Below are positions 1 through 64,000 of a stretch of 64,000 nucleotides of DNA, one piece after another. How positions within the stretch are numbered: the first letter of the stretch is position 1; each line of letters opens with the position of its first letter. Both the position numbers and the translations under genes were made by a program. The DNA comes from Sphingomonas flavalba (GTDB lineage: Bacteria; Pseudomonadota; Alphaproteobacteria; Sphingomonadales; Sphingomonadaceae): contig NZ_SPHY01000001.1 in NCBI RefSeq assembly GCF_004796535.1, positions 1 to 64,000 of the forward strand, written 5' to 3'. The notes under the pieces are model-generated. The model was not told the origin of the DNA. It saw only the letters and a program-made list of their open reading frames with translations, and did not search any database.

Positions 1-108
1 TTCGGCCGTCTCAAGGACTGGCGCCGCGTCGCCACGCGCTACGACCGGTGCCCGCAGGCCTTCTTCTCCGCCATCGCACTCGCAGCAACCGTCATCTTCT
101 GGCTCTGA
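1..108 (+). CDS. IS5-family transposase, C-terminal fragment (cut by window edge)
   Basis: The first 35 codons of the window, read in frame 1 up to TGA at 106-108, end in ...ATRYDR...FFSAIALAATVIFWL. This matches the C-terminal tail of IS5-family (IS427-like) DDE transposases, where a K/R-rich ATRYD segment is followed by a short hydrophobic end. The catalytic DDE residues lie upstream of the window, so activity cannot be judged. The gene points into the truncated acyltransferase gene on the other strand, and the stop codon sits a few bases before the presumed right terminal repeat of the element. Confidence 0.8.
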   Translation, partial: FGRLKDWRRVATRYDRCPQAFFSAIALAATVIFWL

Positions 109-124
109 TCAATGGGTCCTGACC
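1..124 (+). mobile_element. Right end of an IS5-family insertion sequence
   Basis: The segment holds the transposase C-terminus and, right after it, a terminal sequence GGGTCCTGACC at 114-124. The next four bases, CTAA, fit the YTAR target preference of this IS group, so the element probably ends at about 124. The left end and the partner target copy are outside the window. The boundary is inferred from the point where the neighbouring acyltransferase frame stops looking like its family. Confidence 0.65.
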
Positions 125-1104
125 CTAAGCGCCGCCAGCAACAGCGTCGCTACCGACAGCGCCGCCATCTCCGCCCCCGACGGCGGCTGAAGGCTGGCCA
201 CCCGCGCCAGCGCGAACAGCGGCTGGTGCCACAGATAGGCGGAATAGCTGATCAGCCCGATGAACACGATCGGCCGCAGCGACAGCAGTCGCCAGGTCAG
301 TGTGCCGGGGCGGCTGAACAGGATGACGCCGATCGTCCCTAGCACCGGCACGGCGGAGTAAAGGGACGGGCTCGGCGTATGCTCGTCGAACACGCACATC
401 GAACCGACGAGCAGCACCAGACTCACGAACGACAGCCATGGATCGAACGCCCGCGGCTTGCGCTCGATGTAGGAGCCAAGGCAGCCGACCATCAGCTCCC
501 ACGCGCGCGAGCTGAGCAGATAGAAGCTCGCCGCCGGATGGTGGCGCCAGCCATATTCCGATGCGACGAAGCTCGCCACGCCGATCAGCGCGATCGCCAG
601 CACCTGCCGGCGCTTGTCCAGCCGGATCAGCAGCACCAGCAGCAGTGGGAACAGGACGTAGAACTGTTCCTCGACGCCAAGGCTCCAGGTGTGGAGCAAC
701 GGCTTGAACGCGCTTTCCAGCTCCCAGTAGCCGGACGTCATCGCCAGCAGGATGTTGTTCGAAAACAGCAGCGTCGCGACAATGCTCTGTCCATAATTCT
801 GCCGGAAATCGGGCAGCATCAGGTACAGCGCGAACGGCGTGCAGCACAGGATGATGATCAGCAGCGCCGGCAGGATGCGCCGCGCGCGCCGTTCGTAGAA
901 ACCGAGCAGCGTGTAGCGCCCCGCCTCCATGTCCCGGCGCAGGATGGTGGTGATCAGATAGCCGGAAATGACGAAGAACATGTCGACGCCCAGGAAGCCG
1001 CCGCCAACGGCGCCGACGCCCGCATGAGCCAGGATGACCGATATGACGGCGATCGCGCGCAGCCCGTCGATGTCGGCCCGGTACTTCATCGCCTCCGCAG
1101 ACAT
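109..1104 (-). pseudogene. Acyltransferase-3 (OafA/YrhL-type) membrane protein, 3' end truncated by the IS
   Basis: The N-terminus (MKYRADIDGLRAIAVISVIL, then GVDMFFVISGYLI) is the hallmark of the acyltransferase-3 family, integral membrane enzymes that O-acylate polysaccharides or lipids at the inner membrane. Residues WSLGVEEQFYVLFPLL and ISYSAYLWHQPLF are further family signatures, and about ten hydrophobic helices are visible. Family members normally continue after the last helix with a WRFVEQPFR-like motif. Here the frame passes from LLLAAL straight into RVRTH-stop, whose last codons are IS terminal sequence. I chose ATG 1104 because AGGGGGTG lies a few bases upstream; an in-frame TTG at 1125 is less likely. 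The product may fold but lacks the normal end (and any SGNH domain), so it is called broken. Confidence 0.8.
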
Positions 1105-1369
1105 CGCACCCCCTGAACAACGCAAGGCAGACGCATGATACGTCTGCCTCCCGGCTTCGATAGCATTGCTGCCGTTCGCGAACGCTTAATCGTGCGCCGG
1201 GCACGGCCGAATACTCACCGCCGTCCGTTTCAGTCGGGCATGACGGTCCTGATGTCGAGCAGGAAAATCAGCCCCGCCGGTTCAGTTTGGGCCAGCCCGG
1301 CGGCGCGTGTCTGCCGCCGCCCCCTTTGACGCCCGCGTCGCTTGTGCAACGGTGCCGGGCGGAGGGCCC

Positions 1370-2518
1370 ATGCGCTACACCGATTGCCACAACGTCGCCG
1401 ATTTCCGCCATCTCGCCCGCCGCCGCCTGCCCGGCCCGGTGTTCCACTACATCGACGGCGCCGCCGACGACGAGTTGACCAAGGCGCGCAACACCGCCGC
1501 CTTCGACGCGTGCGATCTGGTGCCGAACGTCCTTGCCGGCATCGAGCAGGTCGACATGCGCACGACGATCATGGGCCGCGCCGTCGGCATGCCGCTGTTC
1601 CTGTCGCCTACGGCGCTGCAGCGGCTGTTCCACTGGCAGGGCGAACGCGCCGTAGCCCGCGCCGCGCAGGCGTTCGACACTTGGTTCGGCATCTCCAGCC
1701 TGGCGACGGTCAGCATCGAGGAGATCGGCCGGACGATAACCAGCCCCAAGCTGTTCCAGCTCTACGTCCACAAGGACCAGGGGCTGAACCGCTCGATGAT
1801 CGCGCGCTGCAAGGCGGCCGGGTTCGACGCGCTGGCGCTGACCGTCGACACCGCGATCGGCGGCAACCGCGAACGCTGCCTGCGCACCGGCTTCACGTCG
1901 CCGCCACGGCTGACCCCGCGCTCGGCGATCAGCTTCGCCACCCATCCGCGCTGGACGCTCAACTATCTATTCCGCGAACGCTTCGCACTGCCCAACCTCA
2001 ACACCCATGTCGCGGAAGGCAGCAACATCGCCCTGTCGGTCGCCGACTATTTCAACACCATGCTCGACCCGTCGCTGGACTGGAAAACGGCGGAGGCGAT
2101 CCGCGCCGAATGGGGCGGCCCGTTCTGCCTGAAAGGCGTGATGTCGGTGGAGGACGCACGCCGCGCCGTCGCCATCGGCGCCAGCGCGATCATGGTCTCC
2201 AACCATGGCGGCCGCCAGCTCGACGGCAGCCGTGCCCCGTTCGACCAGCTTGCCGAGATCGTCGACGCGGTCGGCGACAGGATCGAGGTGATCTGCGACG
2301 GCGGCATCACCCGGGGCAGCCATGTGCTGAAGGCCCTGTCGGTCGGCGCCACCGGCTGCTCCGGCGGGCGGCTCTATCTCTACGCCCTCGCCGCCGCCGG
2401 CCAGCAGGGCGTGGAACGCATCATCGGCCGCTTGCGCGACGAGATCGAACGCGACATGAAATTGATGGGGGCGCCCAACCTCGCCGCCCTCACCCGCGCG
2501 AACCTGCGCTGGCGCTGA
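1370..2518 (+). CDS. lldD: FMN-dependent alpha-hydroxy-acid dehydrogenase (L-lactate dehydrogenase type)
   Basis: A 382-residue TIM-barrel flavoprotein that oxidises an L-2-hydroxy acid such as L-lactate to the keto acid. FHYIDGAADDE near the N-terminus, SNHGGRQLDG with the catalytic His at about residue 279, and the FMN-binding DGGITRGSHV fit the family. The segment after the FMN site reads ACSGGR-like (GCSGGRLYLYAL) rather than IGRP; I believe this is a sub-family trait rather than damage. ATG 1370 is chosen because GGAGGG lies at 1361-1366; the longer frame from 1307 has no family-like sequence before it. Substrate (lactate, mandelate or another hydroxy acid) cannot be fixed from sequence alone. 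It stands alone, flanked by repeats downstream. Confidence 0.8.
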   Translation: MRYTDCHNVADFRHLARRRLPGPVFHYIDGAADDELTKARNTAAFDACDLVPNVLAGIEQVDMRTTIMGRAVGMPLFLSPTALQRLFHWQGERAVARAAQAFDTWFGISSLATVSIEEIGRTITSPKLFQLYVHKDQGLNRSMIARCKAAGFDALALTVDTAIGGNRERCLRTGFTSPPRLTPRSAISFATHPRWTLNYLFRERFALPNLNTHVAEGSNIALSVADYFNTMLDPSLDWKTAEAIRAEWGGPFCLKGVMSVEDARRAVAIGASAIMVSNHGGRQLDGSRAPFDQLAEIVDAVGDRIEVICDGGITRGSHVLKALSVGATGCSGGRLYLYALAAAGQQGVERIIGRLRDEIERDMKLMGAPNLAALTRANLRWR

Positions 2519-2551
2519 CCAGGACGCCACCGAACGCTGTCAGGGGCACCA

Positions 2552-2693
2552 GTCCTTCGACTTCGCTCGGGATGGACGGATCGGAAGGAGGACACACCCC
2601 CGCGCGCCACCGCGACACCCCACCGTGCCACCTCCTGATCCCATCTCAAAACGCCCAACCTGCCCCCCACCGTCCATCGAGCGAAGTCGAGGG
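2552..2693. repeat. Inverted pair of a dispersed intergenic repeat
   Basis: The 205-bp gap between lldD and creD has no plausible gene. It contains two oppositely oriented copies of one element. The left copy (2552-2579) reads CCTTCGACTTCGCTCGGGAT and on to GGACGG. The right copy (2670-2693) reads CGTCCATCGAGCGAAGTCGA. Together they could form a long cruciform or an RNA hairpin between the convergent genes. Confidence 0.6.
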
Positions 2694-2723
2694 TCGCACC
2701 ACAGCCGGGAACGACAAACCCCC

Positions 2724-4127
2724 TCACCCGGAAACCGCGCCATCCCCGTCGTCGCGCCGCCCGCCCCAGTCGATCCGCCGGGTCGCGTACATCACCACGC
2801 CCAGCGCCACGAACAGCATCAGCGCACCGATCAGCAGCGCATAGGCTTCCAGGCTGAGCAGCACATACAGCACTGCATAGAGCGCGATCAGCAGCCCGCC
2901 GATATACCACGCCCGGCGCCAGCTTTTCAGCACCGCCGCCGAATAAGCGCCGATCTGGACGATGATCGCGGCGCTGGCGATCAGATAGGCGGCGGTGAAG
3001 CCGACGATCTCGGCCAGCGCCAGCAGCAGCACGAAGAACAGCACCAACCCGACGCCGACCAGCAGATATTCCGCCCCGGCCACCCGCACCCCGGCAATCA
3101 CGTCGAACATCAGGAAAGCGAGGAAAGTGAAGCCGATGAACAGGAAACCGTATTTTACCGCCCGGTTGACCTGCGAATAGAGGTCGACCGGCTGGATCAG
3201 CGTCACCCGCGCCTCCCGATCGCCCGCCTCGGCGCCCAGATAGCCGCGCCGCGCTACGCCGTTGCCGGTATCCGCGTCGGCAGCGCCGGTGGTGACCAGC
3301 GCCCGGCCAAGCGCCAGATTGCCCACCCGCCACGTCGCGGTGAAGCCGTCCGCGCTTACTTGCCGCGTCGCCGGCAGGAAGCCGCCCTGGAAGCTCGGGT
3401 GCGGCCAGGGCGAGGCCACCGTCCAACGCGTGTCGCCGGCCTGCGGGCTGAGGGTCAGCCAGCCATTGCCGCGAAACGCGTAGCTGAACGTCGCGCCCAG
3501 CGTGCCGCCGCGCAGCGCCGACGCATCCAGCCGGGCGAAGAAGCCGGACCCACCGGTGTCGCCCGGCCCCTTGCCGGGTTGCAGCACCAGCGGGCGCCCG
3601 TCGGCGGCAACCTGCGGCGGCGGGCCGAACAGGCCGCGCGCATCGGCCAGTCCGAAACGAATCTCGGCCCGGTCGAAGGCGATGCTGTCGAGCGCGACGC
3701 CCAGCCGGGCAAGGTCGGCGGGCAGCGCGAACCGCGCCTGCCCCTGCACCGCCGCTTCATAAACCACCGCTTCGTAGATCGATCGGGTGCGGCGCTCCGG
3801 CTTGATGCGGGCGTCGATCATGGCCACCTCGGGCGCGACGGTCAGCGCGCGCCACACTGATGTCGATTTGGTCACCTGCCGCCCGCCTTCGCTGACCGTC
3901 TCGGTCGCCTGGTCGAGATAGGGGATGACCAGCAGCGGCCCGGCAATGGTCTGGGGCCCGCCCCAGCCCTCGGCAATCGACGCGCGCGCCGTTTCCGACT
4001 GGGACTGCCGGTCGTAGACCATCAGGTAGACGGAAAAGAGCGGGACGGCGAGCGCCAGCCCGATTAGGATGACGACGATCAGCTTACCGCCCGGTGTCCG
4101 CTCGCCCTTCGCCGCCATCGCCGCCAT
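2724..4127 (-). CDS. creD: CreD-family inner membrane protein
   Basis: A 467-residue protein of the CreD family (E. coli CreD is an inner-membrane protein of the CreBC regulon, linked to envelope integrity; its biochemical role is unknown). Residues about 15-38 form an N-terminal signal anchor. A long periplasmic beta-rich domain follows (GGPQTIAGPLLVIPYLDQ, then PERRTRSIYEAVVYEA), and six or so hydrophobic segments fill the C-terminal 150 residues, the family's normal layout. ATG 4127 has GGGAGACGG upstream; a second in-frame ATG is at 4118. It lies on the same strand, 89 bp downstream of sdhA, with a small hairpin in between, and may be partly read from the sdh promoter. No creBC two-component genes are in the window. 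Confidence 0.85.
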   Translation of the reverse strand: MAAMAAKGERTPGGKLIVVILIGLALAVPLFSVYLMVYDRQSQSETARASIAEGWGGPQTIAGPLLVIPYLDQATETVSEGGRQVTKSTSVWRALTVAPEVAMIDARIKPERRTRSIYEAVVYEAAVQGQARFALPADLARLGVALDSIAFDRAEIRFGLADARGLFGPPPQVAADGRPLVLQPGKGPGDTGGSGFFARLDASALRGGTLGATFSYAFRGNGWLTLSPQAGDTRWTVASPWPHPSFQGGFLPATRQVSADGFTATWRVGNLALGRALVTTGAADADTGNGVARRGYLGAEAGDREARVTLIQPVDLYSQVNRAVKYGFLFIGFTFLAFLMFDVIAGVRVAGAEYLLVGVGLVLFFVLLLALAEIVGFTAAYLIASAAIIVQIGAYSAAVLKSWRRAWYIGGLLIALYAVLYVLLSLEAYALLIGALMLFVALGVVMYATRRIDWGGRRDDGDGAVSG

Positions 4128-4136
4128 CGCCGCCCG

Positions 4137-4157
4137 TCTCCCGTTGCAAGCGGGAGA
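4137..4157. terminator. Small hairpin between sdhA and creD
   Basis: TCTCCCG at 4137-4143 and CGGGAGA at 4151-4157 are perfect inverted arms around a 7-base loop, lying between the sdhA stop and the creD start on the minus strand. No T-run follows, and the arm overlaps the creD ribosome-binding region (GGGAGA), so it could also limit creD translation. Confidence 0.35.
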
Positions 4158-4216
4158 TCGGACAGCAAAACCGCCCGACGATCAAGCCACGCTTTGTCGC
4201 ACGTTGTCGCGGCCGC

Positions 4217-6007
4217 TTAGTAGACCCGCTTTTTCGGCACGATATACTCGATCTCGTCGGTCAGCGTGTAGCTGTGCACCGGCCGGTAATCGATCGACAC
4301 CTTGTGGTCCGGCGTCAGGCTGACCACGGTGTGTTTCATCCAGTGGGCGTCGTCGCGCTCCGGATAATCCTCGTGCATGTGGGCGCCGCGGCTTTCGGTG
4401 CGGTTGGCGGCGGAATGCATCGTCACCACCGCCTGGCCGATCAGATTGTCCAGTTCCAGCGTCTCGATCAGGTCGGTGTTCCAGATCAGGCTGCGATCGG
4501 TGACGTGGATATCGTCCATCCGCTTCGCGACCACGTCGATATGGGTTTTACCTTCTTCCATCAGCTCGGTGGTGCGGAACACCGCCGCGTGCTTCTGCAT
4601 CGTGTGCTGCATGTCAAGCCGGACCTCGGCGGTCGGCGATCCGCCATCGGCGTAGCGGAACTTGTCGAGCCGGGCGAGCGCCGCCTCCTCCGACCCGGCC
4701 GGCAGCGGCTTCGACGGACTGCCGGGCTTGACGATCTCGGCGATGCGGTGGCCGGTCGCGCGGCCGAACACCACAAGGTCGATCAGCGAATTGGAACCAA
4801 GCCGGTTGGCGCCGTGGACCGAAACGCAGGCCGCCTCGCCGACCGCGAACAGGCCGGGGACGACGGCGTCCGGGTTGCCGTCGCGCAACTGGACGACCTC
4901 GCCGTGATAATTGGTCGGGATGCCGCCCATATTGTAGTGGACGGTCGGCACCACCGGCAGCGGCCCGCGCGTCAGGTCGACGCCGGCGAAGATCTTGCCG
5001 GTCTCGGTAATGCCGGGCAGCCGCTCGTGCAGCACCTTCGGGTCTATATGATCGAGGTGCAGGTAGATATGGTCCTTGTTCTTGCCGACGCCGCGTCCCT
5101 CGCGGATTTCCATCGCCATCGAACGCGACACCACGTCCCGGCTGGCGAGGTCCTTCGCCGACGGGGCATAGCGCTCCATGAAGCGCTCGCCTTCCGAGTT
5201 GGTCAGGTAACCGCCCTCGCCGCGCGCGCCTTCGGTGATCAGCACGCCGGCGCCGTAGATGCCGGTCGGGTGGAACTGGACGAACTCCATGTCCTGCAGC
5301 GCAAGCCCCGCGCGCAGCGCCATGCCTCCGCCGTCGCCGGTGCAGGTATGCGCCGACGTCGCGGAAAAATAGGCACGGCCGTAGCCGCCGGTCGCCAGCA
5401 CCACCGCGTGCGAGCGGAAGCGGTGGATGGTGCCGTCCTCCATGCACAGCGCGATGACGCCGCGGCAGGCGCCGTCCTCCATGATCAGGTCGAGCGCGAA
5501 ATATTCGATGAAGAAGTCGGAATCGTAGCGCAGGCTCTGCTGGTACAGCGTGTGCAGCATCGCGTGGCCGGTGCGGTCGGCGGCGGCGCAGGTGCGCTGC
5601 GCGGCGGGGCCGGCGCCCATGTTCTGCATCATCCCGCCGAACGGGCGCTGGTAGATGCGACCGTCCTCGGTGCGGCTGAACGGCATGCCGGCATGTTCCA
5701 GCTCGTAGACCGCCGCCGGCGCCTCGCGGACCATATATTCGATCGCGTCCTGGTCGCCCAGCCAGTCGGACCCCTTGACGGTGTCGTACATGTGCCAGGT
5801 CCAGTGGTCCGGGCTCATATTGCCCAGGCTGGCGGCGATGCCGCCCTGCGCCGCGACGGTGTGGCTGCGCGTCGGGAACACCTTGGTGATGCAGGCGGTC
5901 TTCAGGCCCTTCTCGGCGATGCCCATCGTCGCGCGTAGACCGGATCCGCCGGCCCCGACCACCACGGCATCATAGACGTGATCGATGATCTTGTAGGCGT
6001 CGGCCAT
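4217..6007 (-). CDS. sdhA: Succinate dehydrogenase flavoprotein subunit
   Basis: 596 residues, the usual SdhA length. It oxidises succinate to fumarate with covalently bound FAD in complex II of the TCA cycle and respiratory chain, on the cytoplasmic face of the inner membrane. The FAD dinucleotide-binding GAGGSG is at residues 18-23. The FAD-attachment His is His49 in [11 protein letters not shown], and HPTGIYGAG and TEGARGEGG carry active-site residues. The ATG overlaps the sdhD stop by one base (TAATG), so the two are translationally coupled. The iron-sulfur subunit gene sdhB, which commonly follows, is absent here; creD follows instead. Confidence 0.97.
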
Positions 6008-6396
6008 TATGCGTGTGTCCCGGTAAAGGCGATCTTGAGGACCGAGAAGGCAGCAACCGCACCCAGCCCGATCACATAGGCGTTGAGCAGGATGAGGGCG
6101 CCGATCTTCAGCCCCTCGTCATGGACGTAGTCCTCTATCGTCACCTGCAGCCCCAGGCGGATGTGATAGAAGACGGACGCGATCAGCAGCAGCATCGGCA
6201 CCGCCGCCACTGGCTGGGTCAACCACAACACGATCGTCGCATGGTCGAAATTGGGCAGCCTCAACAGCGACACGACGAACCAGATCATCAGCGCGACGTT
6301 GAAGGTCGCGGTCATCCGCTGGTGCCAGAAATGGCCGACGCCCGCCTTCGCGGAGCCGAGGCCGCGCACCCGGCCGAGTTCGGTCCCGCCGCCCAT
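6007..6396 (-). CDS. sdhD: Succinate dehydrogenase membrane anchor subunit
   Basis: 129 residues with three hydrophobic helices (about 30-50, 60-80 and 98-122). It carries the conserved H-R-x6-E-D-Y-like stretch ([18 protein letters not shown]) that helps bind haem and ubiquinone in complex II. It anchors SdhA/SdhB to the inner membrane together with SdhC. The start ATG at 6396 overlaps the sdhC stop by one base, and its own stop overlaps the sdhA start by one base, so sdhC-sdhD-sdhA is tightly coupled. The longer upstream frame only reads through sdhC in another frame. Confidence 0.93.
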
Positions 6397-6806
6397 TACA
6401 GCATCCCCCTGAACACGTAGAGCCAGACCGCCGCCGTCGCCGCGACGGAGATGAACAGCGTCGCGATCGACCAGGCCCGGTTGGCCTTCAGCTCGTAACC
6501 GACGCCGGTGTCGAGGATCAGGTGGCGGATGCCGCTGCACAGATGCTGGAACAGCGACCAGGTCAGGCCGACGCCGACCACCGTCGCGGCAATGCCGACC
6601 CACGGCGTCGCCAGGCAACCCAGCAGGCGCTGGTACGCCTCCGGCCCGCCGGCGACGGCTGCCAGCCAGCAGGTCAGCAGCAGCGCGCCGCCAACCGCCA
6701 GTGCGATCCCGGTCGCGCGGTGCAGGATGGAGACCAGCATATGCGGCCCCCACTTCCAGATGGTCAGATGCGGCGACAGCGGTCGCGCGGGGTTTCGGTG
6801 TGCCAT
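6396..6806 (-). CDS. sdhC: Succinate dehydrogenase cytochrome b556 subunit
   Basis: 136 residues, three membrane helices. The N-terminal RPLSPHLTIWKW followed by SILHRATGIAL is the SdhC signature (ubiquinone-site residues Ser and Arg). His88 and His95 in FQHLCSGIRHLILD are in the region that supplies the haem b ligand. It is first in the sdhC-D-A operon; the promoter must lie in the 155 bp shared with the divergent MCP gene starting at 6962, although I could not pick out a clear -35/-10. Confidence 0.95.
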   Translation of the reverse strand: MAHRNPARPLSPHLTIWKWGPHMLVSILHRATGIALAVGGALLLTCWLAAVAGGPEAYQRLLGCLATPWVGIAATVVGVGLTWSLFQHLCSGIRHLILDTGVGYELKANRAWSIATLFISVAATAAVWLYVFRGML

Positions 6807-6961
6807 GGCATTCCCGTGAATGGTCGGAACGGGTGCGTCTTAGCGCAAGCACGGCGCCACGCAACCATTGGCGACAATTCAGCGGATGATTAACCCCTGC
6901 TTTACCGGCCGGGCGTAACGCTGGCGGCGCCGGGGCGCCCCGGCCAGGCGGAGTGAACGGG

Positions 6962-8329
6962 ATGGCGGCAACCAACGAGATGAGCGCCGAAATGGCGGCG
7001 GCCCTGAAGGCGATTCGCATCCCTCTCGCCAGCCGGCTGGCCGATTTCGACCGCGACGGCCAGTTCGCCGACATCTGCCGCGAAGCCGGGGCCCTCCTCC
7101 AGGGCGAGGAACCGCGGCTGGCCCAGGATTTCTGCGAATTCTTCAACAGTTCGCCGCATGTGACGGACAAGATCAGCGGGGCCCTGCTCGAACGGGCGCT
7201 GGCGACCGCGGCCGACTATACGCGGATGCGCTATGCCGATCCGATGGCGCAGGACTGGGCCGACATGGCGCGCGACTACGCCCGCTGGACGCTGCGGGTC
7301 GGCATCCCGCAGGCGACGCTGCTCGCGGCCCTTGCCCATGTCCACAGCCATGCGCTCACCAGCATCCGCCAAAAGGTCGGCGACGACGACGCCCGTTTCA
7401 TGCGACTCGCCGACGCGGTGCTGCGCCTGTCGTTGCTCGAGGCGGAAATCATGTCCGCCTATGTCGCCGAATACGAAGCGACCCGTGTCCGCTTCGAACG
7501 CGGCCAGCATGCCGATCTGTTCAAGGACCGGATCGCATCCGAAGTGTCGACCACCTTCGGCCTTGGCGAGGCATTGCGCGCCCAGGCCAAGGACGCATCC
7601 GAATCCGCGCGCGGCATGCTCGGCAAGGCATCTGAAGTCGCCGCCGCCGCCGAACAATCGGCCATCGCGATGCGCGAGGCGGCACACACCGCCGCCGGCC
7701 TGATCCGCGCCATCGAGGAAGCCCGCGGCGAAGTCGAGGTCGCCGCCGGAGTCGCGACCCGCGCCGCCGAACAGGCGACGACCGCCGTCGACATGTCGGA
7801 ACAGTTGAGCGGCCACGCCCAGTCGATCGAATCGATCCTCGGCCTGATCCGCGACATCGCCGGCCAGACCAACCTGCTCGCCCTCAACGCGACAATCGAG
7901 GCGGCCCGCGCCGGCGACGCCGGCCGCGGTTTCGCCGTCGTCGCGCAGGAAGTGAAGAGCCTCGCCAACCAGACGGCGCGCGCCACCGACGACATCGCCG
8001 CGCGCATCGCCACCATCCAGTCGGCGACGCGCACCACCGTCGACGCCAACGGATCGATCCGCGACACGGTCAGCGACGTGCAGCGCTCCGCCGACCGCAT
8101 CCGCACCGCCATGGAAACCCAGGCGCATACCGTGACGATGATCACCGCCGCCGTCGACGAAACCGCGCTCGCCGCCGACTCGATGTCGACGACGATCGCC
8201 TCGATCCGCGCCGACACCGAAAATGTCGCGTCGGAGATCGACCAGCTCGAAACCGGCTTCCGCAAGGTCGACACCCAACTGTGCGACCTGAAGCGCGCCG
8301 CCGACGACTACGTCCGCATGGTCGCCTAG
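6962..8329 (+). CDS. Soluble methyl-accepting chemotaxis-type sensor with globin-like N-terminal domain
   Basis: 455 residues with no membrane segment. The C-terminal half is an MCP signalling domain: the hairpin tip [20 protein letters not shown] and [16 protein letters not shown] are clear at about residues 300-340, with heptad-rich flanks. The N-terminal 170 residues are all-helical and resemble the sensor domain of globin-coupled sensors (HemAT-like, protoglobin fold). However, the usual proximal-His motif (H-x-x-I-G-L) reads TLRVGI here, so haem binding is doubtful. The ATG at 6962 has GGAG about ten bases upstream; a GTG at 6953 is the alternative. No che or motility genes are nearby, so it may feed a distant chemosensory array or a non-motility pathway. 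It is transcribed divergently from sdhCDA. Confidence 0.8.
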
Positions 8330-8349
8330 CCCAGCGCCCAGCCCCTCCC

Positions 8350-8378
8350 CGTCATTGCGAGCGCAGCGAAGCAATCCA
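8350..8378. repeat. Dispersed repeat unit (ATTGCGAGC...AAGCAATCC)
   Basis: Between the MCP gene and the SDR lies a unit whose ends ATTGCGAGC and GAAGCAATCC belong to a repeat family. Related units are at 35622-35655 and 45840-45872, in reverse orientation. Each carries ATTGC at one end and GCAAT at the other around a short GC-rich palindrome. Confidence 0.55.
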
Positions 8379-8469
8379 TAGCCCCCGGCATTGCCCACCG
8401 CCCGCGCCCGCTTCGGCGCCGTGCCCGCCACCGCTTCCACCGGGGCGGAACAGCCTATAAGGCGGCGGC

Positions 8470-9150
8470 ATGACCGCTATCCTCCTCACCGGCGCCACGC
8501 GCGGCATCGGCGCTGCCTGCGCCGACGCCTTCGCCGGCCAGCGCCTGTTCGGCACCGGCAGCGCCGACGGCGACCTGGCCGATCCAGCCACCCCCGCCCG
8601 GCTCTGGCAGACGGCGCTCGACGCGCTCGGCGGCCGGGTCGACGTGCTGGTCAACAATGCCGGGATCTTCGAAGCGACGCCGCTCGACAGCGCCGACGAC
8701 GCCTGGCTCGCCGGCTGGGAGCGCACGCTGCAGGTCAACCTGACCGCCGCCGCCCAGCTCTGCCGCCTCGCCGTCCGCCATTTCCAGGCGCAGGGCGGCG
8801 GGCGCATCGTCAACGTCGCCAGCCGCGCCGCCTATCGCGGCGACAGCCCGGCCCACTGGCATTACGCGGCGGCCAAGGCCGGCATGGTGGCGATGACCAA
8901 GACGATCGCGCGCGGCTACGCCCGCGACGGCGTCTACGCCTTCGCCGTCTGCCCCGGCTTCACGATGACCGGCATGGCCGACGACTATCTCGCCAGCCGC
9001 GGCGGCGCGGCGCTGCTCGCCGACATCCCGCTCGGCAAGGTCGCCGATCCGGCGGAGGTCGCCTCGGCCGTCCGCTATCTGGCGCTCGAAGCGCCGCCGT
9101 CGATGACCGGCGCGGTCCTCGACGTCAACGGCGCCTCCTATGTCCGATAG
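8470..9150 (+). CDS. Short-chain dehydrogenase/reductase (SDR)
   Basis: 226 residues, a classical SDR. It has TGATRGIG at residues 7-14 (NAD(P) binding), NNAG at about 65, and the catalytic Ser in VNVASRAAY with YAAAK about 15 residues later. Substrate is unknown. The stop overlaps the start of prmA by 11 bp, so the two are co-transcribed and probably translationally coupled. No specific pathway is suggested by the neighbours. Confidence 0.85.
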   Translation: MTAILLTGATRGIGAACADAFAGQRLFGTGSADGDLADPATPARLWQTALDALGGRVDVLVNNAGIFEATPLDSADDAWLAGWERTLQVNLTAAAQLCRLAVRHFQAQGGGRIVNVASRAAYRGDSPAHWHYAAAKAGMVAMTKTIARGYARDGVYAFAVCPGFTMTGMADDYLASRGGAALLADIPLGKVADPAEVASAVRYLALEAPPSMTGAVLDVNGASYVR

Positions 9151-10051
9151 CTGGAAGCTGACCCTGCCCTGCACCCGCGCGGAGGCGGAGATACTGGCGG
9201 AGGACATCGCGCCGCTCGCCGGGCTCGATCCGCCGCCGGTGCTGATGACCAGCGAGCCGGACCCGGACGCCCCCGACGCCTGGCGGCTCGACGCCTATTT
9301 CGAAGGGAAGCCGGACGCGGCGACGGTCGAGCTGCTCCACGGCCTGGTGCCGAGCGCGGCGGCGGTGAAGCCGGCCCTCGCCCGCCTGCCCGACGCCGAC
9401 TGGGTGACGCTCAGCCAGCAGGGGCTGGAACCGGTCCGCGCCGGCCGCTTCTTCGTCCACACCGCCCAGCATGCCGAAGCGCCGCCGCCCGGCGCGGTCG
9501 CCTTCCGTATCGACGCCGGGCTGGCCTTCGGCACCGGCCAGCATGAAACGACCACCGGCTGCCTGCAAACGCTGGACCGGCTCAAGCGGCGCGGCGCCCG
9601 TTTCCGCAACCTGCTCGATCTCGGCACCGGCACCGGCCTGCTCGCCTTCGCGGCGATGCGGCTCTGGCCGCTCGCCTATGCGACGGCATCGGATATCGAC
9701 CCGATCGCGATCCGCGTCTCGGCGGAAAACGCCGCGATCAATCGTATCCCGCTCGGCGCCGACCACGGCCGGCTGGCGCTGGCGGTCGCCGATGGGCTGG
9801 ACGATCCGTTGCTCGCGGCCAACGCCCCCTACGACCTGATTATCGCCAACATCCTCGCCCAGCCGCTGATCGCCATGGCCGGGCCGGTCGCCGGCGCGCT
9901 CGCCCCAGGCGGCACGCTGATCCTCGCCGGCCTGCTCGACAGCCAGGCCGCCGCCGTCGCCGCCGCCTATCGCCGCCACGGCCTCCGCCTCGCCGGCCGC
10001 ATCGACAATCGCGGCTGGCCCACCCTCCGTATGGTCAAGCGCCGCCGCTAG
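9140..10051 (+). CDS. prmA: Ribosomal protein L11 methyltransferase
   Basis: 303 residues. It transfers methyl groups from S-adenosylmethionine to L11 of the large ribosomal subunit. GLAFGTGQHETTTGCL and DLGTGTGLLAF (SAM motif I) are the PrmA signatures, with NILAQPL as motif IV. The N-terminal 120 residues form the L11-recognition domain. The start ATG lies inside the upstream SDR gene (11-bp overlap). It converges with phhA. Confidence 0.92.
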   Translation: MSDSWKLTLPCTRAEAEILAEDIAPLAGLDPPPVLMTSEPDPDAPDAWRLDAYFEGKPDAATVELLHGLVPSAAAVKPALARLPDADWVTLSQQGLEPVRAGRFFVHTAQHAEAPPPGAVAFRIDAGLAFGTGQHETTTGCLQTLDRLKRRGARFRNLLDLGTGTGLLAFAAMRLWPLAYATASDIDPIAIRVSAENAAINRIPLGADHGRLALAVADGLDDPLLAANAPYDLIIANILAQPLIAMAGPVAGALAPGGTLILAGLLDSQAAAVAAAYRRHGLRLAGRIDNRGWPTLRMVKRRR

Positions 10052-10130
10052 AACACAGCACGACAAAACGGGAATCGGCTTTCCGCCACGCTTGGCGATG
10101 AGCTGACATCCGCCTAAGCCGCCGGCCGGC

Positions 10131-11003
10131 TCAGCCCCGCCGCTTCCCCGCCGCATACGCCTGTGTGCCGCGGGTCAGCACCCGGTCGCCGTCGACGATT
10201 GCGTCGACCGCCAGGTCCGGCAACCCGTCCAGCGCGGCATAGAGCGGTGCGAAATCGGTCTCCACCGTCACCCGCAGCAGCTCCTCGAAGCTGGGGATGA
10301 CGAAATAGCTCTGCTGATAATCGTCGATCCGGTAATCGGTGCGCATCACCCGCTTCAGGTCGAAACCGATGCGGTTGGGGCTGGGGTCGTCGAGCGCGAA
10401 GATGCTCTCCCCCTTCGACGAGACGATGCCGGATCCGTAGATGCGCAGGCCGCCGGCCTCCTCGACCAGCCCGAACTCGACGGTGTACCAGTACAGCCGC
10501 GCCAGCCTGGTCAGCGATCCATATTCCAGCGCCCGCAGCCCGCCCAGGCCATAAGCGACCATATAGTCGGCGAACACCGGGTCGGCGAGCATCGGCACAT
10601 GGCCGAACACGTCGTGGAACACGTCCGGTTCCTGCAGATAGTCGAGCTGGTCGCGGCGGCGGATGAAATTGCCGGCGACAAAGCGCCGGTTGGCGAGGTG
10701 GTCGAAGAACACGGCATCCGGCACCAACCCCGGCACTGCGACGACCTGCCAGCCGGTCGCCTTCGTCAGCCGGTCGGACAATTCGCCGAAATCGGGGATT
10801 CCGGGCTTGGACAGTTTCAGCACGTCCAGCCCGCGCAGCCACGACTCGGATGCGCGGCCGGGCAGCAGCGCCGCCTGCCGCGCGAACAGCAGATCCCAGG
10901 TCGCGTGGTCTTCGGGCGTATAGGCGGCCCAGTCCTGCGGAATCGTCCAGTCAGGCTTCGCGCCGGCCGGCGGCCGGCCCAGCACATGCGTGTCAGCGCT
11001 CAT
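10131..11003 (-). CDS. phhA: Phenylalanine 4-monooxygenase
   Basis: 290 residues, the length of bacterial single-domain aromatic amino acid hydroxylases. It converts L-Phe to L-Tyr using a tetrahydropterin and O2. The non-haem iron ligands are visible as His130 and His135 in FHDVFGHVP and Glu176 in YWYTVEFGL. ATG 11003 is chosen because the N-terminal residues after it fit the family, whereas the longer frame from 11099 adds a non-homologous lead. No Lrp-type regulator or pterin carbinolamine dehydratase (phhB) lies next to it. The pterin supply genes may be the folM-like and folB-like pair at 49973-51114. Confidence 0.93.
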   Translation of the reverse strand: MSADTHVLGRPPAGAKPDWTIPQDWAAYTPEDHATWDLLFARQAALLPGRASESWLRGLDVLKLSKPGIPDFGELSDRLTKATGWQVVAVPGLVPDAVFFDHLANRRFVAGNFIRRRDQLDYLQEPDVFHDVFGHVPMLADPVFADYMVAYGLGGLRALEYGSLTRLARLYWYTVEFGLVEEAGGLRIYGSGIVSSKGESIFALDDPSPNRIGFDLKRVMRTDYRIDDYQQSYFVIPSFEELLRVTVETDFAPLYAALDGLPDLAVDAIVDGDRVLTRGTQAYAAGKRRG

Positions 11004-11109
11004 GCCGGCAACATAGCACGCGGCAAGTCGTTGACGAACAGCGCATTTGCCGGACACGGCAACGCCGCCGGCCTCGCGGCCGACGGCGCCTCGCTCCACC
11101 CGGTGGATT

Positions 11110-11706
11110 TTATGCGAAGGTGACGGCGGCCCGGCTGCGCCGGCGGGCGACGCCGCCGATCAGGCCGAAACCGGCGATCATCATCGCCCAGGCGGCCGGC
11201 TCCGGCACGGCGGTGACCGCCAGCGAAATGCCGCCACGGTTATCGCCGACATTGTCGTCGTAGATGAAGAAGGTGACGTCGCCCGGCGCCGCCAGCGTGA
11301 ACAGCGAACTGTAAGTCGTCGCACCGGCCGCGAAGGCGGCGGCGGCGCTGCTGTAGAACGCGTTGTCGGGCGTCGCGGTCGGGCCGTAATTGCCGGTGCC
11401 GCCTGCGTCGCCGAAATGGGTGATCGCGCCGTCGATCGCGTAGCTGGCGCTCAGTTCCCAGCCCTGCCGGCAATTCTCGCCGGCGCCGTCGCAGCCGACG
11501 TTGGAATTCCAGCGGCTGAACGCTGTGAACTGGGCCTGGGTGAAGGTCACCTGATAGGTGCCGGCGGCCAGGTTGATCGTCTCGCCGGCCGAGCCGTTCA
11601 GCGACGCATCGGCGATGCCGTCGAGGTTGACGATGGTGGCGGCGGGAGCGACCGTCGCCGACATGGCGAAGGCGGCGGTGGAAACGAGCAACAAACGACG
11701 CAACAT
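11110..11706 (-). CDS. PEPxxWA-CTERM sorting-domain secreted protein
   Basis: 198 residues. A signal peptide (MLRRLLLVSTAAFAMSATVA) is followed by a beta-rich extracellular region of about 140 residues with two Cys (GCDGAGENC). The C-terminus has a sorting signal: VPEPAAWAMMIAGFGLIGG, then RRR, the PEPxxWA-CTERM form common in sphingomonads. Such proteins are exported, held briefly in the membrane and released or attached to exopolysaccharide by an exosortase/archaeosortase-type system. The enzyme is not in this window. ATG 11706 has AGGGGA upstream. The mature domain was not recognised. Confidence 0.8.
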   Translation of the reverse strand: MLRRLLLVSTAAFAMSATVAPAATIVNLDGIADASLNGSAGETINLAAGTYQVTFTQAQFTAFSRWNSNVGCDGAGENCRQGWELSASYAIDGAITHFGDAGGTGNYGPTATPDNAFYSSAAAAFAAGATTYSSLFTLAAPGDVTFFIYDDNVGDNRGGISLAVTAVPEPAAWAMMIAGFGLIGGVARRRSRAAVTFA

Positions 11707-11876
11707 GACAATTCCCCTATGAACACGGCACATGGTTTACAGTTCCGTAACCACGCCCATGTGCCCCATACTACGGCGTTTTCCGAATCCCCAACGAAAA
11801 ATGCCGACCCGTGCGCGCTTTCGGTCGAGACGCAGCCGCGCTTGCCGCCGGCCGGCCCGCCATTCTATCGTCCCGC

Positions 11877-12584
11877 ATGGCTCTCCCGCGTCCGCCGCAC
11901 CGCCTCGTCCGCGCCGCGATCCGGCTGCTGCTCGCGCTGCTGCTGCTCCCTGTTTCCTACATCGCCGCCGCGCTGGTCGGCGGCCTCGTCCCCGCCAACC
12001 TTGCATGGCGGGAAACTGATATTGGGGTGACAATCTACATCGAAACCAACGGCGTCCACACCGGCCTGCTGCTTCCCGCCACCGCCGCCGGCGTCGACTG
12101 GCGCGGCTTCATCCGCGCCGATCACCTCGCCGACCCGCGCTATGCCGGGCGCTATCTGTGGATCGGCTGGGGCGACCGCCGCTTCTTCCTCGAAACCCCG
12201 GGCTGGGCGGACGTGAAGCCCGGCACGCTGCTCAGCGCGGCGTTCGGTTCGGGCGGGACGCTGATGCACGTCGACCACGTTGCCACGCCCCGCCCCGGTG
12301 ACGCCGTCCGCCCGCTCCGCCTGACCCCAGCGCAGTATCGCCGCCTGGCCAGCCTGATCCGCGCCAGCTTCGCCACCGGCCCGGACGGCGGCGCGATACC
12401 GCTCCCCGGCTACGGCCCGGCGGACGTGTTCTACGAAGCGCGGGGTCGCTACAGCCTCTTCAACACCTGCAACAACTGGACCGGATCGGTTCTGCGCCGG
12501 ACAGGGATCCGCGTCGGCCGCTGGACCCCGCTCAGCTTCACGGTGATGTGGTGGTTCGACCGCCCGGCTACTGCGCGCCGCTGA
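11877..12584 (+). CDS. DUF2459 / TIGR02117 family protein
   Basis: 235 residues with one N-terminal membrane segment (about 10-35), then a conserved periplasmic domain containing IYIETNGVHTGLLLP, WIGWGDRRFF and NTCNNWT. These are hallmarks of the DUF2459 family, seen as a chloroplast/bacterial conserved protein of unknown function and often near polyhydroxyalkanoate or membrane genes in alphaproteobacteria. Its last 17 bp overlap the 3' end of the convergent amidohydrolase gene. ATG 11877 is chosen because the family N-terminus begins there. Confidence 0.8.
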   Translation: MALPRPPHRLVRAAIRLLLALLLLPVSYIAAALVGGLVPANLAWRETDIGVTIYIETNGVHTGLLLPATAAGVDWRGFIRADHLADPRYAGRYLWIGWGDRRFFLETPGWADVKPGTLLSAAFGSGGTLMHVDHVATPRPGDAVRPLRLTPAQYRRLASLIRASFATGPDGGAIPLPGYGPADVFYEARGRYSLFNTCNNWTGSVLRRTGIRVGRWTPLSFTVMWWFDRPATARR

Positions 12585-14595
12585 CCTTCGGTGCTGCGAC
12601 GAACGGCTTGATGCCGAATTTCGGATAAGCCTCGCTCGGGTAATAGAAGACGCCGTCCTTCACCACCATGCCGATCGTCTTGATCGCTTTGATGTCCCTG
12701 GTCGGATCACCGGGGATCAGGAAGAAATCGGCCAGCTTGCCCTTCTCGATCGAGCCGAGCCGCTGATCCTGCCCGGTGTAGCGGGCCATATCGAAGGTCG
12801 CACGCTTCAATATCTCCGGCGCGGTCATGCCGAACTGCTGATAGAGTTCCAGCTCGCGGTGATAGGTGAACGACCCGCCGGTATCGGTGCCCGGCACAAT
12901 AAACACGCCGCGATCGTGCAGCATCCGCAACGTCGCAACGATCTTGTCGTAGGCGCCACGATAGGCCGCGTCGTCGCCCGGCGCGGAGGTGTCGGTCATC
13001 GCCTTCTTGGCACTGCGCTGGTAGCCGATCGGCATATGGTCGATATAGTCGACCGCCCCCGGCGGCACCTGCCCGTCGCGGTTCTTGGTCAGCATTTCGT
13101 GAATGCCGAGCGTCGGGTCGATCGCCACCTTGCGGTCGGTCATCAGCTTCATCGTGTGCTGGACACGCGGGCTGTCGAGGTCGAGCCCCGGCAGCCGCTT
13201 CAACGCAGTCAGGCGGAACAACGTGCGGGTGTCCTCGTCCGGCTTGATCACCCATTGCAGCATGAACTGGTTGATATGAGTGACTTCGTCGAACCCCGCC
13301 TCGATATCGGCATCCTCCGTCGAAAATGCCGGCACATGCCCAGCCACCCGCATTCCCAGCCAGTGCGCTTCCTTGACGAGCGCCGGAATCCACGCCGGGT
13401 TCATGCTGTTGTAGCTCTTGATCTGCCAAAAGCCGCGCGCACCGTACCAGCGCACCGCGTCAATCGTCTCCTGCTCGCTGTTGACGACGATGCCGTTATT
13501 GGCGCTGTACTGGCTCTTGCCCTCGACGAAGCCGCTGCGGATGATCCGCGGCCCGCCGATGATTCCGGCGTCGATCCGCTCCTTTAGTTCGGCGAGCACG
13601 GCGTTGTCGTTGCCCATATCCCGTACCGTCGTGATGCCGGCGAGCAGGTTGAGCAACGCATCGTCCTGCCCCAGATGCCCGTGCATCTCGTACATGCCGG
13701 CAACCAGCGTGCCCCCGGCACCGTCGATCGTCACCTCGCCCGGGGTACCCGGTTCGCCCATCGGTTCGACCGCAGCAATTTCGCGCCCGCTGACGACCAC
13801 CTGCACTGGCCCGGTCAGCGCCGATGTCGCCGGGTCGAACAGCCGCACGTTGATGATGCGCACCGGCGCGGCGTAGTGATGGGCGACTTCCTTCTGGATC
13901 GCGACATAGCGGTCGGTCGACCATTTCGCCGCCAGGCCGCGCAGCCGTTCCTCCTCGCCCTCGTAACCGGCGCGGATGATGATGAAGTCGGGGGTCAGGT
14001 AGGCGACGAACGCGCCGCTGTCGTCGAGCAGGAACGTGTCCGGCGTCAGATCGATGCCGCTCAAGGTATAGGCGGTGGTCGCGAGCGCGCCGGACGTCCC
14101 GCTGATCGCCACCGCCTCCCCCTTTTCAAGCCGCAGGCTGCCGCCGGGCAGTGCCGGCATCTGGTGGTCCGCATCCTTCAGCAGCGCGCGAGCGTAAAGC
14201 CCGACCGACCACGGGCTGCCGCCCTGGGCGACATACAGGCTCGGCTCGCCGACCGTCGTGCTGCCCTTGCCGGTGGAATCCACCCAGCTTGCTCTGTCGC
14301 CCTTGCGGCTGAAGTTTTCGCTGACCTTGCTGCCGAAGGTGGTGGTGCCGCTGATCGTCCAGGCGGTCGGCAGGCCTTGCGCGTCAACGCTGACGGTTTC
14401 CGCCATCGTCGGCCCACGCCCGTTGTTCTTGTAGTCGAAGACGATCGCCGTCTTCGCGCCTTCGATATCGGCGGTCAGATGCCCGACGGCCTTGCCGCCG
14501 AAGATGACGGTATAGCGCTCGGTGGCGGCATCGGCGGCAGTCGCGGCGAACAGCGAGGCGGACAGGCAAAGGCCTGTGATGAGGCTGATTTTCAT
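12568..14595 (-). CDS. Secreted amidohydrolase-family protein with long N-terminal domain
   Basis: 675 residues with a signal peptide (MKISLITGLCLSASLFAATA). The C-terminal about 420 residues are an amidohydrolase-superfamily metal-dependent hydrolase. The HxH motif is His305/His307 (EMHGHLG), later metal/catalytic positions are in AGHVPAF, EVTHINQF and GTDTGGS, and the end is GKLADFFLIPGDP. The first 240 residues are a beta-rich region (YTVIFGGKAVGHLTADI...) that I do not recognise. ATG 14595 is chosen for the signal peptide; the frame upstream runs into ligA sequence. It follows ligA by 62 bp on the same strand. Periplasmic imidazolonepropionase/prolidase-like activity is possible, but the substrate is unknown. 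Confidence 0.8.
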   Translation of the reverse strand: MKISLITGLCLSASLFAATAADAATERYTVIFGGKAVGHLTADIEGAKTAIVFDYKNNGRGPTMAETVSVDAQGLPTAWTISGTTTFGSKVSENFSRKGDRASWVDSTGKGSTTVGEPSLYVAQGGSPWSVGLYARALLKDADHQMPALPGGSLRLEKGEAVAISGTSGALATTAYTLSGIDLTPDTFLLDDSGAFVAYLTPDFIIIRAGYEGEEERLRGLAAKWSTDRYVAIQKEVAHHYAAPVRIINVRLFDPATSALTGPVQVVVSGREIAAVEPMGEPGTPGEVTIDGAGGTLVAGMYEMHGHLGQDDALLNLLAGITTVRDMGNDNAVLAELKERIDAGIIGGPRIIRSGFVEGKSQYSANNGIVVNSEQETIDAVRWYGARGFWQIKSYNSMNPAWIPALVKEAHWLGMRVAGHVPAFSTEDADIEAGFDEVTHINQFMLQWVIKPDEDTRTLFRLTALKRLPGLDLDSPRVQHTMKLMTDRKVAIDPTLGIHEMLTKNRDGQVPPGAVDYIDHMPIGYQRSAKKAMTDTSAPGDDAAYRGAYDKIVATLRMLHDRGVFIVPGTDTGGSFTYHRELELYQQFGMTAPEILKRATFDMARYTGQDQRLGSIEKGKLADFFLIPGDPTRDIKAIKTIGMVVKDGVFYYPSEAYPKFGIKPFVAAPKVSGAQ

Positions 14596-14657
14596 GCGGT
14601 TGATAGAGCATGCCGATGCGGGAAAGAAAACCCCGAACCAGCAATGCCAGCCCGGCG

Positions 14658-18456
<3,799 letters not shown>

Positions 18457-18512
18457 CGGATCCGTGCTTTAGCCGATCCACATGGGGCAGGCAAAAGCGC
18501 CGGTCAGGCCGC

Positions 18513-19298
18513 TCAGGCGCCCGGCGCCTTCTGGCGCATCAGCTTGTAGGCGCGGTCGTACCACTCACTGCCCGGATAGTTGCTGCCGAGCACCGCCGCC
18601 GCCTTCTTCGCCTCCGTCGGGATGCCGAGCGCGAGATAGCTTTCGGTCAGCCGCATCAGCGCTTCCGGCGTATGGCTGGTCGATTGATAGTCGTCGATTA
18701 CGGTTCGGAAGCGCAGCGTCGCCGCCAGCCACTGGGCGCGCCGCTGGTAGAAGCGACCGATCTCCATCTCCTTGCCCGCAAGATGGTCGTTGACCAGATC
18801 CAGCTTCAGCGCAGCGTCGGCGGCGTAGCGGGTATTAGGATAGCGGCGAATCACCTCGCTCAGCGCGTCACGCGCCTGTTGGGTGATCTTCTGGTCGCGG
18901 GTGACATCGCTGATCTGCTCGTAATAATCGACCGCGATCAGGTAATTCGCGTAGACCGCGTCGCGGTTACCCGGATGGATCGACAGGAAGCGACTCGCCG
19001 AGTTGATCGACTCGGGATAATTGCGCCCCAGATAGTAGCTGTACGCGCTCATCAACTGCGCACGCCTGGCCCAGATCGAATAGGGATGCTGGCGTTCCAC
19101 CTCGTCGAACAAGGCGCCAGCCAGCTTGTACTGCCGCCGATCGAGCCGTGCCTTGGCCGCGTTGTAGAGCGTGTTGACGTCGCGGGCGACGTAAGACGTG
19201 TCGGTCTTTTTGTTGCCACGGCTGGCGCAGCCGGCAAGCGTGCCGGCAATGACGAGCGCGATGACGAGCGCGGCGGGGCGAAGGACGGGCATACGCAT
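18513..19298 (-). CDS. bamD: Outer membrane protein assembly factor BamD (lipoprotein)
   Basis: 261 residues. The lipoprotein signal peptide ends in IAGTLAGC with the lipidated Cys at 24. TPR repeats follow (NTLYNAAKARLDRRQYKLA, then HPYSIWARRAQLMSAYSYY), as in BamD/ComL. It is a periplasmic partner of BamA in beta-barrel insertion. ATG 19298 is chosen because the signal peptide begins there; the longer frame upstream has no such sequence. It is first in a minus-strand run bamD-recN-ligA-amidohydrolase and divergent from the phosphomannose isomerase gene. Confidence 0.93.
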   Translation of the reverse strand: MRMPVLRPAALVIALVIAGTLAGCASRGNKKTDTSYVARDVNTLYNAAKARLDRRQYKLAGALFDEVERQHPYSIWARRAQLMSAYSYYLGRNYPESINSASRFLSIHPGNRDAVYANYLIAVDYYEQISDVTRDQKITQQARDALSEVIRRYPNTRYAADAALKLDLVNDHLAGKEMEIGRFYQRRAQWLAATLRFRTVIDDYQSTSHTPEALMRLTESYLALGIPTEAKKAAAVLGSNYPGSEWYDRAYKLMRQKAPGA

Positions 19299-19402
19299 GG
19301 CCGGTTCTTTAGCCGAGCCTCCGTCCGCCGCCAAGCGCCCGTTGTCGGGGACATTGCGCGCGGGTTGAGCGTTGGACCGCTGACCCGGTAATGGAGTAGA
19401 TG

Positions 19403-20242
19403 ATGCCCGCCACCCGCCTCGCCATCCGTCGCGTCGAGAAACCGTGGGGCCGCCACCACCTGTGGCCCGGCTTTGCCGATACTCTGGCAGACTCGGCACC
19501 GATCGGCGAGATCTGGTTCGAGGCAGAGCACGCACGTGAGCCTGCCCTGCTGGTCAAATACCTGTTCACCAGCGAGAAACTGTCCGTCCAGGTCCACCCG
19601 GACGATGCCGCCGCCATCGCCGCCGGCCATCCACGCGGCAAGGACGAGGCGTGGGTCGTCCTTGCCGCCGAACCGGACGCAACGATCGCCCTCGGCGTCA
19701 AATCCCCTGTTACCCGCGAACAACTGCTGGCGGCGGCACGTGACGGCAGCATTGTCGACCTGCTTGCCTGGAAACCTGTCGCCGCCGGCGACGTCATCTA
19801 CTCACCGGCCGGCACCATTCACGCAATCGGTGCCGGCATCACCCTGATCGAGATCCAGCAGAATATTGACCTGACCTATCGTCTTTACGACTATGGCCGC
19901 CCGCGCGAACTGCACCTCGCCGCGGGCGTCGCCGCCGCCTGTCTTACGCCGTTCGCGACACCGAAGCCGCCACGCGCCGTGGCGCCCGGCCGCATTATCC
20001 TGGCCGAAGGCGGAAAATTCGTGCTCGAGCGCTGGACTGCCGCGCAGCACATGACCCTGCCGGCCGGAAAAACCGGCTGGTTCGTGCCGATCACCGGCGC
20101 CGGCACGATCGACGGCAAGACCTGGCAAGGTGGCGAATGCTGGATGGCCGAAGGTGAAGTCACGGTCACCATGGCGGATGAGGCGGACATGTTGTTCGCC
20201 TACCCCGGCGCGACGATGCTCTATCCGCCACCTGCCCCGTAG
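19403..20242 (+). CDS. manA: Class I mannose-6-phosphate isomerase
   Basis: 279 residues, a short type-I phosphomannose isomerase (cupin fold, zinc) interconverting mannose-6-P and fructose-6-P for GDP-mannose and polysaccharide synthesis. KPWGRHHLW near the start, LSVQVHPDD (zinc ligands) and PAGTIHAIGAG are family signatures. Two adjacent ATGs occur at 19400 and 19403; GGAG at 19393-19396 gives better spacing to 19403. A glycosyltransferase gene follows 46 bp later on the same strand, consistent with a sugar-nucleotide or polysaccharide role. Confidence 0.88.
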   Translation: MPATRLAIRRVEKPWGRHHLWPGFADTLADSAPIGEIWFEAEHAREPALLVKYLFTSEKLSVQVHPDDAAAIAAGHPRGKDEAWVVLAAEPDATIALGVKSPVTREQLLAAARDGSIVDLLAWKPVAAGDVIYSPAGTIHAIGAGITLIEIQQNIDLTYRLYDYGRPRELHLAAGVAAACLTPFATPKPPRAVAPGRIILAEGGKFVLERWTAAQHMTLPAGKTGWFVPITGAGTIDGKTWQGGECWMAEGEVTVTMADEADMLFAYPGATMLYPPPAP

Positions 20243-20288
20243 TGGGCGCAGCGGTAAATTTACGCTCACGCCGCTACAACCCGATGCC

Positions 20289-21452
20289 ATGCTGCGTGTC
20301 CTTACCCTTGCAAGCCTGTTTCCGGATGCCAGCCGGCCGACCTTCGGCCTGTTCGTCGAGCGCCAGACGCTGGGCCTCGCCGCACGGGCCGATGTTGCGG
20401 TCGAAGTGGTCGCGCCGCTCGGCCTGCCGCCGTGGCCGCTCAACCGCCACCCGCATTATCGCGGGCGCGCTACCCTGCCCGCGCGGGAAAGCCGCAACGG
20501 CCTAACCGTCCACCGCCCACGCTTTCCGCTCATCCCCGGCATCGGCGCGCGCTTCCATCCAGCGGCGATTGCACGCGTACTTTGCCCGCTGCTGACGCGG
20601 ATCAGGCAGGACTTTCCGTTCGATGTGATCGACGCGCAATTCTTCTTTCCCGACGGCCCCGCCGCCGCTCGGCTGGCCCATCATTTCGGCGTGCCTTTCT
20701 CGATCAAGGCGCGTGGCGCCGACATCCACTATTGGGCCACGCGTGCCGACACCCGCCCGCAGATCCTTGCGGCGGCGCGCGCGGCGGACGGCCTGCTCGC
20801 CGTGTCGGCACGGATGAAAGCAGATGTCGCCGCGCTCGGCATAGCGGCTGACCGGGTTCGCGTGCACCATACCGGCGTCGACCTCGACCGCTTCGCCCCA
20901 GCCGACCGCACAGCGGCCAAGGCCGCGCTTGGCCTGTCTGGCCCGGTGATCGCGACGGTCGGCGCACTCATTCCGCGCAAGGGCCAGGACATCGTCATCG
21001 ACGCGATGGTGGACATTGCCGACGCGAGTTTGCTGCTCGTCGGCGACGGCCCGGATCGCCGCCTGCTGGAGGCGCGGGCGGCGCGGTTCGGTAGCCGTAT
21101 CCGCTTTCTCGGCAACCGCCCGCACACCGCCCTGCCCGCGCTGCTGGCGGCGGCGGATGTGATGGCCCTGCCGTCCGCCTCCGAGGGGCTGGCGAATGTC
21201 TGGATCGAAGCATTGGCCTGCGGCACCCCGATCGTCATTACCGATGTCGGCGGCGCGCGCGAGGTGCTGGACGACGACAGCGCCGGCCGGATCGTCGCCC
21301 GGACGCCCGGCGCGATCGCAGCGGCGATCACGGCGCTGCTCGCCGCACCTCCAGACAAGAATGCCGTGCGGCGGGTGGCAGAGCGCTTCACCTGGCAGAG
21401 GAACAGCGCCACGCTGTTCGATCACCTGTCAACGCTGGCGGGCCGCCACTGA
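20289..21452 (+). CDS. GT4-family glycosyltransferase
   Basis: 387 residues, two Rossmann domains (GT-B). The C-terminal domain has VGALIPRKGQD and the retaining GT4 motif E-x7-E in PSASEGLANVWIEALACGTP; FGLFVERQT lies near the start. It transfers a sugar, with mannose plausible because of the manA neighbour, to a lipid or polysaccharide acceptor on the cytoplasmic side of the membrane. ATG 20289 is used because RVLTLASLFPD is the usual GT4 beginning; the upstream frame is manA in another register. Confidence 0.85.
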   Translation: MLRVLTLASLFPDASRPTFGLFVERQTLGLAARADVAVEVVAPLGLPPWPLNRHPHYRGRATLPARESRNGLTVHRPRFPLIPGIGARFHPAAIARVLCPLLTRIRQDFPFDVIDAQFFFPDGPAAARLAHHFGVPFSIKARGADIHYWATRADTRPQILAAARAADGLLAVSARMKADVAALGIAADRVRVHHTGVDLDRFAPADRTAAKAALGLSGPVIATVGALIPRKGQDIVIDAMVDIADASLLLVGDGPDRRLLEARAARFGSRIRFLGNRPHTALPALLAAADVMALPSASEGLANVWIEALACGTPIVITDVGGAREVLDDDSAGRIVARTPGAIAAAITALLAAPPDKNAVRRVAERFTWQRNSATLFDHLSTLAGRH

Positions 21453-21468
21453 CGCTACCCCGTCGGCC

Positions 21469-21532
21469 CTCCTGCGAAAGCAGGGGCCCAGAGCACCGCT
21501 TCATAACCCTGAGGCCCCTGCTTTCGCAGGAG
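21469..21532. repeat. Perfect 20-bp inverted repeat, dispersed palindrome family
   Basis: The arms 21469-21488 and 21513-21532 are perfect reverse complements around a 24-base spacer. The core CTCCTGC...GCAGGAG also occurs three times at 35665-35782. It lies between the ends of two convergent genes and could also end transcription on both strands. Confidence 0.7.
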
Positions 21533-21574
21533 TGCAAGCTGGCTTGGCCGTAACAGGATCTTTTCGCCGGGCCG

Positions 21575-21958
21575 TTACAGCGGCATCAGCGCGGCGACGA
21601 TCCAGCGGTCTTCGCCGCGCAGCACGCCCCAGGCGCGCGCGGCGGCACGGCTGTCCATCGCCTCGACCCCGATGCCGCGCGCTTCGATCGCGGCGACGAA
21701 GCGCGGCGACGGGCGCACCAGGTCAGGCCCGGTGCCGAGCAGGAGGAATTCCGGTTGCGGCGCGATATCCAGCAGCGGCGCCAGCGCCGCTTCCACGATG
21801 ACCGGGTCCGTCCATGGACGCGCCCATTCTGGAGTCAGCAATGCCCCGGCCATGACGATGCCGTCGATCCTGAAGCCGCCGCCGGAAAAGCCGGAGATCA
21901 CCGGCCCCGCCGGCGGCCGGTCCTGAGAGACGCGCAGCCCGGCCGAGTTGGTCGGCAT
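21575..21958 (-). CDS. Mth938-like (DUF498) domain protein
   Basis: 127 residues. FLLLGTGPDLVRPSP and GIGVEAMDSRAAARAWGVL are signatures of the Mth938/NDUFAF3-like family, small alpha/beta proteins of uncertain role (the mitochondrial relative helps assemble complex I). Its ATG overlaps the secF stop (ATGA-type), so it is the last gene of the yajC-secD-secF operon, an arrangement conserved in alphaproteobacteria. Confidence 0.85.
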   Translation of the reverse strand: MPTNSAGLRVSQDRPPAGPVISGFSGGGFRIDGIVMAGALLTPEWARPWTDPVIVEAALAPLLDIAPQPEFLLLGTGPDLVRPSPRFVAAIEARGIGVEAMDSRAAARAWGVLRGEDRWIVAALMPL

Positions 21959-22926
21959 CAGCCGCGCGGGCCGATCCGCTCGGCGCCCCCCGCGCCCGGC
22001 GCCGTCTTGGTCGGTGCCGGCGGCCGAGCGGTCAGGCCGAGCGAGATCAGCAGCGACGAAGAGACATAGACCGAGGAATAGGTGCCGACGACGACGCCGA
22101 TCAGCATCGCGGCGGTGAAGCCGCGCAGCACATGGCCACCCCAGATCATCAGCGCGCCGAGCGCGAGGGCGATGGTGATCGAGGTCATCACCGTGCGCGG
22201 CAGCGTTTCGTTGACCGACAGGTCGATCAGCGACTTCATGTCCATCTGGCGGAACTTGCGCATATTTTCACGGATGCGGTCGTCGATCACCATCTTGTCG
22301 TTGATCGAGTAGCCGACGATGGTCAGCACCGCCGCGACGATGTTCAGGTCGAACTCCATCTGGGTGACGGCAAAGAACCCCAGGGTCATCAACACGTCGT
22401 GCATGATCGCGACGAAGGTCGATATGCCGAACTGCCATTCGTAGCGCAGCCAGGAGAAGATCGCGATGCCGATCATCGCCAGCAGCACCGCCAGGATGCC
22501 ATTGCGGATCAACTCGCCGGAGACCTTGCCCGATACCGTCTCCGCCTTGTTGAAGACGACGCCGGGGTCTTCCTTGCCGAGCGCCGCCTGTACGGTACGG
22601 ACGACGGCGTTGGTCGCGCCTTCGTCGCTGCTTTCGGGGAGCGGCAGGCGGATCGACACGGTGTTGGGGTCGCCGAACTGCTGAAGCTGGCCTTCGCCGA
22701 CCTTCAGCCCGTCAATCGTCGCACGTACCTTGTCCAACTGCGGCGGCTGGCTGAACCGCGCCTCGATCAGCAGGCCGCCGACGAAGTCGACGCCCAGATT
22801 CAGCCCGCGCGTCGCCACCGCCGCCACCGCCAGGATGCTGAGGATGGCGGTGACCGCGAAGCACCAGAAGCGGATCTTGACGAAGCCGATATTGGTGTTG
22901 TCGGGGACAAGCTTCAGAAGGCGCAT
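21958..22926 (-). CDS. secF: Protein translocase subunit SecF
   Basis: 322 residues with six membrane helices. GLNLGVDFVGG is at the first periplasmic domain, VGYSINDKMVIDDRIREN (SecF signature) is near residue 210, and a short cytosolic tail follows. It works with SecD to pull proteins across the inner membrane using the proton gradient. The start is 15 bp downstream of the secD stop. Confidence 0.95.
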   Translation of the reverse strand: MRLLKLVPDNTNIGFVKIRFWCFAVTAILSILAVAAVATRGLNLGVDFVGGLLIEARFSQPPQLDKVRATIDGLKVGEGQLQQFGDPNTVSIRLPLPESSDEGATNAVVRTVQAALGKEDPGVVFNKAETVSGKVSGELIRNGILAVLLAMIGIAIFSWLRYEWQFGISTFVAIMHDVLMTLGFFAVTQMEFDLNIVAAVLTIVGYSINDKMVIDDRIRENMRKFRQMDMKSLIDLSVNETLPRTVMTSITIALALGALMIWGGHVLRGFTAAMLIGVVVGTYSSVYVSSSLLISLGLTARPPAPTKTAPGAGGAERIGPRG

Positions 22927-22941
22927 GGCAGCGATCCCGCC

Positions 22942-24543
22942 CTAGATGTGGATGTCGGTCGGCCGGTGGCTGTGAAGCCAGCCGACGACGAGCATGCGGG
23001 TGAAGGTGACGGCGGTGAACACCGACGTCGCGATGCCGATCAGCAGCACGATCGCGAAGCCCTTGATCGGACCGGAGCCGAGGACCAGCATGATCAGCCC
23101 GGCGATCGCGTGGGTGACGTTCGCCTCGAAGATCGTCCGGCTCGCTTCGTGGTAGCCGTGCTCGATCGCCTGCGCGACCCGGCGCCCGCGCCGCCGCTCC
23201 TCGCGGATGCGCTCGTTGATCAGCACGTTGGCGTCGACGGCGGTGCCGATCGTCAGCACGAAACCGGCGATGCCGGGCAGGGTCAGCGTCGCGCCGAGCA
23301 GGCCCATCACCCCCAGGATGACGAACACGTTGATGACCACCGCCGTGTTCGCATAGATGCCGAACCGGCCGTAGGTGACGAGCATGAAGACGATCACCGC
23401 CACCGCGGCGATCACCGAGGCGAGGATGCCGGCCCGGATCGAGTCCGCGCCGAGCTGAGGGCCGACCGTCCGCTCCTCGATCACCTTCAGCGCCACCGGC
23501 AGCTTGCCGGACCGCAGGGCAATCGCCAGCTCCGTCGCGCTCTGCACGGTGAAATTGCCGGAAATCTGCGCCTGACCGCCAAGGATCGGTTCGTTGATAT
23601 TCGGTGCCGACAGCACCGAATTGTCGAGGATCATCGCGAAGGGCCGGCCGACATTCTCCTGCGTCACCCGGGCGAAGCGCTTGCCGCCCGCCGCGTCGAA
23701 GCGGATGTTGACCACCGGCGAATTGTCGCGTTGGTCGTAACCCTGCTGCGCCTCGATCAACTGGTCGCCGGAAATCAGCACCTGCCGGTGGACGGCGATC
23801 GCCTTCACCACGCCGGGCGAATCGGGATAAGGCAGTACCTGGCTACCGGGCGGGGCGCGGCCCTGCGCGACGTCCGCCGGGTTCGCGCTGACGTCGACCA
23901 GCTTGAATTCAAGCTTCGCCGTCTTGCCGAGCAGCTGCTTCAGCGCCTCCGGGTCCTGGAGGCCGGGCACCTGGACGAGGATACGGGTCGCACCCTGGCG
24001 GATGATCGTTGGTTCGCGGGTGCCGAGTTCGTCGATGCGCTTGCGGACGACCTCGGTCGCGACCTGCATCGCGGCGTCGACCGCGGCGTCGCGGCCCGCC
24101 GCCGTCGGGGTGACGACGACGCGGCTGGTGTCCTCGACCTGCACGTTCCAGTCGCGCTGGCCGGTGACGCCGACCCCCTGGGTCAGCGCGCGGAGGCGTT
24201 CGACCGCGGCATCGGTCTGCGCCGGGTTGCGGACGAGGAAGCTGAGCCGACCGCCCTGGCTGGAGATGTCGCTGATCTCGATGCGGGGGTCGCCGCGCCG
24301 CATTTCGGTGCGGATCGTGTCCTGCATCTGCTCGAGCCGCTGGCTGGCGACATCGGTCGGGTCAGCTTCCAGCAGCAGGTGGCTGCCGCCGGACAGGTCT
24401 AGGCCCAGGTTGATCCGCGGCGCCGGCAGGAAACGGGGCCAGTAGGCCTCCGGCACCAGGCTGGGGAGCGCCAGCGAGACGCCGAACAGCACAACGCCAA
24501 CGATGCTGATGACCTTCCAGCGCGGAAAATCCAGCAGGCCCAT
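22942..24543 (-). CDS. secD: Protein translocase subunit SecD
   Basis: 533 residues. The N-terminal helix is followed by LGLDLSGGSHLLLE (D1 motif), the P1 head with VQVPGLQDPEALKQLLG, and six C-terminal helices with GTAVDANVLINERIREE. It is a periplasm-facing partner of SecYEG and SecF. The ATG at 24543 overlaps the yajC stop, so yajC-secD are coupled. Confidence 0.95.
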   Translation of the reverse strand: MGLLDFPRWKVISIVGVVLFGVSLALPSLVPEAYWPRFLPAPRINLGLDLSGGSHLLLEADPTDVASQRLEQMQDTIRTEMRRGDPRIEISDISSQGGRLSFLVRNPAQTDAAVERLRALTQGVGVTGQRDWNVQVEDTSRVVVTPTAAGRDAAVDAAMQVATEVVRKRIDELGTREPTIIRQGATRILVQVPGLQDPEALKQLLGKTAKLEFKLVDVSANPADVAQGRAPPGSQVLPYPDSPGVVKAIAVHRQVLISGDQLIEAQQGYDQRDNSPVVNIRFDAAGGKRFARVTQENVGRPFAMILDNSVLSAPNINEPILGGQAQISGNFTVQSATELAIALRSGKLPVALKVIEERTVGPQLGADSIRAGILASVIAAVAVIVFMLVTYGRFGIYANTAVVINVFVILGVMGLLGATLTLPGIAGFVLTIGTAVDANVLINERIREERRRGRRVAQAIEHGYHEASRTIFEANVTHAIAGLIMLVLGSGPIKGFAIVLLIGIATSVFTAVTFTRMLVVGWLHSHRPTDIHI

Positions 24544-24884
24544 CAGTCGTTCGCCGGACGCGTGCCGCCAGCCGGCGTGATGTCGCTCAGCGTTGCCTTC
24601 ACCACCTTGACCCGGACGTTGGCGGCGATCTCAACCTCGACGAAGCTGTCGTCGACCTTGGTCACCTTGCCGACCAGACCGCCGCCGGTGACAACCTGAT
24701 CACCCTTCCGGGCGGCGTCGATCATCGCGCGGTGCTTCTTTACCCGCTGCTGCTGCGGGCGGATCAGCAGGAAGTAGAAGATCACGAAGATCGCGATCAG
24801 CGGGACCATCTGGATCAGGAAGGACATCCCGCCGGTCGGGGCTGCGGCACCGGCCGCCTGGGCATAAGCAGGGGTAGCGAACAT
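24543..24884 (-). CDS. yajC: Preprotein translocase subunit YajC
   Basis: 113 residues with one membrane helix, then the typical YajC end of helix FYFLLIRPQQQRVKKHRAM and GDQVVTGGGLVGKVTKVDD. It is an accessory subunit of the SecDF complex. It is first in a yajC-secD-secF-Mth938 operon. The 192-bp region between it and tRNA-Pro, which points away, must hold its promoter; none could be fixed. Confidence 0.94.
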   Translation of the reverse strand: MFATPAYAQAAGAAAPTGGMSFLIQMVPLIAIFVIFYFLLIRPQQQRVKKHRAMIDAARKGDQVVTGGGLVGKVTKVDDSFVEVEIAANVRVKVVKATLSDITPAGGTRPAND

Positions 24885-25076
24885 CGTCAGTTATCGCCTG
24901 GCAAGGGGCAGCCGGCCGAAGGGCCGACCGGAAAAGGCGGCGCCTATCACGATGTGCGGGCCGGGCGCAACCGGCCAGCGTGGGCGACCAGCGTGGGGCA
25001 CCGGTTCGCCCCGCACCTTGCGCCGGGCGGCGACTGGGCTTAATGGGCGCGGCTTCGGGTCGGACGACCCGCCGGT

Positions 25077-25153
25077 CGGGGCGTAGCGCAGCCTGGTAGC
25101 GCATCACACTGGGGGTGTGGGGGTCGCAGGTTCAAATCCTGTCGCCCCGACCA
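25077..25153 (+). tRNA. tRNA-Pro (anticodon GGG)
   Basis: The 77-base sequence folds as a full cloverleaf. The acceptor stem is CGGGGCG/CGCCCCG, the D-arm GCGC...GCGC, the anticodon stem TCACA/TGTGG with loop CTGGGGG (anticodon GGG, reads CCC/CCU), and the T-arm GCAGG-TTCAAAT-CCTGT. The 3' CCA is encoded. It resembles known proline tRNAs closely. A lysis gene pair starts 140 bp downstream. Confidence 0.95.
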
Positions 25154-25191
25154 ATTCGCCGAAGGTTTCCACCGGAGTTATCAGGGCAAAC

Positions 25192-25230
25192 ACAGCGTGG
25201 CGGACCGGAAAGTTCCGGCCCGGCGCTTTT
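25192..25230 (+). terminator. Probable terminator after tRNA-Pro
   Basis: A hairpin with perfect core CCGGAA-AG-TTCCGG at 25205-25218 lies 50 bp after the tRNA, followed by GCGCTTTT (four T at 25227-25230). It would separate the tRNA from the lysis genes. Confidence 0.45.
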
Positions 25231-25293
25231 CGCTGTCCTACATAGAACCTATTTGGTTAGATATACGAATCATATCGAACCGAGGAGGCCGGG

Positions 25294-25833
25294 GTGGACA
25301 TTGACGACCTGATCGACGCGGCGATCGGGCGGGAGGGCGGCTTTGTCGACCACCCGGCCGACCGGGGCGGGCCGACGCGATTCGGGATCAGCGAGGCGGT
25401 GGCGCGGGCCAACGGCTATGCCGGGCCGATGCGGGCGCTGCCCCGCGCCACCGCCGAACGCATCTACCGCCGGCTGTACTGGGAACAGCCCGGCTATGCG
25501 CGGATCGCCGCCACGGCGCCGGCGATCGCGACCGAACTGTTCGACACCGGGATCAACATGGGGCCGGCGGTGGCGACCGGCTTCCTGCAGCGGGCGCTGA
25601 ACGCGCTGAACCGTGACGCCGCCGATTACCCCGACATCGCCGCGGACGGCGCGCTCGGCCCGCAAACCGAGGCGGCGCTGACCGCCTTCCTCGCCCGGCG
25701 CAAGCCCGGGGGCGAGGCGGTGCTGCTGCGCGCGCTGAACGCGCTCCAGGGCGAACGCTATATCCGCCTGGCGGAAAAGCGGCCGGCCAACGAGGCGTTC
25801 CTCTACGGCTGGCTGGCCAACCGGCTGGCCTGA
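25294..25833 (+). CDS. GH108 N-acetylmuramidase (endolysin) with peptidoglycan-binding C-terminus
   Basis: 179 residues. IGREGGFVDHPADRGGPTRFGIS at the start is the glycoside hydrolase 108 motif, with catalytic Glu14. YWEQPGY and ELFDTGINMGP are further family positions. The C-terminal half (ADGALGPQTEAALTAFLARR) is a peptidoglycan-binding domain of the type common in phage muramidases. It cleaves the glycan backbone of the cell wall. The start is GTG 25294 with GAGGAGG at 25281-25287; no signal peptide is visible, so release would need the holin encoded next. No other phage genes are in the window, which points to a remnant or to a gene-transfer-agent lysis cassette. Confidence 0.88.
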   Translation: MDIDDLIDAAIGREGGFVDHPADRGGPTRFGISEAVARANGYAGPMRALPRATAERIYRRLYWEQPGYARIAATAPAIATELFDTGINMGPAVATGFLQRALNALNRDAADYPDIAADGALGPQTEAALTAFLARRKPGGEAVLLRALNALQGERYIRLAEKRPANEAFLYGWLANRLA

Positions 25834-25898
25834 ACCGCCCCAATCCACGAGTGCCGGCGCACGCGCCTTCCCTTTCCCCGATGTCATGGAGACGGAGC

Positions 25899-26312
25899 AT
25901 GGATATTCTCGGCGGGCTGGTCAGCCCGATCACCAAGCTGCTCGACAAGATCATTCCCGACCCGGAGGCGCGCGACGCCGCCAAGCTGGAACTGCTGAAG
26001 CTGGAGAACGCCCACGAGCTGGAGGCGGCCAAGGCGCAGATGGCGGCGATCCTGGCGGAAGCGCAGTCGCCCGATCCATGGACCAGCCGCGCCCGGCCCA
26101 GCTTCCTCTACGTGATGTACGTGCTGCTGCTGTGGGCGATCCCGATGGGGGTGATCGCCGCGATCAGGCCCGACACCGCGCAGGCGATCGCGCGGGGGAT
26201 GAACGCCTATCTGGCCGGCATCCCGGAACCGCTCTACGCGCTGTTCGGCACCGGCTACCTCGGCTACACCGCCGCGCGCTCCTGGGGCAAGAGCCGGGGG
26301 GTGGCGAAATAG
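25899..26312 (+). CDS. 3TM-type holin family protein
   Basis: 137 residues. The N-terminal 65 residues are an amphipathic and coiled-coil stretch (ARDAAKLELLKLENAHELEA), followed by PDPWTSRARPSFLYVMYVLL (Trp-Thr/Ser-Arg-x-Arg-Pro motif of 3TM holins), then helices at about 70-95 and 105-125. It forms membrane lesions that release the endolysin. It lies 65 bp after the GH108 gene, in the classic endolysin-holin pair. ATG 25899 has GGAGACGGA upstream. Confidence 0.85.
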   Translation: MDILGGLVSPITKLLDKIIPDPEARDAAKLELLKLENAHELEAAKAQMAAILAEAQSPDPWTSRARPSFLYVMYVLLLWAIPMGVIAAIRPDTAQAIARGMNAYLAGIPEPLYALFGTGYLGYTAARSWGKSRGVAK

Positions 26313-26468
26313 GCGGGCGGTCGATGCGCGCGGCGGTTCCGAGTATCCCGCGCCGGGATCGCCGTGCCACTGCCCGACATCGATCGGGTGCGCGGCAGGT
26401 TAAATGTGCCTACGCGTTGCCGCACATAACTCATTGCGAACAGGTAGCAAACGCGCCAGCATCACCAG

Positions 26469-27476
26469 ATGCTCGACCAAGTGCCGACACAAGGCTGGCT
26501 GCTATTGCTGATCGCACTTTTTGCAAGCGCGCCCGCTCAATACGTTTATCAGTATCTTGCCCGCGCCCCCGCCAGACGGGATATAACACAACCCCCCGAG
26601 GATCTGAGTTGGCGGACCCGCCGGTTATTCGTCCGTAGCGCCGCCATCCTTCTGGTGCTTGCGGCGCTTGCGGTGTTCATCTTCACACCGGCGGCCGCCC
26701 AATTCGCGCGGGGACCGCTTTTCTGGCCGATAATGCTCACGGCATTCGGCGTCTTCGGTCTGGGAACGGTCGCGCGAGGGTTTTCGACCGGGCGCATAGA
26801 ACCGTTTACGCGCGGCATCATGCTCAGTTTCAAGCGCCGGTCTCAGCCCAAGCGCTTCTGGGCGTCCATGGCGTGGAACACCCTATTGAGCTGTGGCGCG
26901 CTCTGGGCGGCCATCGACCTCGGCGGCCTGGCGAAAACGCAGGCGCTGGAAAGGCAGTGCCGCGATCCGACAAGCGCCCTCCACCCGCAGGATGCGATAT
27001 CAGCCTGCAGCCAACTGGTCGAGGCGGCTTCCGAAGACGATGGGGATTTGCCCGATCTGATTGCAAACCGGGGATGGGCTTATTTCCGAGCCGGAGACTA
27101 TCGCCGGGCAAAGGCCGATTATGCCCGCGCCGTTCACCTCAGCCCGGACGATCCGAATTTACGCTTCAACCTTGGACTTATCGATGAGCGGGCCAACGAC
27201 ATGGCCGGTGCGATCGCCCAGTTCGGCGAGGCGATCCAACTGAGGCCGGACGACGCCGGCGCCTATTCCCGCCGCGGCGTGCTCCTTCTCGAAGGCGGGC
27301 ATTTCGATCGGGCGATAGCCGATTTCACCCGCGCGCATGAGCTTCAGCCCACCGACCCATGGCCGCTCGCGAGGCGCGCGGACGCATATGACCAAATGGG
27401 CGAGCGCGCGAAGATGGAAGCCGACGACGATGCGGTCATACGATTGAGCGAGGCGGAAGAGAGGACACGGCGGTGA
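26469..27476 (+). CDS. Membrane protein with TPR repeats
   Basis: 335 residues. Three or four hydrophobic segments (about 10-28, 55-80, 86-103 and 133-148) are followed by a soluble C-terminal half with at least three TPR units: NRGWAYFRAGDYRRAKADYA, LGLIDERANDMAGAIAQFGEA and RRGVLLLEGGHFDRAIADFTRA. The TPR part would act as a protein-binding scaffold. I do not recognise the membrane part as any family. The gene is flanked by non-core genes, and its base composition is a little lower in GC than the core genes around it. No strong ribosome-binding site precedes ATG 26469, so the start is less sure. Confidence 0.7.
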   Translation: MLDQVPTQGWLLLLIALFASAPAQYVYQYLARAPARRDITQPPEDLSWRTRRLFVRSAAILLVLAALAVFIFTPAAAQFARGPLFWPIMLTAFGVFGLGTVARGFSTGRIEPFTRGIMLSFKRRSQPKRFWASMAWNTLLSCGALWAAIDLGGLAKTQALERQCRDPTSALHPQDAISACSQLVEAASEDDGDLPDLIANRGWAYFRAGDYRRAKADYARAVHLSPDDPNLRFNLGLIDERANDMAGAIAQFGEAIQLRPDDAGAYSRRGVLLLEGGHFDRAIADFTRAHELQPTDPWPLARRADAYDQMGERAKMEADDDAVIRLSEAEERTRR

Positions 27477-27530
27477 CGGAGCCGACACTGTCGGCGCGCG
27501 CGGGATGAACCCCACGCCTGCCGCGCCGGT

Positions 27531-28601
27531 TTACGGCAGGCTCATCAGCAGCGAGATGAGCGCGGTGATCCGGCGGCTGTCGGTTTTTTCGAGGATATGG
27601 CGGATATGGGTGCGAACGGTGGCCGCGGTGATCCGGCGCCGATCGCCGATCTCCTCCGCCGTCCGGCCGGCGAGCAGGCCCTCGGCCACCCCCATCTCCG
27701 CATCCGTGAGGCCGAAGCAGCCGCGCAGCCAGCGGACGCGACGCGCGGCGTCCGGTTCGGACGGCGCGACGAGAAGCAGGCAGCGGTTTGCGACATCGCC
27801 GGCCGGAAGCACCAGCAGGCGCCAGGGCGCGGCGCCGGACGGCCGCGCGCACAGGAAGGCCGCCTGTTCGACAGGGCGGCAGCGGAAGGTCTCCGCTATG
27901 GCGTTGCGGATCGCCGCCGCCGGGCCTCGATCCGAGAAAACGAGATGTCCCTGTCTCAGCGCAATGCCGTCACCGGTGTCGAGAAGCCTGCGCCCGTTCG
28001 GCGACGCTTCGACCAGGCGCAACGCCGCGTCGACCATCAGAACCGTGGCCTGATGCGCATCGAGCATGTTCGCCCAGGCGAGCCGATCCTCTGCCCGACG
28101 GCGCAGCAATTCGCGCGCGTGATAGATGCGGTGCAGATCGGTGCCGATCGTATCGAGCCGCGCCGCCTCCGCCGGTGAGAAGGCGCCCGCCGACCACGCC
28201 CGGTGGAAGCTAGTCGCCATGATCGCCCCGTCGAACCGGTGGACCAGTCCCAGGCTGTGCCCGGTATCGTCGCCGTGGAACCGGAACAAATCATTCCACA
28301 TGGCGGAAGCCCGAAAGAGAGTTTCCGGCACGAGATCGTCCAGCGGGACGGCGCGATTGAGGATGCCGCTGGTCAACCCCGCCTGCGTCCACATATCCAG
28401 CTCCCCGCTGAATCGGGCGGCGTAATCCTCCATTATGTTACGGTCATAATAGCTGAACTGCTGGACGGTCGTCTGCCCGGCCCGGTCTATGCGCTGGACG
28501 TTGCACGACCGCGCCCCGACGAATTGCGCGACCATTGCGGGCAATTGCGCATAGGCCGCATCGTCATCGATGGCCGCGTACAAATCTCCCAACCGGACCA
28601 T
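27531..28601 (-). CDS. LuxR-type (HTH) transcriptional regulator
   Basis: 356 residues. The C-terminal 60 residues form the LuxR DNA-binding domain: FGLTDAEMGVAEGLLAGRTA, then TVRTHIRHILEKTDS. The N-terminal 280 residues are a PAS/GAF-like region with no autoinducer motif that I can recognise. ATG 28601 is chosen; the frame runs open to 28814, but those extra residues look non-coding. It is transcribed away from an outer-membrane barrel gene starting at 28827, so it may control it from the 225-bp gap. Confidence 0.75.
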   Translation of the reverse strand: MVRLGDLYAAIDDDAAYAQLPAMVAQFVGARSCNVQRIDRAGQTTVQQFSYYDRNIMEDYAARFSGELDMWTQAGLTSGILNRAVPLDDLVPETLFRASAMWNDLFRFHGDDTGHSLGLVHRFDGAIMATSFHRAWSAGAFSPAEAARLDTIGTDLHRIYHARELLRRRAEDRLAWANMLDAHQATVLMVDAALRLVEASPNGRRLLDTGDGIALRQGHLVFSDRGPAAAIRNAIAETFRCRPVEQAAFLCARPSGAAPWRLLVLPAGDVANRCLLLVAPSEPDAARRVRWLRGCFGLTDAEMGVAEGLLAGRTAEEIGDRRRITAATVRTHIRHILEKTDSRRITALISLLMSLP

Positions 28602-28826
28602 AGCCACCCCTGCCGTCCCACGCGGGGACTGAAAATGAGGCGAATCCTTCGCCGAAATCAACAGTTTTGAGGATGCGGGCGCCCTTTCCCGCACGGTAGC
28701 AGGCGGCCGGAGAGCGGGCGTCTCGACGAAGCGGGGAAGGGCACCATCCGATGGGCCCGCTACGCGCGCCTGAAACGCGCCGCTCCATTCCAGGGCGGTA
28801 CCGGCCATTGTCAAAGGGAGCAGATC

Positions 28827-29471
28827 ATGAAGGGTTTATTGTTGACGGGCGCGCTGGCTGCCTTGTGGGTTCCAACCCAGGCGATGGCGGAAGGGCAGGT
28901 CAGCGCAGGCCTGACCGGGGGCACCCTGGGCATCGGGCCGGAGCTGGGGTATCGGCTGTCGGACACGGTCGGCGTCCGTGGCAATGCGACCTTCCTGTCG
29001 ATCAGCCACGATTTCGATTCCGACGACGTCACCTATCGCGGCAAGGTGAAGCTGAAATCCGTCGGCATGATGCTCGACCTCTACCCGTTCGGCGGAGGCT
29101 TCCGGATTTCGGCCGGCGCGCGCATCAACGGCAACGCCGGAACCGTGCGCGCGACCCCCACGGACGACATCGAACTCAACGGCACGCCCTATACGCCAGC
29201 CCAGGTCGGAACACTGCGCGGCAAGGCGGAGACGAAGAATTTCGCGCCGGCGCTGACGCTTGGTTACGGCGGCGGGCTGCATTCCGGGTTCACGGTCGGC
29301 GTGGAAGCGGGGGTGCTCTTTCAGGGCAAGGTCCGGCTACGCAACTTCACCGCCAGCGGGGGCGGCGTGTCGGCGGCCGATCTCGAAGCCGAGCGCCTGA
29401 GCCTGCAGAGCGATGTCGACGACTACAAGGTCTATCCGATTTTGCAGTTGACGCTGGGGTATCGGTTCTAG
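28827..29471 (+). CDS. Outer-membrane beta-barrel protein
   Basis: 214 residues. The signal peptide (MKGLLLTGALAALWVPTQAMA) is followed by alternating strands of a small barrel (LGIGPELGYRLSDTVGVRGN, GMMLDLYPFGGGFRISAGA). The C-terminus is LTLGYRF, ending in the aromatic residue recognised by the BAM complex. It resembles the OmpW/Omp25-like small porin class. The ligand is unknown. It lies opposite a LuxR regulator; a 14-bp perfect inverted repeat follows 20 bp after the stop. Confidence 0.8.
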   Translation: MKGLLLTGALAALWVPTQAMAEGQVSAGLTGGTLGIGPELGYRLSDTVGVRGNATFLSISHDFDSDDVTYRGKVKLKSVGMMLDLYPFGGGFRISAGARINGNAGTVRATPTDDIELNGTPYTPAQVGTLRGKAETKNFAPALTLGYGGGLHSGFTVGVEAGVLFQGKVRLRNFTASGGGVSAADLEAERLSLQSDVDDYKVYPILQLTLGYRF

Positions 29472-29490
29472 GCCCTGTCGGTTGCCGATG

Positions 29491-29534
29491 CCCGTCATCC
29501 TGCGGCGCCGTCGACGGTATCGCAGGATGACGGG
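29491..29534. terminator. Strong hairpin after the barrel gene
   Basis: The arms 29491-29504 (CCCGTCATCCTGCG) and 29521-29534 are perfect 14-bp reverse complements around a 16-base loop. No T-run follows. It could end transcription of the barrel gene, or be another copy of the dispersed GTCATCC... repeat seen at 49867. Confidence 0.55.
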
Positions 29535-29590
29535 CGCGGCCCGAAGCGGCAAGCAGGCGCTGTCGCGATCCACATCTGTCGGGCGCGCGC

Positions 29591-30598
29591 CTACCGTGGC
29601 GGGTTGAGGTCCGGGCAGATGTAGCGGGTGCCTTGCGAGTCCTTGTCGAACTTGCCGCTGTCGCGGCCACGGCAGGCGGCCCAGCGGTACTCGCCGGAGC
29701 TGAGCGGCCAGTTGCTGTTGACGCCGATCGTCCAGCTATTGCCGGAGCCGCGTTCGCATTCGCCGCTGGTCACCGAGCACCAGAACGCCTCTATCGGCAC
29801 GCCGCAATCGTTGACGATATAGTTCCGGCCGTTCGGCTGGCGGCGCAAGGTGGCGCAATCCATCGCCGAGGCGGCCGGATTGTGGAGCAGGCGGCGGCGG
29901 GCGGGGTCGACGACGCCGTCGGAGGCGACCGGGGTCGCCGCGCCACCGGGCTGGACGCCGGAAGCGGGGTTGGCGGCAGGCGACGGTGCCGAGGGGGGCT
30001 GCGCGCCGCGCCGGACCGCTTCCGCCGCCGCACGGACCCGCTCGCGCAGGGTGGCGCCGGATGCGGCGTCGCATTTCTTCCAGAACGGCGCCGCGTCGAT
30101 CTTGCCGTTGGGCTGGACGAAATATTCGCAGCCGGCGCGGTGGAAGACGACGGACGGGTTGGTGGCGCGGCGCGGGACGGCGGCGAGGGTCAGGCTCGGG
30201 GTGCGGCGGGTATTGTATTCGGCGATTTCGCCGGGGCCGTCGATCATCCCGTGCTGGAAGGTCACCCGGTATTCGAAGCGTTCGTCATAGTCGGCGCCTT
30301 CGAACGGCGACACCCGGGTTTCGGCGGCGAACACGCCGGGGCCATGCGCCAGGCCGTCGCCATCGCAGCCGCCGTTCCACCGCGCGTTGCGGTTGGTGCG
30401 GCGCGGGCCGAACAGCGGATGGTTCTCGGTATAGAGGACGATGATGCAGTCGCCGGCCTGCACCGCGCTCCACAACCCGTCACTGCTACGCGTGCCGTCC
30501 TGTGCCGCCGCCGGCGCGGCGGGGAGCACCAGCGCGGTCGCGGCGGCGGTGGCGCGCAGCGCGGCCCGGACCGTGCGGCGTGGTTGTGGTGTCGGCAT
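29591..30598 (-). CDS. Secreted cysteine-containing protein of unknown function
   Basis: 335 residues. An Ala-rich signal peptide ends at about LPAAPAAAQ. The N-terminal part (FGPRRTNRNARWNGGCDGDG, then LAHGPGVF) has a MORN-like flavour. The middle is an Ala/Pro linker (about 190-225). The C-terminal part carries paired Cys (MDCATLRR, NDCGVPIEAFWCSVTSGECE, WAACRGRD, YICPDLN), suggesting several disulfides and a periplasmic or outer location. GGGAGG precedes the ATG. I do not recognise a family. It is on the opposite strand to the barrel gene. Confidence 0.7.
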   Translation of the reverse strand: MPTPQPRRTVRAALRATAAATALVLPAAPAAAQDGTRSSDGLWSAVQAGDCIIVLYTENHPLFGPRRTNRNARWNGGCDGDGLAHGPGVFAAETRVSPFEGADYDERFEYRVTFQHGMIDGPGEIAEYNTRRTPSLTLAAVPRRATNPSVVFHRAGCEYFVQPNGKIDAAPFWKKCDAASGATLRERVRAAAEAVRRGAQPPSAPSPAANPASGVQPGGAATPVASDGVVDPARRRLLHNPAASAMDCATLRRQPNGRNYIVNDCGVPIEAFWCSVTSGECERGSGNSWTIGVNSNWPLSSGEYRWAACRGRDSGKFDKDSQGTRYICPDLNPPR

Positions 30599-30721
30599 GT
30601 CTCCCCTCCCTTATGGCCGCACGGCCGGGCACGCGCGGCGGTGTAGCCGCGCTTGCTCTACAAACCGTCCCCAGGGATGGTGAAGAGGGGGTTGCCGGGC
30701 GGGCGCCGGGGCACCCCCGCC

Positions 30722-31900
30722 TTATTTCGCCAGCCCCTCCAGCCGGGCGATGCCGATGGCGGCGACGGCCTGTTTCAGCGTGTCGATGCCGGGGGCGTTG
30801 CCTTCCGCCTCGACCATGAAGCGGTCGGCGACGAGGACGCCGTATTTGCCCTCGCGGGATTCGTTGTCCCATTCCTCGGTGGTCATCCGGCCGTCGACGA
30901 TGCCGGTTTTCTCGTAGCCGGTCGCGGTCTGCTTGTTCGACTGGACGTTGAGCGCGGTACCGAGCGAAGCGAGCGCGCCGACGGCGGCGATGTCGGTCAC
31001 TTCCAGCCGGAAATGATCGTCGCCGCGTTCGTAGCGCGCCTCCGCCCGCGAGCCGCCGAGGCCGCCGGCATTGGCGCCGGAGCTTTCGATCTCCGTCCGT
31101 TTCCAGTCGCCGAGCGCGGCGGGGAGCAGGCCCTGCAGCACGTCCGGGGCAACGGCGGTGCGGGGCGTGTCGGCGGCGGCCTCCATCTTGCGGGCGGCCG
31201 CCTCCATCTTGCCGACGTCGACCGTGCCGACGCCGGGGATGGCAAGGGTGCCGCTGACGCTGCCGCCACCGGCGCCGGCGCCGATCAGCGGCGCCGGAGT
31301 CAGCATCCGCCCGACGCTGGTCGCGACCATGCCGACGACGACGAACAGCACGACGGCGGCGATGACGGTGACGACGGTGTAGCCGAGCGCCTTGGCCGCG
31401 GGCGCGCGCATGAGCAGCGGCAGGCCGACATAGAGCAAATAGAGGCTGTAGAGGCCGAGCAGGCCGAGCCAGGCGAGCGCCGGCACGACCTGAAAGATGC
31501 CGGCAAGCCAGCCGGCGGTGGCCGAATAGGCGGCGACCTTCATCGCCTGCACCCGGTTCTTCGTGCCGTCGAAGCTGGGGGCCAGCGCATCGATGATATA
31601 GGCGAGGACGATCGTGCCGACGACCGTGGCGATGTAGCCGGCGATCGCGGTGCCGAGCGCCGCGCCGACGCTGGGCCGGTAGGTGATGCCGAGCAGCGAG
31701 ACGCCGAACACCAGCCCGCCAATCAGCCCGGCGACCGGGCCGATCGCCGCCAGCGGCAGCACCCAGCCCTTGACGATGCCGCCGACGGTCATCGGCTCCG
31801 CATCGATCGCCCGCCATTCTTCCGCCGGCGCCAGCAGCAGGCGCTTGGCCCGGCCGGCGTGGGTGACGGGCTGATCGCCCGGAAACTCTGCGCTCATCAT
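30722..31900 (-). CDS. Yip1-family membrane protein with large soluble C-terminal domain
   Basis: 392 residues. The N-terminal 200 residues contain five hydrophobic segments, starting with the RAKRLLLAPAEEWRAID motif that marks Yip1-like bacterial proteins (DUF1282/Yip1 superfamily). The last 190 residues, after a Gly/Ser/Ala linker, are soluble (GDWKRTEIESSGANAGGLGG, then RYERGDDHFRLEV). Two adjacent ATGs (31900 and 31897) occur; AAGGGGAT upstream favours 31900. The longer frame to 32410 reads antisense over the DUF486 gene. Role unknown; it possibly acts in membrane or lipid trafficking. Confidence 0.75.
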   Translation of the reverse strand: MMSAEFPGDQPVTHAGRAKRLLLAPAEEWRAIDAEPMTVGGIVKGWVLPLAAIGPVAGLIGGLVFGVSLLGITYRPSVGAALGTAIAGYIATVVGTIVLAYIIDALAPSFDGTKNRVQAMKVAAYSATAGWLAGIFQVVPALAWLGLLGLYSLYLLYVGLPLLMRAPAAKALGYTVVTVIAAVVLFVVVGMVATSVGRMLTPAPLIGAGAGGGSVSGTLAIPGVGTVDVGKMEAAARKMEAAADTPRTAVAPDVLQGLLPAALGDWKRTEIESSGANAGGLGGSRAEARYERGDDHFRLEVTDIAAVGALASLGTALNVQSNKQTATGYEKTGIVDGRMTTEEWDNESREGKYGVLVADRFMVEAEGNAPGIDTLKQAVAAIGIARLEGLAK

Positions 31901-31993
31901 CGATCCCCTTGCGCGATGGATGGTGCCGGCAGCATGGCGGCTTTTTTGCCGCCCGGCTAGGACGGGTGCGACATTCCTGCCGGTGAGGCGCCG

Positions 31994-32332
31994 ATGACAC
32001 CGTTGCTGCTGCTGATCGCGTCGAACGTCTTCATGACGATCGCCTGGTACGGGCACCTGAAGTTCAGCCACGCCAATCTGTGGATCGTCATCCTCGTCAG
32101 CTGGGGGATCGCGCTGATCGAATATTGCCTGGCGGTGCCGGCCAACCGCATCGGCTATGCCCAGGGGCTGAGCGGCGGGCAGTTGAAGATCATGCAGGAA
32201 TGCGTGGCGCTGATCGTGTTCGCGGTGTTCGCCCTCGTCGTGCTGAAGGAGCCGCTCGGCTGGCGCTATGTCGGCGCCTTCGTCTGCATCCTTGGCGCGG
32301 CGGCGTTCATGTTCGCCGGGCGGACGGCGTGA
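31994..32332 (+). CDS. DMT / DUF486 family small membrane protein
   Basis: 112 residues, four hydrophobic helices. [14 protein letters not shown] at the start and [19 protein letters not shown] mark the DUF486 family, which is related to small multidrug-resistance transporters. GGTGAGG precedes the ATG. It lies 59 bp before hslV on the same strand and divergent from the Yip1 gene. Confidence 0.85.
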
Positions 32333-32391
32333 TTGCACTCGCCGGCCGGCGACCCAATATGCGCAACACTGAGATGACGAGCGGGACCCGA

Positions 32392-32943
32392 ATGAGCAAC
32401 GAGATGACATGGCACGGCACGACGATCCTGTCGGTGCGGCGTGGCGGCAAGGTGGTCGTCATCGGCGACGGCCAGGTGTCGATGGGCCAGACGGTGATGA
32501 AGCCCAACGCGAAGAAGGTCAGGCGGCTGGGCGACGGATCGGTGATCGGCGGCTTTGCCGGCGCCACCGCCGACGCCTTCACCCTGTTCGAGCGGCTGGA
32601 GGCGAAGCTGGAGCGGCACAGCGGCCAGCTGATGCGCGCCGCCGTCGAGCTGGCCAAGGACTGGCGGACCGACAAATATCTGCGCAACCTGGAAGCGCTG
32701 ATGATCGTCGCGGACAAGGATGTGACGCTGGTCCTGACCGGCAATGGCGACGTGCTGGAGCCGGTGGGCGGGATCGCCGCGATCGGCTCCGGCGGCAATT
32801 TCGCGCTGGCGGCGGCGCGGGCGCTGTCCGATTACGAGCAGGACGCCGAGACGCTGTGCCGCAAGGCGATGCAGGTCGCCGCCGACATCTGCGTCTACAC
32901 CAACGAGAACGTGACGGTGGAAACGCTGGACAGCGCCGTCTGA
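32392..32943 (+). CDS. hslV: ATP-dependent protease subunit HslV
   Basis: 183 residues, a proteasome beta-like peptidase that forms a complex with HslU. The catalytic Thr is in HGTTILSVR, so the enzyme is made with a 9-residue leader (MSNEMTWHG) that must be cut off to expose Thr10; the E. coli enzyme has the Thr directly after Met. [17 protein letters not shown] and [16 protein letters not shown] are family signatures. hslU starts 61 bp downstream, after a small palindromic repeat. Confidence 0.95.
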
Positions 32944-32964
32944 CCGCCCGGCACCCCACCCCAA

Positions 32965-32986
32965 CCCCTCCCCTGAAGGAGAGGGG
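32965..32986. repeat. Short palindromic repeat between hslV and hslU
   Basis: CCCCTC at 32965-32970 and GAGGGG at 32981-32986 flank a short loop in the sequence CCCCAACCCCTCCCCTGAAG, a form common as a dispersed intergenic repeat in this group of bacteria. It sits inside the hslVU operon and could tune the hslU level. Confidence 0.5.
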
Positions 32987-33004
32987 CTTGCGAATAGAGA
33001 GACC

Positions 33005-34306
33005 ATGAACGATTCCCTGACCCCGAAAGCCATCGTCGCGGCGCTGGACGCGCACATCATCGGCCAGACCGAGGCGAAGCGCGCGGTGGCCGTCGCGCTG
33101 CGTAACCGCTGGCGGCGGCAGCGGCTGTCCGCCGAGCTGCGCGACGAGGTAACGCCGAAGAACATCCTGATGATCGGGCCGACCGGCTGCGGCAAGACCG
33201 AGATCAGCCGGCGGCTGGCAAGGCTGGTCGACGCGCCGTTCGTCAAGGTCGAGGCGACCAAGTTCACCGAGGTCGGCTATGTCGGCCGCGACGTCGAGCA
33301 GATCGCCCGCGACCTGGTGGAGGAAGCGGTGCGGCTGGAGAAGGAGCGCCGCCGTTCCGCCGTCAAGGACAAGGCGGAGGAGGCGGCGATGGGCCGGCTG
33401 CTCGACGCGCTGACCGGCAAGGACGCGAGCGAGGCGACGCGCAGCGCGTTCCGCCAGCGCTTCCGCGACGGCCACCTGGACGAGACCGAGATCGAGATCG
33501 AATTGCAGGCGGCGCCGCAGATGCCGTTCGAGCTGCCCGGCGCCGGCGGCCAGGTCGGCATGATCAACCTTGGCGACATGATGGGCAAGGCGTTCGGCGG
33601 CCAGCAGACCAAGCGGCGCAAGCTGAGCGTGCGCGCGGCGTGGGACAAGCTGGTCGAGGAGGAAGCCGAGAAGCGGCTGGACCAGGACGAGGTCAGCCGC
33701 GTCGCGCTGGCCGACGCCGAGGCCAACGGCATCGTCTTCCTCGACGAGATCGACAAGATCGCGGTTTCCGACGTGCGCGGCGGATCGGTCAGCCGCGAGG
33801 GCGTGCAGCGCGACCTGCTGCCGCTGATCGAGGGCACGACGGTTTCGACCAAATACGGGCCGATGAAGACCGACCATATATTGTTCATCGCCAGCGGCGC
33901 GTTCCATGTGGCGAAGCCGAGCGACCTGCTGCCCGAATTGCAGGGCCGCCTGCCGATCCGCGTCGAGCTGAAGGCGCTGAGCGAGGAGGATTTCGTCCGC
34001 ATCCTGAGCGACACCAAGGCCAGCCTGCCGCAGCAGTACCAGGCGCTGATCGCGACCGAGGGCGTGACCATCACCTACACCGACGACGGCATCCGCGCGA
34101 TCGCCCGCGTCGCCGCCGAGGTGAACGGCCAGGTCGAGAATATCGGCGCCCGCCGGTTGCAGACGGTGATGGAGAAGCTGATCGAGGATGTCAGCTTCCA
34201 CGCCGAGGACCGGGCCGGCGGCACGCTGACCATCGACGCCCCTTATGTCGAGAGCCAGTTGTCCGGCATTGCGCGCAACACCGACCTCAGCCGCTTCATC
34301 CTGTAG
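33005..34306 (+). CDS. hslU: ATP-dependent protease ATPase subunit HslU
   Basis: 433 residues, the AAA+ unfoldase partner of HslV. Walker [10 protein letters not shown] is at 58-66, [10 protein letters not shown] (Walker B) near 245, the intermediate domain spans about 110-230, and sensor-2 [11 protein letters not shown] is near the end. The C-terminal SRFIL is the tail that inserts into HslV. Its last 11 bp overlap the convergent MFS gene. Confidence 0.96.
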
Positions 34307-35513
34307 CCGGGCGGGCGCGGGCGACGAACAGGCCGAGCAGCGCGCCGCCGAGCAGCACCGCCGCCGCGATCGCGAAGCCAAGCCCCGGCAGCGTGCCGAT
34401 CGACAGGCTGTAGACCCAGCCGAAGAACAGCGGCGAGGCGATGCCGGCGATGCTGGCGATGCTGTTGTTCGCGCCCTGAAGCTGGCCCTGCTCGTTTTCC
34501 GCGACGCGCGCGGTCATCAGGGACTGCAGCGTCGGCATCGCCAGCCCCCAGAGCGCATTGGGTATGAGCGCGGCGGCGAACAGCCAGCCGGTCGGCGCGA
34601 TGCCCATCGCCAGGAGGCCGAGGGCGCCGCCGGCCAGGCCGACGATCATCGTCCGCCGATCCCCCAGCCGGCGGGCGACCGGGCCGACGAGCAGGCCCTG
34701 CACCCCCATGTCGAGCAAGCCGGCGCCGGCGAGCAGCAGCCCGACCTCGAACGCGCCGAGGCCGTAGCGATGGCCGGCGTAGAGCACGTAGATCGCCGAA
34801 AAGACGTGGTGGGCGAAATAGAGCAGGAAATTGATCGCGGCGAGGCCGGTCAGGTCGTGGTGCGAGCGCAGCAGGCGCAGCGCGCCGAGCGGGTTGGCCC
34901 GCGCCCACGAAAAAGCCATCCGCCGTTCGACCGGCAGCGATTCGGGCAGGACGAACAGGCCGTAGAGGAAGGCGCAGGCGGACAGGCCGGCGGCGACCCA
35001 GAACGGCACCCGCGGCCCCCATTCGCCGAGCACCCCGCCGAGCGCCGGGCCGGCGACGAAGCCGGCGGCGAAGGCAGCGCCGACCAGGCCGTAGGCGCGG
35101 GCCCTGCCCTCCGGCGGCGTGATGTCGGCCATATAGGCGAAGACGGCGGTGAAGCTGGACGAGGTGACGCCGCCGATCAGCCGGCCGACCGCCAGCCACC
35201 ACAGATCGGGCGCCAGCGCCATCAGCACCCAGTCGATCGCCAGCCCGACCGTCGAGATCAGAATCACCGGCCGCCGGCCGAAATGATCGGACAGCGCGCC
35301 GATGACCGGCGAGCACAGGAACTGCATGCCCGCCCAGATCGCGATCAGCGCGCCGTTCCAGATCCCGGCCGAGGCGGCCGATCCGGCGAATTCCTCGACC
35401 AGCGCCGGCAGGACGGGGATGATGAGCCCCATCGCCATCACGTCGAGCAGCGCCGTCACCAGGATGAAGGCGATGGCGGGGCGCAGCCGGGCGGGTGAGA
35501 GATGGATCGACAC
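34296..35513 (-). CDS. TetA-like MFS exporter (TCR/Tet family)
   Basis: 405 residues with 12 membrane helices. The major-facilitator signature between helices 2 and 3 is [13 protein letters not shown], and the first helix motif [15 protein letters not shown] and [17 protein letters not shown] fit the TCR/Tet group of drug:proton antiporters. Chromosomal members of this group often have an unknown natural substrate, so resistance cannot be claimed. The 3' end overlaps hslU by 11 bp on the other strand. Confidence 0.88.
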
Positions 35514-35664
35514 GGGGAACGGGCCTTTCCGGCGCAGGTCTGGCGGTCGGGCTGCTTAGGGGCTGCGCGGGGTAAAGGGAAGCGGGCGTCGCGGTGGGCG
35601 GGGATTGGCGGAGGCGGGGGTGGATTGCCGCGCCGCTGCGCGGCTCGCAATGACGGGAGACGGT

Positions 35665-35782
35665 GCTCCTGCGCAGGCAGGAGTCCAGGGGGGTTCGGCG
35701 GAGGGGATGTGGGCTCCTGCTCTCGCAGGAGTACAGGGAGCGGACGACGCCTTACGCGCGTGGGCTCCCGCTTTCGCGGGAG
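35665..35782. repeat. Three palindromic units at about 50-bp spacing
   Basis: Units at 35665-35683, 35714-35731 and 35765-35782 each have CTCC(T/C)GC and GC(A/G)GGAG arms around 4-5 bases. They lie in the 288-bp gap between the MFS and pyrG genes, which has no gene. They share the core with the inverted repeat at 21469-21532. A separate unit (ATTGCCGCG...GCTCGCAAT) of the 8350 family lies just before, at 35622-35655. Confidence 0.65.
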
Positions 35783-35801
35783 CGCGGGGAGCGGCGGGGG
35801 G

Positions 35802-37433
35802 CTAGACCAGCCGGGACTGTTTGACCGCGGCGCCGACGAAGCTGGCGAACAGCGGGTGGGGGTCGAACGGCTTGGATTTCAGTTCCGGGTGGAACTGGAC
35901 GCCGACGAACCAGCTATGATCGGGCCGCTCGACGATTTCCGGCAGAGTGCCGTCGGGCGACATGCCGGAGAAGACGAGGCCGCCCTTTTCGAGCGCCTCG
36001 CGGTAATGGACGTTGACTTCGTAGCGGTGGCGGTGGCGCTCGCTGATCTCGTCGGTGCCGTAGATCGCGCGGACGACGCTGTTGCCGGCGAGCGTCGCCG
36101 GGTAGGCGCCGAGCCGCATCGTACCGCCAAGGTCGCCGCCGGCCTCGCGCTTCTGCAAGCCTTCTTCCGACATCCATTCGGTGATCAGCCCGACCACCGG
36201 TTCCGACGTCGGGCCGAATTCCGTCGTCGACGCGTCGGCGATGCCGGCGAGGTTGCGGGCGCCTTCGATGCAGGCCATCTGCATGCCGAGGCAGATGCCG
36301 AAGAACGGCACGTTGTGTTCGCGGGCGAAGCGGACGCTGGCGATCTTGCCTTCCGACCCGCGCTCGCCGAAGCCGCCGGGGACGAGGATGGCGTGCATCG
36401 GCTCAAGCTGGGCGGCGAGCGCGTCCTCATGCTCGAACAGTTCCGCGTCGAGCCAGCGAATGTTGACCTTGACCCGGTGGGCGATGCCGCCGTGGACCAG
36501 CGCCTCGTGCAGCGACTTGTAGGCATCCGGCAGGCCGACATATTTGCCGACGACGCCGATCGTCACCTCCCCTTCCGGGTTGGACAGGCGGCTGACGATT
36601 TCCGTCCAGCGCGACAGGTCCGGGCTGTCATTCGCGGTGATGCCGAACGCGCGCAGCACTTCGCGGTCCAGCCCCTCGGCATGATAGGCCTGCGGCACGG
36701 CGTAGATGCTCGGCGCGTCGAGCGCCGGGATCACCGCTTCCTTGCGGACGTTGCAGAACAGCGCGATCTTGGCGCGCTCGCTGGCCGGCAGCGGCTGTTC
36801 GCAGCGGCAGACCAGCACGTCCGGCTGGATGCCGAGGCTGGTCAGTTCGCGCACGCTGTGCTGGGTCGGCTTGGTCTTCAGCTCGCCGGCGGCGGCGATG
36901 AACGGCACCAGCGTGACATGGACGAACACGCTGTTTTCCCGGCCGATGTCGTTGCGGAGCTGGCGGATCGCCTCGATGAACGGTAGCGATTCGATGTCGC
37001 CGACGGTGCCGCCGATCTCGCACAGCACGAAATCGACATCATCGGTGTCGGCCTGGGCGAAGGCCTTGATCGCGTCGGTGACGTGCGGGATGACCTGCAC
37101 CGTCGCGCCGAGATAGTCGCCGCGCCGCTCGCGCTGGATGATCGTCTGGTAGATGCGGCCGGAGGTGACGTTGTCGCTCTGGCGGCCCGGCACGCCGGTG
37201 AAGCGTTCGTAATGGCCCAGATCGAGGTCGGTCTCCGCGCCGTCGTCGGTCACGTAGACCTCGCCGTGCTGATAGGGGCTCATCGTCCCCGGATCGACGT
37301 TCAGATAGGGATCGAACTTGCGGATGCGGGCGCGATAGCCCCGCGCCTGCAGCAACGCCGCGAGCGATGCCGCCATGAGACCCTTGCCAAGCGAGGAGAC
37401 CACGCCGCCGGTGATAAAAATGAACCGCGCCAT
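35802..37433 (-). CDS. pyrG: CTP synthase
   Basis: 543 residues, full length. The N-terminal ATP/UTP domain has [13 protein letters not shown] and [20 protein letters not shown]. The C-terminal glutaminase has the catalytic Cys in [11 protein letters not shown] and His/Glu in FHPELKSKP. It makes CTP from UTP and glutamine. Downstream of secG on the same strand, in the conserved tpiA-secG-pyrG run. Confidence 0.97.
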
Positions 37434-37524
37434 GGGAGTTGATGCCTAGCCGCGAACCATACCCGACGACAAGCGGCGTTATCCGTCTTGCGACGAATAA
37501 TTCGCTGCGGCCGGGTGCGGCCGA

Positions 37525-37998
37525 TCAGTTGGTGGAGGTGGGCGAAGCCGCAGGCGTCGGGGTGGCGGCGGCCTTCGGCGCCGGAGTCGCCGCAGCGGCC
37601 GGCGATGCCGCAGGCGTCGGCGCCGCGGCAGGCGCCGGGGCACTGCCGCCGGTCGCCTGCTGGGCGGCGGCGGCGAGCGGATCGTCGACCGGCAGCGGCG
37701 GCGCCTCACCCTGCTGCTGCGCGGCCGGCGCCTGGGCGGCGAGGCTGGTGTCGATTTCCGTCGTCTTGCGCGCATGGGCGGCGACGAAGGCCAGGGTGAT
37801 GCTGAGCAGGATGAAGATCGTCGCCAAGACGGTGGTGGCGCGGGTCAGGAAATCCGCCGCGCCGCGCGCCGACATTAGCCCCGCCGGGCTGCCGCCCCCG
37901 CCCATACCGAGGCCGCCGCCTTCCGATTTCTGCATCAGGATGATGCCGACGAGCGCGGCGGCAATGATGGCCTGGACGACGAGGAGAAAGGTGAACAT
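37525..37998 (-). CDS. secG: Preprotein translocase subunit SecG with long Ala/Pro tail
   Basis: 157 residues. The SecG core is normal: helix 1, QKSEGGGLGMGGGGSPAG, LMSARGAADFLTR and helix 2 (about 53-72). It then continues with some 80 residues almost only of Ala, Pro, Thr and Gln. SecG is usually near 75-110 residues, so the low-complexity tail doubles it; such tails occur in alphaproteobacteria. It is a subunit of the SecYEG channel. Confidence 0.92.
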   Translation of the reverse strand: MFTFLLVVQAIIAAALVGIILMQKSEGGGLGMGGGGSPAGLMSARGAADFLTRATTVLATIFILLSITLAFVAAHARKTTEIDTSLAAQAPAAQQQGEAPPLPVDDPLAAAAQQATGGSAPAPAAAPTPAASPAAAATPAPKAAATPTPAASPTSTN

Positions 37999-38073
37999 GC
38001 GTGCTCTTGCGGATAGGGGAGCGGCGAAAGGCGCCGGATGTGGCGGCCGCCTTAGCGAATTGGCGGCCGTGGT

Positions 38074-38811
38074 TCAACCACGGCTTTCGCCGGCGGCCGC
38101 GATGATCGGCACGAAATCCGCCGCAGTCAGGCTGGCGCCGCCGACCAGCGCGCCGTCGACGTCGGCGACGCCGAGCAGCGCCGCCGCGTTCGACGCCTTG
38201 ACCGACCCGCCGTAGAGGATGCGCACGCCCTGCCCGGCCGCGCCATAGGCGCCGACCAGCGCCGCGCGGATCGCGGCATGGATTTCAGCGACGTCGCCGG
38301 TCGAGGGGGTGCGGCCAGTGCCGATCGCCCAGACCGGCTCATAGGCGACGACCAGCCGGTCGGCCGCCGCCGGTAGCGACCCGGCAAGCTGGGCGGAGAC
38401 GACGGCGACGGCGCGGCCGGCATCGCGCTGCCCCTCCGTTTCGCCGACGCAGACGATCGCGGTCAGCCCGGCGGCGATGGCGGCTTCCGCCTTGGCGCGG
38501 ACCTCCGCATCGGTCTCGTGCTGGTCGGCGCGGCGTTCGCTATGGCCGACGATGACCAGTTCCGCCCCCGCCTCGACCAGCATCGCGGCCGAGACGCAGC
38601 CAGTGTGCGCGCCCGAGGCGGCGGCGTGGACGTCCTGCCCGCCGACCGGCACGCCGCGCCCGGCGGCGCCAGCGATCAGGGTGAAGGGCGGGCACAGCGC
38701 GACGTCGACGCCGGGATGCGCCCGCGCCGCCGCCGCGATCGCATCGACTTCCGCCAGCGCGGCCTTGCTGCCGTTCATCTTCCAGTTGCCAGCAACGAGC
38801 TTCCTCAGCAC
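38074..38811 (-). CDS. tpiA: Triose-phosphate isomerase
   Basis: 245 residues. Catalytic residues are Lys in AGNWKMNG, His in IVGHSERR and Glu in [15 protein letters not shown]. It interconverts dihydroxyacetone phosphate and glyceraldehyde 3-phosphate. I start it at GTG 38811 ([14 protein letters not shown]), because the bases before it form a strong ribosome-binding site; the frame's ATG at 38826 lies just before that site, so it is unlikely to be the true start. It faces ppiD divergently. Confidence 0.95.
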
Positions 38812-38814
38812 GAT

Positions 38815-38823
38815 CCTTCCTCC
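38815..38823 (-). promoter_or_regulatory. Ribosome-binding site that decides the tpiA start
   Basis: GGAGGAAGG (read on the minus strand) lies 3 bases upstream of GTG 38811. It is inside the longer open frame, which argues for the GTG over ATG 38826. Confidence 0.75.
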
Positions 38824-38979
38824 CATGGTCAGCCGAGCCGCCCCTTTCCCCCGTCCGGCCGGAAAAATGAAGAGGCGACGTGCCCGGCGGCGATATTCGT
38901 CCCCGGCGCTTGATGCCGCCCGGCGCGCCCCCTAAAGCATGGTCCGACTTCCTGATCCAATCGCAGCGACGGATACCGC

Positions 38980-40923
38980 ATGTTCGCATTCTTCCGGGGC
39001 CTGACCAATTCCAAGATCGGCCTGTTCTTCGTCGGCATCTTCGTCGTCGCGATCGCCGTCGGCTTCGCCATGGCCGACATGAGCAGCTACCAGCTCGGCG
39101 ACGGGAGCGGCGGCGGCCGCACCACCCTCGCCAAGGTCGGCAAGCAGAAGATCGACGCGACCGAGTTCGCCCAGCGCATCCAGCGCCAGCTCGACCTGGC
39201 CCGGCGCGACCGGCCGGACATCACCATGCAGCAACTGGTGTCGGCCGGCGGGGTGGAGGACATACTGGCGCAACTGGTCGACAGCGTCGCGCTCAGCGAA
39301 TTCGCCCGCAGCCAGGGCATGCTGGTCAGCCGCAAGCTGGAGGACGGGCAGATCGCCAGCATCCCGCTGTTCCGCGCGTTCAACGGATCGGTCGACCGCG
39401 CCGCGATCGACCAGTTCCTGAACCAGACGCGGATGACCGAGGCGCAGTTCCGCGCCGAACTGTCGCGCGAGGCGATGACCAGCCTGCTGATGACGCCGGC
39501 GTCCGGCGCCGCCCGCGCGCCGTTCGGCCTGGTCACCCCCTATGCGTCGATGCTGCTCGAGGAGCGGGCCGGCAGCCTTGGCTTCGTGCCGGTCAGCGCG
39601 GTCAAAACCGCGGCGCCGACCGACGCCGACATCGCCGCCTATTACCAGCGCAACGCGATGCGCTACACCGTGCCGGAACGCCGCGCGGTGCGCTATGCGA
39701 CGATCGCCCGCGACGCCGCTGCCGGCACGGCGGCGCCGACCGAGGCGGAGATCGCCAAATATTATCAGGACGAGAAGGCCCGCTACACCGCCCGCGAGAC
39801 CCGCAGGCTGAGCCAGGTCATCGTGCCGGACGAGGCGACGGCCAAGGCGATCGCCGCCAAGGCCAGCGCCGGCACCCCTCTCGCCGCCGCCGCCGAGGCC
39901 GCCGGTTTCGCCGCCGCGGTGCTCGACAAGCAGACGCGCGAAGGCTTCACCCCGCAGAGCAACGCCTCGCTCGCCGCCGCCGTATTCTCTTCCCCCGCCG
40001 GCACGGTGGTGCCGCCGGCCAAGTCGGCGATCGGCTGGCATGTCGTGCGGGTCGATGCGATCGAGGCGACGCCGGCGCGCAGCCTCGACCAGGTGCGCGG
40101 TGAAATCGTCGAGGCGCTGAAGACGCAGAAGGCCGATCAGGCGCTGTCCGACATCGTCGCGCGGATCGAGGATTCGGTGGCGGACGGCGCGACGTTCGAC
40201 GAAGCGGTCAAGGCCAACGGGCTGACCGCCAGGACGACGCCGCCGCTGCTGGCGAGCGGCGTCGACCCCGCCGCGCCCGACGCGCCGGTGCCGCCGGAGG
40301 TCGCCGCCGCCGCCAAGGCCGCCTTCGCATCCGAGCAGGGCGACGACCCGACCGTCGAGCAGGCGGTGTCGAACGAGCTGTTCGTCCTCGTCGTGCTCGA
40401 CCGGGTGATCGCCGCCGCGCCGCCGCCGCTGGCCCAGATCCGCGCGCGCGTCACCGCCGATCTCGTCGCCGATCGCGCCATGGAGGCGGCGCGCAAGATC
40501 GCCGACGCCGCCATCGCCAAGGTCAAGGGCGGCAGCACGCTGGCCGAAGCCTTTGCCGGCGCCGGCGCGCCCCTGCCCGCGCCGACCGCGATCGGCAGCC
40601 AGCGGCAGGACATCATGCGCCCCGGCCAGCGGCCGAACCCGGAAATGGCCCTGCTGTTCAGCATGGTGGTGAAAACGGCGAAGGCGCTGGAGGCCCCCGA
40701 CCGCAAGGGCTGGTACGTCGTCTATCTCGACCGGGTTAAGCCGGGCAACGCGACCGGCCGGCCCGACCTGGTGGCGGCGGCGCGGGCGCAGTTCTCGCAG
40801 GTGCTCGGCCAGGAATATGCGCTGCAGTTCGCCGCTGCCGCGCGCGCGGCGGTGGGCGCCACCCACAACACCGCGGTGGTCGAGCGGCTGAAGCGCGAGC
40901 TGGTCGGCGGCACCAACCGGTGA
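38980..40923 (+). CDS. ppiD: Peptidylprolyl isomerase PpiD (SurA-N domain protein)
   Basis: 647 residues. A single membrane anchor is at about 10-32 (LFFVGIFVVAIAVGFAMAD). The SurA-like N-terminal chaperone region is at about 45-190 and the parvulin-type domain at about 250-365 (YTARETRRLSQVIV, IGWHVVRVDAIE). It is a periplasmic folding factor held in the inner membrane near the Sec exit. Its TGA overlaps the GTG of trpE, so the two are coupled, an arrangement common in sphingomonads. Confidence 0.93.
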   Translation: MFAFFRGLTNSKIGLFFVGIFVVAIAVGFAMADMSSYQLGDGSGGGRTTLAKVGKQKIDATEFAQRIQRQLDLARRDRPDITMQQLVSAGGVEDILAQLVDSVALSEFARSQGMLVSRKLEDGQIASIPLFRAFNGSVDRAAIDQFLNQTRMTEAQFRAELSREAMTSLLMTPASGAARAPFGLVTPYASMLLEERAGSLGFVPVSAVKTAAPTDADIAAYYQRNAMRYTVPERRAVRYATIARDAAAGTAAPTEAEIAKYYQDEKARYTARETRRLSQVIVPDEATAKAIAAKASAGTPLAAAAEAAGFAAAVLDKQTREGFTPQSNASLAAAVFSSPAGTVVPPAKSAIGWHVVRVDAIEATPARSLDQVRGEIVEALKTQKADQALSDIVARIEDSVADGATFDEAVKANGLTARTTPPLLASGVDPAAPDAPVPPEVAAAAKAAFASEQGDDPTVEQAVSNELFVLVVLDRVIAAAPPPLAQIRARVTADLVADRAMEAARKIADAAIAKVKGGSTLAEAFAGAGAPLPAPTAIGSQRQDIMRPGQRPNPEMALLFSMVVKTAKALEAPDRKGWYVVYLDRVKPGNATGRPDLVAAARAQFSQVLGQEYALQFAAAARAAVGATHNTAVVERLKRELVGGTNR

Positions 40924-42419
40924 CGCTCGGCGCGGGCGACGCAGCGGCGCGCGCGGCGCTGGCCGCCGGTCGCCCGGCGCTGGTCTGGCGGCGGCGGATC
41001 GCCGACACCGAAACCCCCGTCTCCGCCGCGCTGAAGCTGATCGAGCCGGGACGTGGCGATTATCTGCTCGAATCGGTCGAGGGCGGGCAGACGCGCGGCC
41101 GCCACAGCCTGATCGGCCTGGCGCCCGACCTGCTGTTCCGCGCTATCGGCGACCGCGCCGAGATCAACCGCCAATGGCTGACCGACCAGCGGGCGTTCGA
41201 ACCGGCCGAGGGCGACGCGCTGTCGGCGCTGCGCGCACTAGTCGCCGCCTGCCGGATGGAGGTGCCGCCGGAACTGCCCCGCGCGCTAGCCTGCCTGGTC
41301 GGCTATTTCGGCTATGAGACGATCGGGCTGGTCGAAAAGCTGCCGCGCCCGGCACCCAACCCGCTGGCACTGCCCGACATGCTCTTTGCCCGGCCGACGG
41401 TGATCCTGATCTTCGACCGGCTGACCGACGAGTTGTTCTTCGTCGCGCCGGTATGGCCGGGGGCGCCCGGCGGGGTCGACGCCGCCGTCGAGCGGATCGA
41501 GGCGGCGATGGCACGGCTAGCGCAGCCGCTGCCCGCCGAGGCCGCCCCCGCCGCCCTGCCGGAGATCGCCGCGACGCCGGTGCTGCCCGCCGGGCGCTAT
41601 GCGGAAATGGTCGCCGGCGCGCAGGCGCATATCGCCGCCGGCGACATTTTCCAGGTGGTGCTGGCCCAGCGTTTCACCACGCCGTTCGCCCTGCCGCCGT
41701 TCGCGCTGTACCGCGCGCTGCGCCGGGTCAATCCGTCGCCCTTCCTCTATTACCTCGACCTGCCCGGCTTCGCGCTGATCGGCAGTTCGCCGGAAATCCT
41801 GGTCCGCGCCCGCGACGGCGAGGTGACGATCCGCCCGCTGGCCGGCACCCGACCGCGCGGGCGCACGACCGCCGAGGACGCCGCCAACCGCGCCAGCCTG
41901 CTCGCCGACCCGAAGGAGCGGGCCGAGCACCTGATGCTGCTCGACCTGGGCCGCAACGACGTCGGCCGGGTCGCGGCGGCGGGCAGCGTGACGGTGACCG
42001 ACAGCTACGCGGTCGAGTATTACAGCCACGTCATGCACATCGTGTCGAACGTCGTCGGGCGGATCGCGCCCGGCAAGGACGCGCTCGACGCGCTGTTCGC
42101 CGGCTTCCCCGCCGGCACGGTCAGCGGCGCGCCCAAGGTCCGCGCCTGCGAGATCATCGCCGAACTGGAGCCGGAAACGCGCGGCGCCTACGCCGGCGGC
42201 GTCGGCTATTTCTCCCCCGACGGATCGATGGATTCGTGCATCGTGCTGCGCACCGCCGTGGTCAAGGACGGGGTGATGCACGTCCAGTCCGGCGCCGGCA
42301 TCGTCGCCGACAGCGACCCCGCCGCCGAACAGCGCGAATGCGAAGCCAAGGCCGGCGCCCTGTTCGCCGCCGCCCGCGAAGCCGCCCGCATCGCCGGAGA
42401 AGCGGGATTCGGGCAGTAG
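40920..42419 (+). CDS. trpE: Anthranilate synthase component I
   Basis: 499 residues. The chorismate-binding C-terminal domain is clear: GAQAHIAAGDIFQVVLAQRF, IRPLAGTRPRG, PAGTVSGAPKVRACEIIAEL and GAGIVADSDP. N-terminal YLLESVEGG with RHSLIG contributes to the Trp-feedback site. It makes anthranilate with TrpG. It starts with GTG overlapping the ppiD stop (GTGA). No leader-peptide attenuator lies between ppiD and trpE because the genes overlap. Confidence 0.95.
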   Translation: MTLGAGDAAARAALAAGRPALVWRRRIADTETPVSAALKLIEPGRGDYLLESVEGGQTRGRHSLIGLAPDLLFRAIGDRAEINRQWLTDQRAFEPAEGDALSALRALVAACRMEVPPELPRALACLVGYFGYETIGLVEKLPRPAPNPLALPDMLFARPTVILIFDRLTDELFFVAPVWPGAPGGVDAAVERIEAAMARLAQPLPAEAAPAALPEIAATPVLPAGRYAEMVAGAQAHIAAGDIFQVVLAQRFTTPFALPPFALYRALRRVNPSPFLYYLDLPGFALIGSSPEILVRARDGEVTIRPLAGTRPRGRTTAEDAANRASLLADPKERAEHLMLLDLGRNDVGRVAAAGSVTVTDSYAVEYYSHVMHIVSNVVGRIAPGKDALDALFAGFPAGTVSGAPKVRACEIIAELEPETRGAYAGGVGYFSPDGSMDSCIVLRTAVVKDGVMHVQSGAGIVADSDPAAEQRECEAKAGALFAAAREAARIAGEAGFGQ

Positions 42420-42477
42420 GCGTTTACCGGGCGCCAGCGTTTGCCAAGCGGCCTGTCGCGCGGCTAAGGGCGGCGGC

Positions 42478-43062
42478 ATGATCCTGGTCGTCGACAATTA
42501 TGACAGCTTCACCTGGAACCTGGTCCATTACCTGATGGAACTGGGCGCGGAGACGCGGGTGGTGCGCAACGATGCGCTGAGCGTGGGCGAGGCGATGGCG
42601 TCCGGGGCGGCGGGGTTCCTGATCTCTCCGGGGCCGGGGACGCCGGACGATGCCGGCATTTCGCTGGAGCTCGTCGCTGCCTGCGCGGAGGCCGGGCGGC
42701 CGCTGCTCGGCGTCTGCCTTGGCCATCAGGCGATCGGCCAGCATTTCGGCGGGCGGGTGGTGCGCGGCGGGCTGATGCACGGCAAGACCTCTCCGGTCGC
42801 GCATGACGGCAGCGGCGTGTTCGCCGGCATCCCCTCTCCGTTCACCGCGACGCGCTATCATTCGCTGATCGTCGACGCGCTGGCGCCGCCGCTGATCGCC
42901 AATGCGACCGCGCCGGACGGCAGCGTGATGGCGGCGCGGCACGAGAGCCTGCCGATCCACGGCGTGCAGTTCCACCCGGAGAGCATCGCCACCGAGCATG
43001 GCCATGCGCTGATCGCCAATTTCCTGCGGATCGCCGGGGCGAGCGCGGCGGTCGCGGCATGA
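42478..43062 (+). CDS. trpG: Anthranilate / aminodeoxychorismate synthase glutaminase component
   Basis: 194 residues. A class-I glutamine amidotransferase with the catalytic Cys in GVCLGHQAI, the oxyanion motif [11 protein letters not shown], and His/Glu in QFHPESIA. It starts 58 bp after trpE, and its stop overlaps trpD by 4 bp. A single copy probably serves both tryptophan and folate synthesis (a pabA role), which cannot be decided here. Confidence 0.94.
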
Positions 43063-44060
43063 CCGTCACGACAGGGCTGCCCGATCCGGCGACGCCGCTG
43101 GACGCCGAGACCGCGCGCGCGGCGTTCGACGCGATCCTCGACGGGCGCTGCGCCGACGACGCCGTCGCCGCCTTCCTTGTCGGCATGACGGTACGGGACG
43201 AGACGAGCACCGAGATCGCCGCCGCCGCGCGGGCGATGCGGGCGCGGATGATCCCGGTCGCGGCGCCCGAAGGGGCGATCGACGTGTGCGGGACCGGCGG
43301 CGACGGCGCCCACAGCCTGAACATCTCCACCGCCGTCGCCATCGTCGTCGCGGCGTGCGGCGTGCCGGTCGCCAAGCACGGCAACCGCGCCGCTTCATCC
43401 AAGGCTGGCGCCGCCGACACGCTGGAGGCGATGGGCCTGAACCTGGCCCGCGCATCGGAACGGGCGGAGGAGACGCTGGGCGACATCGGCATCGCCTTCC
43501 TGTTCGCGCAGACCCACCACCCGGCACTTGGCCGGCTGGCGCATATTCGGCGGACGATCGGGCGGCGGACGATCTTCAACCTGCTCGGCCCGCTGGCGAA
43601 CCCGGCGCGGGTGACCCGCCAGCTTATCGGCGTCGCGCGGGTCGATTACCTGCCGACGGTGGCCGGCGCGCTCGATCAGCTTGGCGCCGACGCGGCGCTG
43701 GTCGTGTCCGGCGAGGAAAGCCTGGACGAGCTGTCGATCGCCGGGCCGAGCCGGATGGTGCAGCTCGGCACCTGCGGCAGCGCCACGGTGACCGTCACGC
43801 CGGAGGACGCCGGGCTGCCCCGCCACGGGCTGGACGCGATCCGCGGCGGCGATCCGGCGTTCAACGCCGCCGCGCTCGGCGCGCTGCTGATCGGTGCGGA
43901 AAGCCCGTATCGCGACGCGGTGCTGCTGAACGCCGCCGCCGCGCTGATCGTTGCCGGCCACGCGGCGACGCTGGCCGAGGGCGCCGAGGAAGCGGCCGAG
44001 GCGATCGACCGGGGACTGGCCAAGGCGCTGCTCGACTGCTGGATCGCGACCTGCCGATGA
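43059..44060 (+). CDS. trpD: Anthranilate phosphoribosyltransferase
   Basis: 333 residues. The PRPP-binding motif is [17 protein letters not shown] and [12 protein letters not shown], followed by [20 protein letters not shown] and [11 protein letters not shown]. It joins anthranilate to PRPP in the second step of tryptophan synthesis. ATGA overlaps occur at both ends with trpG and trpC, showing a tightly coupled operon. Confidence 0.95.
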
Positions 44061-44839
44061 CCGACATGCTGGAGACGATCTGCGCGACGACGCGAGCGGA
44101 GGTGGCCCGGCGCAAGGCGGCGCGGCCGCAGGCCGACATCGAAGCCGCGATCGCCGGGCAGACGCCGCCGCGCGGCTTCCGCGCCGCGCTCGACGCGATG
44201 CCGGGTCACGCGCTGATCGCCGAGATCAAGAAGGCCAGCCCGTCCAAGGGGCTGATCCGCGCCGATTTCGACCCGCCGGCCCACGCCCGCGCCTATCAGG
44301 CCGGCGGCGCGGCCTGCCTGTCCGTGCTGACCGACACGCCCTATTTCCAGGGCCATGCCGACTATCTGGTCGCGGCGCGCGCCGCCTGCACGCTGCCGGT
44401 GCTGCGCAAGGACTTCATGGTCGACCCGTGGCAGGTGGCGGAAGCGCGGGCGATGGGCGCCGACGCGATCCTGATCATCGTTGCCGCCCTCGACGACGGG
44501 CAGATGGCCGAGATCGAGGCAGCGGCGATCGACCAGGGCATGGACGCGCTGGTCGAGGTCCACGACGCAGCGGAGCTGGAGCGGGCGCTGCGCCTGCGAT
44601 CGCGTCTGATCGGGGTCAACAACCGCAACCTGCGCGACTTCTCGGTCGATTTCGAACGGACCTACGAGCTGGTCGGCCGGGCGCCGGCCGGCTGCACCTT
44701 CGTTGCCGAAAGCGGGCTGGGCAGCGCCGCCGACCTGGACGCGATGGCTGCCCACGGCGTGCGCTGCTTCCTGGTCGGCGAAGCGCTGATGCGCGAGAAC
44801 GACGTCGAGGCGGCGACGCGGCGGCTGCTCGGGCGATAG
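44057..44839 (+). CDS. trpC: Indole-3-glycerol-phosphate synthase
   Basis: 260 residues, TIM barrel. [15 protein letters not shown] and the Lys in [12 protein letters not shown] are the active-site segments; [11 protein letters not shown] and [11 protein letters not shown] bind substrate. It forms the indole ring. The start overlaps trpD by 4 bp (ATGA). trpB, trpA and trpF are not in the window. moaC and moeA, which I recall lying after trpC in some relatives, are absent; lexA follows directly. Confidence 0.95.
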
Positions 44840-44896
44840 GCGCTCGGGACGGCGCCAACCGCCGGCGCTTGACGCGGGCGCGGATGTTTCCTACAC

Positions 44897-44911
44897 GTTC
44901 TCCGTTCGTTC
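44897..44911 (+). promoter_or_regulatory. LexA box (GTTC-N7-GTTC)
   Basis: GTTC at 44897-44900 and GTTC at 44908-44911 are spaced by exactly seven bases, the direct-repeat operator used by alphaproteobacterial LexA. It ends 15 bp before the lexA start, as expected for self-repression. The spacer itself contains another GTTC at 44904-44907. Confidence 0.8.
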
Positions 44912-44926
44912 CAGCGGAGACATACG

Positions 44927-45580
44927 ATGCTGACGCGCAAGCAACATGAACTGATCTGCTTCATCCACGACCGGCTGGCCGAAAGCGGCGTGTCGCCGTC
45001 GTTCGAGGAGATGAAGGAGGCGCTGGACCTGAAGTCCAAGTCCGGGGTCCACCGGCTGGTCAACGCGCTGGTCGAGCGCGGCTATATCCGCCGTCTGCCC
45101 AACCGCGCCCGCGCGCTGGAGGTGCTGCGCGCGCCGGAGCGGCCGAAGAACGCCGGCGCCGCGCGATCCGCCCCGACCCCGCCGCCGATCGCCGCCAACG
45201 ACGTGCTGGAGATCCCGCTGCACGGCCGCATCGCCGCCGGCCTGCCGATCGAGGCGCTGGAAGGGCAGAGCATGTTGTCGGTGCCGGCGGCGCTGCTCGG
45301 CAATGGCGAGCATTACGCGCTGGAAGTGTCGGGCGATTCGATGGTCGAGGCCGGTATCCTCGACGGCGACTATGCGCTGATCCGCCGCGCCGACACCGCC
45401 CGGGACGGCCAGATCGTCGTCGCGCTGATCGACGACAACGAGGCGACGCTGAAATATTACCGCCACGAAGGCGCGATGGTGCGGCTCGACCCGGCCAACC
45501 GCGCTTATGACCCGCAACGCTACCATCCCGACCAGATCCGCGTTCAGGGCCAACTGGCCGGCCTGCTGCGCCGCTACTGA
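44927..45580 (+). CDS. lexA: SOS repressor LexA
   Basis: 217 residues. The winged-helix DNA-binding domain begins [17 protein letters not shown], with [20 protein letters not shown] as recognition helix region. The Ala-Gly cleavage site is A104-G105 ([12 protein letters not shown]). Catalytic Ser138 (SGDSMVEAG) and Lys176 (EATLKYYRH) are in place. RecA-stimulated self-cleavage turns on DNA-repair genes. A LexA box lies at 44897-44911 and a hairpin follows directly after the stop. Confidence 0.96.
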
Positions 45581-45583
45581 GCA

Positions 45584-45603
45584 CAGAGCCGGGCGCGGCT
45601 CTG
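45584..45603 (+). terminator. Hairpin just after lexA
   Basis: CAGAGCC at 45584-45590 and GGCTCTG at 45597-45603 form a 7-bp stem with a 6-base loop, three bases after the lexA stop codon. No T-run follows, so it may end transcription weakly or protect the 3' end. Confidence 0.5.
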
Positions 45604-46084
45604 CAAGGCGGGCGGACGCGACGCGGTTCGTGTTGCGCCACGGGTGAAGGCGGACGGGCACCGGGTGCGGGCGACAGGCCGATGGGGTCGGCGCCATGGC
45701 GCGCGGGTGGGGCACGCGGCGTGCTCTCACCGCCGCTGGCGGGTTTGACGGGGCGGCTGTTTCCGGCGCGTGGTTCGGCTGCCGGCCCCTCCTGCACGCG
45801 GCGCTTTTTGGAGAGTCCGGCAGGTGAGTTCCGCCTGTGTGGATTGCCGCGCCCTTTCGGGGCTCGCAATGACGATCCTGCTTTGCGCCCCTTCGGGAGC
45901 CCGCAATGCCGGCTGCGATCTTGTCGGCTGAGGTTTGCCGGCGTTACGCCGGACGGGTCGGATTGGATGCGGGCGGCAGGCGGACGGGGCGTTTGCCCGG
46001 CCTGCCGGCGGCGGGCTGACAGGTCTGCGCGAACCGCCGGCGGTCATCGGTGTGGAGGCGGGATGGCGGCCGGCTGCACAGCAG

Positions 46085-46112
46085 AAGGGCGGCCCCTTGC
46101 GGGACCGCCCTT
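46085..46112 (-). terminator. Hairpin downstream of the tonB/exb operon
   Basis: AAGGGCGG...CCGCCCTT arms (46085-46092 and 46105-46112) extend to 12 bp with one G-U pair, around a 4-base loop, 40 bp past the exbD stop. No clear T-run, but its place suits the end of the minus-strand operon. Confidence 0.55.
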
Positions 46113-46152
46113 GCCGATGGTTATCCGATCGTCCGGCTAGCGGACGCAGACG

Positions 46153-46584
46153 TTACTTGCCGAACACCGCATATTGTTCGTTGCCGACAAAGCCCATCTT
46201 GGTCACGCCCGAGCGCTTGACCACGGCCAGAACCCGGTCGACGACCTCGTAGCGGGCCTGCGGATCCGGCTGGATGTGCAGTTCCGGCTCCGGCGTCATG
46301 ACCTTGGTCCGGTCCAGATACTGGCGCAGCGTCACCAGATCGATCGGCGAACCATTCCACAGCACGACGCCACGGGGGTCGATGCTGAGCTGGTTCTTGT
46401 CCGGCTCGACCGGAGGCGGGTTCTTCTGGTCCGAATTGGCCGGAAGATCGATCTTCACCGCGTGGGTCTGGATCGGGATGGTGATGATGAACATGATGAG
46501 CAGAACGAGCAGGACGTCGATCAACGGCGTCGTGTTAATTTCCATCATCGGGGCGCCGTCGTCGCGGCCACCGCTCATTGCCAT
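46153..46584 (-). CDS. exbD: ExbD/TolR-family biopolymer transport protein (second copy)
   Basis: 143 residues with one N-terminal helix carrying the essential Asp (MEINTTPLIDVLLVLLIMFI) and a periplasmic domain (IDLPANSDQKN..., LDRTKVMTPEPELHIQPD). It is the last gene of tonB-exbB-exbD-exbD and uses the proton gradient to energise TonB. Two unequal ExbD proteins in one operon are usual in sphingomonads, xanthomonads and Caulobacter. Confidence 0.93.
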   Translation of the reverse strand: MAMSGGRDDGAPMMEINTTPLIDVLLVLLIMFIITIPIQTHAVKIDLPANSDQKNPPPVEPDKNQLSIDPRGVVLWNGSPIDLVTLRQYLDRTKVMTPEPELHIQPDPQARYEVVDRVLAVVKRSGVTKMGFVGNEQYAVFGK

Positions 46585-46610
46585 GTTGTGTTACTCCTTG
46601 GCAGTCGGTC

Positions 46611-47090
46611 TCAGAGACGCGTGACGACGCCGCCGGGCGGCGGTTCGGAAATGAAGCCGACCCGCGCGAAGCCAGCCCGCTGCATCGTGAAGATCGTGCC
46701 GCCGATGCACCGGTAGGGCGTGTTCACGTCACCGCGAATGTGGACTTCGGGCAGTTCGAGGCCGGGGGCGTTGACGCCGCCCTGCTTCTCGATCTCCAAC
46801 TTCAGCTTGTCGACCGCGCGATTGAGCAGTTCCGTCGAGTTCACTCGCGTCTGATTCCAGTAGACCTCACAAGCACCGGTATCGCTTGCCTTGACCGACA
46901 GCGAGACATTCTCCGGCTTGGTGGTGGTCGGATCGAACCGAACGTCGGGCAGCTTGACCGGCACGGTCTGGATCACGACCGGAATTGCGATCAGGAAAAC
47001 GATCAGCAACACCAGCATGACGTCCGTGAGCGGGACGACGTTGATGTCCGACATCGGAACATCCGTATCTCCGCCGACAGTGTGAGACAT
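46611..47090 (-). CDS. exbD: ExbD/TolR-family biopolymer transport protein (first copy)
   Basis: 159 residues. The membrane helix with the proton-carrying Asp is MSDINVVPLTDVMLVLLIVF. The periplasmic domain is longer than in the second copy and has two Cys (GACEVYW, YRCIGG) that could pair. It lies 26 bp before the second exbD and 102 bp after exbB. Confidence 0.93.
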   Translation of the reverse strand: MSHTVGGDTDVPMSDINVVPLTDVMLVLLIVFLIAIPVVIQTVPVKLPDVRFDPTTTKPENVSLSVKASDTGACEVYWNQTRVNSTELLNRAVDKLKLEIEKQGGVNAPGLELPEVHIRGDVNTPYRCIGGTIFTMQRAGFARVGFISEPPPGGVVTRL

Positions 47091-47146
47091 AATCTAGGAT
47101 CCTATCCGTCACATTCATTATGTCCGCCCTATAGCGAGGCGGAGGA

Positions 47147-47184
47147 GAAGGGGGGCCGGCGCCCGAGGCTACCCGCCCCCCTTC
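47147..47184 (-). terminator. Hairpin between exbB and exbD
   Basis: GAAGGGGGG at 47147-47155 and CCCCCCTTC at 47176-47184 are perfect 9-bp arms around a 20-base loop in the exbB-exbD gap. It could dampen transcription or stabilise the upstream mRNA so that exbB is made in excess, which suits the ExbB:ExbD ratio. Confidence 0.5.
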
Positions 47185-47192
47185 CTGCGCAC

Positions 47193-47996
47193 TTAGGCCT
47201 TCGGCGGCGTCGAACCACCACCCGGCGTGCCCGGACGGGCGGGCGCCGCGGCGGGGCGAGCCGGCGCGGCCTTGCCGGCGGCGACCGGCCGAACGTTGCC
47301 GCTCGAGCTCAGGTAGCTCTGAACGTCGTTGACGAAGCCGTCCAGATCCTCGGCGATCACCTTGTTGCGACGCTGCAGCCAGTTGTAGGCAAGCACCGCC
47401 GGCACGGCGACGACCAGGCCGAGCGCGGTCATGATCAGCGCTTCACCGACCGGACCGGCAACCGCGTCGATCGACGCCTGACCGGCGAGACCGATCTTGA
47501 TCAGCGCGCGGTAGATGCCGACCACGGTACCGAACAGACCGATGAACGGCGCCGTCGCACCCACGGTGGCGAGGAACGGAAGCCCGCCGCCCTCGAGGCT
47601 GGACGAGATCAGCGCGCGGCTGCGGCCGAGCGCGGCATCCGTCCAGTCGTGCGCCTCGATCGAGCTGTCGGTCAGCTTGGCGTGCTGCTCCTGCGCGGCG
47701 ATCGCGTCGTCGACGATCTGGCGATAGGCGGAGTCCTTCTCCAGCTTCGCGGCACCGTCCTTCAGGTTGGTCAGGTTCCAGAAGCTGGCGCGGACGCGCC
47801 GCGTCTGGCTCATGATCCGGTGCTGTTCGTAGAGCTTGGTGAACAGAACGTAGAACGAGAACACCGACATGATCATCAGGATGGCGAACGTCGACTGGGC
47901 GATGATGCCGCCCTGCTGAAGCGCCGGGACCAGGCCGTACGGATTCTCCCCGGCCGGTTCGGCCGCGCCGGCGGCGGCCATGAGCTGGATCAACAT
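47193..47996 (-). CDS. exbB: MotA/TolQ/ExbB-type proton channel protein
   Basis: 267 residues, three membrane helices. The helix 2-3 signature is ALGRSRALISSSLEGGGLPF, then FIGLFGTVVGIYRAL and GEALIMTALGLVVAVPAVLAYNW. The C-terminus is a Pro/Ala tail. It forms the proton channel with ExbD that energises TonB. GAGGAAA precedes the ATG. It is 75 bp after tonB, with a strong hairpin in between. Confidence 0.94.
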   Translation of the reverse strand: MLIQLMAAAGAAEPAGENPYGLVPALQQGGIIAQSTFAILMIMSVFSFYVLFTKLYEQHRIMSQTRRVRASFWNLTNLKDGAAKLEKDSAYRQIVDDAIAAQEQHAKLTDSSIEAHDWTDAALGRSRALISSSLEGGGLPFLATVGATAPFIGLFGTVVGIYRALIKIGLAGQASIDAVAGPVGEALIMTALGLVVAVPAVLAYNWLQRRNKVIAEDLDGFVNDVQSYLSSSGNVRPVAAGKAAPARPAAAPARPGTPGGGSTPPKA

Positions 47997-48037
47997 ATTG
48001 TTTTCCTCACAAGTGCTTATGTCTGTTGAGCATCAAG

Positions 48038-48064
48038 CCAACCTGGCCCGCCGGGCCAGGTTGG
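48038..48064 (-). terminator. Perfect 12-bp hairpin between tonB and exbB
   Basis: CCAACCTGGCCC (48038-48049) and GGGCCAGGTTGG (48053-48064) pair perfectly around a 3-base loop, just after the tonB stop. No T-run follows on the minus strand. It would be a strong intercistronic structure acting as partial terminator or RNA end-protector. Confidence 0.6.
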
Positions 48065-48071
48065 CCGGTTG

Positions 48072-48722
48072 TTATTTCGGCAGCACCCACCGCACGCGTC
48101 GCGATGACGTCGAACGAATGGGATTCCCCGCCTGGTCAAGCGCCGCCTTGTAACGGCCGCGACGCGTGATCAACCTGCAAGCGGCGTCATCGAGTTCCTT
48201 GGAACCGCTCGAATCCGTCACGTGGCAATTTTCCACGCGGCCCTGCTCGTTGATCTCCCAGGCAATGGCACTGGTGCCCTGCTCCTCACGACGCTGGGCG
48301 CCGGGCGGATAGTCAGCATCGGTGATCCAGTTCGCCGGATTACCGGACGCAGCCGCAGCCTTGCTGATCGCCGGAGGGGGTGGCGGAGGCGGCGGGGGCG
48401 GCGGTTTCGGCGGCTCGGGCCGCGCGACCGGCTGGGTGAATATGACCGGCGCAGCGGTCACGGTTGGCGCCTGCACGATCGGCGGAGGCGCAACCACCGG
48501 TGGCGGCGGAAGCGGTTGATCCGGCGGCGGCGGTGGCGGCGGCTCCTCAGGTGGCGGCGGCTCGTCCGCGACGTCAAAGGTCTTCAGGTCCTCCTGGACC
48601 TTCTTGATCACGTTGAACGCGAGACCCGTGACGAACGCATAGCCGAGGACAGCGTGAAGAAGCAGGACGACGACAATCGCCCCGATCTTTCCGCCACCCA
48701 TTTTCTGGTCAGCGTAGGCCAT
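48072..48722 (-). CDS. tonB: TonB-family energy-transducing protein
   Basis: 216 residues. The N-terminal anchor is at about 12-30 (GAIVVVLLLHAVLGYAF). The middle is very Pro-rich (about 50-125), and the C-terminal TonB domain (GRVENCHVTDSSGSKELDDA, then ACRLITRRGRYKAALD) contacts TonB-dependent receptors. It spans the periplasm and passes energy from ExbB/ExbD. It is first in a tonB-exbB-exbD-exbD operon. I did not find a clear Fur box in the 236 bp upstream. Confidence 0.92.
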   Translation of the reverse strand: MAYADQKMGGGKIGAIVVVLLLHAVLGYAFVTGLAFNVIKKVQEDLKTFDVADEPPPPEEPPPPPPPDQPLPPPPVVAPPPIVQAPTVTAAPVIFTQPVARPEPPKPPPPPPPPPPPAISKAAAASGNPANWITDADYPPGAQRREEQGTSAIAWEINEQGRVENCHVTDSSGSKELDDAACRLITRRGRYKAALDQAGNPIRSTSSRRVRWVLPK

Positions 48723-48958
48723 TCAGAAACGACACTCCCTCTTACCCCTGCCACGGCCGCCACATCAGCGCGGCCGCGACGAAATTGGCAACAACCCCGG
48801 TCCGCCCTGCATTATGATCTCATCCGGCGGAGGCGGGTTGTCTATCGCGCAACAACGTCGGAACGCAAACGCTTTGTCCCGACTTTGAGTATCGGTGATG
48901 GATATGGCAGTAATGCTGCACCGCACCGCCCGGAGCGGACGGAGACGGTGGAGGACCG

Positions 48959-49804
48959 ATGCGCATATTGACGACCCTGGCGCTACTGTTGGCAGCTACC
49001 GGCATGCATGCCGCCCAAATGACTGATAAACAATCGGTTAACATGGGCGCGGAGGCCCCACCCTATACCTATGCGGACCTCGCCGACCTGGCCCTTGCCG
49101 CCCCTGTCGTGTTGTCCGGAACGGTGGCGAAAACGGTCCGGCTGAAGGGCGAACAGGCGGCCGGCGTCCCCCCCGGCAAGGTCCGGCTCTACGTTACCGT
49201 CACCGTCGCGACGTTGATTCGCGGGGCCAACGGGATCCCTTCAACCGTGAACTATCTCGTCGACCTGCCGCTCGATTCGCGGGGCCGCCCGCCCAAGCTG
49301 AAAAAGGCGCAGGTCATTCTCCTCGCCGCCGCCGCGCAAGGTGGCGACCTGCGCCTTGTCGCCCCCGACGCGCAACTGCCGTGGGCGGCGGAAGCCGAGG
49401 CGACGCTGCGCGCGATCCTGAAGGAAGCGACCGCCGCCGACGCGCCGCCGCCGATCACCGGCGTCGGCAGCGCGTTCCACGTGCCGGGCAACCTGCCGGG
49501 GGAAAGCGAAACCCAGATTTTCCTGCGCACCGCCGATCGCCGCCCGGTTTCGCTGAGCGTGCTGCGCCGCCCCGGCGCGGCGCCCGGCTGGTCGGTCGCG
49601 CTGAGCGAGATCGTCGACGAGGCGGCCGCACCGCCGCCGCCGGCCAGCCTGCTGTGGTACCGGCTGGCCTGCGGCCTGCCCCGAACGCTGCCCTACGAGG
49701 CGCTTGCCGGCGCCGACCCGGCGCAGGCGGAGATGATTCGCGCGGATTATCAGGTGGTGATCCGCCAGCTCGGCCCGTGCGAGCGCAGCCGGCAGCGGGA
49801 TTAG
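48959..49804 (+). CDS. Secreted protein of unknown function
   Basis: 281 residues. The signal peptide is MRILTTLALLLAATGMHA. The mature part begins PPYTYADLADLALAAPVVLS, with a repeat-like GTVAKTVRLKGEQAAGVPPG and VRLYVTVTVATLIRG, suggesting a beta-rich domain; the end has LACGLPRTLPYEALAGADP. It looks like a conserved sphingomonad hypothetical, but I cannot name a family. GGAGGACCG precedes the ATG. It is divergent from tonB. Confidence 0.75.
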   Translation: MRILTTLALLLAATGMHAAQMTDKQSVNMGAEAPPYTYADLADLALAAPVVLSGTVAKTVRLKGEQAAGVPPGKVRLYVTVTVATLIRGANGIPSTVNYLVDLPLDSRGRPPKLKKAQVILLAAAAQGGDLRLVAPDAQLPWAAEAEATLRAILKEATAADAPPPITGVGSAFHVPGNLPGESETQIFLRTADRRPVSLSVLRRPGAAPGWSVALSEIVDEAAAPPPPASLLWYRLACGLPRTLPYEALAGADPAQAEMIRADYQVVIRQLGPCERSRQRD

Positions 49805-49868
49805 GGCGGCTCGCCATTCAGAAGATGGCGGGCCGTCCCGGAGCGCGGTCATTGGTGATGGGACCGTC

Positions 49869-49937
49869 ATCCCGGCGAAGGCCGGGATCTTGCAGGTGCG
49901 CCAGGCCGAAAGGGGAGATCCCGGCTTTCGCCGGGAT
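49869..49937. repeat. Pair of palindromic units (ATCCCGGC...GCCGGGAT)
   Basis: Two perfect 8-bp-arm hairpins, 49869-49888 (loop GAAG) and 49918-49937 (loop TTTC), stand in opposite orientation about 30 bp apart in the 168-bp gap after the secreted-protein gene. The gap has no gene. Convergent transcription from both sides suggests a two-way terminator or a repeat of the REP class. Confidence 0.65.
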
Positions 49938-49972
49938 GGCGGCATGTGCGCATCGCCCGGCGCGGAGGCCGG

Positions 49973-50734
49973 TCAGCGCCCTTTGCCGAGGTGGATGAAG
50001 TCGCGGTCGAAGGCGGTCAGGCTGGCGCCGCCGTCGACGAACAGGATCTGCCCGGTCGTCGATTCGGCGGCGGCGAGAAAGGCGACCGCGTCGGCGACGT
50101 CCGCCGGGCGAGACAGGCGGCCGAGCGGCATCATCGCCGCCAGCCGGTCGACCTGTTCCGGCACATAGTCGGCGGTCGGCAGGGTCAGGCCCGGCGCCAC
50201 CCCGCACACCCGCACGTTCGGCGCCAGCGCCCGTGCTAGAGTGCGCGTCATTTCCGCCAGCAACTGCTTCGACAGGGTGTAGGACAACTGGTCGCGGTGC
50301 GGGTTGACGATGCGTTCGTCGAGGATGTTGACCACCGCCAGCGGCGCGGCGGGGCCGGCCATCGCCGCCAGCGCCAAGGTCAGCGCGAACGGCGCGACCG
50401 CGTTGACCGCCAGATGGGCGCCGAGGCCGGCGCTGGTCGCCGTGCCGGCGTCATCCTCCTCGAAGCGGGCGGCGTTGTTGACCAGCAGCGTCGGCGCCAT
50501 GCCGAAACGGGCGCGCACCTGTTCGGGCAGCGCCGCCACCGCCGCCGGGTCCGCCAGGTCGGCGGCAAAGCGTTCCACCGCGACGCCGGCGGCGGCGATC
50601 CGTTCGGCCAGCCCCGGCTCCAGCCCGCCGTCCTGGCTGGCATGGAGGGCCAGCGCGTAGCCGTCCTCGGCCAGCCGCCCGGCGATCGCCGCGCCGAGCC
50701 GGCGGCAGCCGCCGGTGACCAGCGCCAGCTTCAT
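49973..50734 (-). CDS. folM: SDR reductase, FolM/pteridine-reductase-like
   Basis: 253 residues. TGGCRRLG at residues 7-14 resembles the TGGARRIG turn of pteridine reductases more than the usual TGxxxGIG. NNAARFEEDD, VNILDERIVNP (where most SDRs have a catalytic Ser) and YTLSKQLLAEMTR with the catalytic Tyr and Lys fit FolM. The function would be to reduce dihydromonapterin or dihydrofolate with NADPH. It overlaps the aldolase gene by 4 bp (ATGA), so the two form one operon. The symbol is tentative: the motif set and partner support it, not a search. Confidence 0.7.
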   Translation of the reverse strand: MKLALVTGGCRRLGAAIAGRLAEDGYALALHASQDGGLEPGLAERIAAAGVAVERFAADLADPAAVAALPEQVRARFGMAPTLLVNNAARFEEDDAGTATSAGLGAHLAVNAVAPFALTLALAAMAGPAAPLAVVNILDERIVNPHRDQLSYTLSKQLLAEMTRTLARALAPNVRVCGVAPGLTLPTADYVPEQVDRLAAMMPLGRLSRPADVADAVAFLAAAESTTGQILFVDGGASLTAFDRDFIHLGKGR

Positions 50735-51114
50735 GGCGCGTGGCGGACCATCGTCAGCCCGATCGATTCGCCGTTTTGCGATATGGCGAGCTTGACGATC
50801 TTGACCGAGACGCGGCGGACGCGCGGGTCCTGCAGGAACAGGGTGTCGGCGATGTGGTCGGCGATCGATTCGATCAGCCCGAAATGGACGTCGCGCGGGA
50901 TCGCCTCCGTCACCGCGCGTTTCAGGTCGAGATAGTTCTTCGATGCCGACAGCGGCGTTTCCGGCGCGAACCGGTCGGGGCAGCGCAGGTCGGCGGTGAC
51001 CGAGATGCGCAGCGGCTGGGGCAGCTTGGTTTCTTCCGACAGGATGCCGGTCAGCAGCGCGATGCTGATGTCGCTGACCTCAAGGCGCAGCAGGTCTTCC
51101 GCAGTATCGATCAT
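50731..51114 (-). CDS. folB: Dihydroneopterin aldolase family protein (FolB/FolX-like)
   Basis: 127 residues. SASKNYLDLKRAVTEAI and FGLIESIADHIADTLF are the dihydroneopterin aldolase/epimerase signatures, and RRVSVKIVKL is near the end. Members act on dihydroneopterin (FolB, folate route) or its triphosphate (FolX, monapterin route). Which one this is cannot be decided by eye. The pairing with a FolM-like reductase suits a pterin-cofactor role. Confidence 0.78.
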   Translation of the reverse strand: MIDTAEDLLRLEVSDISIALLTGILSEETKLPQPLRISVTADLRCPDRFAPETPLSASKNYLDLKRAVTEAIPRDVHFGLIESIADHIADTLFLQDPRVRRVSVKIVKLAISQNGESIGLTMVRHAP

Positions 51115-51282
51115 TCGCGTCCCTCTTTGGGCCGGGCGATGCGGACGGGGGCGGCCGGATTCACGCTTCCCTTTCGCCGGCGCGGCGTTAGAGCGCGATC
51201 GGTTCCCACGTTTCCCCGACCCGAAAAGGCTCTAGAGCGCGCCGCGCCGGGCGTCCATGCCCCGTTTGTGAAGGTTCCTGCC

Positions 51283-51798
51283 ATGGTTTCCATCGTGCCG
51301 CTGTCCGCCATTCCCGAAGCGGAGGTCGAAGCGCTGCTCGACCGCGCGTTCGGCGCGGACCGGCACGGGCGAACCGCCTACCGGCTGCGCGCCGGCACCC
51401 GCTGGATCGCGGCGCTGAGCCTGGCGGCGACCGACGACGCCGACCGGCTGCTCGGCAGCGTGCAGAGCTGGCCGGTGCGGCTGGGCGGCGATCCGCTGGT
51501 CATGGTCGGCCCGGTCGCGGTCGAGCCGGCGCACCAGCAGCACGGCATCGGCCGCGCGCTGATGACCGCGCTGATCGCCGCCGCCGACGCCAGCGCCCTG
51601 CCCGGCGCCGACGCGCTGATGATGATCGGCGACCCGGAATATTACGGCCGTTTCTTCGGCTTCACCGCTGACGCGACCGGCGGCTGGGTGATCGACGGCC
51701 CGGTCGAGCGGCGGCGGCTGCTCGCCCGGCTGCGCCCCGGCCGCCGTGTCGCCGCCGCCGGCGCGATCCTGCCCCGCACCGACAGGCCAGCCGGCTGA
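51283..51798 (+). CDS. GNAT-family N-acetyltransferase
   Basis: 171 residues. The acetyl-CoA-binding A motif is VGPVAVEPAHQQHGIGRALM, and GDPEYYGRFFGF is the region common in GNATs annotated as predicted N-acetyltransferase YhbS type. The substrate is unknown. ATG 51283 is chosen because the family N-terminus (IVPLSAIPEAEVEALLDRAF) begins there. It stands 39 bp before the DUF1285 gene. Confidence 0.8.
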   Translation: MVSIVPLSAIPEAEVEALLDRAFGADRHGRTAYRLRAGTRWIAALSLAATDDADRLLGSVQSWPVRLGGDPLVMVGPVAVEPAHQQHGIGRALMTALIAAADASALPGADALMMIGDPEYYGRFFGFTADATGGWVIDGPVERRRLLARLRPGRRVAAAGAILPRTDRPAG

Positions 51799-51836
51799 GC
51801 GGTTGCATCCGGGGGCGGCGCGGCTATGGCTGGGGC

Positions 51837-52403
51837 ATGTCCAGCCAGCCCCCCCTTGCCGACCTTGCCGGCCTGTCGCTCGCCGAGATCGCGCGGCTGG
51901 CGGAAGCGCGGCGCCTGCCGCCGGTCGACAGCTGGAACCCGACGCATTGCGGCGACAGCGAGATGCGGATCGCCAGCGACGGCACCTGGTACCACCAGGG
52001 ATCGCCGATCGGCCGCCCGGCGATGGTCCGGCTGTTCTCGACGATCCTGCGCCGCGAGCCGGACGGCGGCTATGTGCTGGTCACTCCGGTCGAGAAGCTG
52101 GACATCGCCGTCGACGACGCGCCGTTCGTCGCGGTCGAGCTGAAAAGCGAGGGGCAGGGCCGCGACCGGCAACTCGCCTTCCGGTTGAACACCGGTGACG
52201 GCGTCGTCGCCGGGGCGGAGCACCCGCTGCGCTTCGCCGAGACCGGAGCGGGGCCGCGCCCCTATCTGACGGTGCGCAGCGGGCTGGAGGCGCTGGTCGC
52301 GCGCGCGGTTTATTACGAACTAGCGGCGCTGGCGCTCGACGATGACGACGGCCTGCCCGGCGTGTGGAGCGACGGCGTGTTCTTTCCGTTCCCAACGACA
52401 TGA
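51837..52403 (+). CDS. DUF1285 family protein
   Basis: 188 residues. PVDSWNPTHCGDSEMRIASD then GTWYHQGSPIGRPAMVRLFS and YVLVTPVEKLDIAVDDAPFV are family hallmarks. Structures of relatives suggest a small cytoplasmic regulator of unknown ligand. Its TGA overlaps the NUDIX start by 4 bp (ATGA), and the NUDIX gene overlaps the CCA gene, making one tight operon. Confidence 0.85.
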   Translation: MSSQPPLADLAGLSLAEIARLAEARRLPPVDSWNPTHCGDSEMRIASDGTWYHQGSPIGRPAMVRLFSTILRREPDGGYVLVTPVEKLDIAVDDAPFVAVELKSEGQGRDRQLAFRLNTGDGVVAGAEHPLRFAETGAGPRPYLTVRSGLEALVARAVYYELAALALDDDDGLPGVWSDGVFFPFPTT

Positions 52404-53017
52404 CCGCGCCCGCCACGCCCCTCGCCGACCGCCTCGCCGCGGCGCTGGCGACGGCGCGCGGCCGCGACGTCGCGCTGATCGCCAGCGACACGATGGACCT
52501 GGTCGCCGGCGCGCCGGCGGCGCCGGTGCCGGCGGCGGTGCTGGTCGCGATCACCGAACGGCCGGACCCCGGCGTCATCCTGACCCGGCGCACCGCGACG
52601 CTGCGCCAGCATGCCGGGCAGATCGCCCTGCCCGGCGGGCGGATCGACCCGGCGGACACCGGCCCGGTCGCCGCCGCGCTGCGCGAGGCGGAGGAAGAGA
52701 TCGCCCTGCCCCGCGCCGCGGTGTCGGTGATCGGCACCGTCGACCCCTATCGCACCGTCACCGGCTTCGACGTGACGCCGGTGGTCGGCGTCGTCCCGCC
52801 GGACCTGCCGCTGCACCCGAGCGCGGCCGAGGTCGAAAGCTGGTTCGAGGTGCCGCTCGCCTTCCTGCTCGAGCCGCGCAACCAGATGGAGCTGAGCGCC
52901 GAGTGGCGCGGGCGGACGCGGCATTACCACGAGATCGTCTGGAACGGGCACCGGATCTGGGGCGCGACGGCGGCGATGCTGGTCAACCTCGGGCGGCGGC
53001 TGGCATGGCCGATCTGA
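52400..53017 (+). CDS. NUDIX hydrolase, CoA pyrophosphatase type
   Basis: 205 residues. The NUDIX box is GGRIDPADTGPVAAALREAE followed by EEI, and the upstream LTRRTATLRQHAGQIALPGG is the UPF0035 signature of CoA pyrophosphatases (NudL/YeaB). It is expected to cleave CoA or its derivatives to 4'-phosphopantetheine and 3',5'-ADP. ATG 52400 overlaps the DUF1285 stop; its own end overlaps the CCA gene by 13 bp. Confidence 0.88.
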   Translation: MTAPATPLADRLAAALATARGRDVALIASDTMDLVAGAPAAPVPAAVLVAITERPDPGVILTRRTATLRQHAGQIALPGGRIDPADTGPVAAALREAEEEIALPRAAVSVIGTVDPYRTVTGFDVTPVVGVVPPDLPLHPSAAEVESWFEVPLAFLLEPRNQMELSAEWRGRTRHYHEIVWNGHRIWGATAAMLVNLGRRLAWPI

Positions 53018-54201
53018 CCCTGCCCGACGCGCCGTGGCGCCACCGGCCGGGGCTGGACCGGCTGCTCGCCGCGCTCGGTGCCGGGGCCGGCGAGACACGC
53101 TTCGTCGGCGGGGCGGTGCGCGACACGCTGCTGGGTCTGCCGGTCGCCGACCTCGACCTGGCGACGCGGCTGCGGCCGGAGGCGGTGCGCGACCGCATCC
53201 GCGCCGCCGGGCTGAAGGCGGTGCCGACCGGCCTTGCCCACGGCACGATCACCGCGGTGCTGGCCGACGGGCCGGTCGAGGTGACGACGCTGCGCCGCGA
53301 CGTGTCGACCGACGGGCGCCGGGCGACGGTCGCGTTCAGCGACGACTGGCGCGAGGATGCGGCGCGGCGCGATTTCACGATCAACGCCCTTTATGCCGAC
53401 CCGGCGAGCGGCGCGCTGTTCGACTATTTCGGTGGCGCCGACGACCTCACGGCCCGACGGGTCCGCTTCATTGGCGATCCGCTGACCCGGATCGCCGAGG
53501 ACCATCTGCGCATCCTGCGGTTCTTCCGCTTCCATGCTCGCTTCGGCGGCGGCGCGCCGGATGCCGAGGGCTATGCCGCCTGCGCCGCGCGCGCCAACGA
53601 CCTGATGGCGCTGTCGCGCGAGCGGATCGCCGACGAATTGCTGAAGATGCTGGCCGGCCACGACCCGGCCACGCCGATCGGCCTGATGCGCGACCGCGCG
53701 ATCCTGACCCCGGTGCTGCCGGAGATCGACGGCGCCGGCGAGCAGCGGCTGGCGGCGCTGGTCGCGGCGGAAGCGGCCGCCAGCATCGCCCCCGACCGCA
53801 TTCGCAGGCTGATCGCGCTGCTGCCCGGCGACCCGGCGGTCGCCGACGCGATCCTCGCCCGGCTGAAGCTATCCAACGCGATCCGCAAGCGCGCCGCGCT
53901 GGTGCTGGCGCCCTGCGCCGAAACCGCGCCGGACCGGATCGGCTATCGGCTGGGGCGCGAGGCAGCGATCGACCGGCTGCTGATCGCCGGGCGGACGGAG
54001 GAGGCGTCGGCGCTGGGCGACTGGCAGCGGCCGACGCTGCCGATAAGCGGCGGCGCGCTGGTTGCGCGCGGGCTGAGCGCCGGGCCGGCGGTAGCGCGGG
54101 CGCTGCGCCGGATCGAGGAACAATGGGTGGCGGAGGGCTTTCCGGATACCGCGCGGGTCGCGGCGATCGCGGACGCGGTGGTCAGGCGGACGGCGGAATA
54201 G
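53005..54201 (+). CDS. CCA tRNA nucleotidyltransferase
   Basis: 398 residues, class II. FVGGAVRDTLLG is the nucleotide site, followed by DLDLATRL with the metal Asp pair and REDAARRDFTINALY. LSRERIADELLKML is in the neck. It adds or repairs the 3' CCA of tRNAs. The final gene of the DUF1285-NUDIX-CCA operon; it overlaps the NUDIX gene by 13 bp and the convergent EAL gene by 20 bp. Confidence 0.92.
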   Translation: MADLTLPDAPWRHRPGLDRLLAALGAGAGETRFVGGAVRDTLLGLPVADLDLATRLRPEAVRDRIRAAGLKAVPTGLAHGTITAVLADGPVEVTTLRRDVSTDGRRATVAFSDDWREDAARRDFTINALYADPASGALFDYFGGADDLTARRVRFIGDPLTRIAEDHLRILRFFRFHARFGGGAPDAEGYAACAARANDLMALSRERIADELLKMLAGHDPATPIGLMRDRAILTPVLPEIDGAGEQRLAALVAAEAAASIAPDRIRRLIALLPGDPAVADAILARLKLSNAIRKRAALVLAPCAETAPDRIGYRLGREAAIDRLLIAGRTEEASALGDWQRPTLPISGGALVARGLSAGPAVARALRRIEEQWVAEGFPDTARVAAIADAVVRRTAE

Positions 54202-55963
54202 CCGGGCCGGGCCGGCGGGCCGACGGGCGTTCCCGCCAATAGGCCCATGCCTCGTCCGCATCGAGGGCACGGGCGTAGTAATAGCCCTGGCCACGGGTGC
54301 AGCCGAGCGCGCCGACAAGCTGCGACAATTCCAGCGTCTCGATGCCTTCGGCGATGGTTTCCATGCCGAGCGCCTGGGCGAGCGACAGGATGGCGCGGAC
54401 GATCGCCGACTTGTCGCGGTCGACCAGCATGTCGGTGACGAAGCTGCGGTCGATCTTCAATATGTCGATCGGCAGCCGCTGAAGCAGCGCCAGGTTGGAG
54501 AAGCCGGTGCCGAAATCGTCCATCGCGATCGTCGCCTCGAGGTTCTTCAGCGAGCCCAGCGTCTGCGCGGCGCGGTCCGGGTCGGCGATGATCGCGCTTT
54601 CGGTCAGTTCGAGCACCAGCCGTTCCCCGCCGATGCCGTGGGCGACGAGCGAGGCGGCGACCGCCGCCGCGACATTGTCGCTGGCGATCTGGATCGGCGA
54701 GATGTTGACCGCCATCGAGATCGGCAACGGCGCCCCGGCCCGCCGGTCCCAATCGGCAAGCGTGCGGAGCGCGCTGTCCAGCGCCCAGCGGCCGAGCGGG
54801 CGGATCAGGCCGGATTCCTCGGCCACCGGAATGAATTCGCCCGGCGGCACGTCGCGCCCGTCGACCTGCCAGCGGGCAAGCGCCTCGAACCCCGAGACCG
54901 CGCCGGTAACGAGGTCGATCAGCGGCTGGAAGGCCAGGGTGAGCGCATCCTGCTCGATCGCGCGGCGCAGCTCGGTCTCCAGCGCGAAACGGTGGGCGGC
55001 GAGGTTGGACGCCGACGAGTGATAGACCTCGAACCGGCCGCTGGCCTTGGCCGCCTTGACCGCGAACTGGGCGCGGCGGACGGTCTCGGCCAGGTCGCAG
55101 CGCGGATCGAACAGCGCGCCGCCGACCGCGCAGTCGATGCTGATCTCCAGTTCCGACAGCCGGCACGGGTCGGCGAAGATGCCGGCGATGCGGCGGGCGA
55201 CATGTTCGGCGTCGGCGATGCCGTTGGTGAGGCGAATCAACAGCCCGAATTCGTTGCCGCCGGTGCGGGCGATGACGTCGCCGGCGCGCAGCACCGCCAT
55301 CAACCGCCGGGCGACGGTGATCAGCAGTTCATCGCCGGCGATCGGCCCGATCGATTCGTTGATCCGGCTGAACCGCCGGACGTCGACGATCAGAACGGCG
55401 TGGTCGGCCTGGCCGTCACCCTCGTCGATCAGCGCCTCGATCCGCTCGTTGAAACCGGCGCGGTTGGGCAGGCCGGTCAAGGCGTCGTGCAGCATTTCCA
55501 GCCGCAGCGTCTTGTGTGCCTGGCGCTCGCTGGTCCGGTCGATCAGCGTGATCAGGCCGCGCGGCGCCGGCGCGTCGAGCACGTGCAGGCGCGACAGCCG
55601 CACCTCGAACTGGCGGCCGACGACCTCGTCACCGTCGATCCAGTCGAACATCTGCGTATCGTCTTCGCCGGCGAGGAACGCTTCGAGCCGCGCGCCAAGG
55701 CCGCTGCGCGCGACGATGCCGCGCCCCTTGCCGGCAGGATCGGCGGCGTCAAGCGCCCGATACAGCCGATTGCTGGCGCCCAGTTCCGGCGCATCGCCGC
55801 CGGTCCGGATCATCACCGCCGCCGCCAGCGGCATCGCGTCGAGGAACAGGCCGCGCGCCCGCATCAGCTTGTCGCGCAACACCGGTGGCAGATCGGCGAC
55901 GCCGATGCCGTCCTCCGCGCGATCGATCGCCGACTGGATACAGTATTTTCGGTTCGGGCGCAT
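54182..55963 (-). CDS. PAS-like / GGDEF / EAL domain protein (c-di-GMP phosphodiesterase candidate)
   Basis: 593 residues. The N-terminal 150 residues are PAS-like with no membrane segment. The GGDEF domain (about 160-320) has RTGGNEFG, where the second motif Asp is Asn, so cyclase activity is unlikely. The EAL domain (about 335-580) is intact: EALARW, NISPIQIA, ELTESAI, DDFGTGFSN, KIDRSFV, AEGIET and CTRGQGYYY. It would cleave c-di-GMP, with the GGDEF part probably regulatory. ATG 55963 is used; a TTG at 55984 is the alternative. It overlaps the CCA gene at its 3' end. Confidence 0.88.
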   Translation of the reverse strand: MRPNRKYCIQSAIDRAEDGIGVADLPPVLRDKLMRARGLFLDAMPLAAAVMIRTGGDAPELGASNRLYRALDAADPAGKGRGIVARSGLGARLEAFLAGEDDTQMFDWIDGDEVVGRQFEVRLSRLHVLDAPAPRGLITLIDRTSERQAHKTLRLEMLHDALTGLPNRAGFNERIEALIDEGDGQADHAVLIVDVRRFSRINESIGPIAGDELLITVARRLMAVLRAGDVIARTGGNEFGLLIRLTNGIADAEHVARRIAGIFADPCRLSELEISIDCAVGGALFDPRCDLAETVRRAQFAVKAAKASGRFEVYHSSASNLAAHRFALETELRRAIEQDALTLAFQPLIDLVTGAVSGFEALARWQVDGRDVPPGEFIPVAEESGLIRPLGRWALDSALRTLADWDRRAGAPLPISMAVNISPIQIASDNVAAAVAASLVAHGIGGERLVLELTESAIIADPDRAAQTLGSLKNLEATIAMDDFGTGFSNLALLQRLPIDILKIDRSFVTDMLVDRDKSAIVRAILSLAQALGMETIAEGIETLELSQLVGALGCTRGQGYYYARALDADEAWAYWRERPSARRPGPAIPPSA

Positions 55964-56063
55964 CAAAAACGCCCTAGGCCGCAACAGGTTAACGCGAAGT
56001 CAACCCGAATGCGGCGTTTCCGTGCCGGGCTGAAACATCCGCCCGGACGTGGGGTTTGCCCTG

Positions 56064-56088
56064 TTCAGGCGGCACCGGTCCGCCTGAA
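56064..56088 (-). terminator. Hairpin after parC
   Basis: TTCAGGCGG at 56064-56072 and CCGCCTGAA at 56080-56088 form a perfect 9-bp stem around a 7-base loop, ten bases after the parC stop on the minus strand. No strong T-run follows. Confidence 0.55.
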
Positions 56089-56097
56089 GCGGGAAAC

Positions 56098-58347
56098 CTA
56101 GCCGAAGCGGTTGTCGCGCGGGAAGCCGACCGGCGGCATCCGGCCGGCGGCGCCGCGCGCCGCGCGCCAGGGCGACAGGTCCGCCTCCGTCCGCGTCCGG
56201 CCGCTGTCGCCGCCCATCGCCCAGCTCAGCCCGGCGGCAAAGACCAGCGTCGTCGCGTCGGCCAGCCCACCGTCGCGATAGCGCTGGAGCATCACCCCCT
56301 GCCCGCGCCCCATTTCCGGCAGCTCGGCGAGCGGGAACAGCACCAGCTTGCGGTTGTCGCCGATCACCGCGACGTAATCCGCCTCCGCCGCGATCGGCCG
56401 CGCGATCTTCAGCTTCGCGCCGGGGCGCAGGTTGACCAGTTGCTTGCCCTTGCGGGTTTCCGCCACCGCGTCGGCGGTGCGGGCGACGAAACCGCGCCCG
56501 TCCGACGAGGCGACGAGCAGCCGCCCCTCCGCATTGGCGACGGCCAGCGCGACGATGCCGGTATCGGCGTCGAGATCGGTCATCAGCCGCACCGGCTCGC
56601 CATAGCCGCGCCCGCCGGGCAGCCGGTCGCCGGCCAGGGTGTAGACGCGGCCATTCTCCGCCGCGAGGATCAGCCGGTCGGTGGTCTGGGCGTGGAGGGC
56701 GTGAGCCGGGCCGTCGCCGTCCTTGAACTTCACCGCGTCGGCTGAGGCGAGGTCGATATGGCCGCGCAGCGCGCGGATCCAGCCGCGCTGGGACAGGATG
56801 ACGGTGATCGGCTCGCGCTCAACCATCGCCTCCAGCGGGATGTCGCGCGTCGGCGCCGCTTCCTCGACCAGCGTGCGGCGGCGGCCGAGCGGCGTTTCCG
56901 GTCCGTAGCGTTCGCGCAGCTTCGCCAGATCGCGCTTCAGCCGGGTACGCTGGCGGGCCGGCGAACCGAGCAGCAGGGTCAGCTCCTCCCGCTCCTTCTC
57001 CAGCGCGTCGCGCTCGCCGCGGATCTCCATCTCCTCCAGCTTGCGCAGCGAGCGCAGCCGCATGTTGAGGATCGCTTCCGCCTGGCGGTCGGTCAGCGAG
57101 AATTCGGCGATCAGCACCGGCTTCGGTTCGTCCTCCGCCCGGATGATCGCGATCACCCGGTCGAGGTTCAGATAGGCTATCAGATAGCCGTCGAGCAGCT
57201 CGATGCGGTCGGCGATCTTGGCCAGCCGGTGCTCGGAGCGGCGAACGAGGACAACGAACTGGTGGGTCAGCCAGCCGTCCAGCACCTGCTTCAGGCTCAT
57301 CACCCTGGGCGTGCGGGTCGCGTCGAGCACGTTCAGGTTCAGCGACACGCGGCTTTCGAGGTCGGTCAGCCGGAACAGCCCGTCCATCAGCAACTGCGGG
57401 TCGACGGTGCGGCTGCGCGGTTCGAGGACGATGCGGATATCGGTATCCGATTCGTCGCGGACGTCGGCGAGGATCGGCAGCTTCTTGTCGTTGATCAGCG
57501 TCGCGATCTGTTCGATCAGCTTGCCCTTCTGCACGCCGTAGGGGATTTCGGTGACGACCGCGACCCAGGTGCCGCGCCCCTCATCCTGCTTTTCCCAGCG
57601 CGAGCGGACGCGGAAGCCGCCGTGGCCGGTGGCATAGGCCTCCGCGATCGCCGCCGGTGAATCGACGATGATCCCGCCGGTCGGGAAATCCGGCCCCTTC
57701 ACATGCGCGAGCAGCGCCGCGTCGTCGGCCTCCGGCTGATCGATCAGCAGCATCGCCGCGTCGATCACCTCCGCGGCGTTGTGCGGCGGGATGCTGGTCG
57801 CCATGCCGACGGCGATGCCGCTGGCGCCGTTGGCGAGCAGGTTGGGGAACAGGCCCGGCATGATTTCCGGTTCCTCGTCCTCGCCATTGTAGGTCGGTCG
57901 AAAATCGACGGTGCCGTCATCGAGGCCGGCCATCAGGTCGATGGCGACCTGGGTCAGCCGCGCTTCGGTATAGCGGTAGGCGGCGGCGTTATCGCCGTCG
58001 ATATTGCCGAAATTGCCCTGTCCGTCGACCAGCGGGTAGCGCAGGGCGAAGGTCTGGGCGAGGCGAACCATCGCATCGTAGACCGACTGGTCGCCATGCG
58101 GGTGGTATTTGCCGATCACGTCGCCGACGACGCGGGCGCATTTCTTGTAGCCGGCGGCCGGATCCAGCTTCAGCAGCCGCATCGCCCAGAGCAGCCGGCG
58201 GTGAACCGGCTTCAGCCCGTCGCGCAGATCGGGCAGCGAGCGCGCCGTGATCGTCGACAGCGCGTAGACCAGATAGCGCTGGGACAGCGCGGAATCGAAC
58301 GGGGCGTCAACGATGTTGCCGTCGGACGGATCAAGAACATCACTCAT
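56098..58347 (-). CDS. parC: DNA topoisomerase IV subunit A
   Basis: 749 residues. It untangles daughter chromosomes with ParE. The active Tyr is Tyr126 in [12 protein letters not shown]. The quinolone region reads [13 protein letters not shown], with Gln at the place of E. coli ParC Ser80 and Asp at that of Glu84. The C-terminal 250 residues form the DNA-wrapping beta-pinwheel ([18 protein letters not shown]). The length and shorter tail fit ParC rather than GyrA. ATG 58347 is used because MSDVLD starts the family alignment. Confidence 0.93.
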
Positions 58348-58390
58348 GCCGCGGCGTGTAGCAGCGCTTGGCATCGGACGGAAAGGGCCG

Positions 58391-59299
58391 TCATCCGGCG
58401 GCGTCGAGCTGCGCCAGGTCGGCGGCGACCTCCGCCAGCAGCCATTCGCCGAACTGCTTGATCTTCGGCACGGTGCGGCGGTGTTCGGGATAGACCAGCC
58501 AATAGCCGTAGCCGCGCGTCGAGAGCTGCGCGAACGGGCGGACCAGCCGCCCTTCCGCCAGGTCCATCCGCCAGAAGAACGGCGTCAGCATCGCCATCCC
58601 CTGCCCGGCGATCGCGGCATGGCCTTCGTTCGCCTGGGAATCGAGGCGGATGCCGGGGCGGATCGGCCCGTCCGGCACCGCGACGCCGGCGTCGCGCAGC
58701 CAGTCGTTCCACCACGGGTCGTGCGGGCTGATCAGCGGCAGGCCGGGCAGGTCGGCGGGGGTCAGCGCGCCGCCGTGGCGGGCGAGGAAGGCCGGGCTGC
58801 ACATCGGCGTGAAGTCGGTGCGGAACAGCAGCTTCGCCACCAGCCCCGGCCAGTCGCCCCGCCCGGTGCGGATAGCGACATCGACGTCGTCGCTGACGAA
58901 GTCGGTCAGCGTGTCGGTGGTCAGCATCCTGACCGCCAGGTCGGGGTGGGCCATCTGGTAGCCGCCAAGCCGCCAGGCCAGCCAGGTATTGGCGAAGGTT
59001 AGCGAGGTCGAGATGGTCAGCATCGCCGCGTCGTCAGCCCGGACCGAGGCGAAGGCGGTGTCGAGCGTGTCGAACGCGCCGGAGACCAGCGGCGCGATTC
59101 GCCGGCCGGTATCGGTCAACGTCACCTGCCGCCGGGCACGGACGAACAACGGCACGCCGACCCGCTCCTCCAGCAGCTTGATCTGGTAGCTGACCGCCGC
59201 CTGGGTCATACCCAGTTCCGCCGCGGCGGCGGTGAAATTCTCGTGCCGGGCGGCGGCCTCGAACACCCGGACGGCGGCAAGCGGTGGCAGGCGGCGCAT
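58391..59299 (-). CDS. LysR-family transcriptional regulator (GcvA-like)
   Basis: 302 residues. The helix-turn-helix is at about 15-60 (AARHENFTAAAAELGMTQAA, then VSYQIKLLEERVGVPLF), followed by a substrate-binding domain of periplasmic-binding fold. RLPPLAAVRVFEAAARHENF is typical of the GcvA subfamily. ATG 59299 is used; the longer frame to 59359 reads into the promoter. It is divergent from a 51-codon ORF starting 115 bp away, which may be its target. Confidence 0.85.
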   Translation of the reverse strand: MRRLPPLAAVRVFEAAARHENFTAAAAELGMTQAAVSYQIKLLEERVGVPLFVRARRQVTLTDTGRRIAPLVSGAFDTLDTAFASVRADDAAMLTISTSLTFANTWLAWRLGGYQMAHPDLAVRMLTTDTLTDFVSDDVDVAIRTGRGDWPGLVAKLLFRTDFTPMCSPAFLARHGGALTPADLPGLPLISPHDPWWNDWLRDAGVAVPDGPIRPGIRLDSQANEGHAAIAGQGMAMLTPFFWRMDLAEGRLVRPFAQLSTRGYGYWLVYPEHRRTVPKIKQFGEWLLAEVAADLAQLDAAG

Positions 59300-59413
59300 C
59301 GCCCATACATAAGCCTGCCTTATGAGTGACGCCAAGGCTTTTGTTGGAAGATTCCCCACGCGATGGGCATATTGATCCCAGCAGCGGGATATTTCTCAAC
59401 AAGGAGATAGACA

Positions 59414-59569
59414 ATGGTCGATCCAATCGAAGTCCGGATGTGGAGCGACAACCACGTCGCGTTCAGCCGCCAGGTGGAACAGGCCATTCGCGGCTTCTGG
59501 CGCAAGTATCAGGTGGCGCATGCCCATGTGTACCGCGCGCCCTGGCGGGGCCGGACCGGCGCCCGCTGA
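59414..59569 (+). CDS. Small protein of 51 residues, function unknown
   Basis: ATG 59414 has AAGGAG at 59401-59406 with ideal spacing and ends in TGA 59567-59569. The product MVDPIEVRMWSDNHVAFSRQ continues with VEQAIRGFWRKYQVAHAHVY and a basic, Pro/Arg-containing tail. It is amphipathic and helix-rich, with no signal peptide and no membrane segment. The codon use is like that of the neighbours. It lies divergent from a LysR regulator, suggesting it is the regulated gene. I cannot name a family; it is too short for a confident functional guess. Confidence 0.65.
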   Translation: MVDPIEVRMWSDNHVAFSRQVEQAIRGFWRKYQVAHAHVYRAPWRGRTGAR

Positions 59570-59641
59570 CAAAAATGCTTGCCGGAATATTCACCCTGTT
59601 CGGCAAGCTGGGGGGAACCGGTCCCGGGTTAACCGGATGCC

Positions 59642-60160
59642 ATGGCCGCCGGATTCCCCCGACTGCTCGTTCTGCTCGCCGCAGCGCCGCTGCTGCTGGG
59701 CAGCATCGACCGCACGACCAACCTGGAATCCCGGCTGCTCGCCGCCCATAACCGCGAACGCGCCGCGCTCGATCTGCCGGCGCTGGAATGGGACAGGAAG
59801 CTGAGCGCCGACGCCGACGCCTGGGCGCGGGCGCTAAGCAGCACCGGTACCTTCGAACACAGCCGCGACGACCCCGACGACCCCGATCCGCAGGGCGAGA
59901 ATCTGTGGGCGGGCACCGCCGGCACCTTCTCGCCGGAAGAGATGGTCGGCCTGTGGATCGACGAAAAGCACAATTACCGCCCCGGCCGCATCCCCAACGT
60001 GTCGCTGACCGGCGATTTCGAGGATGTCGGCCATTATACCCAGGTGATCTGGCGCGCGACCCGCAAGGTCGGCTGCGCACTCGCCACCGGCGGGCGGGAA
60101 GACGTGCTGGTCTGCCGCTACAGCGAAGGCGGCAACGTGCTGGGCGAGCGCGCGATCTGA
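59642..60160 (+). CDS. CAP-domain (SCP/PR-1) secreted protein
   Basis: 172 residues. The signal peptide (FPRLLVLLAAAPLLLG) is followed by the CAP core: LLAAHNRERAALDLPALEWD, FEHSRDDP, GENLWAG, MVGLWIDEK and VGHYTQVIWRATRKVGCA, with the conserved His/Glu cavity residues. Bacterial CAP proteins are secreted and of varied, mostly unknown function. No ribosome-binding site stands out before the ATG. Confidence 0.88.
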   Translation: MAAGFPRLLVLLAAAPLLLGSIDRTTNLESRLLAAHNRERAALDLPALEWDRKLSADADAWARALSSTGTFEHSRDDPDDPDPQGENLWAGTAGTFSPEEMVGLWIDEKHNYRPGRIPNVSLTGDFEDVGHYTQVIWRATRKVGCALATGGREDVLVCRYSEGGNVLGERAI

Positions 60161-60419
60161 CGGAGCGGACATTCACTTCGCAGCGAGGCCCATGATCCGC
60201 CATGAAGAGCGTTATCCGAACTGGCGCGATCGCCACGCCACGCGTTACCGGATGCGCACCGTTCGGAGCAACGCCACATTCAGAGGAAGCTTGCGAAGAG
60301 CGCGACGCCCCCCTGCGGCAGCGGATCATCGCGGACAACATTCACCGCATTAAAGATTGCAGGGGTTCATTATATCAGCGAGACACGATCCAAATTTCGA
60401 AAACGATGCTGGAACTGGA
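60161..60419. other. Gene-poor, lower-GC leader before the FkbM gene
   Basis: 259 bp between the CAP and FkbM genes. Composition falls from the surroundings to nearly balanced GC from about 60330 onward (for example TTATATCAGC, AAATTTCGAAAACG), probably marking the left edge of acquired DNA. A 73-codon frame (60202-60423) overlaps the next start as ATGA but has no family look, so I do not call it a gene. Confidence 0.5.
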
Positions 60420-61295
60420 ATGAACGCGCTTTCCGTTATTCGCTTCATATCGTCTCATCCACTCAACCAGAGCGCACCACTTGCAGCTATTTCGCGTTTT
60501 ATCCGCTGGCAAATCGCGAGCCGCCTCATCAAGGCACCTGTCGCATTGCCGTTCACGGAAAATACGCGCCTGCTCGTCGAGAATGGAATGACCGGTGCGA
60601 CCGGCAACTGGTATTGCGGCTTGCACGAACCAGAGGAGATGGGTTTCGCGCTCCATGCCCTTCGTTCGGGTGATTTGTTCCTAGATATTGGCGCCAATAT
60701 TGGATCCTACACCATATTGGCGGCAGGGGCCCGGGGGGCGCGGGCTATAGCAATTGAGCCGGTACCCTCCACCTTTGCAAAACTTGAGGCCAATGTGCGC
60801 CTCAACGGCCTCAGCGCAAACGTTCAAACTTTATGCTGTGGCTTGTCATCAGAACCCGGCATTATTCGATTTACGGCAACACTCGATACGATGAATCGGG
60901 TCGCCCTGCCTGGCGAGACACTGCCGACCATTTCTGTGCCTGTACGGACAATCGACGATGTCTGTGCCAACAACATTCCGCAAATCATAAAAATCGATGT
61001 CGAAGGGCATGAAACTTCTGTCCTAAGTGGCGGAGAGCACACTCTAATATCAGAGCGCGTCGAAGCCGTCGTGATGGAAACTAACGGATCCGGCACAAAG
61101 TTTGGTATCTCCGACCAGGACATCAGCGACAAGATGATGCGCTTTGGGTTCCGTCCCTACCGCTACGATCCGTTTAAGCGGACATTCGCTGATTATGCGA
61201 ACGGAAATAATACGATATTTATCCGTGATGTAGAGAAATTATCAAACAAGTGCCAGCAAGCGAGTCCAGTAAATCTGATAAACGGCACGATATAG
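60420..61295 (+). CDS. FkbM-family methyltransferase, low-GC (acquired) gene
   Basis: 291 residues. The SAM site is LFLDIGANIGSYTILAAGAR (motif I), then AIAIEPVPSTFAKLEANVRL. IPQIIKIDVEGHETSVLSGG marks the FkbM domain, whose members O-methylate sugars, polysaccharides or natural products. GC content is clearly lower than in the flanking genes, and codons such as ATA, AAT and TTA are frequent, which suggests recent transfer. ATG 60420 is used; only a weak GGA lies upstream. No sugar-biosynthesis gene is adjacent. Confidence 0.85.
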   Translation: MNALSVIRFISSHPLNQSAPLAAISRFIRWQIASRLIKAPVALPFTENTRLLVENGMTGATGNWYCGLHEPEEMGFALHALRSGDLFLDIGANIGSYTILAAGARGARAIAIEPVPSTFAKLEANVRLNGLSANVQTLCCGLSSEPGIIRFTATLDTMNRVALPGETLPTISVPVRTIDDVCANNIPQIIKIDVEGHETSVLSGGEHTLISERVEAVVMETNGSGTKFGISDQDISDKMMRFGFRPYRYDPFKRTFADYANGNNTIFIRDVEKLSNKCQQASPVNLINGTI

Positions 61296-61297
61296 AT

Positions 61298-61320
61298 CAA
61301 TCATAAGAGTCTTTTGATTG
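61298..61320 (+). terminator. Weak terminator-like hairpin after the FkbM gene
   Basis: CAATCA at 61298-61303 and TGATTG at 61315-61320 pair around an 11-base loop; an AT-rich stretch follows, but no straight T-run. Confidence 0.35.
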
Positions 61321-61380
61321 TCCGCATTATAATATGACGCGCACAGTACAGGAATAAACTCAAGTCGTGCCTGCACCAAT

Positions 61381-62700
61381 TTAGAAAAACGCGGTCAGGG
61401 CGAGCGAGAGGTAGTGGGTGTTCGCGGCGCCGGGGCTGTTGGGCGCCGCGCGGTAGAAGCGGCCCTTGGCCAGCCAGGCGAAATTGCCTTCAAATTGCAG
61501 CCGGTCGCGGAGCAGCCAGTGGCGCAGGCGCCCCTCGATCTGGGTACCGGCATAACGCCCGGCGGCGCCGGACGGGTCGCGCACACCGGAGGTGGCGAAG
61601 GCATCGGTCGCCGAATCGGCCCATAGGCCGTGGACGGCAACGAAGGCGTCGGTTCGCGACCCCGGCTCCACTTCCAGCCGCAGCGCCGGGCTGATGATGT
61701 TGGCGCGGCCGACCGCGCCGTAGATGCCCGACGGCGCCAGATCGCTGCGGCGCGAGCCATAGAGCGTGTCGAACCGGCCGTAGCGCCGGCTGGGGCCGTC
61801 GCCCGACGCCCATTCCAGCTCGACCGACAGGCGCGGCCGCCACGGCCCCGCCCAGCTCCGCCCCGCTTCCGCATGGAGGTAGAAGGCGCTGACCGTCTGG
61901 CGCGGCGCCGCGGCGGCGGACGAGGCGGACGCACGCCCGAACTGACGGACATATTCGATGTCGAAATCAACGGCGCCGGGCCGCGGATCGCGTAGCAGCC
62001 GGGCGGTCAGCGTATGCAGCCGCCGGTCGCGGGTGTCGCGCCCGCCGTCCCGTTCGCGCAGCAGGTAATAGCCGGCCTGCACCCGCGCGCCGGCCAGCGG
62101 CAACGTCCCGACCCCGCCGGCGAACACGGTATCGAAGCTTTCGCGATCGACGGCGGCGCGGTTAGCGAGCAGCGCGTCGCGCCCGTCCGGCAGGCGCGTC
62201 TGCGGCAGCACGGCGAACAGCACTGCCCCCGGCCCGACATCGTCCTCCGCGCCGAGGTCCAGGCGGAGGCCGGTGAAGCCGTTGGTGCTGTTGCGATAGC
62301 TGTCGTCGGCGACCAGCCGGCCGGAGCCGGTGTTCAGCACGAAACGGCCGGCCTGCAGCGTCGCCGCCGGGCCGATCCGCGCCCGGACATAGGCCTGGAC
62401 CAGTTCCAGCGCGTTGACCTCTCCGGTCGAGATCGGACTGTCGCGATCGGCGAGATAGGCGCGGCTGTCGCGCAGTTCGGCGCCCAGTTCGAGCCCACCG
62501 GCGCGATAGCGGGCGCCGACGATGGTGCGGAAGGCCAGCAGCTCATCCGGGGCGCCGAAACCGGCGCGCGCCTGCCGGTCGAGTGTTTCGTAGCGCGCGC
62601 GGACACTGCCGGACAGGCTGAATCCGTCCGCGTCGGCGGCGATGGCGGCGGACGGGGCGGCTGCAAGCAGCCCCAGCAGAGCACAGACCCGAAAATGCAT
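61381..62700 (-). CDS. Alginate-export-type outer membrane porin
   Basis: 439 residues. The signal peptide is MHFRVCALLGLLAAAPSAA. The rest is a large beta-barrel: FSLSGSVRARYETLDRQARA at the start, YVRARIGPAATLQAGRFVL, and LSLALTAFF at the C-terminus, ending in Phe as required for BAM recognition. These match the alginate export (AlgE-like, PF13372) family. In sphingomonads such barrels are often annotated this way without alginate synthesis, so the substrate is open. It lies between the FkbM gene and dxs. Confidence 0.85.
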   Translation of the reverse strand: MHFRVCALLGLLAAAPSAAIAADADGFSLSGSVRARYETLDRQARAGFGAPDELLAFRTIVGARYRAGGLELGAELRDSRAYLADRDSPISTGEVNALELVQAYVRARIGPAATLQAGRFVLNTGSGRLVADDSYRNSTNGFTGLRLDLGAEDDVGPGAVLFAVLPQTRLPDGRDALLANRAAVDRESFDTVFAGGVGTLPLAGARVQAGYYLLRERDGGRDTRDRRLHTLTARLLRDPRPGAVDFDIEYVRQFGRASASSAAAAPRQTVSAFYLHAEAGRSWAGPWRPRLSVELEWASGDGPSRRYGRFDTLYGSRRSDLAPSGIYGAVGRANIISPALRLEVEPGSRTDAFVAVHGLWADSATDAFATSGVRDPSGAAGRYAGTQIEGRLRHWLLRDRLQFEGNFAWLAKGRFYRAAPNSPGAANTHYLSLALTAFF

Positions 62701-62744
62701 CGCAGCCGCGTAGCGGCGCAGGCGCGCGGCGACAAGCTTTCCGG

Positions 62745-64000
62745 TCAGGCGCGGGCGCCGGCGACCACCCCGACGGCGTTGCGGCGCAGCGCGGTCAGCA
62801 CCGTCGCGACGATCGCGTCGGCGTCCAGCCCCGCCTCGGCATATTGCCGTTCGGGCGAATCATGGTCGATGAAATGATCGGGCAACCGCATCGTCCGCAG
62901 CTTAAGCCCGGCATCGATCAGCCCCTGATCGCTGGCCATGGTCAGCACATGGGCGCCAAGCCCGCCGATGCTCGCTTCCTCCACTGTCACCGCGACCTGG
63001 TGGCTGGTCAGCAGGCGGCGGATCAGCTCCTCGTCCAGCGGCTTGGCAAAACGCAGGTCGGCGACGGTGGTCGACAGGCCCTGCGCCTCCAGCCGCTCGG
63101 CCGCCTTCAACACCTCGGCCAGCCGGGTGCCGAGCGACAGCAGCGCGACGGTCTTGCCCTGCCGGACGACCCGGCCCTTGCCGATCGCCAGCCGTTCCGG
63201 CACCGTCGGCAGCGGCACGCCCACACCCTCGCCGCGTGGATAGCGCACGGCGATCGGCCCGCTGTCATGCAGCGCGGCGGTGTGGACCATGTGGACCAGC
63301 TCCGCCTCGTCCGCCGCCGCCATCACCACGAAATTCGGCAGGGTGGCGAGGTAGGTGACGTCGAAGCTGCCGGCATGGGTGGCGCCGTCCGCCCCGACCA
63401 GCCCGGCGCGGTCGATCGCGAAGCGCACCGGCAGGTTCTGGATCGCGACGTCGTGGACAACCTGATCATAGGCGCGCTGCAGGAAGGTCGAATAGATCGC
63501 GCAGAACGGCCGCATCCCCTGCGCGGCAAGGCCGGCGGCGAAGGTGACGGCGTGCTGTTCGGCAATGCCGACGTCGAAGCTGCGGTCGGGAAAGCGCACG
63601 GCGAACTTGTCCAGCCCGGTGCCGGACGGCATCGCCGCGGTGATCGCGCAGATGGCGGGATCGCGCTCCGCCTCGGCGACCAGCGCCTTGGCGAACACGC
63701 CGGTGTAGCTGGGCGGCCCCGGCGGCGCCTTCGCCTGCTCGCCGGAAACGACGTCGAACTTGCGGACTCCGTGATATTTGTCGGGCGCCGCCTCCGCCGG
63801 GGCATAGCCCTTGCCCTTCTGGGTCACGACATGGACCAGGATCGGCCCTTCGGCCGCGTCGCGGACATTTTCGAGCACCGGGATCAGATGGTCGAGGTTA
63901 TGCCCGTCGATCGGCCCGACATAGTAGAAGCCCAGTTCCTCGAACAGCGTCCCGCCCATCGTCATGCCGCGGGCGAATTCGTCGGTCTTGCGCGCGGCAA
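62745..64000 (-). CDS. dxs: 1-deoxy-D-xylulose-5-phosphate synthase, C-terminal part (start outside window)
   Basis: The 418 codons in the window cover the C-terminal two thirds. Visible parts are KTDEFARG at the edge, [45 protein letters not shown] (pyrimidine-domain Glu), [20 protein letters not shown] and [18 protein letters not shown]. It is the thiamine-diphosphate enzyme that makes DXP from pyruvate and glyceraldehyde 3-phosphate, the first step of isoprenoid (carotenoid, quinone) synthesis. The frame is open to the right edge; ATG 63965 is internal, not the true start. It is 44 bp upstream of the porin gene on the same strand. Confidence 0.95.

Follow-up and report, generated by a model that had tools for sequence, protein, structure and literature searches.

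The closest known systems to the gene pair considered here are PruA of Agrobacterium and the FolM protein of Brucella (5tgd, 5bt9), SDR proteins with the motifs TGX3RXG and YX3K that make up the pteridine-reductase signature (PMC1971073, PMC13259868). According to the available parts of these two papers, PruA reduces dihydromonapterin to H4-monapterin (PMC13259868), dihydroneopterin aldolase (DHNA) interconverts dihydroneopterin and dihydromonapterin (PMC1971073), and folM-like genes clustered with pterin genes were predicted in 2007 to encode pteridine reductases (PMC1971073). Further points of comparison are FolM of the E. coli/Pseudomonas type, a dihydromonapterin reductase, the FolB DHNAs, and FolX, the dihydroneopterin triphosphate epimerase. 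Our reading of the pair agrees with the prediction of 2007, and this kind of operon is therefore already known; the variant lies in the aldolase, which is divergent and precedes the reductase. Within the collection searched, no literature on a pteridine reductase in Sphingomonas was found, and the sole match for folB or dihydroneopterin aldolase in Sphingomonas concerns, in the part of the source available, encapsulins. The pair and the gene for a possible user of its product lie in the window, i.e. the whole stretch of 64,000 nucleotides analysed, as follows:

50731-51114, minus strand: FolB-domain protein, probable DHNA of a divergent 'type A' (127 aa, ATG start), first gene of the pair
49973-50734, minus strand: SDR reductase, predicted pteridine reductase of the PruA/FolM type (253 aa, ATG start), with the motif TGGCRRLG and an Asp-Tyr-Lys active site
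50731-50734, minus strand: 4-bp stop/start overlap of the ATGA type between the aldolase and reductase genes
10131-11003, minus strand: phenylalanine 4-hydroxylase PhhA (TIGR01267 score 328.4, cut-off 264.75), about 40 kb from the pair, a possible tetrahydropterin user

Both open reading frames exist and share four base pairs, as originally predicted, and the reductase gene is probably translationally coupled to the aldolase gene. No sigma-70-like promoter site was found for the pair. Beyond it on the minus strand lie genes for TonB and for TolQ/ExbB-like and TolR/ExbD-like proteins, and divergent from folB are GNAT, DUF1285, CoA pyrophosphatase and CCA-transferase-like genes. A nearby NUDIX gene was considered as the missing folQ, an identity that we rejected because the gene passes the CoA pyrophosphatase cut-off (168.5 vs 134). 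Located 3′ of the reductase gene is a 27-bp inverted repeat (49864-49942, 93% complementary, 25-bp gap) whose sequence has this one site in the window, once per strand, with a chance expectation of 0. A 281-aa ORF on the opposite strand (48959-49804) between tonB and the pair matched neither Pfam nor NCBIfam models under the thresholds applied.

The reductase matches the Pfam family adh_short_C2 with 106.8 bits, and its residues fit the pteridine-reductase signature: TGGCRRLG corresponds to TGX3RXG, YTLSK to YX3K, and an Asp is found 13 residues before the Tyr. The significance of this Asp in place of the Ser before YxxxK we take from PTR1. The best PDB sequences are 5tgd and 5bt9, Brucella FolM by their titles, with 121 bits over nearly the full length, followed by PTR1 with 86 bits. 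E. coli FolM, in contrast, reaches 43-44 bits and, despite the common TGX3RXG and Asp-Tyr-Lys signature, falls in a separate clade on a long branch. The earlier description of the reductase as FolM-like is thus apt as far as the signature and the Brucella protein are concerned and does not extend to the E. coli enzyme. Even from PruA and Brucella FolM the reductase differs in forming a separate clade of its own family and in being encoded downstream of, and overlapping, folB. It misses the NCBIfam cut-offs of PRK09134 (216.7 vs 281), PRK09135 (149.5 vs 288) and the FolM-type model NF005066/PRK06483 (79.2 vs 249 bits), and our prediction of a PruA/FolM-type pteridine reductase is therefore that the protein works like one, judged by its signature residues, and not that it belongs to an equivalog.

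The resemblance to the Brucella FolM/PruA group would also be compatible with a tetrahydropterin made for signalling of the PruA-PruR-DcpA type. The window's genome, unlike those of the PruA/FolM systems, has no match to PF00174, the PruR-type domain, at an E value of 1, although the profile may miss PruR itself; on this absence we set PruR-type signalling aside, and consider it most improbable.

A generic FabG-like SDR that neighbours folB by accident would be another explanation. The folds are indeed alike, a fold search with the reductase giving tied scores for FabG (Z 30.8) and PTR2 (Z 30.6), and fold searches separate neither PTR1 from FabG nor DHNA from FolX. A larger tree placed 94 signature-type proteins on one side and 24 classical SDRs on the other at a branch support of 86, which is not strong; in a smaller tree with four classical SDRs these adjoin the window's reductase clade at 89. 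Since the two trees differ on the position of the classical SDRs, the deep branching order is uncertain. At 15 of 80 named type-A folB loci the reductase gene lies directly downstream of folB, at gaps of -4 to +17 bp; no such reductase was found in the stretch examined at the other 65 loci, as an accidental neighbourhood would allow. However, the signature residues are present in all 15 linked homologues and in none of the 20 second-best SDRs read. Moreover, the best reductase match starts within 1.5 kb of the folB match in 64 of the 98 genomes of the order and is near folB or PTPS in 74. Because of the 64 genomes and the 15 named loci, the pairing of folB and reductase is more than chance, and we regard a generic SDR as quite unlikely.

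The pteridine reductases of the 50 Sphingomonadaceae genomes belong to three lineages, A (20 genomes), B (11) and U (19). Type-A reductases adjoin folB in 19 of 20 cases, the window included, the copy of one genome (G088) being on another contig; each type-B reductase precedes a type-B folB, whereas those of type U are unlinked to folB. The Asp is kept in 50/50 and TGX3RXG in 49/50, the exception (G048) reading TAGFHRLG with the Arg retained. Second-best SDR matches were read for 20 of the 50 genomes, 20 proteins altogether, and each proved classical and without the signature; there is therefore likely one pteridine reductase per genome. Elsewhere in the order a reductase homologue adjoins PTPS in 14 of the 98 genomes (among them L196-L198, L202-L204 and L208 of family f7, and L205 of f6), and some of these loci have a second, type-B FolB alongside. 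In the four family f7 reductases that were read, the TG of the motif is replaced by TA or SA before a conserved Arg.

The aldolase contains a FolB domain (PF02152, 56.6 bits, above the Pfam gathering threshold of 31.8) and falls below the NCBIfam cut-off for the folB equivalog (TIGR00525, 44.2 vs 72.15 bits); for this reason we file it as a divergent FolB-family protein and do not claim equivalog membership. Its residues E28, Y61, E82 and K108 align with the catalytic Glu, Tyr, Glu and Lys of E. coli FolB and are invariant in two alignments of 13 and 18 type-A proteins. These columns we take to be the catalytic positions of FolB. Unlike E. coli FolB, which has KPGA, the window's protein reads KLAI, and the mean identity of type A to the other FolB groups amounts to 18-25%. 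An AlphaFold model (mean pLDDT 77) adopts the DHNA/FolX fold and retrieved both FolX (Z 13.7 for 1b9l, 12.3 for 4aey) and DHNAs (Z 10.9-13.2), scores so close that the fold offers no choice between the two. In a 128-row tree the type-A FolBs form a single clade of 40 (SH-aLRT 100) on a stem of 2.33 changes per column, apart from the FolX clade (9/9) and from 11 type-B FolBs of Sphingomonadaceae; the rows of 28 genomes were dropped as redundant, including type-A G067, G073 and G096, so that 40 of the 43 type-A genomes were kept.

With so long a stem, trees of this size cannot place the type-A clade. In AU tests neither the union with FolX (p 0.61) nor that with type B (p 0.47) was rejected, and the tree uniting type A with FolX had a likelihood 7.85 above that of the free quick tree. 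Comparison of profiles by hhalign, used in place of the trees, gave FolX the lowest score of seven groups (44.6), the six other FolB groups scoring 67-88; the groups entered in this comparison ranged in size from 3 to 40 rows. The FolB-like part of the original prediction is borne out by the fold; its FolX-like part meets with the least similar profile, and with trees that leave a kinship to FolX possible. A search for a second folB found none, which bears out one half of the refutation set out with the original prediction: the aldolase is the sole FolB/FolX-family gene (PF02152) detected by a profile search of the contigs, the genome being rated 100% complete (3.07 Mb, 35 contigs). The aldolase therefore probably works in the folate pathway, not as a separate FolX.

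The remaining folate genes are distributed over other contigs, with matches to folE on C4, folK on C12 and folA on C15. Three Pterin_bind genes were found on contigs C12, C23 and C33 (L297-L299), one of them within a frame of 889 aa that we assume may be MetH; setting this frame aside leaves two DHPS-like (folP-like) genes on C12 and C23. A bypass of FolB by PTPS was considered and discarded on the lack of any PTPS match in the genome; none of the 50 Sphingomonadaceae genomes has a PTPS above the cut-off (one match, in G088, lies below it). As the folate gene set requires a DHNA and the aldolase is the only candidate found, we read it as the DHNA of the cell; a folate DHNA and not a dedicated FolX is its most likely identity.

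If the aldolase makes folate, the adjoining reductase might be coupled to that pathway as a back-up dihydrofolate reductase (DHFR1) instead of supplying unconjugated tetrahydropterin. The title 'FolM alternative dihydrofolate reductase' is given to its Brucella homologues, and in the available part of the review H2folate is the substrate on which the PruA homologue from P. aeruginosa shows its highest activity (PMC13259868). The same text has Agrobacterium PruA using H2folate ineffectively and the Brucella homologue with a similar profile (PMC13259868), and the 2007 study, in the part at hand, holds that FolM most probably does not normally serve to reduce folate (PMC1971073). Moreover, all 98 genomes of the order have folA, this one included, on which count we also rejected a replacement of DHFR by the reductase. 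A back-up role is thus unlikely.

Type-A folB occurs in 43 of the 50 Sphingomonadaceae genomes and is the only FolB in 39 of them, the remaining seven of the 50 having type B alone. It is worth pointing out that the window's protein misses the folB equivalog cut-off even though its clade provides the only FolB in so many genomes. Among the genomes of the order, no ORF retrieved outside Sphingomonadaceae contains the type-A motif. A scan of named genomes confirmed at least 560 relatives, the best 80 of which are mostly Sphingomonas by title, together with Parasphingopyxis, Hephaestia, Aquisediminimonas, Sphingosinithalassobacter, two entries 'Sphingomonadales bacterium' and one 'uncultured bacterium'; we take the name Sphingomonadaceae for the family (f1) from these titles. 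Four genomes (G030, G036, G090 and G097) possess both types of folB; their type-A gene has no adjoining reductase and their type-B gene is led by a pteridine reductase of its own (L116-L123). This arrangement suggests that folate and pterin roles are split in the two-FolB genomes.

The phhA gene of the window is flanked by genes for PrmA and a PEP-CTERM protein and, as had been noted from the sequence, has no adjoining phhB; PhhB, the genome's only Pterin_4a match, is on contig C16 (15173-15445). Elsewhere in the window, positions 6953-8329 encode a likely globin-coupled sensor, in which a protoglobin match at the N-terminus is combined with a signalling domain of the chemotaxis type. PhhA is present in 75 of the 98 genomes. 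The best reductase match is found no more than 1.5 kb from folB in 50 of the 75, as against 14 of the 23 genomes that lack PhhA (Fisher p 0.62, kinship ignored). In 26 Sphingomonadaceae genomes with phhA and folB on the same contig, the distance between them is 27.5, 32.2, 40.5 (the window's own) and 107.9 kb in four and more than 300 kb in 22; the linkage is not conserved. The idea that the three genes form one dispersed pathway for tyrosine formation thus finds no backing in these data. Since the pairing does not follow PhhA and the linkage is not maintained, PhhA may draw on the product of the pair and does not explain the reductase. That the pair feeds PhhA remains in keeping with the signature of the reductase, the FolB fold of its partner and the presence of PhhA and PhhB, while the pairing itself is independent of PhhA.

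It could still be argued that a FolX-like epimerase and a FolM-like reductase have the sole task of making H4-monapterin for tyrosine formation by PhhA. The signature, the genome's PhhA and PhhB, its lack of a PF00174 match and the favourable likelihood of the tree joining type A with FolX would all suit such a pathway. However, if the cell makes folate, an aldolase that is the sole FolB/FolX gene cannot be reserved for such a pathway, the FolX profile is the least similar, and phhA is unlinked in relatives and without bearing on the pairing. We therefore regard a dedicated PhhA pathway as rather improbable.

Genomes without PhhA are instructive in this respect. In 20 of these 23 the best reductase match has folB or PTPS nearby, two others (G016, G074) have a U reductase, and one (G055) shows a classical SDR only, so that 22 of 23 keep a reductase, seven of them by linkage alone. 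Thirteen of the 22 show TGX3RXG with the Asp; in two more (G031, G049) the Asp and the Arg are present and SAG or TAG replaces TG. The retention of a reductase in genomes lacking PhhA points to a further role of tetrahydropterin.

On balance we favour, with some reservation and as the simplest reading, a model in which one DHNA feeds both folate synthesis and a coupled PruA/FolM-type reductase, yielding a tetrahydropterin that PhhA can use and that has a PhhA-independent role as well. For folate, the aldolase would cleave dihydroneopterin to 6-hydroxymethyl-dihydropterin; as with other DHNAs, it would probably epimerize dihydroneopterin to dihydromonapterin as well. The reductase would convert a dihydropterin to the tetrahydropterin at the expense of NADPH, the product being most likely H4-monapterin or H4-neopterin; PhhA could take it as cofactor, with PhhB regenerating it, and the reductase would also act independently of PhhA. 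The sequence data show the anatomy of the genes, their domain families and signature residues, the single copy of the aldolase, the folate genes listed above and the lack of PTPS and PF00174 matches; we infer the activities, the substrate, the coupling and the use by PhhA. The pair would then probably mark the point at which the synthesis of folate parts from that of unconjugated tetrahydropterin. Organisms with a single FolB could make tetrahydromonapterin without FolX if both branches are fed by one aldolase.

In 15 of the 19 type-U loci (L176, L177, L182 and 12 others among L176-L193), the reductase gene is followed by genes for a cytochrome b561 and a SUOX-fold protein, in what is an apparent operon; Pfam scans identified PF00174 at three of the loci and PF01292 at one, and the other loci were assigned by similarity to them. 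At 11 of the 15 loci there is a 4-bp overlap between the reductase and b561 genes, based on start codons chosen by script. One genome (G071) has a 90-aa SUOX remnant only, and in three (G080, G082, G095) neither a b561 nor a SUOX-fold gene was found in the 5.2 kb examined. The SUOX-fold protein, probably periplasmic, has the motif TRHDCVEGWS in which the Mo-ligand Cys is kept. PruR, as described in the available part of the source, is without this Cys (PMC13259868), and the U-locus proteins therefore look like Mo enzymes. No literature that brings together a pteridine reductase, cytochrome b561 and sulfite oxidase was found within the collection searched.

A more tentative and, to our mind, doubtful extension would be that Sphingomonadaceae use unconjugated tetrahydropterin mainly for purposes other than PhhA, a pteridine reductase being kept in all the genomes sampled with its lineage and partner swapped: overlap with the divergent bifunctional aldolase/epimerase, first place in a canonical folB operon, or translational coupling to b561 and the SUOX-fold protein. 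If true, this would imply a conserved PhhA-independent function of tetrahydropterin, possibly in redox reactions at the membrane. Two family f2 genomes, G001 (L199, L213) and G008 (L200, L214), gave no FolB or HPPK match in drafts of 160-180 contigs. They do contain PhhA, PhhB, DHFR and a pteridine reductase with the signature, and may provide a test case for pterin use without folate synthesis.
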